Positions 1 to 38,441 of a DNA stretch of 38,441 bases are shown here, piece by piece (within the stretch, counting starts at the first letter, position 1; each line of letters begins with the position of its first letter). Origin of the DNA: an uncultured Clostridia bacterium (lineage in GTDB: Bacteria; Bacillota; Peptococcia; Peptococcales; Peptococcaceae); contig CALXUG010000028.1 in the NCBI GenBank assembly GCA_944391625.1, forward strand, positions 1-38,441, given 5' to 3'. The notes beneath the pieces were generated by a model that saw only the letters and a list, made by a program, of their open reading frames with translations, was not told where the DNA came from and did not search any database. The position numbers and the translations under genes are program-made.

Positions 1-530
1 GTAAATCGCACTGGTAATCGTTTGATAATAAACGCTGGTAACTCTGTACAATCTCTGCCCCACTGTTTTTCGGTATACCCTTTCACCAATTTTTGATAAA
101 TATCTGTACCCACTAAAGACAGCGCCTGTTCTTCTAAGTTCTTTGGCTCAGTAATATTTAATTCCGCAATCTGTTCAGCAATCTTCGTTTTTGCTTCCGC
201 CGGTGTACGAATCCCCCATATTTTACTGAATGTATTCATATTAAATGGCATATTGTACAATTCATCTTTATACACTGCAATCGGAGAATTCACATAATGA
301 TTGAATACTGCAAACTGGTTAATATAGTCCCATACAGCCTGATTACTGGTATGAAAAATATGAGCACCATATTTATGCACATGGATGCCCTCTATCTGTT
401 CCGTGTAAATATTGCCACCAATATGGCTACGGCGATCTATTACTAAACAATGCTTACCACACTTTTTCGCTTCATAAGCAAACACTGCACCATATAAACC
501 CGCTCCAACTATTAAATAATCGTACTGCAT
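1..530 (-). CDS. glf: UDP-galactopyranose mutase, N-terminal part (cut by window edge)
   Basis: The enzyme interconverts UDP-galactopyranose and UDP-galactofuranose, using reduced FAD in the cytoplasm, to supply Galf for surface glycans. The visible 176 codons begin MQYDYLIVGAGLYGAVFAYE, an FAD-binding Rossmann GxGxxG motif. They continue through RRSHIGGNIYTEQIEGIHVH and YGAHIFHTSN, the Glf signature with the flavin-adjacent histidine, and later GYTEKQWG. The C-terminal half lies beyond the left edge. The downstream position in a glycosyltransferase cluster that also holds galE fits a galactofuranose-containing polysaccharide. The gap to the next upstream gene is 26 bases, so it is probably in the same operon. 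The start ATG at 528-530 is the only sensible one because the Rossmann motif begins at once. Identification is secure. Confidence 0.95.
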   Translation of the reverse strand, partial: MQYDYLIVGAGLYGAVFAYEAKKCGKHCLVIDRRSHIGGNIYTEQIEGIHVHKYGAHIFHTSNQAVWDYINQFAVFNHYVNSPIAVYKDELYNMPFNMNTFSKIWGIRTPAEAKTKIAEQIAELNITEPKNLEEQALSLVGTDIYQKLVKGYTEKQWGRDCTELPAFIIKRLPVRF

Positions 531-556
531 AAAATCGACCTTCTTACTTAAATATA

Positions 557-3037
557 TTATTGAACTTCATTTGTTATTTTCGGAATACAGATTAACATTT
601 TTTCATAAACTGGGTCAAACGGATTATGATTTTCAACACGAAAACTATACCCCAATTTCCAAGACTCTATTAATGGCTTAATTAACAAAAAATCTTTAGC
701 TGTATGGTAAATAGATATACATAACACTGGTTTATATTCACGAATCGTCTTTTCTGCGCCCAGAACCGCATCATACTCTGTTCCTTCCACATCCATTTTT
801 ATAAAATGAGGATTTACGCCATATTTTGTCACCAAAGTATCAATCGTATAAACCTTTATAGCTAACTCACCATGCTTTTTATTTTCCGACTTAACGAGAC
901 TGCTTGACGAACCTTCACCATAGTAAAAATTCATACTATCTTGACAACCTACCGCTCCCCAAACCATTTTTACTTTATTTTCATCAACGTTATTTTTTTC
1001 CAGTACTGTTTTCATAGTATTAATATTATCTTTATTCATTTCAATACTATAAACAACTTTGCTTGTATAATCTTTAAGCACTAAGGCAGAATCTCCAATA
1101 AAACCACCCAAGTCTAAAATATCACCATTTCTTACAAAGTCCAAATATTGCTTCGATAACATTGTTAATCCATGTTTATAATAGAACACGGGTATCTCAT
1201 ACGTTGTTCCCTCAGGAAGCAAATATTTTGAAATAATAGATGTATACAAACGACATATCTCTTTCTGTTCACTTAGTTCACTTGCTGTAAATACAATATC
1301 CCTTTTCATTAAAAAAGCTTGTTTATCTGTGTAATCTGCATAGGGTATCATTTTAATATTACGCTCCCAAAGGATTTTTAAGTATTCTATATCCATCTCA
1401 GTTAAGCCTCTACATAAGTTGTTAAATTCTTCGGTACACTGCATATAATGTTCTATATAATATTGTTTAAAATTGTCTGACCACCACCAAGTATTTCCTT
1501 TAAAATATTCTGGATACTCACTAGGTATCCAAGTAGGATAATATCGAAGTAATGGATCTGAAGTTGTTCCCATAATTTTTTCATTAGAATCCAGATGATC
1601 TTTTATATTCCACGCTAACCACCAAATATCATTATTTTTTTTTTCATAAGTACTAATCATTTTTTCAAGATTATAAACGCTCTCTTTTAAAAATTCTTTT
1701 TCTACGCCTTGCGTCTGAGTAATATTTTTTAATTCCTGCTTTATTTCCTCTATCCTATCATCTAGCACTTTTAATGAATCTTGTAATTGATTTGTTTGTA
1801 CAATGTCTTTTAATTCTTGTTCAACTTTTTCTACCTTGTGATCCAATACCCTCAATATTTCTTGCAAATTTGTTGTTTGAGATGAATTACTATATATTTT
1901 GTTACTTTGCTCTACTAATAAATTCAAATTGGTATGTATATTAGTAATATACCAATAAAAATCATTTCTAAATATACGAATTTGATCTCTAATACTTACA
2001 GTTTGCTTTAACAAAGGCAGCTTTTTTAAAAAATTTTTTACACAATTCTGAATATTACGTCTTTTTTTTCTTGCTACTTTTTTTTCATACGCATCAATTT
2101 CTGGTATTGAAAGAAAAATCGGATCACTATCCACTATAAATGAATCTTTAGAACTTTGCAGTAATGATTTATCAAATTTATCTAAATAATTTGATACTGA
2201 ACGCAAATATTCATAATAATTTTTATCATTTTCATTAAAAACCCACCTACGTTCATATAATAGTCGAACTACAATTTTAGCAAACAGTCTTTCCTTCTCT
2301 TCTTGTGAATACATTTTATCAAACAATTCGGATATATACCTTAATATCTTAAAAATTTCTTTTTCACGACCACACGATTGAGTTGTTATACTATTTGGAC
2401 GTTGTTGGCGATAATAGTATAATGGTTCCCGAATATAAGAAAATTTTTTACAATAAGAAAAATATTCATAAAAAAATGTATGATCTTCATATAAAAGCCG
2501 CTCTTTAAATAATATTTTATATTTTTTTATTATTTCTGTTTTAAATAATTTATTCCAAGCACTTGGCCAAATGTCTGTTAATATTTGTCTATCTTCTTCA
2601 AGATTATATATCTCCTTCTTAGCCAATTCATCATAATGAAAAGCTGTGTGAGGAATGAATTTTTCATCCTTACCATAAGTAAGCATAACTCCACAAACTG
2701 CCACATCACTGTCATACTGCTTTAATGATTTATACAACTTTTCAAGCATAGTAGGAGCAACATAATCATCACTATCAATAAAAACTATATATTCTCCATT
2801 AGCATGTTTTACCCCTGTATTTCTAGCTCCCCCTAATCCTTTATTCTCCGTATGATTGAGCAACTTTATTCGTGAATCTTTTTCCCTGTATTCGTTAATA
2901 ATTGTTACGCTATTATCTAATGTACAGTCATTAATACAAAGTATCTCAATGTCCTTATAGCTTTGTTTTATAAGAGAATCTAAGCATTTTGCAATATATT
3001 CTTCAACATGATATACTGGTACTATTATTGAAATCAT
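557..3037 (-). CDS. GT2 glycosyltransferase - coiled coil - FkbM methyltransferase fusion
   Basis: This is a large (826 aa) cytoplasmic polysaccharide-modifying protein. It starts with a GT-A family 2 glycosyltransferase domain (about residues 1-230: ISIIVPVYHVEEYIAKCLDS, then FIDSDDYV as the DxD-type nucleotide-sugar site). A helical linker follows, and around residues 385-445 there is a coiled coil made of a duplicated unit (QEILRVLDHKVEKVEQELKD and QDSLKVLDDRIEEIKQELKN). The C-terminal part (about 630-800) is an FkbM-type SAM methyltransferase with GDILDLGGFIGDSALVL as the SAM-binding loop and IKMDVEGTEYDAV as the FkbM hallmark. ATG at 3035-3037 is preferred over the GTG two codons earlier, because GGAGAGGTG lies at the right distance. 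The acceptor sugar is unknown. A role in O-methylating and capping a surface glycan is inference. Confidence 0.85.
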   Translation of the reverse strand: MISIIVPVYHVEEYIAKCLDSLIKQSYKDIEILCINDCTLDNSVTIINEYREKDSRIKLLNHTENKGLGGARNTGVKHANGEYIVFIDSDDYVAPTMLEKLYKSLKQYDSDVAVCGVMLTYGKDEKFIPHTAFHYDELAKKEIYNLEEDRQILTDIWPSAWNKLFKTEIIKKYKILFKERLLYEDHTFFYEYFSYCKKFSYIREPLYYYRQQRPNSITTQSCGREKEIFKILRYISELFDKMYSQEEKERLFAKIVVRLLYERRWVFNENDKNYYEYLRSVSNYLDKFDKSLLQSSKDSFIVDSDPIFLSIPEIDAYEKKVARKKRRNIQNCVKNFLKKLPLLKQTVSIRDQIRIFRNDFYWYITNIHTNLNLLVEQSNKIYSNSSQTTNLQEILRVLDHKVEKVEQELKDIVQTNQLQDSLKVLDDRIEEIKQELKNITQTQGVEKEFLKESVYNLEKMISTYEKKNNDIWWLAWNIKDHLDSNEKIMGTTSDPLLRYYPTWIPSEYPEYFKGNTWWWSDNFKQYYIEHYMQCTEEFNNLCRGLTEMDIEYLKILWERNIKMIPYADYTDKQAFLMKRDIVFTASELSEQKEICRLYTSIISKYLLPEGTTYEIPVFYYKHGLTMLSKQYLDFVRNGDILDLGGFIGDSALVLKDYTSKVVYSIEMNKDNINTMKTVLEKNNVDENKVKMVWGAVGCQDSMNFYYGEGSSSSLVKSENKKHGELAIKVYTIDTLVTKYGVNPHFIKMDVEGTEYDAVLGAEKTIREYKPVLCISIYHTAKDFLLIKPLIESWKLGYSFRVENHNPFDPVYEKMLICIPKITNEVQ

Positions 3038-3051
3038 ATGCACCTCTCCAA

Positions 3052-4353
3052 TTATATAAAATGATACTCTTTATATATTTGATTAATTAACGCTTGATAT
3101 CGCGCCGCAAATAAAGCAGGAGTAAAATTTTCATCATATGCCTGCTTGACCTTTTGACTTACCTGTTCCAAGTTATTCTTATCCATTTTGCTTAATTTAA
3201 CGATTTTTTCTGCTAAATCTTTTAAAGTATTATCATATAAAAATAAAGCGTTAGTCATCGCCTGTACAGATTTGTTTCCCCCTGTAGCAGAAGCTATAAT
3301 TGGAACTCCTATCGACATAACTTCCAGTAAAACCAAATCATAATAAGTCATTCTATTGGGCAAGACAAATACATCTATAGCTCTAAATAACTCAGCAGGA
3401 TTGACCCATCCTGCTTCTATCCATCTATCATGTTTTAACGGGTCAAAAGTTTTTCCTTGAGAGCCCCCTATCAAAAAACAGATATCCTCATTTTGTGGTA
3501 ATATGTTTTTCGCCGCCTCTTTTAAAATATCATATCCTTTTATCTCGTTATGCCGACCAACATACCCTATAACAAACTTTCCTTCCACACCATACTTTTT
3601 TTTAGCTTCTTCTTTATCTAATTTTGATAACAATTTTTTTGCGCCTGTAGCAACAAACCGAATATCTTTGTTTTTAATAATATTTTCAAAACCTACCATA
3701 GTCTCTTTCAACGGTTCCATTGCTTCTTTACTAGGAAATACTAATATATCCGCACTTTCGAAAGCTCTTTGTTCAACTAGACTCCAACCCTTTCTAATTT
3801 CTTCAGCTCTACTCCTATTGTGTCCTTCTTCTAAATAAACTTTATAATATTCATTTGATGCCACTTCTGGAGTATGACAAGTTAGCATTATTTTTATTTC
3901 CTTATTTCCCATTTTATCCAATGAATTTCGTACTTTTACAGCATCACCAACTGTATGAACATGAATCGTCTTTGTATGTTGAAAGTCTATTTTTTCAAAT
4001 AATGTTGAATTACAGTACATTTCTTGATAATTATTTAAAAAATCTACATAAGACTCATGATTTCTTTTTTGATATTGAGAAATGTGATTAATATAGAATG
4101 CTTTTAAGGCATCTGTTTTATAAAAAATTGCATGCGCTATTTTATGAATTAATTTGGGTTCTTCTTGCAACGCAACTGGTTTCTTTTCAGTGTTATCAAA
4201 AAAAATAAGTGGATTATTACTATCCGATAAATTCAGACCTTCTCTTAGATTTGCTAAATATCCTGTTGGTCCTCCGGCTCTAATATCTAAATGCCATTCA
4301 TAATAAATAATATGGTATAACTTCTGAAAATCATATTCATTTAAATTGATCAT
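3052..4353 (-). CDS. GT4-family glycosyltransferase
   Basis: This is a 433-residue GT-B glycosyltransferase. The C-terminal half carries the Glycos_transf_1 fold: VIGYVGRHNEIKGYDILKEA, then FLIGG, and AIDVFVLPNRMTYYDLVLLE followed by VMSIGVPIIASATGG, where the usual ExG(F/Y)...E loop is recognisable but altered. The N-terminal acceptor domain includes EWHLDIRAGGPTGYLANLRE. The sugar donor and acceptor cannot be read from sequence. It is AT-rich like its downstream neighbour and lies 14 bases upstream of the GT2-FkbM start, so it is probably cotranscribed. AGGAGAA precedes the ATG at 4351-4353. Confidence 0.85.
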   Translation of the reverse strand: MINLNEYDFQKLYHIIYYEWHLDIRAGGPTGYLANLREGLNLSDSNNPLIFFDNTEKKPVALQEEPKLIHKIAHAIFYKTDALKAFYINHISQYQKRNHESYVDFLNNYQEMYCNSTLFEKIDFQHTKTIHVHTVGDAVKVRNSLDKMGNKEIKIMLTCHTPEVASNEYYKVYLEEGHNRSRAEEIRKGWSLVEQRAFESADILVFPSKEAMEPLKETMVGFENIIKNKDIRFVATGAKKLLSKLDKEEAKKKYGVEGKFVIGYVGRHNEIKGYDILKEAAKNILPQNEDICFLIGGSQGKTFDPLKHDRWIEAGWVNPAELFRAIDVFVLPNRMTYYDLVLLEVMSIGVPIIASATGGNKSVQAMTNALFLYDNTLKDLAEKIVKLSKMDKNNLEQVSQKVKQAYDENFTPALFAARYQALINQIYKEYHFI

Positions 4354-4389
4354 ATAAATTCTCCTAAATTGTCGTTCAAAACTTTTTAA

Positions 4390-5391
4390 TTACTTAATGC
4401 TATAGCATTGCCATCTCCAAGTATCTCTGCACATATCCTCAACATTTTTTTCAGCTGCCCAGCACAATTCATTTTTTGCTTTTTCTACACCTGCATAACA
4501 TTCTGCAATATCACCAGCGCGTCTGCCTACAATTTGATATGGAACTTTCACTTGATTCACTTTTTCAAAAGTGGTCACCAATTCCAGTACACTTGTACCT
4601 CTGCCTGTGCCTAAATTATAGATATAAACACCAGCATTTTTTTCTAACTGTTCAATCGCTTTTACATGACCTTTGGCTAAATCAACTACATGAATATAAT
4701 CTCTCACGCCAGTACCATCACTCGTTGGATAATCATTGCCAAATATTTTTAATTTAGACAATTTGCCACTCGCAACCTGACTGATATAAGGCATTAAATT
4801 ACTGGGAATCCCTTCTGGATCTTCTCCAATTAATCCACTTTCATGAGCGCCAATCGGATTAAAATAACGCAACAAAGATACCGCATAATCCGGATGTGCA
4901 ACAATAAAATCTTGTAAGATTCTCTCACCAATTACTTTAGATTCCCCATAAGGATTTGTCGCAGGTAATAACGGCATATCTTCTGTAAATGGAACTTCAT
5001 TGTCGCCATACACAGTAGCAGATGAGCTAAAAACCATCTTTTTCACATTATATTTTTTCATCATCTCACAAAGCATTAGAGTGCAATTTAAATTATTCTG
5101 ATAATACTCTATTGGCTGTTCTACCGATTCCCCTACAGCCTTTAACCCTGCAAAATGAATAATGCCATCTATTTTGTTTTCCATAAAAACTGGTTCAATT
5201 TCGCTTTTAACAGAAATATTCACTAAATAAAATGGTATCTTTTGTCCAATAATTTGTTCTGTACGATAAACAGCATCCATTTTACTATTACATAAATTAT
5301 CCGCAATAATAACTTCATATCCAGCTTGTATCAATTCCACGCAAGTATGAGTACCGATATAACCCGCTCCTCCTGCTACTAAGACTTTCAT
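4390..5391 (-). CDS. galE: UDP-glucose 4-epimerase
   Basis: The enzyme interconverts UDP-glucose and UDP-galactose in the cytoplasm with bound NAD. The 333-residue length is normal for GalE. The N-terminus MKVLVAGGAGYIGTHTCVEL holds the GxxGxxG NAD-binding motif. The catalytic SDR residues are in VFSSSATVYG (Ser) and NPYGESKVIGE (YxxxK). LLRYFNPIGAHESGLIGEDP and GTGVRDYIHVVDLAKGHV are hallmark GalE segments. Together with glf in the same cluster, it would provide the UDP-Galp that Glf turns into UDP-Galf. That supports a galactose/galactofuranose-containing surface polymer. A further galE elsewhere in the genome is possible. Confidence 0.95.
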   Translation of the reverse strand: MKVLVAGGAGYIGTHTCVELIQAGYEVIIADNLCNSKMDAVYRTEQIIGQKIPFYLVNISVKSEIEPVFMENKIDGIIHFAGLKAVGESVEQPIEYYQNNLNCTLMLCEMMKKYNVKKMVFSSSATVYGDNEVPFTEDMPLLPATNPYGESKVIGERILQDFIVAHPDYAVSLLRYFNPIGAHESGLIGEDPEGIPSNLMPYISQVASGKLSKLKIFGNDYPTSDGTGVRDYIHVVDLAKGHVKAIEQLEKNAGVYIYNLGTGRGTSVLELVTTFEKVNQVKVPYQIVGRRAGDIAECYAGVEKAKNELCWAAEKNVEDMCRDTWRWQCYSIK

Positions 5392-5421
5392 ACAATAACC
5401 TCTTTCTTTATCATTACCTAG

Positions 5422-7662
5422 TTATCTAAATATCCGATTCAGCTTCAACTTAAACGCAACCTTAATAATACGCTGTCCCCATTTACTACTGGCAATTCGC
5501 ATTAACTCTGATTTCGTACCACTATCATATTGATTACTGAATACGGCAGCATGATTTTCTACTTCCTGATAGATGGTTCCATAATCCTCTGCCCAATTTC
5601 CTAGCGCTATTATCTGTTTTTGTTTTTCCAATCGTTGTTCTTTTTGCTCTTTATCTTGTACAGCTTGACTAAAAATCTGCTCTAACTTATGAATCATAAT
5701 CTCACTGGAGAATGCTTCTTCGATTCTATTACGGCAGTTTTTGCTAAGCTGCATATATCGTTCTTTATCCTGCAAGATATCTACAATAGCATCTACATAC
5801 GCCTGTACCTCATGAGCAGAAAATTCTCTATTATCTAAATCGCTTTCTTCGTCCTGCTCTAACGGAATAATTCTTCCCACAGTATCACCAATTAATTCTT
5901 TCTGACCGCCTACATCACTACTTACCACCGGCACTTCCATAGATAAGGATTCATAGGCCGTTAGTGCCAATCCCTCTTTCAGCGAACAAATCAAGGCAAT
6001 ATCCGCATCTTTATAGTATGGCAGCATATCTTCCGCTTGGCCTGCAAAATATACCGTTTGTTCCAACTGTTTTTCCTTGCAAACCTTCTGCAATTCTTCC
6101 AACTGAGGGCCATCTCCCACTGCCACAAATGCAATATTGGAAATTTTCTTTCTCACTTGTCGGGCAATCTCCAACATCAAAAATGGCCGTTTCTGAGGGT
6201 GCATGCGGCATGGAAATAATACAACTGGTCTAGTTTCAACAATCTGCAACTGTTCTCTTACAACTCCTGCTTCCACGTTGTTTGCATCATATTTTTCCGT
6301 ATCCACACCAATGTACAAGGTTTCCACACTATCCGGCTGACGGTTGAAATCATTTATCAACACTTGTCTAGTTCTTTCATTGCACACATAGGTTTTCTCT
6401 AAAATATTCCCCATAACACCGGATGTTCTGGCATATCCACCATTTCTCCAATACCATTCTTCCATATGCACATAATCTAAAATCACCAGGTCAGGAAAGT
6501 TTTTTCTTAACCACGGCACTAAATAATAGCCATAGTAAGAGTTGGTCAAAAACAATACATCGATTTCCCTGCTCTTAATAAAATAACTGATAAACTCTGC
6601 ATAGTTTTCTTGCTCTAAAAAAGAAGGTAGTTCAAACATATCCGTTACATATTCTTCAAACCGCTGCCGCCAGATGCTTTCCCCTGGCACAGTTGTCAGT
6701 ATACTCATTTCAAATTTTTCTTTGTCAATTTTGCGCACTATATTCAGATTAAATAAATCTGCTCCGCCCATTTCCATCCACGGAATCAACATCATTACAT
6801 GAATCTTGTCATGGGTTTGAAATACTTTTCTATCAAAATTACTGTATACCGGCTTCTTAAACTGATTTGGCTTCCCTGCACATGGATATTCTTTTGCTTC
6901 AACAACACCTTTCACGGTTGAAGCTGCTTCAGTTATTAATTTTTGTGCTTTTTCTCTTATCTCTTTATCATTTTTTACTATGGATAAAACTCCGGTATCG
7001 TTTCTTCTATACCAGAAACCATAATTGTTTATATGTACAGGATACTCTTGTTGTCCCAACAAAATCAGCCACATATACCAATCTTCATTAAAGTGTTTTT
7101 CACCTTCAAGATAATATCCAGCTTTTTCTATTGCTGATTTTCTTATGCCAGCTGTACATACTAAAATATTATTAACTTTCATATACTCAGAAGAAAATTG
7201 TTTCTTCCACAAATACTCTTGTGTACCAAATCCTAAACTATCTGTATAACACCAAGCTGCATCTGGATTAAAATACATACCCCAGTAAATAAGTTCTATA
7301 TATGTTGCTTCTATCAAATCGTCTGCATCTAATGGAATAATGATGTCCGTATTACTTTCTTTAATCCCTCTATTTCTAGCGGTCGATATCCCACCATTCA
7401 CTTTATGATAAACCTTGATCCGATTATCTTTTGCTGCGAATTCTTCCAGCAATGCTACATCTTCTTGCTTAGTGCTGCCATCATTCACAATAATCCATTC
7501 AAACCATGGAAATGTCTGATTCAACACACAGTTATAGGTCTGTTCAAAATAGGTTCCGGCATTATAATATGGGGTAATGATACTAACCAATGGTCGTCCT
7601 TCTGTATTTAATTTTCTTTCCAACAGTTTTTTGCCTGGTTCTTTGCTGTAATCAAAACCCAT
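5422..7662 (-). CDS. Two-domain GT2-GT4 glycosyltransferase
   Basis: This is a 746-residue protein with two catalytic modules. The N-terminal GT2 (GT-A) module has VSIITPYYNAGTYFEQTYNC, IIVNDGST, GGISTARNRGIKES and IIPLDADDLIE as the DxD-like site. The C-terminal GT4 (GT-B) module has VVLFPCRMHPQKRPFLMLEI, FVAVGDGPQLEELQ, YYKDADIALICSLKEGLALT and AYESLSMEVPVVSSDVGG. Two transferases on one chain often make a repeat unit or adaptor disaccharide; that role is inference. An in-frame start 29 codons upstream would overlap the ABC ATPase gene. GGAGGAG sits just before the ATG at 7660-7662, so this start is chosen. The gap to the ABC gene is 14 bases, indicating one transcript. Confidence 0.88.
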   Translation of the reverse strand: MGFDYSKEPGKKLLERKLNTEGRPLVSIITPYYNAGTYFEQTYNCVLNQTFPWFEWIIVNDGSTKQEDVALLEEFAAKDNRIKVYHKVNGGISTARNRGIKESNTDIIIPLDADDLIEATYIELIYWGMYFNPDAAWCYTDSLGFGTQEYLWKKQFSSEYMKVNNILVCTAGIRKSAIEKAGYYLEGEKHFNEDWYMWLILLGQQEYPVHINNYGFWYRRNDTGVLSIVKNDKEIREKAQKLITEAASTVKGVVEAKEYPCAGKPNQFKKPVYSNFDRKVFQTHDKIHVMMLIPWMEMGGADLFNLNIVRKIDKEKFEMSILTTVPGESIWRQRFEEYVTDMFELPSFLEQENYAEFISYFIKSREIDVLFLTNSYYGYYLVPWLRKNFPDLVILDYVHMEEWYWRNGGYARTSGVMGNILEKTYVCNERTRQVLINDFNRQPDSVETLYIGVDTEKYDANNVEAGVVREQLQIVETRPVVLFPCRMHPQKRPFLMLEIARQVRKKISNIAFVAVGDGPQLEELQKVCKEKQLEQTVYFAGQAEDMLPYYKDADIALICSLKEGLALTAYESLSMEVPVVSSDVGGQKELIGDTVGRIIPLEQDEESDLDNREFSAHEVQAYVDAIVDILQDKERYMQLSKNCRNRIEEAFSSEIMIHKLEQIFSQAVQDKEQKEQRLEKQKQIIALGNWAEDYGTIYQEVENHAAVFSNQYDSGTKSELMRIASSKWGQRIIKVAFKLKLNRIFR

Positions 7663-7676
7663 ATTACTATCTCCTC

Positions 7677-8408
7677 CTACTGATTCATATAAGCGGCACA
7701 AACATCCAGAATATCTCCATACATTACCTGCTTGCCCTTTTCCAGCCATAAAGCATGCTTACATAATTTTTCAACTTGTTGTATTGAGTGGGAAACAAAC
7801 AGTACTGTCGCACCAGTGGCAACAATTTCATTAATTCGTTTTTCACATTTTTCCTGAAATTTATAGTCCCCTACACCCAAAACTTCATCCACAATCAAAA
7901 TATCCGGTATATGTGCTGTAGCAATGGAAAATCCCAAACGGGCGACCATCCCTGAAGAATAGTTTTTTAACGGAACATCCACAAAATCCCACAACTCCGC
8001 AAAGTCTAAAATACTTTCCGCTTTTTTATCCATCTCTGTTCGACTATAACCCAATACTGCGCCATTAAGATAAATATTTTCCCGGGCAGATAAGTCCATA
8101 TCAAAGCCAGCACCCAATTCAATCATAGGTGCTACACTACCATGTACTTTTATAGTTCCCTTGGTTGGTTTCATCACACCAGCAATAATCTTTAGCAAAG
8201 TACTTTTGCCGCTGCCATTCAAACCAACAATACCAACAGCATCCCCTTTTTCAATGGTTAAGCTAATATTTTTTAAAGCCCAAAACTCCTCAAACATCAA
8301 TTGATGCTTCACCAAACGCACAAAATATTCTTTAATACTGTCCACTTTTTCTGAGCTTTTATTAAACATAATGGACACATCTTGTACTTCAATAATTGGC
8401 TGCGCCAT
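7677..8408 (-). CDS. Polysaccharide ABC exporter, ATP-binding subunit (Wzt/KpsT/TagH-like)
   Basis: This subunit powers export of a lipid-linked polysaccharide across the inner membrane together with the permease encoded just upstream. Motifs in order are Walker A GIVGLNGSGKSTLLKIIAGV, an ABC signature in LKNYSSGMVARLGFSIA, and Walker B with DILIVDEVLGVGD, followed by the switch histidine in LFVSHS. At 243 residues it lacks the C-terminal carbohydrate-binding domain of long Wzt proteins, so chain-length and cap recognition must lie elsewhere. The frame is open a little further upstream (TTG at 8421-8423, ATG at 8412-8414). ATG at 8406-8408 has the best spacing from GAGGAG and is used here. 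Confidence 0.9.
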   Translation of the reverse strand: MAQPIIEVQDVSIMFNKSSEKVDSIKEYFVRLVKHQLMFEEFWALKNISLTIEKGDAVGIVGLNGSGKSTLLKIIAGVMKPTKGTIKVHGSVAPMIELGAGFDMDLSARENIYLNGAVLGYSRTEMDKKAESILDFAELWDFVDVPLKNYSSGMVARLGFSIATAHIPDILIVDEVLGVGDYKFQEKCEKRINEIVATGATVLFVSHSIQQVEKLCKHALWLEKGKQVMYGDILDVCAAYMNQ

Positions 8409-8419
8409 ATCCATACTCC

Positions 8420-9205
8420 TCAAATATATAAAATGAATTTGTCCTGTCTTTTATAAAAGAAGATCAGACCAATGATTAAAAAAAATAAGCTAATACCCAA
8501 ACAAGTTAAATTTTCAGCAAGGCTGGGTATTGTCTGATATAGGGTAATATCTCTCATATAAGAAATGTAATGATACATGGGATTTAATGTTAAAAACCAA
8601 TGAGATTTTTCTGCCAATAACGATACCGGATAAAAAATCGGTGTCAGATACATCCAAGCCATTGTAAAAACCCCATACAAATGGGCAATATCTCGAAAAA
8701 ACACCATCATAGCTGCTAAAATCAACCCCAAACCAATTGAAAATAACATCACATAAAAAACAACTATCGGTGTTAATAACATTGTTAAATGAAATTCTAC
8801 TCCTGTAGCTATCATAACAAGCAGCATTGCAATATAGGAAAAAAATAGGTTTACACCACTGGAAAGTACTTTAGATACAGGAAAAATATATTTTGGAATA
8901 TACACTTTTTTTATTAAACTGGCGCCACCTAAAATAGATTGCAATGCATCTGAAGTAGCTGTAACCATAAAACTAAAAATAATATTTCCACAAAAAAAAT
9001 AAATTGGAAAATGTTCTATTTCAAAGCGGAATAATGTCGAAAATACAATTGTCATAACAATCATCATTAAAATAGGGTTCAAAATTGTCCATAAAACGCC
9101 TAACACACTGCGTCGGTAACGCACTTTAATATCTCTTATTACCAGTTCATACAGTAAATTTTTATATTTCATAAAGCCCTGTATACTACCCGCTATTTGT
9201 CTCAT
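8420..9205 (-). CDS. Polysaccharide ABC exporter, ABC-2 type permease (Wzm/TagG-like)
   Basis: This is a 261-residue ABC-2 membrane protein with about six hydrophobic segments. The N-terminal amphipathic region YELVIRDIKVRYRRSVLGVLW is characteristic of Wzm/TagG/KpsM permeases. The segments LNPILMMIVMTIVFSTLF, FFCGNIIFSFM and AWMYLTPIFYPVSLL also match the family pattern. It forms the channel for lipid-linked glycan export and pairs with the ATPase that starts 11 bases after its stop. TAGGAGGAATT precedes the ATG at 9203-9205. The substrate is not determined by sequence. Confidence 0.9.
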   Translation of the reverse strand: MRQIAGSIQGFMKYKNLLYELVIRDIKVRYRRSVLGVLWTILNPILMMIVMTIVFSTLFRFEIEHFPIYFFCGNIIFSFMVTATSDALQSILGGASLIKKVYIPKYIFPVSKVLSSGVNLFFSYIAMLLVMIATGVEFHLTMLLTPIVVFYVMLFSIGLGLILAAMMVFFRDIAHLYGVFTMAWMYLTPIFYPVSLLAEKSHWFLTLNPMYHYISYMRDITLYQTIPSLAENLTCLGISLFFLIIGLIFFYKRQDKFILYI

Positions 9206-9217
9206 AATTCCTCCTAC

Positions 9218-10306
9218 TTATAATATCTGCATATAATACCGTTCCAGTTTTCTTGCTTCACTGGACAGATCCATTGTTTCTTTTACTGGTTCCGACAATT
9301 GTCTATCATAACCAAAATTCATTTTCTTTTTTCGCAACCAATTTAACCAACCTTTTTTATCCTTTAAAGAACAAAATTGTACTTTCTCCGACAAAGCTAC
9401 TTCCTCGGTTATAGTATCTGCTAAAATGCACTCCAACCCGTTGGCCTGTGCTTCTAACGCAACCATTGGCAAACCTTCAAATAAGGAGGGCAACAAAAAC
9501 ACATCCATTGCGCTCAGATAAGATGTAATGTCTTTTTGTGCGCCAACAAAAAATACAACAGATTCCAATTGTTTCTCCTGTACCATATTTTGAATCTCTG
9601 ATTCCAATGAGCCATCTCCTACCAATAGCAATCGACTGTCTGGATGTTCTTGGTAAAACACGGCAAACAATTCAATTAAAAATCTATGATTCTTTTGCTT
9701 TTGAAAACGTCCTACATGACCAACCACAAAACTATCTTGTAAACCTAATGCACAACGAAGTTTTTTCCGTCGCTCCGCATCATAAACATATTGCTGACAA
9801 TCTACTAAATTACGCAAAATATACACAGGTTGTTTTTTTCCATATAAAAAATCTGCTGCTGCTTGTGAACAGGCCATTTTTTTTACTGGCAAAATTTTTA
9901 GAGGTGCACATAATATTGCATTACGGATCGCAGATAACAATTTATCTGAGTATTTTGTTAAATGCGCATGTACAATTACATCAGATATCCCAAAGTGCTT
10001 GGCAAGTGGATATAGCAATACCGTTAAATAACTCTCATGATTATGCAGCCAAATATATTCCCTGCCATGTTGCTGAAAAAAATGATGCAGTTCTTTCAAG
10101 CTATGAAACGATATACTCGGTTTAGAAACAAAATAAACGTTCCCACCCAAAGCTATAATTTCATCTTGATAGGAATCATCACTCTTTACAAAATATAAAA
10201 AATCAAATTGAACTTTATCACGATCAATTTTGTAGTAGTAATTCATAAGAACCCGCATGACGCCGCTGTTACGGTTTAATGTGGACACAAATTGCAAAAC
10301 ACGCAT
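9218..10306 (-). CDS. GT4-family glycosyltransferase
   Basis: This is a 362-residue GT-B enzyme resembling EpsF-type transferases. The N-terminus MRVLQFVSTLNRNSGVMRVL is the usual acceptor-side opening with its glycine loop. The C-terminal donor domain shows FVVGHVGRFQKQKNHRFLIE, LLLVGDGSLESEIQ, FFVGAQKDITSYLSAMDVFL and LPSLFEGLPMVALEAQANGL, which contains the FEGLP..ALEAQ nucleotide-sugar loop. It sits between the GT2 gene (4-base gap upstream) and the ABC permease, so it is part of the export/assembly operon. Donor and acceptor are unknown. Confidence 0.88.
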   Translation of the reverse strand: MRVLQFVSTLNRNSGVMRVLMNYYYKIDRDKVQFDFLYFVKSDDSYQDEIIALGGNVYFVSKPSISFHSLKELHHFFQQHGREYIWLHNHESYLTVLLYPLAKHFGISDVIVHAHLTKYSDKLLSAIRNAILCAPLKILPVKKMACSQAAADFLYGKKQPVYILRNLVDCQQYVYDAERRKKLRCALGLQDSFVVGHVGRFQKQKNHRFLIELFAVFYQEHPDSRLLLVGDGSLESEIQNMVQEKQLESVVFFVGAQKDITSYLSAMDVFLLPSLFEGLPMVALEAQANGLECILADTITEEVALSEKVQFCSLKDKKGWLNWLRKKKMNFGYDRQLSEPVKETMDLSSEARKLERYYMQIL

Positions 10307-10310
10307 ACTG

Positions 10311-11096
10311 TCAGTTCACACCCCTGCCATACTTCTTCCACCCATTAATTGCATACTGCGCAAAATACCAACCGGACTTGCCCACGCCATAGCCCAGATA
10401 ACGGCGATACACCTGCCAGCGGCCTTGGGCGGCTTTCAACTTATTGGCAGAACGGCTGGTTTGTGCCAGTCGATAACCGGTCAGGCATTTGTTCAGCACA
10501 CAGCCTTTGGCTCCGGCCTGCAGCAGTGTCAGCCAGTACACGTAGTCCTCATGGGCATAGCTACCATCCATCAAATATTGCTTGGCCACTGCACTGCGCA
10601 GCAATACGGAAGAACAGCAAATATAGTTTTCTTTTAACAGGTCGGGCAATAAAATTTGCTGCTGTGCAATCATACGATTTTTCATGCGCTGGCCATCTTC
10701 CGTTATCATAGCATAGGCGGTGCAGCAAAAATCGTAGCCGGTCTGCTCCAGCAATGCAACCTGCTGCTCCAGCTTGTTGCTGTGCCAGGTGTCATCACTG
10801 TCCAAAAAGGCAATATACTGTCCTTGGGCCAAGGCAATGCCCTGATTGCGCACTGCTGCTACTCCCTGATTGGCAGGGTTGCAGATTACATGCACGCGGC
10901 TATCCTTTTGTGCCCAACGCTGCAGCAAAGCAACGCTGCCGTCCACAGAGCCGTCATCAATGGCCAGCAATTCAAAATCTTCTAAGGTTTGCTGCAACAC
11001 GGAACTTATGGTGCGGTTTAAATACCGTTGGCTGTTATATACCGGCAAAATCACTGTACATATTCTCTTTTTGGTGATATTTATCCCGTTATTCAT
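10311..11096 (-). CDS. GT2-family glycosyltransferase
   Basis: This is a 261-residue GT-A enzyme, probably the first gene of the polysaccharide operon. It has ICTVILPVYNSQRYLNRTIS at the N-terminus, LLAIDDGSVDGSVALL, GVAAVRNQGIALAQGQYIAF and LDSDDTW (DxD metal/nucleotide site), then a variable acceptor domain with YAHEDYVYWLTLLQAGAK. By eye its base composition is clearly richer in GC (many CTG/CAG/GCC codons) than the genes further down the operon. It therefore looks like host-type sequence bordering a more AT-rich, exchangeable cassette. A CGGAG sequence precedes the ATG at 11094-11096. Confidence 0.88.
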   Translation of the reverse strand: MNNGINITKKRICTVILPVYNSQRYLNRTISSVLQQTLEDFELLAIDDGSVDGSVALLQRWAQKDSRVHVICNPANQGVAAVRNQGIALAQGQYIAFLDSDDTWHSNKLEQQVALLEQTGYDFCCTAYAMITEDGQRMKNRMIAQQQILLPDLLKENYICCSSVLLRSAVAKQYLMDGSYAHEDYVYWLTLLQAGAKGCVLNKCLTGYRLAQTSRSANKLKAAQGRWQVYRRYLGYGVGKSGWYFAQYAINGWKKYGRGVN

Positions 11097-11099
11097 ATA

Positions 11100-11310
11100 G
11101 ACTCCGTCATTTGCAAAAATTCTTTTAGTTTTTAAAATATCTCTTTTTTAAAATATATATTTTATAGATTTATATACTCTGTTTAGTTTATCACAAAGTT
11201 TATATATTTCCAATATATTTTCGTATTTACGGAATCTATTAATTCGTTTGTAAATTTTTATTTTTAGATTTTACTATGCCGGATGGTATTCTTTATCCCA
11301 TAAATAAAAA
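11100..11310. other. Very AT-rich non-coding stretch beside DnaA boxes
   Basis: About 210 bases are dominated by A/T runs (for example 11130-11175 and 11195-11280), with no plausible gene. The stretch lies directly next to the DnaA-box cluster and upstream of the repA gene. It may serve as a DNA unwinding element, and also as the promoter region of the minus-strand polysaccharide operon. Only composition supports this. Confidence 0.4.
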
Positions 11311-11311
11311 A

Positions 11312-11398
11312 TAATCCACAAGTTATCCCCACATTTTGTGGATAACTTGTGGATGTTGTAATTTATATTGTGGATATCGTGTTTTGTGCTGTTGATAA
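11312..11398. promoter_or_regulatory. Cluster of DnaA-box-like sites with 15-bp inverted repeat
   Basis: The strand-neutral consensus TTATCCACA recurs. TGTGGATAA at 11337-11345 is an exact reverse match. TAATCCACA (11312-11320), TTATCCCCA (11323-11331), TGTGGATAT (11369-11377) and TGTTGATAA (11390-11398) each differ by one base; TGTGGATGT (11348-11356) differs by two. Arms ATCCACAAGTTATCC (11314-11328) and GGATAACTTGTGGAT (11340-11354) form a perfect inverted repeat around an 11-base centre. This sits about 210 bases upstream of a replication-initiator gene. DnaA binding is the natural reading. Whether it is a replicon origin, a titration site or a relic is not decided by sequence. Confidence 0.65.
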
Positions 11399-11610
11399 CA
11401 TTATTGATACCCTTTTTGTCATCGAACTTACTATTTTTCTCTAATCTTCTCATTCTCTTTTTTCCCTCTAAATGGCATGTTACCGGAACTATAAATTGTA
11501 TTTATGAAATTTTGCAAAATTTTTTTCATTTTAGGTAGCCGGTTTTTGCCTGTTTTTCTCCTGAGTAATGAAAGCAACTTTTTTTCATTTATATTCAGGA
11601 GGAGATTACT

Positions 11611-12747
11611 ATGACAACCACAAACACAACCAACCAATATTTCTACCAAAACCAGCAGGATCAATATACCTTCTACCGCATTCCCAAAGCGTTAATCAAA
11701 GGGGTGCGCTATCAGCATGTTAGCATGGAAGCCAAATTATTGTACGGCATTTTGCTGGACCGCATGAGTTTGTCCTGTAAAAATGACTGGTGCGATGCCA
11801 GCGGTAAAGTTTTTATCATTTACACTTTAGAAGAACTGATGGAAGACTTTAGCTGTTCCGACAAAACTGCCACCAAATTGTTGCGGGAACTGGAACAGAG
11901 CGATTTGATTGTGCGTCGGCGGCAGGGATTGGGCAAGCCCAGTCTGATTTATGTGAAACACATTCAGCAGAGTGAACCGGTAATATCCAAGCGTCGGCTC
12001 AGAAAGCAGCAGCAACGGCAGAGCGGAACCATGTATCGGGCATACAGCTGCACAAACAATCCAACAGAAAGAATTGCTGATGATGCAAAAGCATCTAACA
12101 ATGACCAGATGCAGAAAAATAACGATTATCAAATAGAAAAACGAATCAATAATCAAACAAATAATGGGACAAATAGTAATCATACAGCAAGCCAAAATGA
12201 CAGCACTGCTTTTGTTACAGACCATGAACAGAATAACCAGCAGGCACAACCATGCCCGGTGAGTCGTAAAAATTCCGATTCCGGACACGGAACTTTTACG
12301 ACTCTGGATACGGAAAATGTACGAGGTAATAAGACTGAGAGAAGTTATACTGAGCGAAATAAAAAAGAGGAGGGGGAGGCTGCGCCCCGCAGCTGGAAAA
12401 ATATTGTGCAAGAGCAATTGGAATATGACTGGCTGTTAGAAAGTTATCCACACAACCAGTCTGCCATCAAGACGATGGTGACTATCATTGCTGATGCCAT
12501 GAACAGTGACGATAATGCAGTGGTAAAAGTAGGCGGCAGAGAGCGCCGCATGGATGATGTCAAAGAACAATTATTACAACTGGACAGCGGTCATATTGAG
12601 TATGTATTGGAATATTTGCAATGCAATACCAGCAAGGTGCAGAATGTGTACGGCTATTTACTGACCATCTTGTACAATGCGCCGTTGACTATGGATTTGT
12701 ATTATGAAAAACTGGTGCATCATGACCAGGCCAAGAAAAGACGGTAG
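11611..12747 (+). CDS. repA: Plasmid-type replication initiator RepA (RepA_N N-terminus, DUF6017-like C-terminus)
   Basis: This 378-residue protein resembles RepA initiators of Firmicutes plasmids and integrative elements. The N-terminal winged-helix domain (about residues 15-125) reads YTFYRIPKALIKGVRYQHVS, AKLLYGILLDRMSLSCKNDW, YTLEELMEDFSCSDKTATKL and SLIYVKH. A polar Asn/Gln-rich linker follows (about 130-260). The C-terminal domain (about 265-370) has IVQEQLEYDWLLESYP, RMDDVKEQLLQLDSGHIEYV and VYGYLLTILYNAPLTMDLYY. A strong CAGGAGGAGA precedes the ATG, which fixes the start. It is one of the few plus-strand genes and has no partition, relaxase or integrase neighbours here. It could be a chromosomal relic of an integrated replicon or a domesticated gene. 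The family call is confident; its activity is not. Confidence 0.85.
   Translation: MTTTNTTNQYFYQNQQDQYTFYRIPKALIKGVRYQHVSMEAKLLYGILLDRMSLSCKNDWCDASGKVFIIYTLEELMEDFSCSDKTATKLLRELEQSDLIVRRRQGLGKPSLIYVKHIQQSEPVISKRRLRKQQQRQSGTMYRAYSCTNNPTERIADDAKASNNDQMQKNNDYQIEKRINNQTNNGTNSNHTASQNDSTAFVTDHEQNNQQAQPCPVSRKNSDSGHGTFTTLDTENVRGNKTERSYTERNKKEEGEAAPRSWKNIVQEQLEYDWLLESYPHNQSAIKTMVTIIADAMNSDDNAVVKVGGRERRMDDVKEQLLQLDSGHIEYVLEYLQCNTSKVQNVYGYLLTILYNAPLTMDLYYEKLVHHDQAKKRR
12261..12304. repeat. 17-bp inverted repeat inside the repA linker (candidate internal origin)
   Basis: Arms GAGTCGTAAAAATTCCG (12261-12277) and CGGAACTTTTACGACTC (12288-12304) are complementary except for one position, around a 10-base centre. 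They fall in the non-conserved linker of RepA, encoding the VSRKNSDSGHGTFTTLD region. In characterised RepA_N plasmids, initiator-binding repeats and the origin commonly lie in this part of the rep gene. That makes this the best candidate site for RepA binding. Confidence 0.6.
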
Positions 12748-13126
12748 GAATATGTAATAATGCTGCAGCAATGGCTAGCTGCCTGATTGCCATGTGATGA
12801 TATGGCCGGAAGATAGATGTATGATCATAGATTATTGGTAAGAGCCTCTTTGATCATTATATAAAGAACTCAGCTGTAAAATTCAACGTAAAATTTTATA
12901 GCTAGCAGCGGCGAATACCAGCATTTATCTCCCAGAGTCGGTCTGTCATTTGCGGAAAAATTGCTTTTACCCTTTCTGCTTTATATTTTGCAGGCACAAG
13001 CAAAAGCCCCGTTGCAAAAACAACGAGGCTTGGCAATTCTGTAAAAACAGAATATTCTTATAAAAGCACGTAACTGATTCAATCATTGTTGATTCAATTA
13101 TTCATCTTGTCAAAAATAACTGTGCT
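12748..13126. other. Intergenic region between convergent repA and dsrM
   Basis: No gene is seen here. The region contains a weak A/T-rich hairpin at 12872-12903 (AGCTGTAAAATT and AATTTTATAGCT, one G-U pair). This could follow the repA transcript but has no U-tract. It also contains the GC-rich hairpin at 13005-13030 on the dsrM side, and a small direct repeat TGATTCAAT (about 13075-13100). Confidence 0.5.
13005..13030 (-). terminator. Probable terminator of the dsr operon
   Basis: Read on the minus strand, AGCCTCGTTG and CAACGGGGCT form a 10-bp stem (one G-U pair) around a six-base loop, followed by TTTTGCTTG. It lies about 100 bases past the dsrM stop. The U-tract is short, so the strength is uncertain. 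Confidence 0.6.
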
Positions 13127-14188
13127 TTATTTTTTAGGAATCTGGTTTCCTTCTTCATCATAATCCCAATCCAAAGGCAAACCAACTGCTTTCATCTTCT
13201 GATGGAATTCGTGTTCATATTCTTGATAGCTATGAACTTCTACTTCTGGGTTCCATGGGTTGATGTGACGAACCATACGGTTGTTGTTGGCCATGTTACG
13301 GGTTGGGCTCATGAATACACCGCCGGCATGCATCAATTTACTTGCCGGGAAGTAGATCAACAGAGTGCAAACCAGTGACAGATGGAACCAGAACATCACG
13401 CTGATATCGTTAGCAGTAACAGCTGCCATAATCTGACCAAAGTCAAAATGGCTCAGACCCATTGCAACTTCTTTGATTGCGGTAACATCAGCATGGGTTA
13501 AGTAACGCATGGTCAGACCGGTAATTGCGATACCCATAATCAGGAACAATGGGAAGAAATCGTTTACTAAGCTGATATAACGTACTTTGTCCAGATAGAT
13601 ACGACGGATAAACAAACCTGTAATACCCAACAGCAGCAGGAAACCGGTTAAGTATAACGCCTGCAGATCTACCCAGAACACACCGTCAATTTTTTCCCAC
13701 AGAGTAACTGGGAATGGAACTGGATCGGTAAAGAATCTTAAATGACGGAATACAGTCAGGAAGAAGCCCCAGTGGAAACACAGAGCAAACAACCATAACC
13801 ATTTTTCCCACTGATATGTGATGTTGCCTTCGTCTGTTACTTCTGCTTTGGAGTTACGGAACAAAGAACGGAAGCACAGCACTTCCAGCGCCATACGAAC
13901 GAACACGCCACCTTTAGAAGATGGGTTTTCAATTTTGTTTTGTTTAATGAAATCCAAGGATTTCTGCTGGCCGGCAGTGGTTGGAATTCTGAATGGAACC
14001 GGTGACTGGGCCCATTTATAAATTCTGTAAATAAAGCCGACGATAAACACTGCAATTGCAATGTAAGGAAGAACTCCGCCAAAGAAGAAGTCCAGGTTGA
14101 GCAGTTCTACACCTACATAGACAACAGCCAGGATTGCCAGCACAAAGGCCAGCGCGATACCTGCATTTTTCATCTCCTTATCCCTCAT
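13127..14188 (-). CDS. dsrM: DsrM: membrane cytochrome b subunit of the DsrMKJOP complex
   Basis: This is a 353-residue integral membrane protein of the nitrate reductase gamma/heme b family. In DsrMKJOP it oxidises menaquinol and passes electrons to DsrK. It has about six hydrophobic helices. Likely heme-b ligand histidines are seen in CFHWGFFLTVFRHLRFF and in FWFHLSLVCTLLIYFPASKL. The tail FMSPTRNMANNNRMVRHINP followed by WNPEVEVHSYQEYEHEF is typical of DsrM. Unusually, it is last in the operon (order K-J-O-P-M), 48 bases after dsrP, whereas dsrM is generally first. The start is ambiguous: ATG at 14186-14188 lacks a good ribosome site, while ATG at 14171-14173 has AAGGAG too close to it. 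Confidence 0.88.
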   Translation of the reverse strand: MRDKEMKNAGIALAFVLAILAVVYVGVELLNLDFFFGGVLPYIAIAVFIVGFIYRIYKWAQSPVPFRIPTTAGQQKSLDFIKQNKIENPSSKGGVFVRMALEVLCFRSLFRNSKAEVTDEGNITYQWEKWLWLFALCFHWGFFLTVFRHLRFFTDPVPFPVTLWEKIDGVFWVDLQALYLTGFLLLLGITGLFIRRIYLDKVRYISLVNDFFPLFLIMGIAITGLTMRYLTHADVTAIKEVAMGLSHFDFGQIMAAVTANDISVMFWFHLSLVCTLLIYFPASKLMHAGGVFMSPTRNMANNNRMVRHINPWNPEVEVHSYQEYEHEFHQKMKAVGLPLDWDYDEEGNQIPKK

Positions 14189-14236
14189 TTCTTATTATAA
14201 TTTAGGAAAAAACAACAATTACGATAATTCTGTTTT

Positions 14237-15538
14237 TTATTCTGCTTTTGTTTCTTCTGTCTCAACAGCTTCTACGGCTTTTGGCGCTTTTGGTTCTACT
14301 ACGATACCGTTAGCAGCGTTATATTCTGCAACATATCTGTCAGCTAAACCAGCACGGTCTTCCTGTGGGAATGCGCCTGTATCCATGTCTTTTTTCACAA
14401 CTACAACCAGTTTAAACAGGATGCTGGCAATCAGAATACCGATGGCAAAGATACCAACGATAATCAGTACTTCCGGCAGTGTTACATGGTAAGGTGCAAT
14501 TTCACCAAATGGTGTTTCGGACAAACCACCGATTACGAAGGTCAAACCTTTTTCAATGTACATGGACAGGAATGCTGCCACGCAACCAAAGCCCAACAGT
14601 TTATAATTGGTTCTTGTCTGACGTGGAATCATAATCAGCAGTGTAACAACTGCCAGTACAACAAACAGCATCATCAGAGGTACAAACTGGTTATGACCGT
14701 GTAAACCTGCATACAGATACTGCAATGCAGCTTTGTGGCCTGGCACATTACTATAGAATGCGGTAAAGAATTCGCACACTACCATAAAGATAGTTGCTGT
14801 ATATGCGTAAGCAACGGTTGTAGCCAGCATATCAATGGCTTTTTTACCAGCATCAAAGCCGGTCAGTTTTTTCAGTAAGAAACAGATCAGAATAATCAGA
14901 GATGGACCGGTTGCAAAGGCACCAGCCAGGAATTTTGCAGGCAGCATTGCAGTCAGGAAATAATGACGGCTTGGCAGACCTGCATACAGCCATGCTGTAA
15001 CGATATGAATACTGAACGCAAATGGAATAGAAATAACAGCTAATGTTTTTACAATTTTGCCGTATTTAACGCCTTTGTTTTCAGCCTGCAGTACACTGTA
15101 ACCAACAATCAAATTTAAAACCAGATAAATTGGCAATACGGTCGCATCCCAGCACAGCATGGAGTGCGGTGTATAGTACAGATATACGTTGAACAATTTC
15201 ATTGGAGAACCGATATCCACAACTACGAATAACAACGCCATAATAATTGCAGGAATCGCCAGGAACTCCCCAACTACAGTGATACGGCCATATTCATGCA
15301 CATTATGCAGATAATACGGCAATACAATCATAACGCCGCCGGCGGCTACCCCTACGAAGAAGGTCAGATGACCAATGTACATCCCCCAGGAGATGTCACG
15401 GCTCATACCGGTTACAGCAAAACCTTTTGTCATCTGATAGATATATGCTGCAAAGCCCACAGCAATGATAGCCAGCAGGAATACAATCCACGCCCAATAA
15501 GACTTACTGGTTCTTTTTACTAACGCTTTTTCAATCAT
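14237..15538 (-). CDS. dsrP: DsrP: NrfD-family quinone-interacting membrane subunit
   Basis: This is a 433-residue polytopic membrane protein with about ten hydrophobic segments, the usual NrfD/PsrC-type quinone-handling subunit. Examples are AWIVFLLAIIAVGFAAYIYQ, SWGMYIGHLTFFVGVAAGGV, GEFLAIPAIIMALLFVVVDI and YAYTATIFMVVCEFFTAFYS. In the Dsr complex it partners the iron-sulfur protein DsrO and cytochrome DsrJ on the outer face. The C-terminal tail is charged and Ala/Glu/Lys-rich (EPKAPKAVEAVETEETKAE). AAGGAGGGGTAGATA precedes the ATG at 15536-15538. It lies 13 bases after dsrO, so translation is probably linked. Confidence 0.93.
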   Translation of the reverse strand: MIEKALVKRTSKSYWAWIVFLLAIIAVGFAAYIYQMTKGFAVTGMSRDISWGMYIGHLTFFVGVAAGGVMIVLPYYLHNVHEYGRITVVGEFLAIPAIIMALLFVVVDIGSPMKLFNVYLYYTPHSMLCWDATVLPIYLVLNLIVGYSVLQAENKGVKYGKIVKTLAVISIPFAFSIHIVTAWLYAGLPSRHYFLTAMLPAKFLAGAFATGPSLIILICFLLKKLTGFDAGKKAIDMLATTVAYAYTATIFMVVCEFFTAFYSNVPGHKAALQYLYAGLHGHNQFVPLMMLFVVLAVVTLLIMIPRQTRTNYKLLGFGCVAAFLSMYIEKGLTFVIGGLSETPFGEIAPYHVTLPEVLIIVGIFAIGILIASILFKLVVVVKKDMDTGAFPQEDRAGLADRYVAEYNAANGIVVEPKAPKAVEAVETEETKAE

Positions 15539-15551
15539 TATCTACCCCTCC

Positions 15552-16325
15552 TTACACAATGTAGTAAACTTTTGGCTTGGTGCCCAAGTTTGTTCTACGC
15601 TGCAATGTGAAATTTTCGGCAATTGTTTTGCTGACAGAAGAATTTGGGTCATTGATATCGCCAAATACGATTGCTCCGCCAGCTGCTTCAACACATAAAG
15701 GCAGTTCGCCCACTGCCAGGCGTTCAGAACAGAAATTACATTTTTCTACTACGCCTTTCATACGGGTTGGGTAAGTTGGGTTGATTTCATCCAGGTAATC
15801 ACGAGGATCTTTAAAGTTAAAGCTACGTGCGCCGTATGGACAAGCAGCCATACAGTTACGGCAGCCAATGCAGCGGTGCATATCCATACCGATAACGCCC
15901 TGCGCATTTTTAAAGGTGGCCTTGGTTGGACATACACGAACGCAAACAGGTTCTTCGCAATGATTGCAAATGGTCATAAAGGTTTTATCTTTATACTTTT
16001 CGCTCATTTTTTCGTGTACTTCATCCAGGAATAAATGTTCAAATGTTTCAGGCCAGATCCATTTTACTTCATCTTTTTTGGTGTCAATGTTTGGAACATT
16101 GTGGTATTTATGACAGACTTCGATACATTTGTTTAAGGTATCTTCGTCCATTTTATTCATATCAATAACCATACCCCAGGTTACATCGCTTCTTTTATTG
16201 GCAGCTTCTTTATATGCGCCGTCAACAGCAGCAGCCACAGCAGGATTGGTAGCAACAACAGCTGCACCCACACCAGCAACAGCAGCGGTACCCAGTTTTA
16301 AGAATTTTCTTCTATTCATTTCCAT
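15552..16325 (-). CDS. dsrO: DsrO: Tat-exported ferredoxin-like iron-sulfur subunit
   Basis: This is a 257-residue periplasmic-side [4Fe-4S] protein. It starts with MEMNRRKFLKLGTAAVAGVG, a twin-arginine signal with Ala-rich h-region and AVA-type cleavage site. Cysteine clusters are CNHCEEPVCVRVC (120-132), CIGCRNCMAAC (152-162) and C196/C199/C211. In the last group the position where a fourth Cys is common in NrfC-like proteins is Ala (LCVEAAGG), so C67/C71 or another residue may complete a cluster. In the complex it links cytochrome DsrJ with DsrP. ATG at 16323-16325 is preferred over an upstream GTG because AGGAGGTG lies about nine bases ahead. It starts one base after the dsrJ stop. Confidence 0.93.
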   Translation of the reverse strand: MEMNRRKFLKLGTAAVAGVGAAVVATNPAVAAAVDGAYKEAANKRSDVTWGMVIDMNKMDEDTLNKCIEVCHKYHNVPNIDTKKDEVKWIWPETFEHLFLDEVHEKMSEKYKDKTFMTICNHCEEPVCVRVCPTKATFKNAQGVIGMDMHRCIGCRNCMAACPYGARSFNFKDPRDYLDEINPTYPTRMKGVVEKCNFCSERLAVGELPLCVEAAGGAIVFGDINDPNSSVSKTIAENFTLQRRTNLGTKPKVYYIV

Positions 16326-16326
16326 C

Positions 16327-16740
16327 TTAGTTGGCACCTCCTACTACAGTTGGTTCTACGTGACATTCCCAGCAAGTTGGATTTACCTCAGAATAGGTAT
16401 GACATTTCAGGCAGAAATCTTCATAGTTAGAATGACATTCAAAGCAGGTGTTCTGCAGGCTTGCCAGATATTCGGTGCCATCTTCGGCAACATATACACG
16501 ATTGCCTTCACGAACAACTTCTGTTTTCCAGTCATTTAACAAATCCATATGATGCGCGCGCATCCATTCTACATCTTCTACACATTTGTAGTCATCGCCG
16601 GACAACTGGTTGATAACCGGTGTGTCGAGGCTGACTTCAGGAGCAGCGCCGCTAGCTGGAGAAAACACTACAGACCAGAATGGAACGGTGACTAATACAG
16701 CAAAGATTACAATTCCGATAAAAATATTGGTTTTTTTCAT
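16327..16740 (-). CDS. dsrJ: DsrJ: triheme cytochrome c of the DsrMKJOP complex
   Basis: This is a 137-residue exported c-type cytochrome. An uncleaved or signal-like N-terminal helix (NIFIGIVIFAVLVTVPFWSV) is followed by three heme motifs: CFECH (99-103), CLKCH (110-114) and CWECH (123-127). The conserved segment KCVEDVEWMRAHHMDLLNDW carries Cys53. An equivalent Cys in purple-bacterial DsrJ is reported as an unusual distal heme ligand. Heme attachment requires the System II proteins encoded upstream in the same operon. The start at 16738-16740 is chosen because AGGAGGAAG precedes it; the earlier in-frame ATG would contain that ribosome site. One base separates it from the dsrK stop. Confidence 0.95.
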   Translation of the reverse strand: MKKTNIFIGIVIFAVLVTVPFWSVVFSPASGAAPEVSLDTPVINQLSGDDYKCVEDVEWMRAHHMDLLNDWKTEVVREGNRVYVAEDGTEYLASLQNTCFECHSNYEDFCLKCHTYSEVNPTCWECHVEPTVVGGAN

Positions 16741-16741
16741 C

Positions 16742-18358
16742 TTATGCTTCCTCCTCATCGTCTAAATTCTGTAAAGGTTCAAAACGCAGATTTTCTTCAC
16801 GTTTCTTTTCACCCTTCATAACCAGAGCGTTACCCAATAATTCATGCACACCGCAAACTTCTACGCCAGGATTCCAATAACGCATCAGAGCCGGTAAAGC
16901 TGCACGGTCAATCGCACAGATACAAGCAAGCATATTTACGCCATGACGTTCTTTTACAAATTTAACCGCATTGGCTCTTGGGAAACCACCGCGCATACGC
17001 ATTTCCATGTTTTCATCGTTACCCAAACCGGCGCCGCTGCCGCAGCAGAAGGTTTTTTCACGGATGGTATCTTCCGGCATTTCATGCCATTCTACACAGT
17101 GATCCAGAATGTAACGAGGTTCGTCCAGCAGGCCCATTGCACGAGCAGGGTTGCAGGAGTCATGATATGTGGCAACAATGCCTTTGTTTCTGGATGGATC
17201 CAGTTTTACTTTGTTGTGACGCAGTAAGTCGGCAGTAAATTCGCAAACGTGAATCATTTTGGTAGATTTTGCGTTTTCAAATACTGTACCGGTTACAGGG
17301 CTCTTTGGTACTTCCAGGTTGGATGGAGCAGGACCGTTCATGGTATCCATGTACTGATTCAGTACACGCCACATATGACCGCATTCCCCACCAATGATAT
17401 ATTTAACGCCCAGACGCTGTGCTTCTGCGTAAATTTTTGCATTCAGACGTTTCATCATTTCATTGGAAGTAAACAGACCAAAGTTACCGCCTTCTGAGTT
17501 ATAGGTACTCAATGTATAGTCCAGACCCATTTCATGGAACAGCATCAACTGACCCATCAAGCTGTAAGTACCTGGTGTTGCAAACACGTCACCGGATGGT
17601 GGAACGTATAAAATTTCTGCACCTTTCCGGTTGTAGGATAAATCCAAACGTACACCGGTAATATCCTCAATATCGTCCACTGCCATGTCAAAGGAGTCTA
17701 CTACCCCGTGAGGCTGAATGCCCAAGTGGTTCCCTTTCATGTAGCAAGCAGATACAGGACCCATTACCCAGTCAATACTCAGACCAACCAGGTTCAGCAA
17801 TTCACGGCCAATCATGGTAATTTCAGCGGTATCAATACCGTATGGACAGTATAAAGAACACCGTCTGCATTCGGTACACTGGAAGAAATAGTAGAACCAT
17901 TCTTTCAGTACTGGCAGAGTCAGCTCTCTGGCCCCTACCATTCTTGCCATTAATTTACCTGCCAATGTGTACTCTTTCCGATAAACGGAACGCATCAGTT
18001 CAGCACGTAAAACAGGCATGTTTTTTGGATCGCCGGACCCTAAAAAGAAATGACATTTGTCAGCGCAAGCACCACATCTTACGCAAATGTCCATAAATAC
18101 TTTTAAGGAACGGAATTTCTGCAGACGTTCTCTCAGACCGTCTAAAATAATCTGCTGCCAGTTTTCAGGCAGCTTCCAGTCTTCATCAGCTGGAGACCAG
18201 GTACGTGGATTTGGGAACCCGATCATTTCTAAGCTTTCTGGTTTACTTGCATAACTGTAAGTACCAGGTCTGAATTCTACCGGCACGTCCATCCAGCTTG
18301 TTTCAGGCGGCTTAAAGTCAATCTTGGTAAGTTCCTGTGGTTTTGGAAGTTTTGCCAT
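16742..18358 (-). CDS. dsrK: DsrK: HdrD-like catalytic iron-sulfur subunit
   Basis: This is a 538-residue cytoplasmic-face subunit related to heterodisulfide reductase HdrD. It is thought to reduce the DsrC trisulfide, or a similar disulfide, with electrons from DsrM. Two ferredoxin-type clusters are visible: CVRCGACADKC (C92, 95, 98, 102) and CTECRRCSLYC (C161, 164, 167, 171). CCG-domain elements follow: GGECGHMWR (C326), HDSCNPARAMGLLDEPR (C402), and FCCGSGAGLGND (C438/C439) with ACICAID. These ligate the noncubane-type catalytic cluster in relatives. Opening words such as PVEFRPGTYSYASKP and ADEDWKLPENWQ match DsrK. AAGGGGTGTTAAC precedes the ATG. It is the first structural dsr gene here. 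Confidence 0.95.
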   Translation of the reverse strand: MAKLPKPQELTKIDFKPPETSWMDVPVEFRPGTYSYASKPESLEMIGFPNPRTWSPADEDWKLPENWQQIILDGLRERLQKFRSLKVFMDICVRCGACADKCHFFLGSGDPKNMPVLRAELMRSVYRKEYTLAGKLMARMVGARELTLPVLKEWFYYFFQCTECRRCSLYCPYGIDTAEITMIGRELLNLVGLSIDWVMGPVSACYMKGNHLGIQPHGVVDSFDMAVDDIEDITGVRLDLSYNRKGAEILYVPPSGDVFATPGTYSLMGQLMLFHEMGLDYTLSTYNSEGGNFGLFTSNEMMKRLNAKIYAEAQRLGVKYIIGGECGHMWRVLNQYMDTMNGPAPSNLEVPKSPVTGTVFENAKSTKMIHVCEFTADLLRHNKVKLDPSRNKGIVATYHDSCNPARAMGLLDEPRYILDHCVEWHEMPEDTIREKTFCCGSGAGLGNDENMEMRMRGGFPRANAVKFVKERHGVNMLACICAIDRAALPALMRYWNPGVEVCGVHELLGNALVMKGEKKREENLRFEPLQNLDDEEEA

Positions 18359-18382
18359 GTTAACACCCCTTCATCATATTTC

Positions 18383-18943
18383 CTATTCTTTTTCTATATA
18401 GTTACTGCACCGCATAAAGGTGCTAGTATCCACCGTTTCATTAAGCAGATTTGCCTTTTGCAGGATATCGTTCATTTCTTTAATCTGAGCGATCCGCAAA
18501 TTGTAAATCATTTCTTTGCTTTCACTGTACAGGTCAAAGGCGATCAGCATCAGCGTATCAACATCACTGAACAGATCTTCTAACTCTGTCTGGGTAATCT
18601 CTCCCGATTTTATTTCACTCTGGAATACTTTCGCCACCAGATTTTTGAAGCTAGGCAAAAAGGCCAGTGCTTTTGATGGTTTTAAGTCCTGTACGGCGCG
18701 AATCTTCAAGATCATTTCCAAATGCTGATACAATTTGTCAGCATCTCGATCGCCGTGCAGCTCTCCCAACAGATGATCCATACTGCGATAAATATTGCTG
18801 CCAACCGGATTGGTGAAGTCCTTGTCAACTTTTACAAAATATTTATGCGCTTCTACCGGATAAGCGGCAATCGCCTGTTCAAACCATTTTTCTAATAATT
18901 CTTCATGCTTTTCCTGCATAAACCGGTTTAAAGATTTGCTCAT
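18383..18943 (-). CDS. RsbRD N-terminal-domain protein leading the dsr genes
   Basis: This is a 186-residue soluble helical protein resembling the RsbT co-antagonist RsbRD N-terminal domain. Segments include MSKSLNRFMQEKHEELLEKW, DFTNPVGSNIYRSMDHLLGE, DLKPSKALAFLPSFKNLVAK and MLIAFDLYSESKEMIYNLRI. It has no STAS output domain, unlike full RsbR proteins. Genes of this type are found beside dsrMKJOP in some sulfate and sulfite reducers, where the role is not established; sensing of redox state or a regulatory role is possible. GGAGGTGAAAGG sits before the ATG at 18941-18943, ruling out a start six codons upstream. It is 24 bases ahead of dsrK and 44 after ccsA. Confidence 0.8.
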   Translation of the reverse strand: MSKSLNRFMQEKHEELLEKWFEQAIAAYPVEAHKYFVKVDKDFTNPVGSNIYRSMDHLLGELHGDRDADKLYQHLEMILKIRAVQDLKPSKALAFLPSFKNLVAKVFQSEIKSGEITQTELEDLFSDVDTLMLIAFDLYSESKEMIYNLRIAQIKEMNDILQKANLLNETVDTSTFMRCSNYIEKE

Positions 18944-18987
18944 CCTTTCACCTCCCATCAAAAATATTACAAACCTCTATTCTTTAT

Positions 18988-19821
18988 TTAAGCGGCAGGC
19001 ACCAAATAACTGTGCATACCGGGTAAAAGATAGCTTACCCCAAAAAATGTGAAAATAACTGCTATAAAACCCAAAACAGACAGCCAAGCCGCCCGTTTGC
19101 CCTTAAAGCCTTTTAAAAATCTGGTATGCAGATACGCTGCATATACCAACCAGGTAATTAACGCCCATGTTTCTTTTGGATCCCAACTCCAGAACGCGCC
19201 CCAGGCATATTCTGCCCAAACTGCCCCTGTTACCAGCATAATGGTTAAAAACGGCAGCCCTACAAAAATTAATTTATAGGAAATTTCGTCCAATACTTTT
19301 AAAGCAGGCAGCTCTGTATTAATACGACTCTGGAAATCTACCTCTTTTTTATCTTTCAACAAATAGGCAATTGATACGGCAAAAGAAATTGCAAAAGAAC
19401 CGTAGGCAATCACCGCCGCCGACACATGCACTGCCAGCCAATAGCTGCGCAACGCAGGCATAACCGGCTGTATGGTCAAATCAATACTGACCAGCCAGCA
19501 GGAAATGACTACTGCCACCGGCATTACAAAAATACCTACTGCGCCAAGATCAAACTTTTTCTCTACAATGCTGTACGCCACAACTACAGCAAACACAAAA
19601 CTCAAACCAAATTCAAAGCCATTGTTCAACGGCAGACCGCCGATTAATGCGGAACGAATCAACAGTCCCAAAGCATTTAACAGCAACCCGATATATACAA
19701 TTTTGGTTGCCAGCTTCTGCATCTTTTTGTTTCCGGACCAGAAACTAAATGCATAAATCATAAAGGAACCTATATAGGCAGCCAACATAAACCACAATAA
19801 AGGTAATTGCAACTGTTCCAT
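18988..19821 (-). CDS. ccsA: CcsA/ResC: System II cytochrome c heme-handling protein
   Basis: This is a 277-residue polytopic membrane protein that presents heme to apocytochrome c on the outer face of the membrane. The tryptophan-rich WWD motif WGAFWSWDPKETWALITWLV is clear. Conserved histidines that can hold heme are in YWLAVHVSAAVIAYGSFAIS and YAAYLHTRFLKG. About eight hydrophobic segments are seen. It follows resB with only three bases between stop and start, and its ribosome site (AGGAGG) is inside the end of resB, implying coupled translation. Its client in this operon is evidently the triheme DsrJ. Confidence 0.95.
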   Translation of the reverse strand: MEQLQLPLLWFMLAAYIGSFMIYAFSFWSGNKKMQKLATKIVYIGLLLNALGLLIRSALIGGLPLNNGFEFGLSFVFAVVVAYSIVEKKFDLGAVGIFVMPVAVVISCWLVSIDLTIQPVMPALRSYWLAVHVSAAVIAYGSFAISFAVSIAYLLKDKKEVDFQSRINTELPALKVLDEISYKLIFVGLPFLTIMLVTGAVWAEYAWGAFWSWDPKETWALITWLVYAAYLHTRFLKGFKGKRAAWLSVLGFIAVIFTFFGVSYLLPGMHSYLVPAA

Positions 19822-19824
19822 TTT

Positions 19825-20982
19825 TTACGAAACCTCCTGTTGTGTTTCCGGCCACTGTTCAGCCAGTTTGGTTTGCAGTTCTTCTACAATAACAGGACTT
19901 TTGCTGTAACACCAGATCCTGCTTCGTTTATTATCTAAAATGATTCTCAATTCTTGATACCGGCCGCTGAAGAACATCAGAGAAGCGATAGTCGCCAATA
20001 AGAAACCGGCAAATACAATAAAGGTTCCCTGTCTGGTTTTTAACTCTAATATGCTGTATGCTGCCGTATCTAAAAACTCAACGGTCGCACCGCTTTCATC
20101 CAGCGTTAACACATCGCCCGGCTGCACAAACTGCCCGCGGGGCTCGTTGATGTGGTCGCTGATTTGCAAATAAACTTTACCCTCAACATTGGCAACAACC
20201 ACCGTTTGCCCTGCAATTTTGCTGGGTTGATTATCCGGCAGACCATAGGTAGTGTTTTCTTCTTCATTGGCACTTCCTTTGACCTCTATCAGATGACGGT
20301 AATCGTAAGAGTTCTGATAAATCATCATACTGCCGTAACGATACGGTGAATTTACTTTTGTTTCTGCATTCTCGGCAACCAGCTGACCGTCTACATACAG
20401 ATTAAATCGTGTCACCCAGTTATCAATTGCCTGCGCTTCATCATACACAGTTTGAAAATCCAAAATTTCCACCTGACTATCAGGGCCATATGCCCGTTTC
20501 AATTCATCAGGAAATGGCCGAATTTGCCCTACCTGCCCCATCACATACCCTTGTGTGTGAAACGTGGTAAACAAAGCGCCAATCAAAATAATCAGCATGG
20601 AAATATGCAGCAAATGGGGCGCACAAAGGCCAAGTTTGCCCTTTTGAGCCAACAGCTTTACCTGATGCTGCTCCTGCTGCCGGCTGACCTTATAATGGTT
20701 TTCCTGCAGCCACGCCTGCACCGCAGTTTCATCTGCTGCATAAGCAATATACGGACCTTGCTCAGGTACATCGGCAGCTGTACGATGCAGCTGTTTCCAT
20801 AACCCGGGCAGCAATTTTGCAGTACATAAACTCAAATTCAGAAAAAAGGCCATTACAAGAATACGAAAAGACCACGAATTAAATGCGTCAGCCTCTGGAT
20901 AAATAGTAGCTAAAACCGAAATTACAGCAATTGCCGCAATCAAAATGACTGCCAACTTCAAAGATGATAAGAATTTTAGCAT
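19825..20982 (-). CDS. resB: ResB/Ccs1: System II cytochrome c biogenesis protein
   Basis: This is a 385-residue membrane protein that partners CcsA in System II cytochrome c synthesis. MLKFLSSLKLAVILIAAIAV starts the first transmembrane segment. Further segments are ILVMAFFLNLSLCTAKLLPG and LLHISMLIILIGALFTTFHT. A large extracytoplasmic domain precedes the last helix (TFIVFAGFLLATIASLMFFS). AAGGAG and six bases precede the ATG at 20980-20982, so the longer frame from 21027 is rejected. A TATAAT hexamer at 21026-21031 on the minus strand could be the -10 of the operon promoter, but no good -35 is seen. It is the first gene of the probable resB-ccsA-dsr operon. Confidence 0.92.
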   Translation of the reverse strand: MLKFLSSLKLAVILIAAIAVISVLATIYPEADAFNSWSFRILVMAFFLNLSLCTAKLLPGLWKQLHRTAADVPEQGPYIAYAADETAVQAWLQENHYKVSRQQEQHQVKLLAQKGKLGLCAPHLLHISMLIILIGALFTTFHTQGYVMGQVGQIRPFPDELKRAYGPDSQVEILDFQTVYDEAQAIDNWVTRFNLYVDGQLVAENAETKVNSPYRYGSMMIYQNSYDYRHLIEVKGSANEEENTTYGLPDNQPSKIAGQTVVVANVEGKVYLQISDHINEPRGQFVQPGDVLTLDESGATVEFLDTAAYSILELKTRQGTFIVFAGFLLATIASLMFFSGRYQELRIILDNKRSRIWCYSKSPVIVEELQTKLAEQWPETQQEVS

Positions 20983-21150
20983 GGAAATCTCCTTCTGAAT
21001 ATCTGTATAAAATCTTAACTTTAACATTATATCTGAAAAACAGCTAAAACACTACACATTTTGTGAAAAAAACAACATTTTCAAAACGAAAATTACATTG
21101 TAAAATTTATGTTATGCCATAGATTTCTTTTATCGTATCATTATCATAGT

Positions 21151-21894
21151 TTATAGCTCACTGGCCACTGCCATTTTATCCCGAATTTTTTCCAGCGCAC
21201 TTTTTTCCAGACGGGAAATCTGCATCTGCGAAACTCCCAATAACGCTGCAATTTTGCTCTGGGTCAGATCCTCAAAATAACGATAATAAATCACCTGTTT
21301 TTGCTGCTCGCTCAACACTTCCATAGCCGCTTTCAAATCTTTTTTCAACTCTACATTGTCCAGATTCTGATCCATAGCGCCCAAATACAGCTCCGGCACG
21401 TTGTTTTCATTTTCGTTCAATTGCTCTGACAACGATGTAGTCTGACTGGCCTGTTTTGCCTCTATCACTTCTTTTAAATCAGCCTTATCCATTTGCAGCA
21501 GCTCAGCCAACTGCTCGGTTGTAGGCGGATTGCCGTGTTTCTGATAATATTCGCCCTCCGCTCTGGTAATCCGCGTGCTTAACTCCCGATATTTGCGCGG
21601 AATTACCACACGCCAGGTATTATCCCGATAATAATTCATAATCTTGCCGGAAACGGTTCTGTAGGCAAAGGTCTTAAACCGTATCTCTTTTTCAGGATCA
21701 AAACGCTCCAATGCGCCCACCACAGCAATGCGGGCTACCTGCTGCAGATCTTCCCGTTCCCATGGCAGATAACACTGGGACTGACACCAGTACTTTATCA
21801 ACGGCTCCATGGCAGTCAGAATATCTTCCATACCTGCAGGAGTGGGATTTTCTTTGTATGTGAGTACCATTTGTTCGATATCTTTTTTCATCAT
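21151..21894 (-). CDS. Sigma-70 family sigma factor, SigB/SigF/SigG type
   Basis: This is a 247-residue alternative sigma factor. Region 2 is seen in LQQVARIAVVGALERFDPEK, IRFKTFAYRTVSGKIMNYYR and DNTWRVVIPR. Region 3 includes HGNPPTTEQLAELLQMDKAD. Region 4 has VLSEQQKQVIYYRYFEDLTQ and SKIAALLGVSQMQISRLEKS, a helix-turn-helix of SigB/SigF type. The RDNTWRVVIPR stretch is close to the SigB/SigF family RDxxWxVxVPR. The gene lies 15 bases after the gene of its probable anti-sigma kinase. Two adjacent ATGs are possible starts; GGGGGAG slightly favours the second (21889-21891). Whether it controls a stress or a sporulation-like programme cannot be told here. Confidence 0.9.
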   Translation of the reverse strand: MMKKDIEQMVLTYKENPTPAGMEDILTAMEPLIKYWCQSQCYLPWEREDLQQVARIAVVGALERFDPEKEIRFKTFAYRTVSGKIMNYYRDNTWRVVIPRKYRELSTRITRAEGEYYQKHGNPPTTEQLAELLQMDKADLKEVIEAKQASQTTSLSEQLNENENNVPELYLGAMDQNLDNVELKKDLKAAMEVLSEQQKQVIYYRYFEDLTQSKIAALLGVSQMQISRLEKSALEKIRDKMAVASEL

Positions 21895-21909
21895 CCGCTC
21901 CCCCTTCTG

Positions 21910-22302
21910 CTACCAGCGAAGCCATCCGCTTAAACTATTGCCTGTTTCATTAAAGGTTACTTCATCTAATATGGCTTGCATCAGTAGCAAGCCTCGTCCA
22001 TGTTCTTCTAAGGATATCACGTCCCGGGTTTGATGCTGCAAAGACTTAGGCACACCCGGCCCTTTATCAGTTACTGTAAAAGAAAATCCCTGGGGCGTGC
22101 ATTGCCAGCAAACCTCTACACTGGCATCGTTCTGATTTTGGGGACAGCCGTAAAGCAATGCATTTTGCACAGCTTCCATAATACACAGCCGAATATCCAT
22201 CTGTTTTTCTTCTCCAATGTTCCACTGCCGCAATTGCTGCAGCAGACAATCTGTTACATCTGTAATCTGTGCAATTGTGGAAATTTTCATCTGTACCTGC
22301 AT
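21910..22302 (-). CDS. RsbW/SpoIIAB-like anti-sigma serine kinase
   Basis: This is a 130-residue GHKL ATPase of the HATPase_c_2 type. The N box is in LCIMEAVQNALLYGCPQN, the G1 box in VTDKGPGVPKS, and the G2 box in EEHGRGLLLMQAILDEV. Such proteins bind and silence the cognate sigma factor and are released by an unphosphorylated STAS antagonist. The adjacent downstream sigma gene makes the pairing likely. No STAS antagonist (RsbV/SpoIIAA) is encoded in the window, so it must lie elsewhere. GGAGGATAAACAA precedes the ATG at 22300-22302; a GTG five codons upstream overlaps that ribosome site. Confidence 0.88.
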   Translation of the reverse strand: MQVQMKISTIAQITDVTDCLLQQLRQWNIGEEKQMDIRLCIMEAVQNALLYGCPQNQNDASVEVCWQCTPQGFSFTVTDKGPGVPKSLQHQTRDVISLEEHGRGLLLMQAILDEVTFNETGNSLSGWLRW

Positions 22303-22319
22303 TTGTTTATCCTCCACTT

Positions 22320-22691
22320 TTATTCTATCCCGGCTTCCCGCAACCTATTTTTGATGATTTCCGCCAGCAATGGGTCAATACCCAAATGCTGGGTCAAATC
22401 TATTTTTATATGGGGATACCTCTGCTCCATGGCCTCTAAAATTTTAGGAATCCCGTTGGATAAATGATTGCCGCGGGTTAAAAACATGGGCACAATCACA
22501 ATCCGTTTCGCGCCTGCTTCTGCCAGCCGACCGATTTCCTGCTCCAACGTAGGCTCTGCTACCTCCACAAAAGAACCGCTGACAGAAAGATTGGGCAATT
22601 GCTGCGCCACCATGCGCCACATATTGCGCACCTCTGTATTTGCCTGTTCCCGAATGCTGCCATGACCTAATAAAATAACTGCTTGTTCCAT
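22320..22691 (-). CDS. cbiX: Small CbiX/SirB-type sirohydrochlorin chelatase
   Basis: This 123-residue protein has the size of the short, dimeric CbiX class. These enzymes insert Co2+ (anaerobic cobalamin) or Fe2+ (siroheme) into sirohydrochlorin. The metal-handling histidines are His10 in AVILLGHGSIREQAN and His76 in VPMFLTRGNHLSNGIPK. VEVAEPTLEQEIGRLAEAGA is the conserved middle. ATG at 22689-22691 follows GGAGTGTGTA. In context, siroheme supply for a sulfite reductase would fit the dsr genes nearby. Cobalamin synthesis is equally possible from the sequence alone. It lies 15 bases after pspC and 17 before the anti-sigma gene. Confidence 0.9.
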   Translation of the reverse strand: MEQAVILLGHGSIREQANTEVRNMWRMVAQQLPNLSVSGSFVEVAEPTLEQEIGRLAEAGAKRIVIVPMFLTRGNHLSNGIPKILEAMEQRYPHIKIDLTQHLGIDPLLAEIIKNRLREAGIE

Positions 22692-22706
22692 TACACACTC
22701 CATTTG

Positions 22707-22925
22707 TTATACATCAATGTAATCTTTTTCTTCCGGAATTGCATATGCCAAAAGAATATATATTGCGATCGCCGTCAGGGTGCTGACGGGCGGAAATAAA
22801 CAAACCAATACCCATACCATGCGCACAAAAATAGCATCAATGCCAAACAAATTGCCAATTGCCGCACAGACACCCAATAGTTTTCGTCCCCGCTTTGGTC
22901 TTCTCAACTTTTTTATTTTACGCAT
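22707..22925 (-). CDS. PspC-domain small membrane protein
   Basis: This is a 72-residue protein with the PspC domain. The basic N-terminus MRKIKKLRRPKRGRKLLGVC leads into AAIGNLFGIDAIFVRMVWVL and a second hydrophobic stretch STLTAIAIYILLAYAIPEEK. In enterobacteria PspC is a membrane-stress component; stand-alone PspC proteins in Firmicutes are poorly characterised. It is first in a run with cbiX, the anti-sigma and the sigma genes, so a link to envelope stress signalling is possible but unproven. A possible promoter is TTGAAC (22977-22982) with TTTTAT (22953-22958), spacer 18. Confidence 0.85.
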   Translation of the reverse strand: MRKIKKLRRPKRGRKLLGVCAAIGNLFGIDAIFVRMVWVLVCLFPPVSTLTAIAIYILLAYAIPEEKDYIDV

Positions 22926-23072
22926 TTACCCTCGCCTGCTTTCATTTATTTTATAAAAATTTCCGATTATGCTATTGTTCAAATTTTCATTGTCCTGTAG
23001 AATATAAAATAACAAAGTAAGGCTACGCCATACAGTATATTTATCAATTTATTTATGTCAGGAGTCATTTTT

Positions 23073-23261
23073 ATGAGAACTTTATTATTTGCTGCTGCGA
23101 TTCTGCTCAGCGCCATTGTTGTCTTGCTTGCTTTCTTTTCCATTACCGGTCTGTTAAGCAATCTGCTTTACACAGTGATTTCTTCCGGTATCTCTGTTCT
23201 GCTTATCTTTGCATTGTTTCATTTTATTTATCTGTACACCGCCAAAGACAAGAAAAACTGA
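23073..23261 (+). CDS. Small two-helix membrane protein, function unknown
   Basis: This is a 62-residue hydrophobic protein. Segments MRTLLFAAAILLSAIVVLLA and FFSITGLLSNLLYTVISSGI with SVLLIFALFHFIYLYTA form two or three membrane helices, and the tail KDKKN is basic. CAGGAG lies eight bases before the ATG at 23073, favouring this start over an in-frame ATG at 23055. It is a lone plus-strand gene, convergent with the unknown gene at 23267, with five bases between the stops. No family is recognised. Ribosome site, hydrophobic pattern and a terminator support that it is real. Confidence 0.65.
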   Translation: MRTLLFAAAILLSAIVVLLAFFSITGLLSNLLYTVISSGISVLLIFALFHFIYLYTAKDKKN

Positions 23262-23266
23262 TTTTG

Positions 23267-23905
23267 TCATGGTAAATGCGTCAGCTCCGGCTGGCGCATT
23301 TCTATTAGGCCCAAAGCAAATAACTGCAAACTGGCATATAAGTTGGTCCAGAATAATTTACTGCGCTGCCAGTGACTGCGCAAAAATAATCGCTGGTCTT
23401 CATTCATACAGCCGTCCTGCTGCGCCTGCTCAATCTGCGCCAGTTCCTCGCTGTCTGCCAGCACAAGATTTAAAAACTGATAGGTTTCTTCCACTTCATC
23501 CAGTCCCAGCACCTGCTGCCATTCCAGCTCAATCAATTTAAAGTTCAGCCAGTATGCCGTAAACCCTTTGCTGATCCCCAAACTGCCCGTATCGCAAAAC
23601 ACCATTGTTTTCAGATTCCATCTATCAATACGTTTCAGATTATCCATGCTCCAACTGCGGGCTTGTTCCAGCTCGCGCTCTGTAATATCATTATTCCGAA
23701 TACACTGATTAAATAACGCAATGATCTCTTTTGTGTTCATATTTTGCGGTGCATCAGAAAAAAAACGGGTCATTTCTTCGGCAGCCAGCCCTGTAGCCAC
23801 TGCTGTTGTCAACCAGAAAAAACCTTCTGACTGAAATAACGAATCAACACCAGACATATTTATGATATCCCATGACAGCATTCCGCTATCTTTCATTTTC
23901 TCCAT
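23267..23905 (-). CDS. Hypothetical protein
   Basis: I do not recognise this 212-residue protein. The N-terminus is MEKMKDSGMLSWDIINMSGV followed by DSLFQSEGFFWLTTAVATGL and AAEEMTRFFSDAPQNMNTKE. The middle has DITERELEQARSWSMDNLKR and VFCDTGSLGISKGFTAYWLN. It appears soluble and helical, with many Trp, Glu and Gln residues and no signal peptide. GAGGTGA stands eight bases before the ATG at 23903-23905, which is preferred over an ATG/GTG further upstream. A promoter-like TTGCCC-17-TATAAT lies just ahead. Its last codons overlap the terminator hairpin of the convergent gene. Confidence 0.75.
   Translation of the reverse strand: MEKMKDSGMLSWDIINMSGVDSLFQSEGFFWLTTAVATGLAAEEMTRFFSDAPQNMNTKEIIALFNQCIRNNDITERELEQARSWSMDNLKRIDRWNLKTMVFCDTGSLGISKGFTAYWLNFKLIELEWQQVLGLDEVEETYQFLNLVLADSEELAQIEQAQQDGCMNEDQRLFLRSHWQRSKLFWTNLYASLQLFALGLIEMRQPELTHLP
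23274..23301 (+). terminator. Terminator of the small membrane gene, inside the end of the convergent gene
   Basis: AAATGCGTCAGC and GCTGGCGCATTT form a 12-bp stem (one U-G pair) around TCCG, a stable tetraloop-like centre, 12 bases after the plus-strand stop. There is no long U-tract on either strand. The same bases encode the C-terminal RQPELTH residues of the minus-strand gene. Confidence 0.55.
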
Positions 23906-24226
23906 AACAATTTCACCTCTATCATAAACTTTGCTTGATTGTATCCCTATTATACCCTTTTCTTTCTCTGTGGGCAATGGGAATAACTTGTCATACCCGC
24001 CAACTTCCCGCAGTTATAAAAATAATTATACAGAATTTTTCTCTGAAATTTACATTTTCTTTTCACAGATCTGCTATAATACCAGTATCATTTCTAATTC
24101 ATACGGCTTTTGCTACCCAGGCAAAACCGTAGCGCTTTCCCAAGCTGCTTTTTACACAAAGCCGGCAAAACAACAACGCTGGCGCAGTATAACACAGTTT
24201 AAACTTTCACAAAGGAGCTAAGAACC
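23906..24226. other. Divergent intergenic region between the unknown gene and the HAD gene
   Basis: No gene is seen. For the plus strand there is a TATAAT at 24075-24080 without a strong -35. It is followed in the presumed leader by a hairpin at 24103-24130 (ACGGCTTTTGC and GCAAAACCGT, one-base bulge) with no U-tract. This leader hairpin is unassigned. Confidence 0.5.
23949..23977 (-). promoter_or_regulatory. Sigma-A-type promoter for the unknown gene
   Basis: On the minus strand TTGCCC (23972-23977) and TATAAT (23949-23954) are separated by 17 bases. They lie about 45 bases upstream of the start codon at 23905. The -10 is a consensus match and the -35 matches at four of six positions. Confidence 0.55.
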
Positions 24227-24883
24227 ATGAACGGTTATATTTTTGATTTAGACGGCACTTTACTGGATTCTATGCCATTTTGGCAAAAACAATTAGACGA
24301 CCTTCTGCTGGAACGGGGTATTACACCGCCCGGCGACTTGCTGGACCGCACCAAAACCATTGGGCTGGAATCTGCCACCGGCATGATTTTGCAGGAGTTT
24401 CATCTGCCTGATGACCCTGCCCTTGTGTATCAGCAATTTGAACAAAACATGGCAAAGCTTTACTGCTCTGTGATCCCGCTTAAACCGGGCGTTCAGCAAT
24501 TTTTGGATAAACTGGCTGCTGCCCGCGTGCCCATGGCTGTAGCCACTGCCACTGCCCGCCCACTGGTTGAACAGGTTTTGCAATACCATCATCTGACCGA
24601 TTATTTTCAAAGTGTACTTACCGTAGCAGAGGTAGGCATCGGCAAACATGACCCCAGAATTTTTACCGCATCTGCGCAACGGCTGGGGCTACCGCCGCAA
24701 CAATGTATTGTAGTGGAAGATTCACTTAAAGCCATCCGCAGCGCCAATACCGCCGGATTCCAAACCATTGCTGTTTATGAAGAAACCAATCCTGTTGAAC
24801 AATCTGCCTTGCTGCAGGAAGCCAAAGTGTATATTCACGATTTTCGCAATTTACTGCAAATTAACGAAGATATATTTGAATAA
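24227..24883 (+). CDS. HAD-superfamily hydrolase (beta-phosphoglucomutase/phosphoglycolate phosphatase-like)
   Basis: This is a 218-residue subfamily IA HAD enzyme. Motif I is YIFDLDGTLLDS at the N-terminus (nucleophile Asp7, acid Asp9). An alpha-helical cap follows. Motif II is in VPMAVATATARPLVEQVLQY (Thr instead of the more usual Ser/Thr-N pair). Motif III is the Lys in EVGIGKHDPRIF, and motif IV is CIVVEDSLKAIRSANTAGF. The substrate could be a sugar phosphate or another small phosphomonoester; it cannot be assigned from sequence. AAAGGAG precedes the ATG. It stands alone between divergent and convergent neighbours. Confidence 0.88.
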   Translation: MNGYIFDLDGTLLDSMPFWQKQLDDLLLERGITPPGDLLDRTKTIGLESATGMILQEFHLPDDPALVYQQFEQNMAKLYCSVIPLKPGVQQFLDKLAAARVPMAVATATARPLVEQVLQYHHLTDYFQSVLTVAEVGIGKHDPRIFTASAQRLGLPPQQCIVVEDSLKAIRSANTAGFQTIAVYEETNPVEQSALLQEAKVYIHDFRNLLQINEDIFE

Positions 24884-24952
24884 ACTGTCTCGGCGTATTC
24901 TTTTTCTTTTCGATTTGTATAAAAACTTTGTATAAAAACTTGCTTACAAAAC

Positions 24953-24987
24953 AAAAGACCAACAGCTTTATTTGCTGCCGGCCTTTT
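24953..24987 (-). terminator. Bidirectional terminator between HAD and amidohydrolase genes
   Basis: AAAAGACCAACAGC (24953-24966) and GCTGCCGGCCTTTT (24974-24987) pair around a short loop. On the minus strand all mismatches become G-U pairs and TTTTG tracts follow, ideal for the amidohydrolase ending at 24997. On the plus strand GTTTTTTTG follows, so it can also serve the HAD gene. Confidence 0.75.
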
Positions 24988-24996
24988 GTTTTTTTG

Positions 24997-26625
24997 TTAC
25001 TCAGCGTTATATACAACTGTTCCCGCTTTTATAGTCTGCAATACTTTAATATCTTTGATTTCTTCTTTCGGCACATCCAAAGGACTCTTATCTAAAATGA
25101 CAAAATCAGCCTGTTTGCCCGGTTCAATAGAACCTTTTTGATTTTCTTCAAAGCACTGATAAGCGCCGTAAATGGTGATTGCCCGCAGCGCTTCCATAGG
25201 AGTAATGGCAAATTCAGGGCCAATGTCCCTTCCTGACCGGGTTTTCCGGTTCACTGCATTATGCACTGTCAGCAACATATTGGCCGGCACAACAGGACAA
25301 TCCTGATGCAGAGTAAAGGTCATCCCCCGTTTTACAGCCGACGCCAACGGACTGATTCTGCGTCCCCGTTCCGGCCCTAAAACCGAATCCAGATGCCAGT
25401 CACCCCAATATAATACGTGATCGTGGAAGAATGTTGGCAGAATCCCAACTTCTTTCATCTTGTCCAGTTGGTCCTCCCGCAAGGTCTGGCAATGCACCAT
25501 AACCGGTCGGAAATCGGTGGTAATACCGGTTTCCTGCTGCGCTCTGGCATACTGATTGATAAACTGATCCATGGCAGCATCACCGTTGCAATGCACCAAC
25601 ACCTGCCAGCCATTGGTCAAACATTCTTTAAAGAACCCGCATACTTTGTCATCATCTTCATAAACCGGATACGCTCTGTAATCCTCCGCTTCACCTTCCG
25701 GCACTTTGTAATAAGGTTCGCTCAGCCAAGCCGTTTTTGCCTGCGGGGAACCATCTAAAAACAGCTTAACCCCTGCCAGTTTTACATGATTTTCATACTG
25801 CGCTTCCAGCGTTTTGCGGCCCTCCATCAAATCCTTATCTGCCGAATCAATCAAAGGATAACCATAAATGTCCAGTTTCATCAGGCCATTGTTCTGGAAA
25901 TAAGCCAGCAATGGCTGGAATGCCTTTGAAAAAGAACCATCCTGGGCAGTGGTAATCCCATAGCTGACATACATATCCTGCGACCGTTGAAATCCCGCCA
26001 TCATAAATTCTGCGCTGGGAATAGGCATTTTTCCCAATGTATATTGGGTCAGCGCCAGTTCCTCCATCATGCCGGTGGGTTCACCTGTTTGGGCATCCTT
26101 TTGAATCACACCGCCATCGGGATTGGGGGTATCTTTGTTGGCGCCCAATATTTCTATCACCTTGGAATTGCATACACCAACATGGCCGCTGGCGTGCATC
26201 ATGACAATGGGAATATCGGCAGAAATTTTGTCCAAATCATATCTATCCGGATGCCGTCCGTCAGGGAACGCCGCATTATCATAGCCCATGCCCACAAACC
26301 AGGCATCTCCCTGCACAGGATTTTTTTCCAGATAGGCCTTTGCCTGCGCAATCAGTTGTTCCACACTGTCAGTGGTGCCAATGGGCGGCGCATCAAATTT
26401 AGGAAACAAACCATTTTGTGAAATATGGCTGTGTCCGTCAATAAAACCCGGCAGCATTGTTTTGCCTGCCAAGTCCACCTGCTGCCCATCCGCAGCCATA
26501 GCCTGCAGTTCTGCCGCAGTTCCCACAGCCAGAATCACTCCATCCTCCACCAATACAGCATCTGCTTTTGGCTGTCCGTCATTCATGGTGATAACATTTC
26601 CATTTAAATACAAGGTCTTACCCAT
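24997..26625 (-). CDS. YtcJ-like metal-dependent amidohydrolase (paralogue 1)
   Basis: This is a 542-residue amidohydrolase-superfamily (Amidohydro_3, YtcJ-like) enzyme, predicted cytoplasmic. The N-terminal beta-sandwich begins LYLNGNVITMNDGQPKADAV and includes VDLAGKTMLPGFIDGHSHIS with the HxH metal motif. Further barrel signatures are VLVHCNGDAAMDQFINQYA, VMVHCQTLREDQLDKMKEVG, PTFFHDHVLYWGDWH and FTLHQDCPV with the catalytic Asp. The tail KGSIEPGKQADFVILDKSPL closes the sandwich. Substrates of this family are N-substituted amides, formamides or cyclic amides; here it is unknown. It shares about half its residues with the enzyme at 27204-28859. AAGGAGGAG lies eight bases before the ATG. Confidence 0.92.
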   Translation of the reverse strand: MGKTLYLNGNVITMNDGQPKADAVLVEDGVILAVGTAAELQAMAADGQQVDLAGKTMLPGFIDGHSHISQNGLFPKFDAPPIGTTDSVEQLIAQAKAYLEKNPVQGDAWFVGMGYDNAAFPDGRHPDRYDLDKISADIPIVMMHASGHVGVCNSKVIEILGANKDTPNPDGGVIQKDAQTGEPTGMMEELALTQYTLGKMPIPSAEFMMAGFQRSQDMYVSYGITTAQDGSFSKAFQPLLAYFQNNGLMKLDIYGYPLIDSADKDLMEGRKTLEAQYENHVKLAGVKLFLDGSPQAKTAWLSEPYYKVPEGEAEDYRAYPVYEDDDKVCGFFKECLTNGWQVLVHCNGDAAMDQFINQYARAQQETGITTDFRPVMVHCQTLREDQLDKMKEVGILPTFFHDHVLYWGDWHLDSVLGPERGRRISPLASAVKRGMTFTLHQDCPVVPANMLLTVHNAVNRKTRSGRDIGPEFAITPMEALRAITIYGAYQCFEENQKGSIEPGKQADFVILDKSPLDVPKEEIKDIKVLQTIKAGTVVYNAE

Positions 26626-26714
26626 CGTTCATACTCCTCCTTTTTGATAAAAAACTGCTGTCATAAATTGTTATGATTAAGAAAATGCAGCTGCACAATA
26701 AAACTAGATTTCCA

Positions 26715-27058
26715 TTGTTTGTAATGTTCCATCGCCGGGAGACTGTTTGTTGCCTGCCCTCCTTCACCGGACATCTGCTTGTATGTCTGCCTCACTTTGG
26801 ACTGCGTCCAGTTCGGTCAGACAGACTGCGCAACTGTCCGTTTCAATGTCGACAACGGCAACAAAACATCTCCCTGACTTACGCATACAAGGCTGGCCTA
26901 TCCTTTGCCAAAATTCCGAATTGCAGCGGTCATTTTTGCAGACTGTCTAAATCGTGGCAGACGCAGTCTGACTAAGATAGACAGTCAATAAAATGTCCGA
27001 AGCGCTGAGGGAGCGGCAAAGATAGGACAGCCGACCATACGACTTTCACACGAAACAT
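26715..27058. repeat. Dispersed structured intergenic repeat, copy A
   Basis: About 340 bases match copy B at 33165-33580 closely, differing by scattered substitutions, a 21-base absence near 26764 and a diverged section at about 26933-27000. Internal inverted repeats include GGCTGGCCTATCCTTTGCC (26891-26909) with GGCAAAGATAGGACAGCC (27015-27032). Others are CGGACAT (26768-26774) with ATGTCCG (26993-26999), GACTGTCT with AGACAGTC around 26941-26987, and a CAGAC-GCA-GTCTG hairpin inside it. The right end ACTTTCACACGAAACA (about 27041-27056) resembles a decayed parS. No protein domain is recognised in either strand. Confidence 0.8.
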
Positions 27059-27106
27059 ACATATTAGTCAATTTGCGGCTAATACAAATAGGAATGAAAC
27101 AATGGA

Positions 27107-27150
27107 AAATAAAAACACAGCACATATGCAGCCTGACATATACGCTGTGT
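27107..27150 (-). terminator. Terminator of amidohydrolase paralogue 2
   Basis: On the minus strand ACACAGCGTATATG and CATATGTGCTGTGT form a 14-bp stem with two G-U pairs and an eight-base loop, followed by TTTTTATTTTCC. It is about 50 bases past the stop at 27204, and separates that gene from the repeat copy A. Confidence 0.85.
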
Positions 27151-27203
27151 AATTTTCAAAGAACGTTATTCGTTTTTCTTTATTTGATTTTATAATAACC
27201 TTA

Positions 27204-28859
27204 TTAATCGGTAATGCAATCCACGCACTCTACATCGTCTGCCTGATAGATAATCTGCCCTTCTTTTAAAGTAGCCATTACCTGAATGTCACGCAACTCT
27301 GTTTTCGGTGTTGTAAGCGGATCACGGTCCAATACGACCATATCGCCGTATTTGCCCACTTCCAGAGAGCCTTTTATCTTTTCGTCAAAACATTGATAGG
27401 CAGCATAAATGGTAACTGCTTTCAATGCATCCATAATATCAACTGCATACTCCTGCCCCAGCGGTTTTCCTGTTCTGGTTAACCGATTTACCGCTGTGTG
27501 CAGCATCAGCATTACATTCGGCGGCCCAACAGGACAGTCCTGATGCATGGTAAACCGCATACCCCGTTTGACAGCCGATGCCAAAGGACTGATTCTGCTG
27601 GCCCGTTCCGGCCCAAATACAACATTACAGTACCAGTCGCCCCAATAATATACATGATCATGGAAGAAACTTGGCAAAATACCCAAACGCTGAATGCGTT
27701 CCATCTGGTCTTCCCGAATTGTCTGACAGTGAATCAACACCGGCCGTAAATCCTCGGTAGTACCCGTTATCTGCAAAGCTTTTTCATAAACATCTAAACA
27801 TTGGTCGATAGCGGCATCGCCATTACACTGCATTTGCAGCTGCCACCGTTTTTCCATGGCTTCGGCAAATAAATTTAAAATTTCATCGGGGTCCTCAAAG
27901 GTTCTATGCCCACAATATCCCGGTTCTTCTTCAGGCGGTATCTGGAAATATGGTTCTGTCATCCACGCTGAGCGAATCTGCGGTGAACCATCCAAAATCA
28001 CCTTGGCGCCTGCAATTTTAAAATGGGTGCGATAACTCGCTTCCGGCGTAGTGACACCTTCCAATGTCTGGCGATTTTCGTCGGCAATACGAGCATACGC
28101 TATCACATCGGTCGAAATAAGACCTGCGCCGGTGCAAAACTGAAGCAGCGGACGCATATCCGCTTCAAAACTGCCGTCTACTACAGTGGTATAACCTTTT
28201 TGATTATACATTCTCTCAGCTCTGCAAATTGCTTCGATCATGGTTTCAGCTCCGGGCATTGGCATTTTTTCCAAAATGGTTTCCCGAATAGCCACATCCT
28301 GGAACAATCCGGTTGGTTCACCGGTTACTGCATCATGATAGATAAAACCACCCTCCGGATTCGGAGTATCTTTGGTAATGCCCAGTTCATCCAATAACTT
28401 GCTGTTTACAACACCCATCCAACCGCTAGTATTGAGCATTACAATGGGAATTTCGGTAGAAATCTGATCCAAATCTTCTTTAGTAGGGTGCAACTGTCCT
28501 TCAAACAAAGCATGATCATATCCCATGCCAATAAACCATTCGCCCTCTTTTACCGGATTTTCTGCCAGATATTCCTTTGCCTGCTCAATTAGATCCTTTA
28601 CACTATCTGTTTTTCCTACCGGAGATGGGTCAAATCGCGGAAACACATAGCTGGACGCAAAATGACTGTGGGTATCAATAAACCCCGGCAATACTGTAGC
28701 GCCGTCCAGATCTACCATCTGGGCATCTCCTTTTTGCGCTGTTAAGTCCGCAGTACTGCCCACCGCTATAATGATACCATCCTCCAATAAGACCGCTTCC
28801 GCTTTAGGCTGACTTTCATTCATGGTGATGATATTGCCATTATAATATAATTGTCTCAT
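27204..28859 (-). CDS. YtcJ-like metal-dependent amidohydrolase (paralogue 2)
   Basis: This is a 551-residue enzyme of the same family as its downstream neighbour. It opens LYYNGNIITMNESQPKAEAV and has VDLDGATVLPGFIDTHSHFA (HxH), CNGDAAIDQCLDVYEKALQ, VLIHCQTIREDQMERIQRLG, PSFFHDHVYYWGDWY and FTMHQDCPVGPPNVMLMLHT. SLEVGKYGDMVVLDRDPLTT ends the catalytic core, with a nine-residue longer tail (VECVDCITD) than paralogue 1. A tandem duplication with divergence in the substrate region is likely (for example SSYVFPRFDPSPVG against NGLFPKFDAPPIG). GAGGAGCGAACTCT precedes the ATG. With the MFS gene upstream it suggests uptake and hydrolysis of an amide-type nutrient. Confidence 0.92.
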   Translation of the reverse strand: MRQLYYNGNIITMNESQPKAEAVLLEDGIIIAVGSTADLTAQKGDAQMVDLDGATVLPGFIDTHSHFASSYVFPRFDPSPVGKTDSVKDLIEQAKEYLAENPVKEGEWFIGMGYDHALFEGQLHPTKEDLDQISTEIPIVMLNTSGWMGVVNSKLLDELGITKDTPNPEGGFIYHDAVTGEPTGLFQDVAIRETILEKMPMPGAETMIEAICRAERMYNQKGYTTVVDGSFEADMRPLLQFCTGAGLISTDVIAYARIADENRQTLEGVTTPEASYRTHFKIAGAKVILDGSPQIRSAWMTEPYFQIPPEEEPGYCGHRTFEDPDEILNLFAEAMEKRWQLQMQCNGDAAIDQCLDVYEKALQITGTTEDLRPVLIHCQTIREDQMERIQRLGILPSFFHDHVYYWGDWYCNVVFGPERASRISPLASAVKRGMRFTMHQDCPVGPPNVMLMLHTAVNRLTRTGKPLGQEYAVDIMDALKAVTIYAAYQCFDEKIKGSLEVGKYGDMVVLDRDPLTTPKTELRDIQVMATLKEGQIIYQADDVECVDCITD

Positions 28860-28903
28860 AGAGTTCGCTCCTCTTAAAAGATAATAAAATGTCCCTTTTC
28901 GTT

Positions 28904-28931
28904 ATCATACCATACAAATATACAACTGCAA
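28904..28931 (-). promoter_or_regulatory. Possible promoter for amidohydrolase paralogue 2
   Basis: On the minus strand TTGCAG (28926-28931) and TATGAT (28904-28909) are 16 bases apart, with a TGG just before the -10. This would give a leader of roughly 40 bases before the ATG at 28857-28859. The -35 match is weak. Confidence 0.45.
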
Positions 28932-28986
28932 CAGTTTATCCATTATTTTTTATATTATTTTATGTATCCTTGTATCATATGATAAA

Positions 28987-29025
28987 AAATAGCACCTGCA
29001 CCATACCAACGTGCAGATGCTATTT
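28987..29025 (-). terminator. Terminator of the MFS gene
   Basis: Read on the minus strand, AAATAGCATCTGCAC and GTGCAGGTGCTATTT form a 15-bp stem with one U-G pair and a nine-base loop, continued by TTTATC. It is about 90 bases past the MFS stop, so MFS and the amidohydrolases are probably separate transcripts. Confidence 0.85.
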
Positions 29026-29116
29026 ATATTCTTTATTTTCATAAAATTTTCATAAACAAAACAATATGTGTTTATTTTTTAATCAGACATATTATATTTT
29101 ATGAAAGAATCTTGCA

Positions 29117-30451
29117 TTATTCTGGGCAAACACCAGTAGCTAACTCTTCTTCACGAGCTCTGTTGTAGTATTTAATGTAAGTAGCACCAGCAATAAACAG
29201 TAATACAGCAGAAACAGCAAAGAAAAGCTGAGATGTAATCAGTGCCTGCCGCAGACCCATACTGTCACTCATGATACCGCCCAGTGTAGGACCAACAGCA
29301 CCTAACAGCTGAATGAACAATACATAAATACCATAGGATACAGATTTATACCATACTGGCACCAGTTCGTGCGCAGCAGTGTGGAAAGAAGTATTCCCCA
29401 TACCATAAACAGCATTTGCCAAAATGATCATTGGAATGTTTTTCAGCATATAACCGCCGGCAAACAACAATGCAGTCAAAGCAATACATACCATTGGCAT
29501 ATACATACGAGCACGACGGTCTTTTGCATACCATTTATCCAGAATAGCACCGCCCAAAGGATAAGCGATCAAACTAACAGGAGTACCAATTGCAACGATA
29601 CCGGCAGCAGCAGTCATAGTCATACCCATTTCATTTACATAGAACAGAGAAATAAAGGTAGAACCAATATTTAATGTCATAACAGCCAAACCAGCAGCCA
29701 GACACATGGTCAATAATGCTTTGTTGCTTAACAACAATTTTGCAGTATCTTTTACATTCAGTTTTACCTGCTGAACTTCTTCTTTTTTACCTTCCGCTTT
29801 AGCTGCTTCTGCACCCTGTTCTGCCATCAATTTTTTGTTATCCGGCAAGAACAATGTCAACAGAGACAGCACTAAGCTGATACCCCCAACTACATAGAAT
29901 GTCTGTCTCCAACCGATAGCTTCAGCTAAAGAGGCAAACAATATAAACCCTAACGCACCGCCAATAACCATGGCAGTATTATAAAAACCTAATGCTTTCC
30001 CCCAGGAGGATTTTTTATACCAGCTGGTGATCATAGCAGTTGTCAATGGTGCATAAGCAGAGTTACCGGCACCAACGCCCAAACGCAGTAATGCCAACGA
30101 CATTGCACTTTGTGCAGTACCGCAAAGTACTGTTACACCAGACCACAAAATAGCACATAAACTTACCGCTCTTCTCTGGGATTTATTTTCCCCAATGAAG
30201 GAGATTGGCATTACAAAAATCGCCATCCCTAAGAATACACAGCTACCTAACAGACCAATTTGTGTATCGGTCAGCAATAAATCTTCTTTAATGATTGGTA
30301 AAATTGCGTTTACGCCATAACGGATTGCCAGGTCAAAACAGAATAATACATAAAGAATAGCAACAAAAAACATCCGTTTGCCTTTGGGCAATTTTACTAG
30401 CGGTTCATCTTTTTCTTCTTTTACACATTCTTCCATTGTTACTGAAGCCAT
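29117..30451 (-). CDS. Major facilitator superfamily transporter
   Basis: This is a 444-residue MFS permease with about twelve membrane helices. The first is MFFVAILYVLFCFDLAIRYG. TDTQIGLLGSCVFLGMAIFV and the loop-2 region FIGENKSQRRAVSLCAILWS follow, then LALLRLGVGAGNSAYAPLTT, SWGKALGFYNTAMVIGGALG and a charged central loop (AEQGAEAAKAEGKKEEVQQV). The pattern resembles the anion:cation symporter/hexuronate-type subgroup, but the substrate is unknown. It lies between the amidohydrolase pair and a divergent LysR gene, so uptake of the amidohydrolase substrate is a reasonable inference. ATG at 30449-30451 with AAAGGTG is preferred over a GTG three codons upstream. Confidence 0.88.
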   Translation of the reverse strand: MASVTMEECVKEEKDEPLVKLPKGKRMFFVAILYVLFCFDLAIRYGVNAILPIIKEDLLLTDTQIGLLGSCVFLGMAIFVMPISFIGENKSQRRAVSLCAILWSGVTVLCGTAQSAMSLALLRLGVGAGNSAYAPLTTAMITSWYKKSSWGKALGFYNTAMVIGGALGFILFASLAEAIGWRQTFYVVGGISLVLSLLTLFLPDNKKLMAEQGAEAAKAEGKKEEVQQVKLNVKDTAKLLLSNKALLTMCLAAGLAVMTLNIGSTFISLFYVNEMGMTMTAAAGIVAIGTPVSLIAYPLGGAILDKWYAKDRRARMYMPMVCIALTALLFAGGYMLKNIPMIILANAVYGMGNTSFHTAAHELVPVWYKSVSYGIYVLFIQLLGAVGPTLGGIMSDSMGLRQALITSQLFFAVSAVLLFIAGATYIKYYNRAREEELATGVCPE

Positions 30452-30961
30452 AAATAACACCTTTCCTTTCCTACCCTATACTTTTTTAAACTCTCTTTTT
30501 TCGATTTTTCGTCCCAATAAGGCTGTGAGCCTGATTACACAAAACGTCCTCCTTTATTTTCATTTTTTAAGCAATGTTTTTATGTGTACATATATAAAAT
30601 ATATATAGTTAGTACCCGCTTTATAAAAATTAATCTAAAACAATATGTAAAACCTATTGAATCTGCACGTTTTTTTCATTATAATCAAATTAGATATGTA
30701 TTCTATCAGAATTATCATTTTTCACAAAAGTTTTGAGTAAAAATGAATACTGAATAACAAAATGCTTTCGTATTAATTTAATTTATTATATAGATAATAA
30801 CAAAAATTTACGATTTTTTCTAATACTTTATAGTTAATATAAAAATCATTTAGAACCTATCTATATATAATTCGCTGTTATATGTGCGATTCCTTTTTCT
30901 CAGATAATAAAAGTATCTCGCATCATTTACACATTTTTATCCTTTTAAGGAGGGGCTGTCC
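30452..30961. other. AT-rich divergent regulatory region between MFS and LysR genes
   Basis: No gene is seen. A partly symmetric TAGATATGTATTCTA at 30691-30705 has the T-Nx-A form of LysR operators. On the minus strand TTTACA-17-TTTTAT (around 30620-30650) could start the MFS transcript. On the plus strand TATAAT at 30866-30871 precedes the LysR gene by about 90 bases, without a good -35. All are weak calls. Confidence 0.4.
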
Positions 30962-31915
30962 ATGGAACTACTACAACTGCAATACTTTAAGACAATTGCT
31001 GAATGCCAGCACATCACCAAAGCAGCTAATAAGCTCATGATTTCGCAACCATCGCTCAGCAACACGCTGTCCCGAATTGAACACGAACTGGGTGTACAAT
31101 TATTTGACCGCCAGGGACGCAATATTATTTTGAATAATTACGGACGAATTGTGTTGGAACACGCCAACAATATTCTTCGGGAACTGGATAATATCCGCAC
31201 CGAAATTGACGACCTGCAGCAAAAGCACAATAAAGTCATTACCATTGCTTCCACCGATTCTATTTATGTAAAGGGTTGGCTGCCCAATTTTATTAAAGAA
31301 AATCCTGATTTGGTTATTCGCCATACCATTACCACCAGCGACAAAATTGCCGCCGGTCTGCAGGATGGTACATTTGATTTTGGTATCTCCGATTCCCTGT
31401 CAGGATATTCCCAATTTGGCCATCTGCAATTGTGGGAGGATGATTACATCATCTTATTGCCGTTAAATCACCCACTGGCGGACAAATCGCACCGCAGCTT
31501 TGCCGATTTTGAAAAAGAACCATTTGTGTCTCAGCCAAAATCCGAAAACATTGCCCGTCCCATTGATATTCTCAGCCAGGCTGCCGGTTTTAAACCCAAT
31601 ATCGTATTTGAAGGAGAACGGGAATTGCTACGGCGTGTATTTTTGCCTATACGCGGCTTGATTATTATCATGAAATCTGTGGTGGGTACACCGGAAGACA
31701 GAGAACTGTGCGAACAATATTGCAGTATCGTGGAGCTGACTGATGCACAAGCCCATATCAATATTGCAGTATCCTGGGATCAGCAGCGTTCTCGTCCTGC
31801 ATCGGCGCAACGTCTGCTGGATTATTTGCAGAATGCGTCCATTGACCTTTGGCATATCAGCGAGCCTGATGAAGCAGCCGGCCGCAGCGATTCAACCTTT
31901 TTTATCAAGCTGTAA
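30962..31915 (+). CDS. LysR-type transcriptional regulator
   Basis: This is a 317-residue LTTR. The N-terminal winged helix-turn-helix reads MELLQLQYFKTIAECQHITK, AANKLMISQPSLSNTLSRIE and HELGVQLFDRQGRNIILNNY, a textbook match. A linker helix follows (LDNIRTEIDDLQQKHNKVIT), then the periplasmic-binding-like effector domain with VITIASTDSIYVKGWLPNFI and FDFGISDSLSGY. It is transcribed divergently from the MFS gene, the usual arrangement with its target. The likely target set is therefore the MFS and perhaps the amidohydrolases; the inducer is unknown. AAGGAGGGGCTGTCC precedes the ATG. Confidence 0.92.
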   Translation: MELLQLQYFKTIAECQHITKAANKLMISQPSLSNTLSRIEHELGVQLFDRQGRNIILNNYGRIVLEHANNILRELDNIRTEIDDLQQKHNKVITIASTDSIYVKGWLPNFIKENPDLVIRHTITTSDKIAAGLQDGTFDFGISDSLSGYSQFGHLQLWEDDYIILLPLNHPLADKSHRSFADFEKEPFVSQPKSENIARPIDILSQAAGFKPNIVFEGERELLRRVFLPIRGLIIIMKSVVGTPEDRELCEQYCSIVELTDAQAHINIAVSWDQQRSRPASAQRLLDYLQNASIDLWHISEPDEAAGRSDSTFFIKL

Positions 31916-31941
31916 TATTTACACAAAAAACCATATACATG

Positions 31942-32020
31942 CAAACAGACTGCTTTATCCGCCATCGCCTGAACGATAAACGCTCTCCATTCGGAGCCAA
32001 CGGATAAAACAGTCTGTTTG
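31942..32020. repeat. 20-bp inverted repeat between convergent LysR and TDT genes
   Basis: CAAACAGACTGCTTTATCCG (31942-31961) and CGGATAAAACAGTCTGTTTG (32001-32020) are complementary with a single wobble. They enclose 39 bases that contain a smaller GCTCTCC/GGAGC hairpin. The right arm abuts the TDT stop codon. No U-tract follows directly on either strand, so it may be a bidirectional terminator or a transcript-end stabiliser. Confidence 0.65.
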
Positions 32021-32986
32021 TTATGCGCTGCAGCCGGATTTTCCACGCCGATAAACCTGCCCCAAATACAACAGATATCGAATCAACGCATAGGTCACCA
32101 TAACCACCGCAATCACTTCTTCTATCAAAACAACGGTTGACAGCGCAGAGGGATAAGCAATACCCTCTGCCGTCAAAAACAACAGCAAATTTTTTAAAGC
32201 CACTGCCGGAATTACAAAAGGGAAGGTAAGCGCCCCATAGCTGGGATAAAAGGGCAGCTTCAAAATCTTTGGCAGCTGCGTCAATACAAAAATATACATA
32301 CTTTGTGCAATAACGGCAAGCAGCAACGCTAACCATAGCTGCGGCTGCTGCATGGCGCTTAAATAACCGGCCAGCATCAGATTAAAGGGAGCCGCCAAAA
32401 TGCACAACGTAGGCAGAGCCGGCTCCGGCACTGGTAATTTCCAATAACGCCAGGCGGAAATGGGATACCAGGGCAAAAACAGCACAACACCAATCCAAAA
32501 AATCCACTGTCCTGCTAACTGTGCATCAAATACAGGAGAAATAACAGCAGCCAGCATATTGCCTCCGTATAACACATTCCATGTAGTATATACGGTATTT
32601 AAGTGAAACTGCCTTAAAAACCGCCAACTAAAACATATCACCAAAATAATATGCCCAACATTGGCCAACAGCCATAATCCATACGCCAGCTGATGAAAAT
32701 ACGGCTCTATATACAGCACCAGCTGCAGCATGGTCATAAAAAACGCCTCAAATACACTGAATGTGATAGGATTTTTCAGTTCCTCTAAAAATTGCTGTCT
32801 GTAAATAATAAATTTAACAATTAACAGTCCCCATAAAGCTGCTGCAAAAAAGCCATACAGCCAATATAAAAAACCGGAATAACCAAAAAGCATATTGCCC
32901 AGCGCTCCCAGTCCCAAAGTTAAACCGCAGATGGGAACCGGCAGCTGTTTTAAAAAACAGCACCATTGCGTTTGTCTAACAGTCAT
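32021..32986 (-). CDS. TDT/SLAC1-family transporter (TehA/SSU1-like)
   Basis: This is a 321-residue protein with about ten membrane helices, resembling the tellurite-resistance/dicarboxylate transporter (TDT) family. The opening helix is LPVPICGLTLGLGALGNMLF, matching the VPxGxxxLxLxGLG start of this family. Other helices are WLYGFFAAALWGLLIVKFII, AYGLWLLANVGHIILVICFS and ILAAPFNLMLAGYLSAMQQP. The PSYGALTFPFVIPAVALKN segment corresponds to the family's conserved later helix (SYGALTFP). Known members move C4-dicarboxylates, chloride/nitrate, or sulfite. In a genome with a Dsr complex, sulfite is a possible substrate, but only by association. GGTGAATAT precedes the ATG at 32984-32986. Confidence 0.82.
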   Translation of the reverse strand: MTVRQTQWCCFLKQLPVPICGLTLGLGALGNMLFGYSGFLYWLYGFFAAALWGLLIVKFIIYRQQFLEELKNPITFSVFEAFFMTMLQLVLYIEPYFHQLAYGLWLLANVGHIILVICFSWRFLRQFHLNTVYTTWNVLYGGNMLAAVISPVFDAQLAGQWIFWIGVVLFLPWYPISAWRYWKLPVPEPALPTLCILAAPFNLMLAGYLSAMQQPQLWLALLLAVIAQSMYIFVLTQLPKILKLPFYPSYGALTFPFVIPAVALKNLLLFLTAEGIAYPSALSTVVLIEEVIAVVMVTYALIRYLLYLGQVYRRGKSGCSA

Positions 32987-33148
32987 ATATTCACCAACAT
33001 CCCTTTCAGATTTTCTTTGTGTATGTTTTGCTATATTGCGCGCAAATATTCTATGCTTAAGAACACTTGCAGTATATCATTTCCCACAATCAGAAACAAG
33101 GCCGGGGCATGAACGGGGATAAAAAATAATATATTTGGTTAATAACTA

Positions 33149-33164
33149 TGTTTCACGTGAAACA
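33149..33164. promoter_or_regulatory. parS site (ParB/Spo0J binding)
   Basis: TGTTTCACGTGAAACA is a perfect 16-bp palindrome and matches the widely conserved chromosomal parS consensus TGTTNCACGTGAAACA at every position. It lies in an intergenic region, directly left of repeat copy B. ParB-family proteins bind such sites near replication origins to organise and segregate the chromosome. A perfect match by chance in 38 kb is very unlikely. Confidence 0.9.
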
Positions 33165-33580
33165 ATTTTGTTTGCAATGCTCCATCGTCGGGAGACTGTT
33201 TGTTGCCTGCCCTCCTACCCGACCAGAAAGGCGTCGTTCACCGGACACCTGCTTGTCGGTCAGCCTCACTTTGGACTGTGTCCAGTTCGGCTAGACAGAC
33301 TGCGCATCTGTCCGTTTCAATCTCGACAACGGCAACAAAACATCTCCCTGGGTTGCGTGCATAAGGCTGGCCTATCCTTTGCCAAAATTCTGAATTGCGG
33401 CGGTCAGCAACGCAGTTTGTTTTCATTGAGCTGGACGCAGTCCATAGCGAAAGAAACAAACAAGTTGGTGTCCACCGCACTGAAGGATAGGCAAAGATAG
33501 GACAGCCGACCACATACTCCTTGGACAGGAGATAGTCCAAGATAGGACAGCCGACCACACAATCTTTCGCATGAAACAGT
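33165..33580. repeat. Dispersed structured intergenic repeat, copy B
   Basis: This is the longer copy of the element at 26715-27058. Conserved stems are GGCTGGCCTATCCTTTGCC (33365-33383) with GGCAAAGATAGGACAGCC (33490-33507), and GGACACC (33243-33249) with GGTGTCC (33467-33473). A GTTTGTTTTC/GAAACAAAC stem (about 33414-33462) encloses a TGGAC-GCA-GTCCA hairpin. Copy B also has a 20-bp direct repeat AGATAGGACAGCCGACCACA at 33495-33514 and 33540-33559, separated by a CTTGGAC/GTCCAAG hairpin. The right end TCTTTCGCATGAAACA matches parS at 13 of 16 positions. Open frames in it show no recognisable domain. Confidence 0.8.
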
Positions 33581-33588
33581 TCAACAAA

Positions 33589-33621
33589 AAAAGACGCCCA
33601 TTTCTGAACGTCTTAAAAAAT
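33589..33621 (-). terminator. Terminator of the NSS transporter gene
   Basis: On the minus strand AAGACG and CGTCTT pair around a 12-base loop and are followed by TTTTTTTG. It lies about 55 bases beyond the stop of the symporter gene, between it and repeat copy B. Confidence 0.75.
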
Positions 33622-33669
33622 ATATTTTTGTAAACACTGCATCATCCTATCGTGCCAACAGCGCCCAAT

Positions 33670-35133
33670 TTATTTTGTGTCTCTTTTTTTAAAGATAATT
33701 GCCGCTGCAGAACCCAGAAACAACAATGCTACCACCATCCAGATTGCTAATATAACCGGTCCTTGCGGGCTAAACATATCATAGTAGCCTTTCAGATAGA
33801 TAATCACAATAATCCAAGGCAGGATATTGGTCATGTAAAACCGCATCCGACGTGGGAATGAAACACCATCTCCGGTATTGACTTCCTTGATAAAATTATC
33901 CCAGCCCCAGCCATTTTTTCTGGTGCAGAACATCAAATAAATCACTGCACCCAATGGCATAATATTACTGGACACCAAGAAATCTTCCAGATCCATAATG
34001 TTGGTGCCAGGCCCCAACGGCTGAAAATCTGCCAACAGATTAAAGCCCAGAATACAAGGCAAACACAGTAACGATAATGCAACAATATTAACAATTACAG
34101 CTTTTTTGCGGCTCCACCCCAGTAAATCCATGGCGAAGGATAAAATATTTTCAAAAATGCCAATCACGGTTGTCAGTGCTGCAAAAAATAAAAACAGAAA
34201 GAAAAGCGCTCCCCAAAACTGTCCGCCCAGCATTTGCGCAAATACATTGGGTAATGTTAAAAATACCAGGCCAGGTCCTGCATCCGGTTCAATGCCAAAG
34301 GCAAAACAAGCTGGAATGATAATCAACCCTGCCATCAACGCCACAAAGGTATCCAACAGCACAATATAAATGGCTTCCCCCGTTAATGAACGGCGTTTGT
34401 CCAGATAACTGCCAAAGATAGCCATACCGCCCATACCAACACTAAGGGTAAAGAACGCCTGACTCATTGCCGCAAAGATAACATTTCCAAGACCGGTTTC
34501 CTGCATTTGAACAAAATCCGGAATCAGAAAAAATTTCACACCTTCTATGGCACCGTCCAACGTGACAGAGCGAATGGCCAACACCACCATCAAAAACAAT
34601 AAACAAATCATCATGCTTTTTGATGCCTTTTCCACACCGGATTGCAGGCCAATATTACAAATAGCAAAAGACAGTACAATAATTAAAAATGTCCAAAAGA
34701 ACAGCGTCATTGGCTGCGCCAGCATACTTTCATATCCCTGGGTAATCTGCAAAGCCGTTGCCTGTACAAATTCTCCGCTGATCATACGATAGCAGTAATA
34801 CATCATCCAGCCGCCTACCATGGCATAAAACATAACCAGCAAATAATTGCCCGCCATGCCTACCCAACCCATGCGATGCCAAACTGTCCCTTTTGGCTCC
34901 AAAACTTTATACGATGAGGCAATGCTTTTCTGACTGGCCCGTCCTACGCTAAATTCACAAATCATAATGGGCAGCCCCAAAAGAAACAAAAACAGCAAAT
35001 ACATAAGAATAAACGCTGCTCCGCCATATTTCCCCGCCATATAAGGAAATTTCCACACATTGCCCAGTCCTACAGCGCACCCTGCCGAAACCAAAATAAA
35101 CCCCAGCCGAGTACCAAATTTTTCACGCTTCAT
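33670..35133 (-). CDS. Sodium-dependent transporter, NSS/SNF family
   Basis: This is a 487-residue neurotransmitter:sodium symporter-type protein, probably importing an amino acid or related amine with Na+. The first-helix signature RLGFILVSAGCAVGLGNVWK followed by FPYMAGKYGGAAFILMYLLF is diagnostic; it includes the unwound GxGNxWRFP-like substrate and ion site. GVEKASKSMMICLLFLMVV and VIFAAMSQAFFTLSVGMGGM are further family segments, and about eleven helices are seen. GGAGG precedes the ATG at 35131-35133. A frame open 45 codons further up would run into the promoter at 35240-35268, so it is rejected. A stand-alone gene with its own promoter and terminator. Confidence 0.92.
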   Translation of the reverse strand: MKREKFGTRLGFILVSAGCAVGLGNVWKFPYMAGKYGGAAFILMYLLFLFLLGLPIMICEFSVGRASQKSIASSYKVLEPKGTVWHRMGWVGMAGNYLLVMFYAMVGGWMMYYCYRMISGEFVQATALQITQGYESMLAQPMTLFFWTFLIIVLSFAICNIGLQSGVEKASKSMMICLLFLMVVLAIRSVTLDGAIEGVKFFLIPDFVQMQETGLGNVIFAAMSQAFFTLSVGMGGMAIFGSYLDKRRSLTGEAIYIVLLDTFVALMAGLIIIPACFAFGIEPDAGPGLVFLTLPNVFAQMLGGQFWGALFFLFLFFAALTTVIGIFENILSFAMDLLGWSRKKAVIVNIVALSLLCLPCILGFNLLADFQPLGPGTNIMDLEDFLVSSNIMPLGAVIYLMFCTRKNGWGWDNFIKEVNTGDGVSFPRRMRFYMTNILPWIIVIIYLKGYYDMFSPQGPVILAIWMVVALLFLGSAAAIIFKKRDTK

Positions 35134-35239
35134 AAACAACCATCCTCCAAAATCCATGCTTCCGATCCAGTATACAGTGATAAGCAATATTGCAGTCTTA
35201 CTAACTGTGTGCCATGCTACCGTAAATCCAACATCCGTC

Positions 35240-35268
35240 ATTATAGCATCTTTTTTGCTGCGAGGCAA
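35240..35268 (-). promoter_or_regulatory. Sigma-A-type promoter of the NSS gene
   Basis: On the minus strand TTGCCT (35263-35268) and consensus TATAAT (35240-35245) are exactly 17 bases apart. The leader to the chosen ATG would be about 100 bases. The spacing and the -10 make this one of the better promoters in the window. Confidence 0.65.
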
Positions 35269-35319
35269 AACAATCTTTTACCATTTTGTATAAAGAAAAT
35301 CCGGTGTTTTGCAATAAAA

Positions 35320-35348
35320 TTGTTTTAAAATAGTAAATATGGTATACT
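35320..35348 (+). promoter_or_regulatory. Promoter of the small lipoprotein gene
   Basis: TTGTTT (35320-35325) and TATACT (35343-35348) are separated by 17 bases, about 45 bases ahead of the lipoprotein ATG. It is divergent from the symporter promoter. Confidence 0.6.
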
Positions 35349-35393
35349 AATTATATTATTTAGTATTTACTTGTTAGACGAGGAGGTACGTTT

Positions 35394-35894
35394 ATGAAAA
35401 AATGGTTTTTGCTTTGTTTGCTTCTGTTATGTGCTGTTTCCTTTACAGCCTGCGACGATAAAAATCAGAGTGAACAAATTTCAGCACAGCAACAGCAAAC
35501 GACTGATTCAGATACAGCGCTGACAGAACAGGATATCATTGCATTGTTTCAAAGCCAGGATGACAGCATTGATACGGTTGTTACCGATTGCATTTTAATT
35601 TCTGACAAAGCCTTTCATCTGGTGGGCGTGGTGCAATATACGGATTCTTATCAAAACCCCTGCAATTTAGCCTTTATTGAAGCAGATGGATTTTATCAAA
35701 CCATCAACTTAGACGGTGAAAATTTATGTGAGATTGCTCAGGAAAGCAAACTTGCTTATATGGGTGACGGCGCAGTGACTCTTACCTTGCAGCAAAAAGG
35801 TACTGAACAATTATACGACTACACCGTTACTTATGAAAAAGACGGCCCCCATATAAAATTTACTGCAAATAGTGTGCCGCGCAAATTACAATAG
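35394..35894 (+). CDS. Small lipoprotein of unknown function
   Basis: This is a 166-residue exported lipoprotein. A basic start and hydrophobic core (MKKWFLLCLLLLCAVSFTAC) end in the lipobox FTAC, which places Cys20 as the lipidated residue. A Gln/Ser-rich spacer (DDKNQSEQISAQQQQTTDSD) follows. The mature domain has DIIALFQSQDDSIDTVVTDC, FHLVGVVQYTDSYQNPCNLA, FIEADGFYQTINLDGENLCE and a C-terminal beta-rich part. I recognise no family. It was not acquired as part of an obvious operon: it has its own promoter and a strong bidirectional terminator. GAGGAGGTACGTTT precedes the ATG. Confidence 0.82.
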   Translation: MKKWFLLCLLLLCAVSFTACDDKNQSEQISAQQQQTTDSDTALTEQDIIALFQSQDDSIDTVVTDCILISDKAFHLVGVVQYTDSYQNPCNLAFIEADGFYQTINLDGENLCEIAQESKLAYMGDGAVTLTLQQKGTEQLYDYTVTYEKDGPHIKFTANSVPRKLQ

Positions 35895-35965
35895 AAAAGC
35901 CTGCAAACGAAATGGCTTATAAAAATAAAAAACTTTCAATCTGCTTTCTGTTATACAAAAATCTG

Positions 35966-36015
35966 TAAAAAAAGAGGCGAGGACGGCTTTTGCAGCCATC
36001 TCCGCCTCTTTTTGG
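35966..36015. terminator. Bidirectional terminator between the lipoprotein and ATPase genes
   Basis: AAAAAGAGGCG...GGACGGC and GCAGCC...CGCCTCTTTTT form a long stem with a few mismatches around TTTT. It is flanked by A and T runs on both sides, so it can end both the plus-strand lipoprotein and the minus-strand ATPase transcripts. Confidence 0.85.
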
Positions 36016-36095
36016 CATGATACAATCCTCTGTTTTTCAGTGAACGTAAACGTCGCTTTGTAAAAACTACAATTACTTACTACATGCAATAACTT

Positions 36096-38441
36096 CTATT
36101 TACGGATAATCCGCACTGCATTCAAAATTGCCAGTACAGCCACACCCACATCGGCAAATACCGCCATCCACATAGAAGCCAGACCAACAGCGCCCAAAAT
36201 CAATACCAGCAGCTTGATTACCAGAATAAATGTGATATTCTGTTTTACAATGCGGCGTGTTTGACGGGCAATTACCACTGCGTCGGCCAGTTTGGAAGGC
36301 TGGTCGTTCATAATTACTACATCCGCCGCCTCAATGGCTGCATCAGAGCCTAAACCACCCATGGCAACGCCTACATCAGCTCGTGCCAGTACCGGTGCAT
36401 CGTTCAAACCATCTCCGGTAAAAGATACGGTCCCCTGTTTGCTTTTTTGCTGTAGAATTTCTTCTAAACAAGTAACCTTATCTCCGGGCAGCAACTGGCT
36501 GAAAATTTTGGTAATGCCCAGCTTGTCAGCCACGTTTTGGGCAGTTTTCTGATTATCTCCTGTCAGCATAACAATTTGTTTCACACCCAGATCTTTCAGC
36601 CGGGCAATCATAATTTGCGCATCCGGTTTGATTTCATCGGCAATCACAATCCAACCGCAGAAGGCTCCATCAACAGCCACATAAATAATGGTGCCTGTTT
36701 CCTCTACCCTTTGGCAAGAAATATGCTGCTGCTCCATCAAACGATAATTACCTACCAGAACTGTGTGTCCGTCTACAACAGCTGAAATTCCATGACCGGC
36801 AATTTCTTCGGCTTTTTGTAAACTGCCGGCAGTGACAGGCCGTTGATTAGCCGCCTGCACCGCATGCCCAATCGGATGATTAGAAATGCTTTCTGCGCAG
36901 GCTGCATAATAAAGCAAATCTTCCTGTGTCATATCTAATGTATGAATTTCTGTAACGGCAAACTGTCCTTTTGTCAGAGTACCTGTTTTATCAAATACAG
37001 CGCTTTCCAGCTGCGCCAAGGCTTCTAAATAGTTGCTGCCTTTTACCAGCACACCATGACGGGAACATGCGCCCAAACCGCTAAAGAAGGTCAGCGGAAT
37101 GGAGATAACCAATGCGCAAGGACAAGAAATAACTAAAAAGACCAGGGCACGATAAATCCATGGGCTGAACGGATCGCCGGTAACCAGCGGAGGAACCAAC
37201 GCTAACAGCGCTGCTACGCCAACTACCACCGGTGTATAGTAACGGGCAAATCGGGTAATGAAGTTCTCGGCATCAGCTTTTTTGCTGCTGGCGTTTTCCA
37301 CCAAATCCAAAATTTTAGCAACAGTAGAATCTTCATATTCTTTTTCTACTCGAACGGTCAATACCCCTGAAATATTGATGCAGCCGCTTAGTACCTGTTG
37401 CCCTGCCGCTACATTGCGCGGCACCGATTCGCCTGTTAAAGCCACTGTATCCAACGCCGACGCGCCTTCCAATATGACACCGTCCAGCGGAACCTTTTCA
37501 CCGGGACGGATTTGAATGATGTCGCCAATGGCAACTTCATCAGGCGCAATAGAAATATACGTATCACCCTGTTTGACATGGGCGATCTCTGGCTTAATAT
37601 CCATCAAATCTGCAATGGAACGGCGGGAACGATGTACGGCGTAATCCTGAAACAGTTCACCCAACTGATACAGCAGCATTACCATAACGCCTTCCGGATA
37701 TTCGCCGACACAGAACGCACCGATTGTTGCTACCGACATCAAAAAGTTTTCATCAAATACTTGACCGCGGGCAATATTTTTGGCTGCCCGCAAAACGATT
37801 TCGCCACCAACAATCAGATATGCCAGTAAAAATACGCCAAACTGAACCAAGTCCGGCAAAGGCAATAACTGGGCCACTAAAAATAATACCGCGCTGATTG
37901 CAATCTTCAGCAGAGATTGCTGCATTTCCGGCGTAAATTTGCCCGCTTTCTTTTTATTTTTCTCTAACTGCTGTGTGAACTGCCCATCTGCCGAATTATC
38001 TGTGTGCGTTGGCGCTTGGGTAATCTTTGTCTTTTTGGTTTTTTCGGTGATGGTGACACCCGGCTCTATTCGCTCAATTACTTTTTGCACTTCGTTCAAT
38101 ACAGTTTCCAAATCGTTGCTGTCATTTAACCGTAAAATTAACTTTTGCGCCATAAAATCAATGGTAGCATCGGCAAGCTGAGGGATGTCCCGCAGATTCC
38201 GTTCTAACTTGGCAGCGCAGTTGGCACAATCCAACCCTTTTATCAGATATACATATTCTGATTTTCCAGGTTTTGAAACCATTTTTTCAGAAGAGACAGC
38301 ATGACTGTGTTCTCCATGATGGTGTTCCTTATGGCTATGGTCGTGACCGCAGCCGCAGGCTTCACCATGATGGTGTTCCTCATGGCTATGGTCGTGACCG
38401 CAGCCGCACCCTTCTCCATGATGGTGTTCCCCGTGGCTATG
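36096..38441 (-). CDS. cadA: P1B-type Zn/Cd-exporting ATPase with His/Cys-rich N-terminus (5' end beyond window)
   Basis: This is a heavy-metal efflux ATPase in the plasma membrane; 782 codons are visible and the start lies off the right edge. From the N-terminus there is a His/Cys-rich repeat region (38285-38441), then an HMA domain with GLDCANCAAKLERN. The A-domain contains ALTGESVP, the membrane metal site is VISCPCALVISIPL, the phosphorylation loop is AVFDKTGTLTKGQF, then HP in NHPIGHAVQ, and FTGDGLNDAPVLARADVGVA. The CPC site and following SIPLTFFSG fit the CadA/ZntA (Zn2+, Cd2+, Pb2+) group. An internal ATG at 38280-38282 has no ribosome site and is not the start. No metal-responsive regulator is visible. 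Confidence 0.92.
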   Translation of the reverse strand, partial: HSHGEHHHGEGCGCGHDHSHEEHHHGEACGCGHDHSHKEHHHGEHSHAVSSEKMVSKPGKSEYVYLIKGLDCANCAAKLERNLRDIPQLADATIDFMAQKLILRLNDSNDLETVLNEVQKVIERIEPGVTITEKTKKTKITQAPTHTDNSADGQFTQQLEKNKKKAGKFTPEMQQSLLKIAISAVLFLVAQLLPLPDLVQFGVFLLAYLIVGGEIVLRAAKNIARGQVFDENFLMSVATIGAFCVGEYPEGVMVMLLYQLGELFQDYAVHRSRRSIADLMDIKPEIAHVKQGDTYISIAPDEVAIGDIIQIRPGEKVPLDGVILEGASALDTVALTGESVPRNVAAGQQVLSGCINISGVLTVRVEKEYEDSTVAKILDLVENASSKKADAENFITRFARYYTPVVVGVAALLALVPPLVTGDPFSPWIYRALVFLVISCPCALVISIPLTFFSGLGACSRHGVLVKGSNYLEALAQLESAVFDKTGTLTKGQFAVTEIHTLDMTQEDLLYYAACAESISNHPIGHAVQAANQRPVTAGSLQKAEEIAGHGISAVVDGHTVLVGNYRLMEQQHISCQRVEETGTIIYVAVDGAFCGWIVIADEIKPDAQIMIARLKDLGVKQIVMLTGDNQKTAQNVADKLGITKIFSQLLPGDKVTCLEEILQQKSKQGTVSFTGDGLNDAPVLARADVGVAMGGLGSDAAIEAADVVIMNDQPSKLADAVVIARQTRRIVKQNITFILVIKLLVLILGAVGLASMWMAVFADVGVAVLAILNAVRIIRK
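38316..38441 (-). repeat. 51-bp tandem repeat encoding a His/Cys metal-binding tract
   Basis: Reading the ATPase frame, 17-residue units HHHGE(A/G)CGCGHDHSHEE repeat with a 51-base period. HHH triplets at 38418-38426, 38367-38375 and 38316-38324 mark successive units, the last one diverging after HHHGE. The array continues beyond the edge. It probably binds zinc or a similar ion and adjusts transporter activity. Confidence 0.9.

Follow-up and report, generated by a model that had tools for sequence, protein, structure and literature searches.

We found that a single gene of an ABC-exporter cluster in an uncultured Clostridia bacterium encodes a GT2 glycosyltransferase, a basic amphipathic helix, a coiled coil and an FkbM methyltransferase in one polypeptide (557..3037, minus strand; 826 aa in one uninterrupted frame; window, the whole stretch of DNA analysed, 38,441 nucleotides). 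With a probability of roughly one half, this protein is a membrane-tethered GT2/O-methyltransferase that caps a Galf-related wall glycan exported by the ABC transporter.

The frame begins with an ATG at 3037, a GTG at 3043 being an alternative in-frame start, and ends with a stop at 557-559. Its GT2 catalytic module (residues 3-151; 2585..3031, minus strand) matched PF00535 with an E value of 7.7e-42 and contains the conserved acidic residues D90 and D91. In the structural model, ten-residue means of pLDDT exceeded 90 over residues 1-120, and a GT2-type fold with additional helices extended to about residue 290; PDB matches of the module include TarS-annotated and GalT1 GT2s (PDB 5tze is presumably TarS). 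The FkbM O-methyltransferase module (residues 601-826; 560..1237, minus strand) was delimited by family matches, conserved residues and the model. PF05050 matched residues 658-790 (E 2e-12) and TIGR01444 residues 640-776 (E 1.8e-20), and the conserved residues typical of the FkbM family are kept, as in a member of that family. For the most part, the pLDDT of its core was 93-98 in the AlphaFold model of residues 300-826, and the best PDB fold was the FkbM structure 2py6 (Z 17.8, rmsd 2.2, 174 residues). Both catalytic modules look intact, and their sequences support catalytic competence. Residues 455-600 (1238..1675, minus strand), by contrast with these modules, belong to no family recognised in domain scans and were modelled with low confidence. 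For the stretch that precedes FkbM, homology with a protein of Lentisphaerota zth2 (L103) was not established, as the score of 36 compares with a shuffle mean of 30 and was reached in 71 of 500 shuffles. The first-pass annotation had described a glycosyltransferase and a methyltransferase joined through a linker with two similar heptad-rich units; the Pfam/NCBIfam matches, together with a self-match of the linker, confirm this description.

No full-length orthologue of the fusion was found in 60 relatives, with full-length and C-terminal queries, or in 46 genomes of the class (E <= 1e-15). Among 398 genomes of the phylum none was found either, and matches lay only within the FkbM part, one of them reaching back to residue 551. 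Genome contigs and viral contigs yielded no orthologue, the viral search giving one weak GT2 match, and plasmids and phages held no place that covered 80% of the fusion query. These searches bear on the possibility that two genes were joined by chance, by breakage or by misassembly and have no joint function. The empty result in the 60 relatives fits such an event, as does the GC content of the gene, which at 29% falls below the 43% measured for the distal part of the contig and on that ground suggests acquired cargo of recent date. However, an unbroken frame of 826 codons, a GC content that is even over all three parts (28-32%) and two intact sets of active-site residues make a functionless fusion highly improbable.

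The fusion gene is the last but one in an operon-like run of genes on the minus strand. The run consists of a TuaG-like GT2 (10311..11096; 69% identical to its positional counterpart in a genus-mate cluster, G001:C9), a GT4 glycosyltransferase (9218..10306; PF00534), a Wzm/TagG-like permease (8420..9205; PF01061), a Wzt/TagH-like ATPase of 248 aa (7677..8423; no carbohydrate-binding module (CBM) in domain scans), a two-module GT2-GT4 glycosyltransferase (5422..7749; PF00535, PF00534), galE (4390..5391; TIGR01179 above cut-off), a further GT4 (3052..4353; PF13692, PF00534), the fusion, and the UDP-galactopyranose mutase gene glf, which is cut by the contig end (3..530; TIGR00031, 7.2e-56), the contig being 38,441 bases long and thus no longer than the window. 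That the Wzt-like ATPase lacks a glycan-binding domain had been noted on first reading, and our scan agreed, giving no Wzt_C/PF14524 match while a control Wzt in the same scan scored 2.6e-29. A whole-genome search found PF14524 nowhere in the bacterium's own genome. Its genus-mates G003 and G005 do have PF14524, and in each of their loci with a CBM-type Wzt a methyltransferase gene lies nearby, with no coiled coil of 40 residues in that gene. The LPS/O-antigen setting in which the protein had originally been placed was not supported, as LpxC was found in none of the 46 genomes of the class, the bacterium's own (96.2% complete) included, and four control genomes were positive. Since LpxC was not found and two LytR-CpsA-Psr proteins were found in the own genome, gene content makes a wall or S-layer glycan more likely than an O antigen as the product of the cluster.

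We propose that the protein acts as a cytosolic bifunctional enzyme of an ABC-exported cell-wall glycan. The basic helix would hold the GT2 at the membrane near the lipid-linked chain, to which the GT2 would add a sugar. The coiled coil would oligomerise the protein and keep FkbM a few nanometres off, and FkbM would O-methylate the non-reducing end of the chain, forming a cap at which growth stops. Such a scheme would be that of WbdD, Klebsiella pneumoniae O7 ORF6 and WsaE with the N-to-C polarity reversed. As no CBM is present, Wzt probably does not read the cap, and any effect on chain length would therefore arise because elongation stops or because the synthase docks onto the exporter.

The tether in this scheme is a basic amphipathic segment (residues 317-345; 2003..2089, minus strand) between the GT2 and the coiled coil, a possible site of membrane contact. 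It scored 3.26 by a formula of the HeliQuest type, and residues 312-345 carry a net charge of +8; we infer that the segment binds the membrane. Its score was the highest among 21 proteins that combine a methyltransferase (MT) with a coiled coil, namely 19 from our exporter survey together with L103 and G360. In 17 of the 21, a segment that scores 1.9 or more is situated no further than about 80 residues from the end of the coiled coil that points away from the methyltransferase (one protein runs off its contig). On the methyltransferase side such segments were present in 2 of 21, and among random windows in 64 of 405. The basic helix of the fusion could simply belong to the GT2, because a segment scoring 1.9 or more follows the catalytic half, at the matching position, in 34 of 76 ORFs that contain GT2 only; a score of at least 3.2 was reached by only 2 of the 76.

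The coiled-coil-like stretch that follows (residues 380-454; 1676..1900, minus strand) is short, at about 75 residues. Its heptad score was 0.825, against a maximum of 0.725 in 300 shuffles of the linker. This score is a simple heptad count and not DeepCoil; over 875 background ORFs a threshold of 0.5 fires in 358 and one of 0.82 in 4, and coiled coils were called at 0.6 over at least 40 residues. The self-match resolved two units in it, residues 391-417 (1787..1867, minus strand) and residues 418-444 (1706..1786, minus strand), which are identical at 14 of 27 positions. The linker self-match scored 90, where 300 linker shuffles reached no more than 54, and 88 in a test in which the best of 500 shuffles that preserved heptad phase reached 63, so that the duplication is beyond chance. 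The units had been put at about 30 residues each; there are indeed two similar units, but their period is 27, one short of four heptads (27 mod 7 = 6), which sets them out of heptad phase. Comparison of the copies indicates that the duplication is old, rather than a recent or slipping repeat, because their DNA differs widely (over the 45 codons that match best, identity is 56%, and only 19 of the 45 third positions agree) and no tandem array was called at the repeat.

Structure prediction had been named at the outset as the check for an extended coiled coil. We built two AlphaFold models from the clean partial alignments A4 and A5, the former also serving for the PDB fold comparison; the mixed alignments A2 and A3, in which GT2 tails were placed on FkbM columns, were discarded. 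Both models contain separate helices at about residues 386-415 and 418-442, with pLDDT of roughly 50-75, and both break the helix, with low confidence, at residues 416-417 and at about 442-447. The models do not support a continuous extended coiled coil, and at the low confidence reached without homologues they leave room for one.

These results bear directly on the idea of a true molecular ruler, in which, as in WbdD, the modal chain length would be dictated by how long the coiled coil is, each of the two units being a length module. Such a ruler would be a stronger form of capping and does not exclude it. The mirror-image order of the WbdD/O7 parts would suit it, and several exporter-linked relatives have in-phase tandem repeats of 14, 21 or 35 residues, three others having none. 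However, the repeat found here has a period of 27 residues, is out of phase, occurs in only two copies and is old at the DNA level; the helix is broken in both models, a CBM reader is missing, and about 75 residues stand against a WbdD spacing given as roughly 200 A in PMC5082667. We consider a ruler unlikely, and with regard to the length control raised in the first-pass annotation, an extended ruler was not supported. Ruler function is the weakest step of the mechanism, because the stretch is short and out of phase and several exporter-linked comparators are in phase.

We turn next to the loci of related exporters. With the window Wzt as query, 67 listed places (counted by eye) were found in 61 of 398 genomes of the phylum, and the loci of 65 of these places were retrieved. 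The survey comprised 65 Wzt loci in which Wzt was re-detected (L198-L262 and the window, minus L223, whose Wzt was not re-detected at 1e-50); a second Wzt place in the bacterium's own genome (C45) was read separately. The Wzt was short in 30 loci and long in 35, where "long" was set by length, 22 of the 35 matching a Wzt_C model built here and 13 not. No ORF of the 30 short-Wzt loci matched that model. MT-coiled-coil proteins were present at 8 of the 30 short (CBM-less) Wzt loci and at 11 of the 35 long ones, and the eight short-Wzt genomes with such a protein that were checked, the window's and seven others, were all without PF14524. Of 23 MT ORFs with a length of 400 aa or more, 17 contain a coiled coil of at least 40 residues, compared with 15 of 302 ORFs that are not MTs. 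These counts lean towards MT-coiled-coil proteins, six of which, from the same loci, had served to train the MT model; without these six, 17 of 23 becomes 11 of 17. Several of the survey proteins are of the WsaE/O7 kind, large and built from MT, coiled coil and GT. The nearest exporter among the loci compared was that of G219 (Wzt 63%, Wzm 56%). Equally close Wzts in the phylum search were those of G021 (64%) and G212 (63%), and no FkbM protein was detected in the fetched loci of these two.

A census of FkbM itself gave 75 listed matches (counted by eye) in 55 of the 398 phylum genomes; for six of the matches, the open frame is 500 aa or longer. Among the long frames, which include the window fusion, G324 has FkbM-coiled coil, G271 TPR-GT4-FkbM and G219 FkbM-coiled coil-GT2; G266 has FkbM-coiled coil with GT4-like sequence further on (read by eye, no Pfam scan), and the FkbM frame of G093 contains internal stops. 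In a second census, 200 of 350 genomes had FkbM, and two frames of at least 500 aa among the matches listed, in G693 and G616, show no glycosyltransferase by eye. None of 80 further FkbM ORFs, the longest of 544 aa, was among the 19 ORFs that matched the GT2 part, a count that concerns GT2 fusions only. In the loci retrieved, 5 of 129 distinct FkbM ORFs possess, apart from the methyltransferase itself, a coiled coil that spans 40 residues or more. A Wzt is close by in four of the five (G219, G420, G324 and L103), while among 82 named FkbM ORFs that lack a coiled coil this is so for 5 (Fisher 2.7e-4; the flanks compared differ in length). Around the fifth, G360, the 19.9 kb retrieved contain no Wzt.

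The same surveys can be set against a reading of the protein as a decorating enzyme, whose GT2 adds a repeat-unit or side-chain sugar and whose FkbM methylates that same sugar. The heptads would then serve only to dimerise or space the modules, and chain length would follow from the ratio of transporter to synthase as in K. pneumoniae O2a. The CBM-less exporter suits decoration, and so does a short coiled coil with an out-of-phase repeat. According to PMC11231755, O2a-type exporters without a CBM export without a terminator, length being coupled to stoichiometry, and the O1 pyruvate is a precedent for modifying a chain end without length control. In contrast, the recurrent order of methyltransferase, coiled coil and basic helix at exporter loci suggests more than a simple linker, and the rarity of coiled coils in other FkbM proteins points the same way. 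We regard decoration as a real possibility, somewhat short of an even chance.

Capping, our preferred reading, is favoured by the intact domains, the FkbM fold match to 2py6, the adjacency of the exporter, the recurrence of methyltransferase, coiled coil and basic helix in Wzt loci, the same-locus fusion in G219, the rarity of coiled coils in FkbM proteins and their association with Wzt, and the precedents of WsaE and O7 ORF6. Against it count the lack of a Wzt CBM, the short and out-of-phase coiled coil that is broken in the low-confidence models, the chance that the basic helix is just part of the GT2, the fact that no orthologue showing conservation was found, and G360 with no Wzt nearby. 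A capping or length-control factor of different build had been suggested on first reading, and its capping half is reasonable in view of the recurrence of MT-coiled-coil proteins in Wzm/Wzt loci, short-Wzt loci among them, and of the mirrored WbdD-like parts. More broadly, and tentatively, one might imagine a class of capping enzymes with methyltransferase, coiled coil and basic helix, in either polarity and with FkbM as one cap module, that ends chains for CBM-less Wzm/Wzt exporters in bacteria without lipid A; the window protein would be its mirror-image, GT2-fused member, although we think the existence of such a class doubtful. If it did exist, the synthase complex itself, rather than recognition of the cap, would determine chain length. 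In the accepted scheme, as outlined in PMC11231755, termination is tied to a cap-reading Wzt CBM, which reads the cap in all the terminated O-antigen examples cited there. MT-coiled-coil proteins beside CBM-less exporters would mean that a cap can act with no reader, or else that the proteins have some other function; the window protein, with its polarity reversed, offers a compact example.

The WbdD proteins of E. coli O8/O9a and of K. pneumoniae O3/O5 share with the window protein a methyltransferase and an adjacent Wzm/Wzt; their coiled coil and the amphipathic helix at its far end, as described in PMC11231755 and PMC3482155, may correspond to the coiled-coil-like stretch and the basic segment of the window. 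In PMC11231755, the layout of WbdD is given as catalytic sites, then coiled coil, then a region with the amphipathic helix and a polymerase recruitment site. In WbdD the methyltransferase is N-terminal (accompanied in O9a by a kinase), the coiled coil is long, no glycosyltransferase is fused, the Wzt bears a CBM and the glycan belongs to LPS, whereas the window combines a C-terminal FkbM-class methyltransferase, an N-terminal GT2, a short out-of-phase coiled coil, a CBM-less Wzt and no LpxC. The FkbM module fills the slot of the WbdD-type methyltransferase and is of another class, its cap activity being a prediction. Of the features of a WbdD-type terminator, the locus has the Wzm/Wzt exporter; the cap-reading Wzt CBM was tested for and is absent, and for this reason we do not class the protein as a member of the WbdD family. 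That it works like a WbdD-type terminator is nevertheless about an even bet. The CBM-less Wzt is common to the window and to uncapped export of the O2a type, as sketched in PMC11231755, and the window locus has in addition an MT-coiled-coil protein.

Characterised precedents for a methyltransferase and a glycosyltransferase in one capping protein are WsaE and O7 ORF6, according to PMC2943079 and PMC11231755. K. pneumoniae O7 ORF6 likewise unites methyltransferase, coiled coil and GT2 in one polypeptide of an ABC-export locus; its order is MT-kinase-CBM-coiled coil-GT2-GT2, while that of the window is GT2-coiled coil-FkbM, without a kinase. WsaE, of the S-layer glycan of Geobacillus stearothermophilus, also joins methyltransferase and glycosyltransferase in a Gram-positive Wzm/Wzt system, and PMC2943079 assigns its methyltransferase to the 2-O-methyl cap. 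It has an N-terminal methyltransferase followed by two glycosyltransferase modules, compared with an N-terminal GT2, a single glycosyltransferase and a C-terminal methyltransferase in the window. PMC3898925 and PMC7078476 were also consulted, and searches of the open full-text literature turned up no publication in which FkbM is combined with a coiled coil and a glycosyltransferase.

Two further parallels come from our own comparison of genomes. The G219 protein (732 aa) shares FkbM, coiled coil, basic helix, GT2 and an adjacent CBM-less Wzt with 63% identity; it has the opposite polarity, FkbM-coiled coil-basic helix-GT2, and a different FkbM sequence, which matched a model built from the FkbM relatives of the window much more weakly. 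The L103 protein (522 aa) resembles the window protein in having a coiled coil before FkbM, whose sequence is 31% identical, and an adjoining Wzm/Wzt, and differs from it in having no glycosyltransferase, long in-phase repeats of 21 residues and a Wzt with CBM. Collectively, the predicted layout of the window protein is one of WbdD- and O7-like parts in reversed N-to-C polarity, with the glycosyltransferase fused at the membrane end.

The window and contig C45 (locus L096) of the same genome each carry a copy of glf, at positions 1-524 in both cases, and the two are 91.6% identical. Both copies sit at contig ends. C45 holds a second exporter cluster, in which two proteins are weak GlfT2 matches and which also encodes an FrhB-pyruvyltransferase fusion. 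Taken together, the glf copies and the content of the C45 cluster suggest galactofuranan as the product and an assembly broken at the repeated glf.

Upstream of the glycan cluster, a 378-aa gene (window 11611-12747) has a near copy, 88-93% identical in nucleotides, that adjoins the second exporter cluster on C45. Two other window stretches, 26736-27058 and 33234-33512, are 82-87% identical to one common region of contig C38 and thus belong to a repeat, roughly 300 bases long, that is dispersed in the genome. Within the glycan cluster, the Wzt gene overlaps the 775-aa GT2-GT4 gene by 73 bases (7677-7749) if the latter starts at its first ATG; the real start probably lies downstream.

Further coiled-coil proteins were observed at exporter loci elsewhere. 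At L210 (G350:C2, 10139-14116), a gene directly following a CBM-less Wzt of 243 aa encodes, in order, a methyltransferase, a coiled coil with in-phase 14-residue repeats, a GT2 and a WsaF-like domain; no PF14524 was found in genome G350. At L240 (G218:C5, 10960-14481), a weak sulfotransferase match is followed by a coiled coil (14-residue repeats), GT2 and GT4, next to a long Wzt, and this protein is possibly a sulfate-capping counterpart.

FkbM domains were also found joined to coiled coils. In Lentisphaerota bacterium zth2 (L103, CP071032.1, 5038-6603), FkbM is preceded by a coiled coil with in-phase 21-residue repeats, and the protein is encoded one gene downstream from a Wzt that carries a CBM. 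At L090 (G324:C64, 4440-6092), numerous 35-residue coiled-coil repeats come after FkbM in tandem and continue past the contig end, and the gene adjoins Wzm and a CBM-bearing Wzt. Compared with the window fusion, the L090 protein would be the clearer candidate for an FkbM-type ruler.

Follow-up and report, generated by a model that had tools for sequence, protein, structure and literature searches.

The two intergenic repeats described here as copies A and B, which lie in the window (the whole stretch of 38,441 nucleotides that was analysed), are probably non-autonomous, MITE-like hairpin elements of a kind that has gained parS and spreads sites for ParB loading. The family to which they belong occupies, at a conservative count, at least 50 loci scattered in the intergenic DNA of this genome, an assembly of 2.97 Mb in 74 contigs that is 96% complete. 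In it we found at least 42 long BLAST matches to copy A and at least 51 covariance-model matches. The sequence-only reading had described a dispersed element from these two copies and would have been refuted had no others existed, which is not the case. It had also assigned the element to no known family, and our searches agree with this: Rfam gave no match at the gathering score for the window and none at E 5 for copy A, and neither distant BLASTN against phages and plasmids nor a search of viral contigs with two patterns returned a match. One Nanoarchaeia MAG (L077) gave a pattern match, which the covariance model did not confirm and which was taken as chance.

Both copies had been placed correctly, A at 26715-27058 and B from 33168, but their extent was drawn too narrowly. 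Copy A is bounded by the terminal inverted repeats TTTCCATTGTTT/AAACAATGGAAA and thus spans 26709 to 27108; copy B runs from about 33134 to 33578 (Table 1). They are 84% identical over a 209-nt core and 94% identical over the left 49 nt. A full copy consists of one bulged-hairpin module of about 140 nt that is present twice in inverted orientation (← →). The inverted-repeat layout as such had been recognised from the letters, whereas the composition from two inverted copies of one module, and an exact parS just outside the coordinates, had been missed. Copy A is without parS and copy B carries an exact one.

Table 1. Features of copies A and B, in window coordinates
Feature	Positions	Strand	Basis
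A, left terminal inverted repeat TTTCCATTGTTT	26709..26720	+	perfect 12-bp inverted match to 27097-27108
A, left hairpin module (M on minus strand)	26737..26874	-	covariance model of right modules only: 76 bits, E 3.7e-14
A, right hairpin module (M on plus strand)	26891..27032	+	155 bits with model R1, this module being one of the 13 sequences from which R1 was built
A, right edge CTTTCACACGAAACA, degenerate parS-like	27043..27057	+	26-copy alignment; recurs at right edge of other copies
A, companion small hairpin TATTAGTCAATTTGCGGCTAATA	27062..27084	.	sequence; beside parS in other copies as TGTTAGCCG-nAAAT-CGGCTAACA
A, right terminal inverted repeat AAACAATGGAAA	27097..27108	-	inverted match to left repeat
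B, left edge unit TTTGGTTAATAACTA	33134..33148	+	GGTTA unit adjoins 50 of 69 genomic parS sites
B, exact parS TGTTTCACGTGAAACA, palindrome	33149..33164	.	genome-wide pattern search
B, left hairpin module with extra inserted hairpin	33190..33348	-	alignment with A; R1 core match 33240-33316 on minus strand, E 5.9e-7
B, optional inserted hairpin, one arm mutated	33217..33236	.	found in a subset of left modules and, in opposite orientation, in a subset of right modules
B, right hairpin module, apical TGGAC-GCA-GTCCA	33365..33507	+	156 bits, E 2.6e-31
B, second right-edge unit (GATAGGACAGCCGACCA), ends in degenerate parS-like CTTTCGCATGAAACA	33531..33578	+	direct repeat family D4 and sequence

The small optional hairpin (CCCGACCAGAAAGGCGTCGGG) occurs at the homologous junction of either module (33217-33236; L003, L014, L027, L028), as if hairpins were nesting inside the element; elsewhere it reads CCCGAC-cagaaagg-CGTCGGG. 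A protein-coding reading of the two copies was rejected, the open reading frames at 26673-26975 and 33238-33558 being without a Pfam match. On both sides of copy A lie paralogous amidohydrolase genes (Amidohydro_3; 24997-26625 and 27204-28859), the DNA of which is about 70-74% identical over parts. They do not provide an empty site for comparison, because the similarity of the gene starts stops before any comparable intergenic stretch. At its end (38310-38441), just past a heavy-metal P-type ATPase gene, the window holds a 51-bp tandem repeat of 2.6 copies with 91% match.

Most copies of the element carry at their left edge TTTGGTTAATAAC(T/G)A followed by TGTTTCACGTGAAACA, which is the universal parS 16-mer. 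Searching with the module, independently of parS, gave 43 left edges; the exact 16-mer is present in 26 of them and a version with one mismatch in two more. Genome-wide, we counted 69 exact 14-bp parS cores and, when up to one mismatch was allowed, 72 sites, and the reversed pattern occurred in neither search. About 57 sites are repeat-borne, as judged by an adjacent GGTTA unit or by a module core no more than 150 bp away; about 12 have unique surroundings and mostly lie around parAB on contig C27. On the large contigs, which are unordered relative to the origin, the positions of 52 dispersed loci are compatible with an even distribution (chi2 12.2, df 22, p 0.95). Over these contigs, the clustering that chromosomal parS shows near the origin was not found for these loci.

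The parS site is far better preserved than its surroundings. In 28 aligned edges, non-consensus bases amount to 2.2% in parS, compared with 17% in the flanks (22.7% left, 5.6% right) and 9-17% in the modules; in counts, 438 of 448 parS positions are consensus versus 488 of 588 flank positions (Fisher p 2e-16). Without the degenerate L006 and one non-homologous edge, the parS value falls below 2.2%. If the dispersed sites were neutral by-products of a recent spread from one parS-bearing copy, with too little time for decay, one would expect copies that clearly have one ancestor, which they do, and the parS-less or degenerate copies that occur among them would fit as well. However, the very same copies have diverged in their modules and beside parS to the extent just given while parS hardly changed, and we regard this explanation as quite improbable.

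The palindrome TGTTTCACGTGAAACA of the repeat could also be the site of a mobilising enzyme that equals parS by chance, with no role of ParB in its conservation. Several copies indeed have parts of the palindrome in their terminal inverted repeat, which reads TTTCCATTGTTTC-ryGTGAAAC. Furthermore, in some of them (L022, L071) the terminal repeat and the parS-like palindrome overlap, and part of the palindrome's conservation might serve mobility. As a full account we nevertheless consider an enzyme site unlikely. Copies without the palindrome exist, and the 16-mer is present in unique, non-repeat contexts as well, both in other species of the genus and at the genome's own parAB locus. Moreover, the parS-like sequences at the termini and right edges are mostly degenerate, whereas the left internal one is exact, which weakens the case for a transposase site. 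Even if the palindrome did serve such an enzyme, it would still be an expected binding site for a ParB that has the parS-specific residues.

The parB gene on contig C27 adjoins parA, and its product aligns with Spo0J and with Caulobacter ParB. It has the parS-specific arginine (GKSR) and glycine (LSVGHVR), which in an alignment with solved ParB chains fall on R173 and G201 of the Caulobacter numbering, two specificity residues that do not vary among parS-binding ParB proteins (PMC7383237). Given these residues, the C27 ParB is expected to bind the repeat-borne parS sites. The native parAB locus (L087, C27:19000-37500) comes with a cluster of unique-context parS. A paralogue on contig C38 is Noc-like, with GKSQ and ERHVR providing the glutamine and arginine of Noc, and two parS sites lie some 8 kb away from it (L094, C38:7500-20300).

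In other species of the genus, parS is found within 200 bp of only 2 of 41 modules; this rare linkage indicates that parS is not inherent to the family. Relatives within the genus have 3-37 parS sites, which in those examined stand in unique, non-repeat contexts, and 397 sampled members of the phylum outside the genus have 0-8 sites each. Two of the relatives contain repeat-free parS clusters that are already high for the phylum, with 15 or more sites within about 40 kb (G005:C31) and at least seven within 9 kb (G003:C45).

In the hairpin module (about 140 nt), a long outer stem is combined with conserved internal loops and an inner GGACA/TGTCC stem, and GGAC-GNA-GTCC forms the apex. In copy A, the left module has the outer stem GGGAGA..TTTGTTGCC/GGCAACAAA..TCTCCC, inner GGACA/TGTCC and apical GGAC-GCA-GTCC (fold z -7.4 as RNA, -5.5 as DNA), and the right module combines the outer stem GGCTG.CCTATC.TTTGCC/GGCAAAGATAGG.CAGCC with apical CAGAC-GCA-GTCTG (z -7.2 as RNA, -6.2 as DNA). 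The right module of copy B folds with z -7.4 as RNA and -6.2 as DNA, and its left module still reaches z -3.7 with part of the outer stem cut off in the test sequence. This truncated test aside, the modules fold 4.6 to 7.4 standard deviations below dinucleotide shuffles. That the two halves are homologous follows from a covariance model of right halves only, which detects the left half of copy A on the opposite strand (E 3.7e-14).

Two of the compensated exchanges proposed from the letters are real, namely the apical swap from CAGAC-GCA-GTCTG in A to TGGAC-GCA-GTCCA in B and the stem swap from GACTGTCT/AGACAGTC in A to GTTTGTTTTC/GAAACAAAC in B, and both fall within one hairpin. In contrast, minimum-energy folds and the covariance alignment show that the proposed stem of CGGACAT (26768) with ATGTCCG (about 26993) is a cross-match between two separate hairpins. 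CGGACAT at 26768 pairs mainly with CTGTCCG near 26833, and ATGTCCG at 26993 mainly with CGGTCAT near 26927; the two seem complementary because the element is made of two homologous halves in inverted orientation.

The more general claim that pairing is kept while the sequence changes found very strong support in the covariation. We compared 40 distinct modules taken from the genus's other species. Double compensatory changes occur at 46 of 48 pairs, and 90.1% of cells are paired versus 63.4% in shuffled controls and 32-42% when partners are slid. That the alignment followed the model's own structure favours pairing, although we do not think that this alone accounts for the gap over the controls. 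Most positions of the outer stem make use of all four Watson-Crick pairs. Within the own genome there are at least five arm types of the right module and two of the left module, and all of them keep the pairing.

Covariation of this strength would also be seen if the module were a structured non-coding RNA gene or a cis-regulatory RNA in many copies, to which parS is incidental. In line with an RNA, strand M folds more stably than the opposite strand in 29 of 31 right modules, in all 43 left modules and in 32 of 38 modules of relatives when RNA parameters are used, but with DNA parameters the advantage goes in the same direction; we thus attribute it to the conserved internal loops. Mispairs give a similarly divided picture. 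In the module middle region, G·U exceeds A·C by 43:10, a good part of which comes from a single conserved U·G position, and this region supplies the excess in the overall ratio of 69:30. In the outer and apical stems, by contrast, the ratio is 26:20 (8:5 and 18:15). Typical RNA families have G·U well above A·C at paired positions, a general expectation not calibrated on these data, while near-equal numbers are expected if wobble pairing favours neither strand. The outer stem, furthermore, is wholly different between species with few wobble intermediates, and modules occur in both orientations inside one element. Both speak against an RNA reading, as do the varied arrangement of flanking genes at the 39 classified loci (19 tandem, 12 convergent, 8 divergent) and the lack of an Rfam match for copy A even at E 5. 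We therefore doubt that the module is an RNA. The earlier wording, a folded RNA or single-stranded DNA, is still fair in that the two are not fully separable, but the outer and apical stems without G·U excess favour DNA. A DNA hairpin, of which the M strand has conserved unpaired features, is probably the better fit.

With strict filters, the covariance model detected the module in each of the eight genomes that represent the genus, and 52 genomes from 43 other genera gave no match. The earlier supposition of a Negativicutes host found no support: the genus includes the ruminant-gut MAGs RGIG7294 and RGIG420, which were deposited as Peptococcaceae.

Terminal inverted repeats mark the ends of only a part of the copies. 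TTTCCATTGTTT/AAACAATGGAAA ends with at most one mismatch per arm bound seven of them (A, L004, L011, L016, L019, L022, L071), with a total length of 391-550 bp, and one candidate target-site duplication (ATAAA, L022) was seen among these seven. Most copies are without a recognisable pair of terminal inverted repeats, and many have other edges, with a mosaic look and tandem left and right units. An element-encoded transposase was not found beside the 39 loci, where only a few pairs of open reading frames matched each other and no recurring family emerged; an autonomous copy was rejected on the same grounds. A REP/RAYT origin was likewise dismissed, since a search of the own genome for a Y1-type TnpA_REP/RAYT (PF01797) gave no match at E 0.001; 5 of the 14 genomes yielded positive controls.

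Among known systems, the repeat resembles REP, BIME and REPIN sequences (PMC3116915, PMC8266576) in being intergenic, high-copy, lineage-confined and non-autonomous, and in having DNA hairpins as inverted pairs. Such inverted module pairs are also present in the genomes G001 and G002 (L056, L132 and L134). The differences are that the own genome is without a Y1/RAYT gene and that most copies here carry parS. While a REP hairpin has about 20-40 nt with a 5' GTAG/GGAG tetranucleotide, the module has about 140 nt with long bulged arms, an outer arm that is wholly species-variable and no fixed 5' tetranucleotide. With MITEs the element shares the size of 391-550 bp, the intergenic position, terminal inverted repeats in a subset and the lack of a protein of its own among those found. 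Yet consistent target duplications were not found, nor was a parent transposase in the search with PF01797 or among the flanking open reading frames, and the body consists of two covarying hairpins. The element is hence only partly a MITE.

For the non-autonomous, parS-bearing element that we favour, the following course may be envisaged. An enzyme acting in trans would recognise the module as folded DNA and spread the element, and hairpin-templated repair could keep the arms complementary during sequence turnover. In this species, the element would have gained an exact parS at its left edge. Each new copy would then add a ParB nucleation site, kept intact by selection that presumably acts on ParB binding. 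The outcome would be the about 57 repeat-borne sites evenly distributed over the chromosome in addition to the about 12 native ones. ParB clamps, and with them SMC-ScpAB, might thus load at many chromosomal places and not just near the origin.

Chromosomal parS clusters of ParABS systems (PMC7333895) share with this genome the identical 16-bp site and a native cluster adjoining parAB. In these systems up to 20-23 parS sites occur near the origin, and added sites are tolerated only within about 600 kb (PMC7333895), whereas here about 57 further sites lie on a dispersed, evenly spread repeat. In SGI1 with its parS-like sites of the IncC helper (PMC10954446), a mobile element also carries a partition site for a ParB encoded elsewhere. 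These are two site copies in one integrative element and belong to a plasmid system, in contrast to tens of short repeats with the chromosome's own parS. Beyond SGI1, we found no precedent for parS on interspersed repeats in the literature searched, outside of which most subscription papers lay. The combination of a hairpin repeat with the chromosome's own parS did not turn up in that literature.

The hairpin module itself represents a large, genus-wide and so far undescribed family. Its covariation is unusually clean, and the module probably acts as DNA. As regards parS, sites usually lie near the origin, distant extra sites reduce fitness in the species tested, and separated loading sites lead to SMC collisions (PMC7333895, PMC8357415). 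The genome studied here apparently tolerates about 69 parS sites, most of them placed by the repeat. It may hence serve as a natural experiment on whether distant parS really does harm, on the avoidance of SMC collisions and on whether mobile DNA can rewire chromosome organisation. We may even speculate, though rather tentatively, that a chromosome once had a single region for ParB-SMC loading and that a domesticated or selfish repeat gave it dozens of such sites from end to end. If true, this would be a bacterial analogue of a dispersed centromere.
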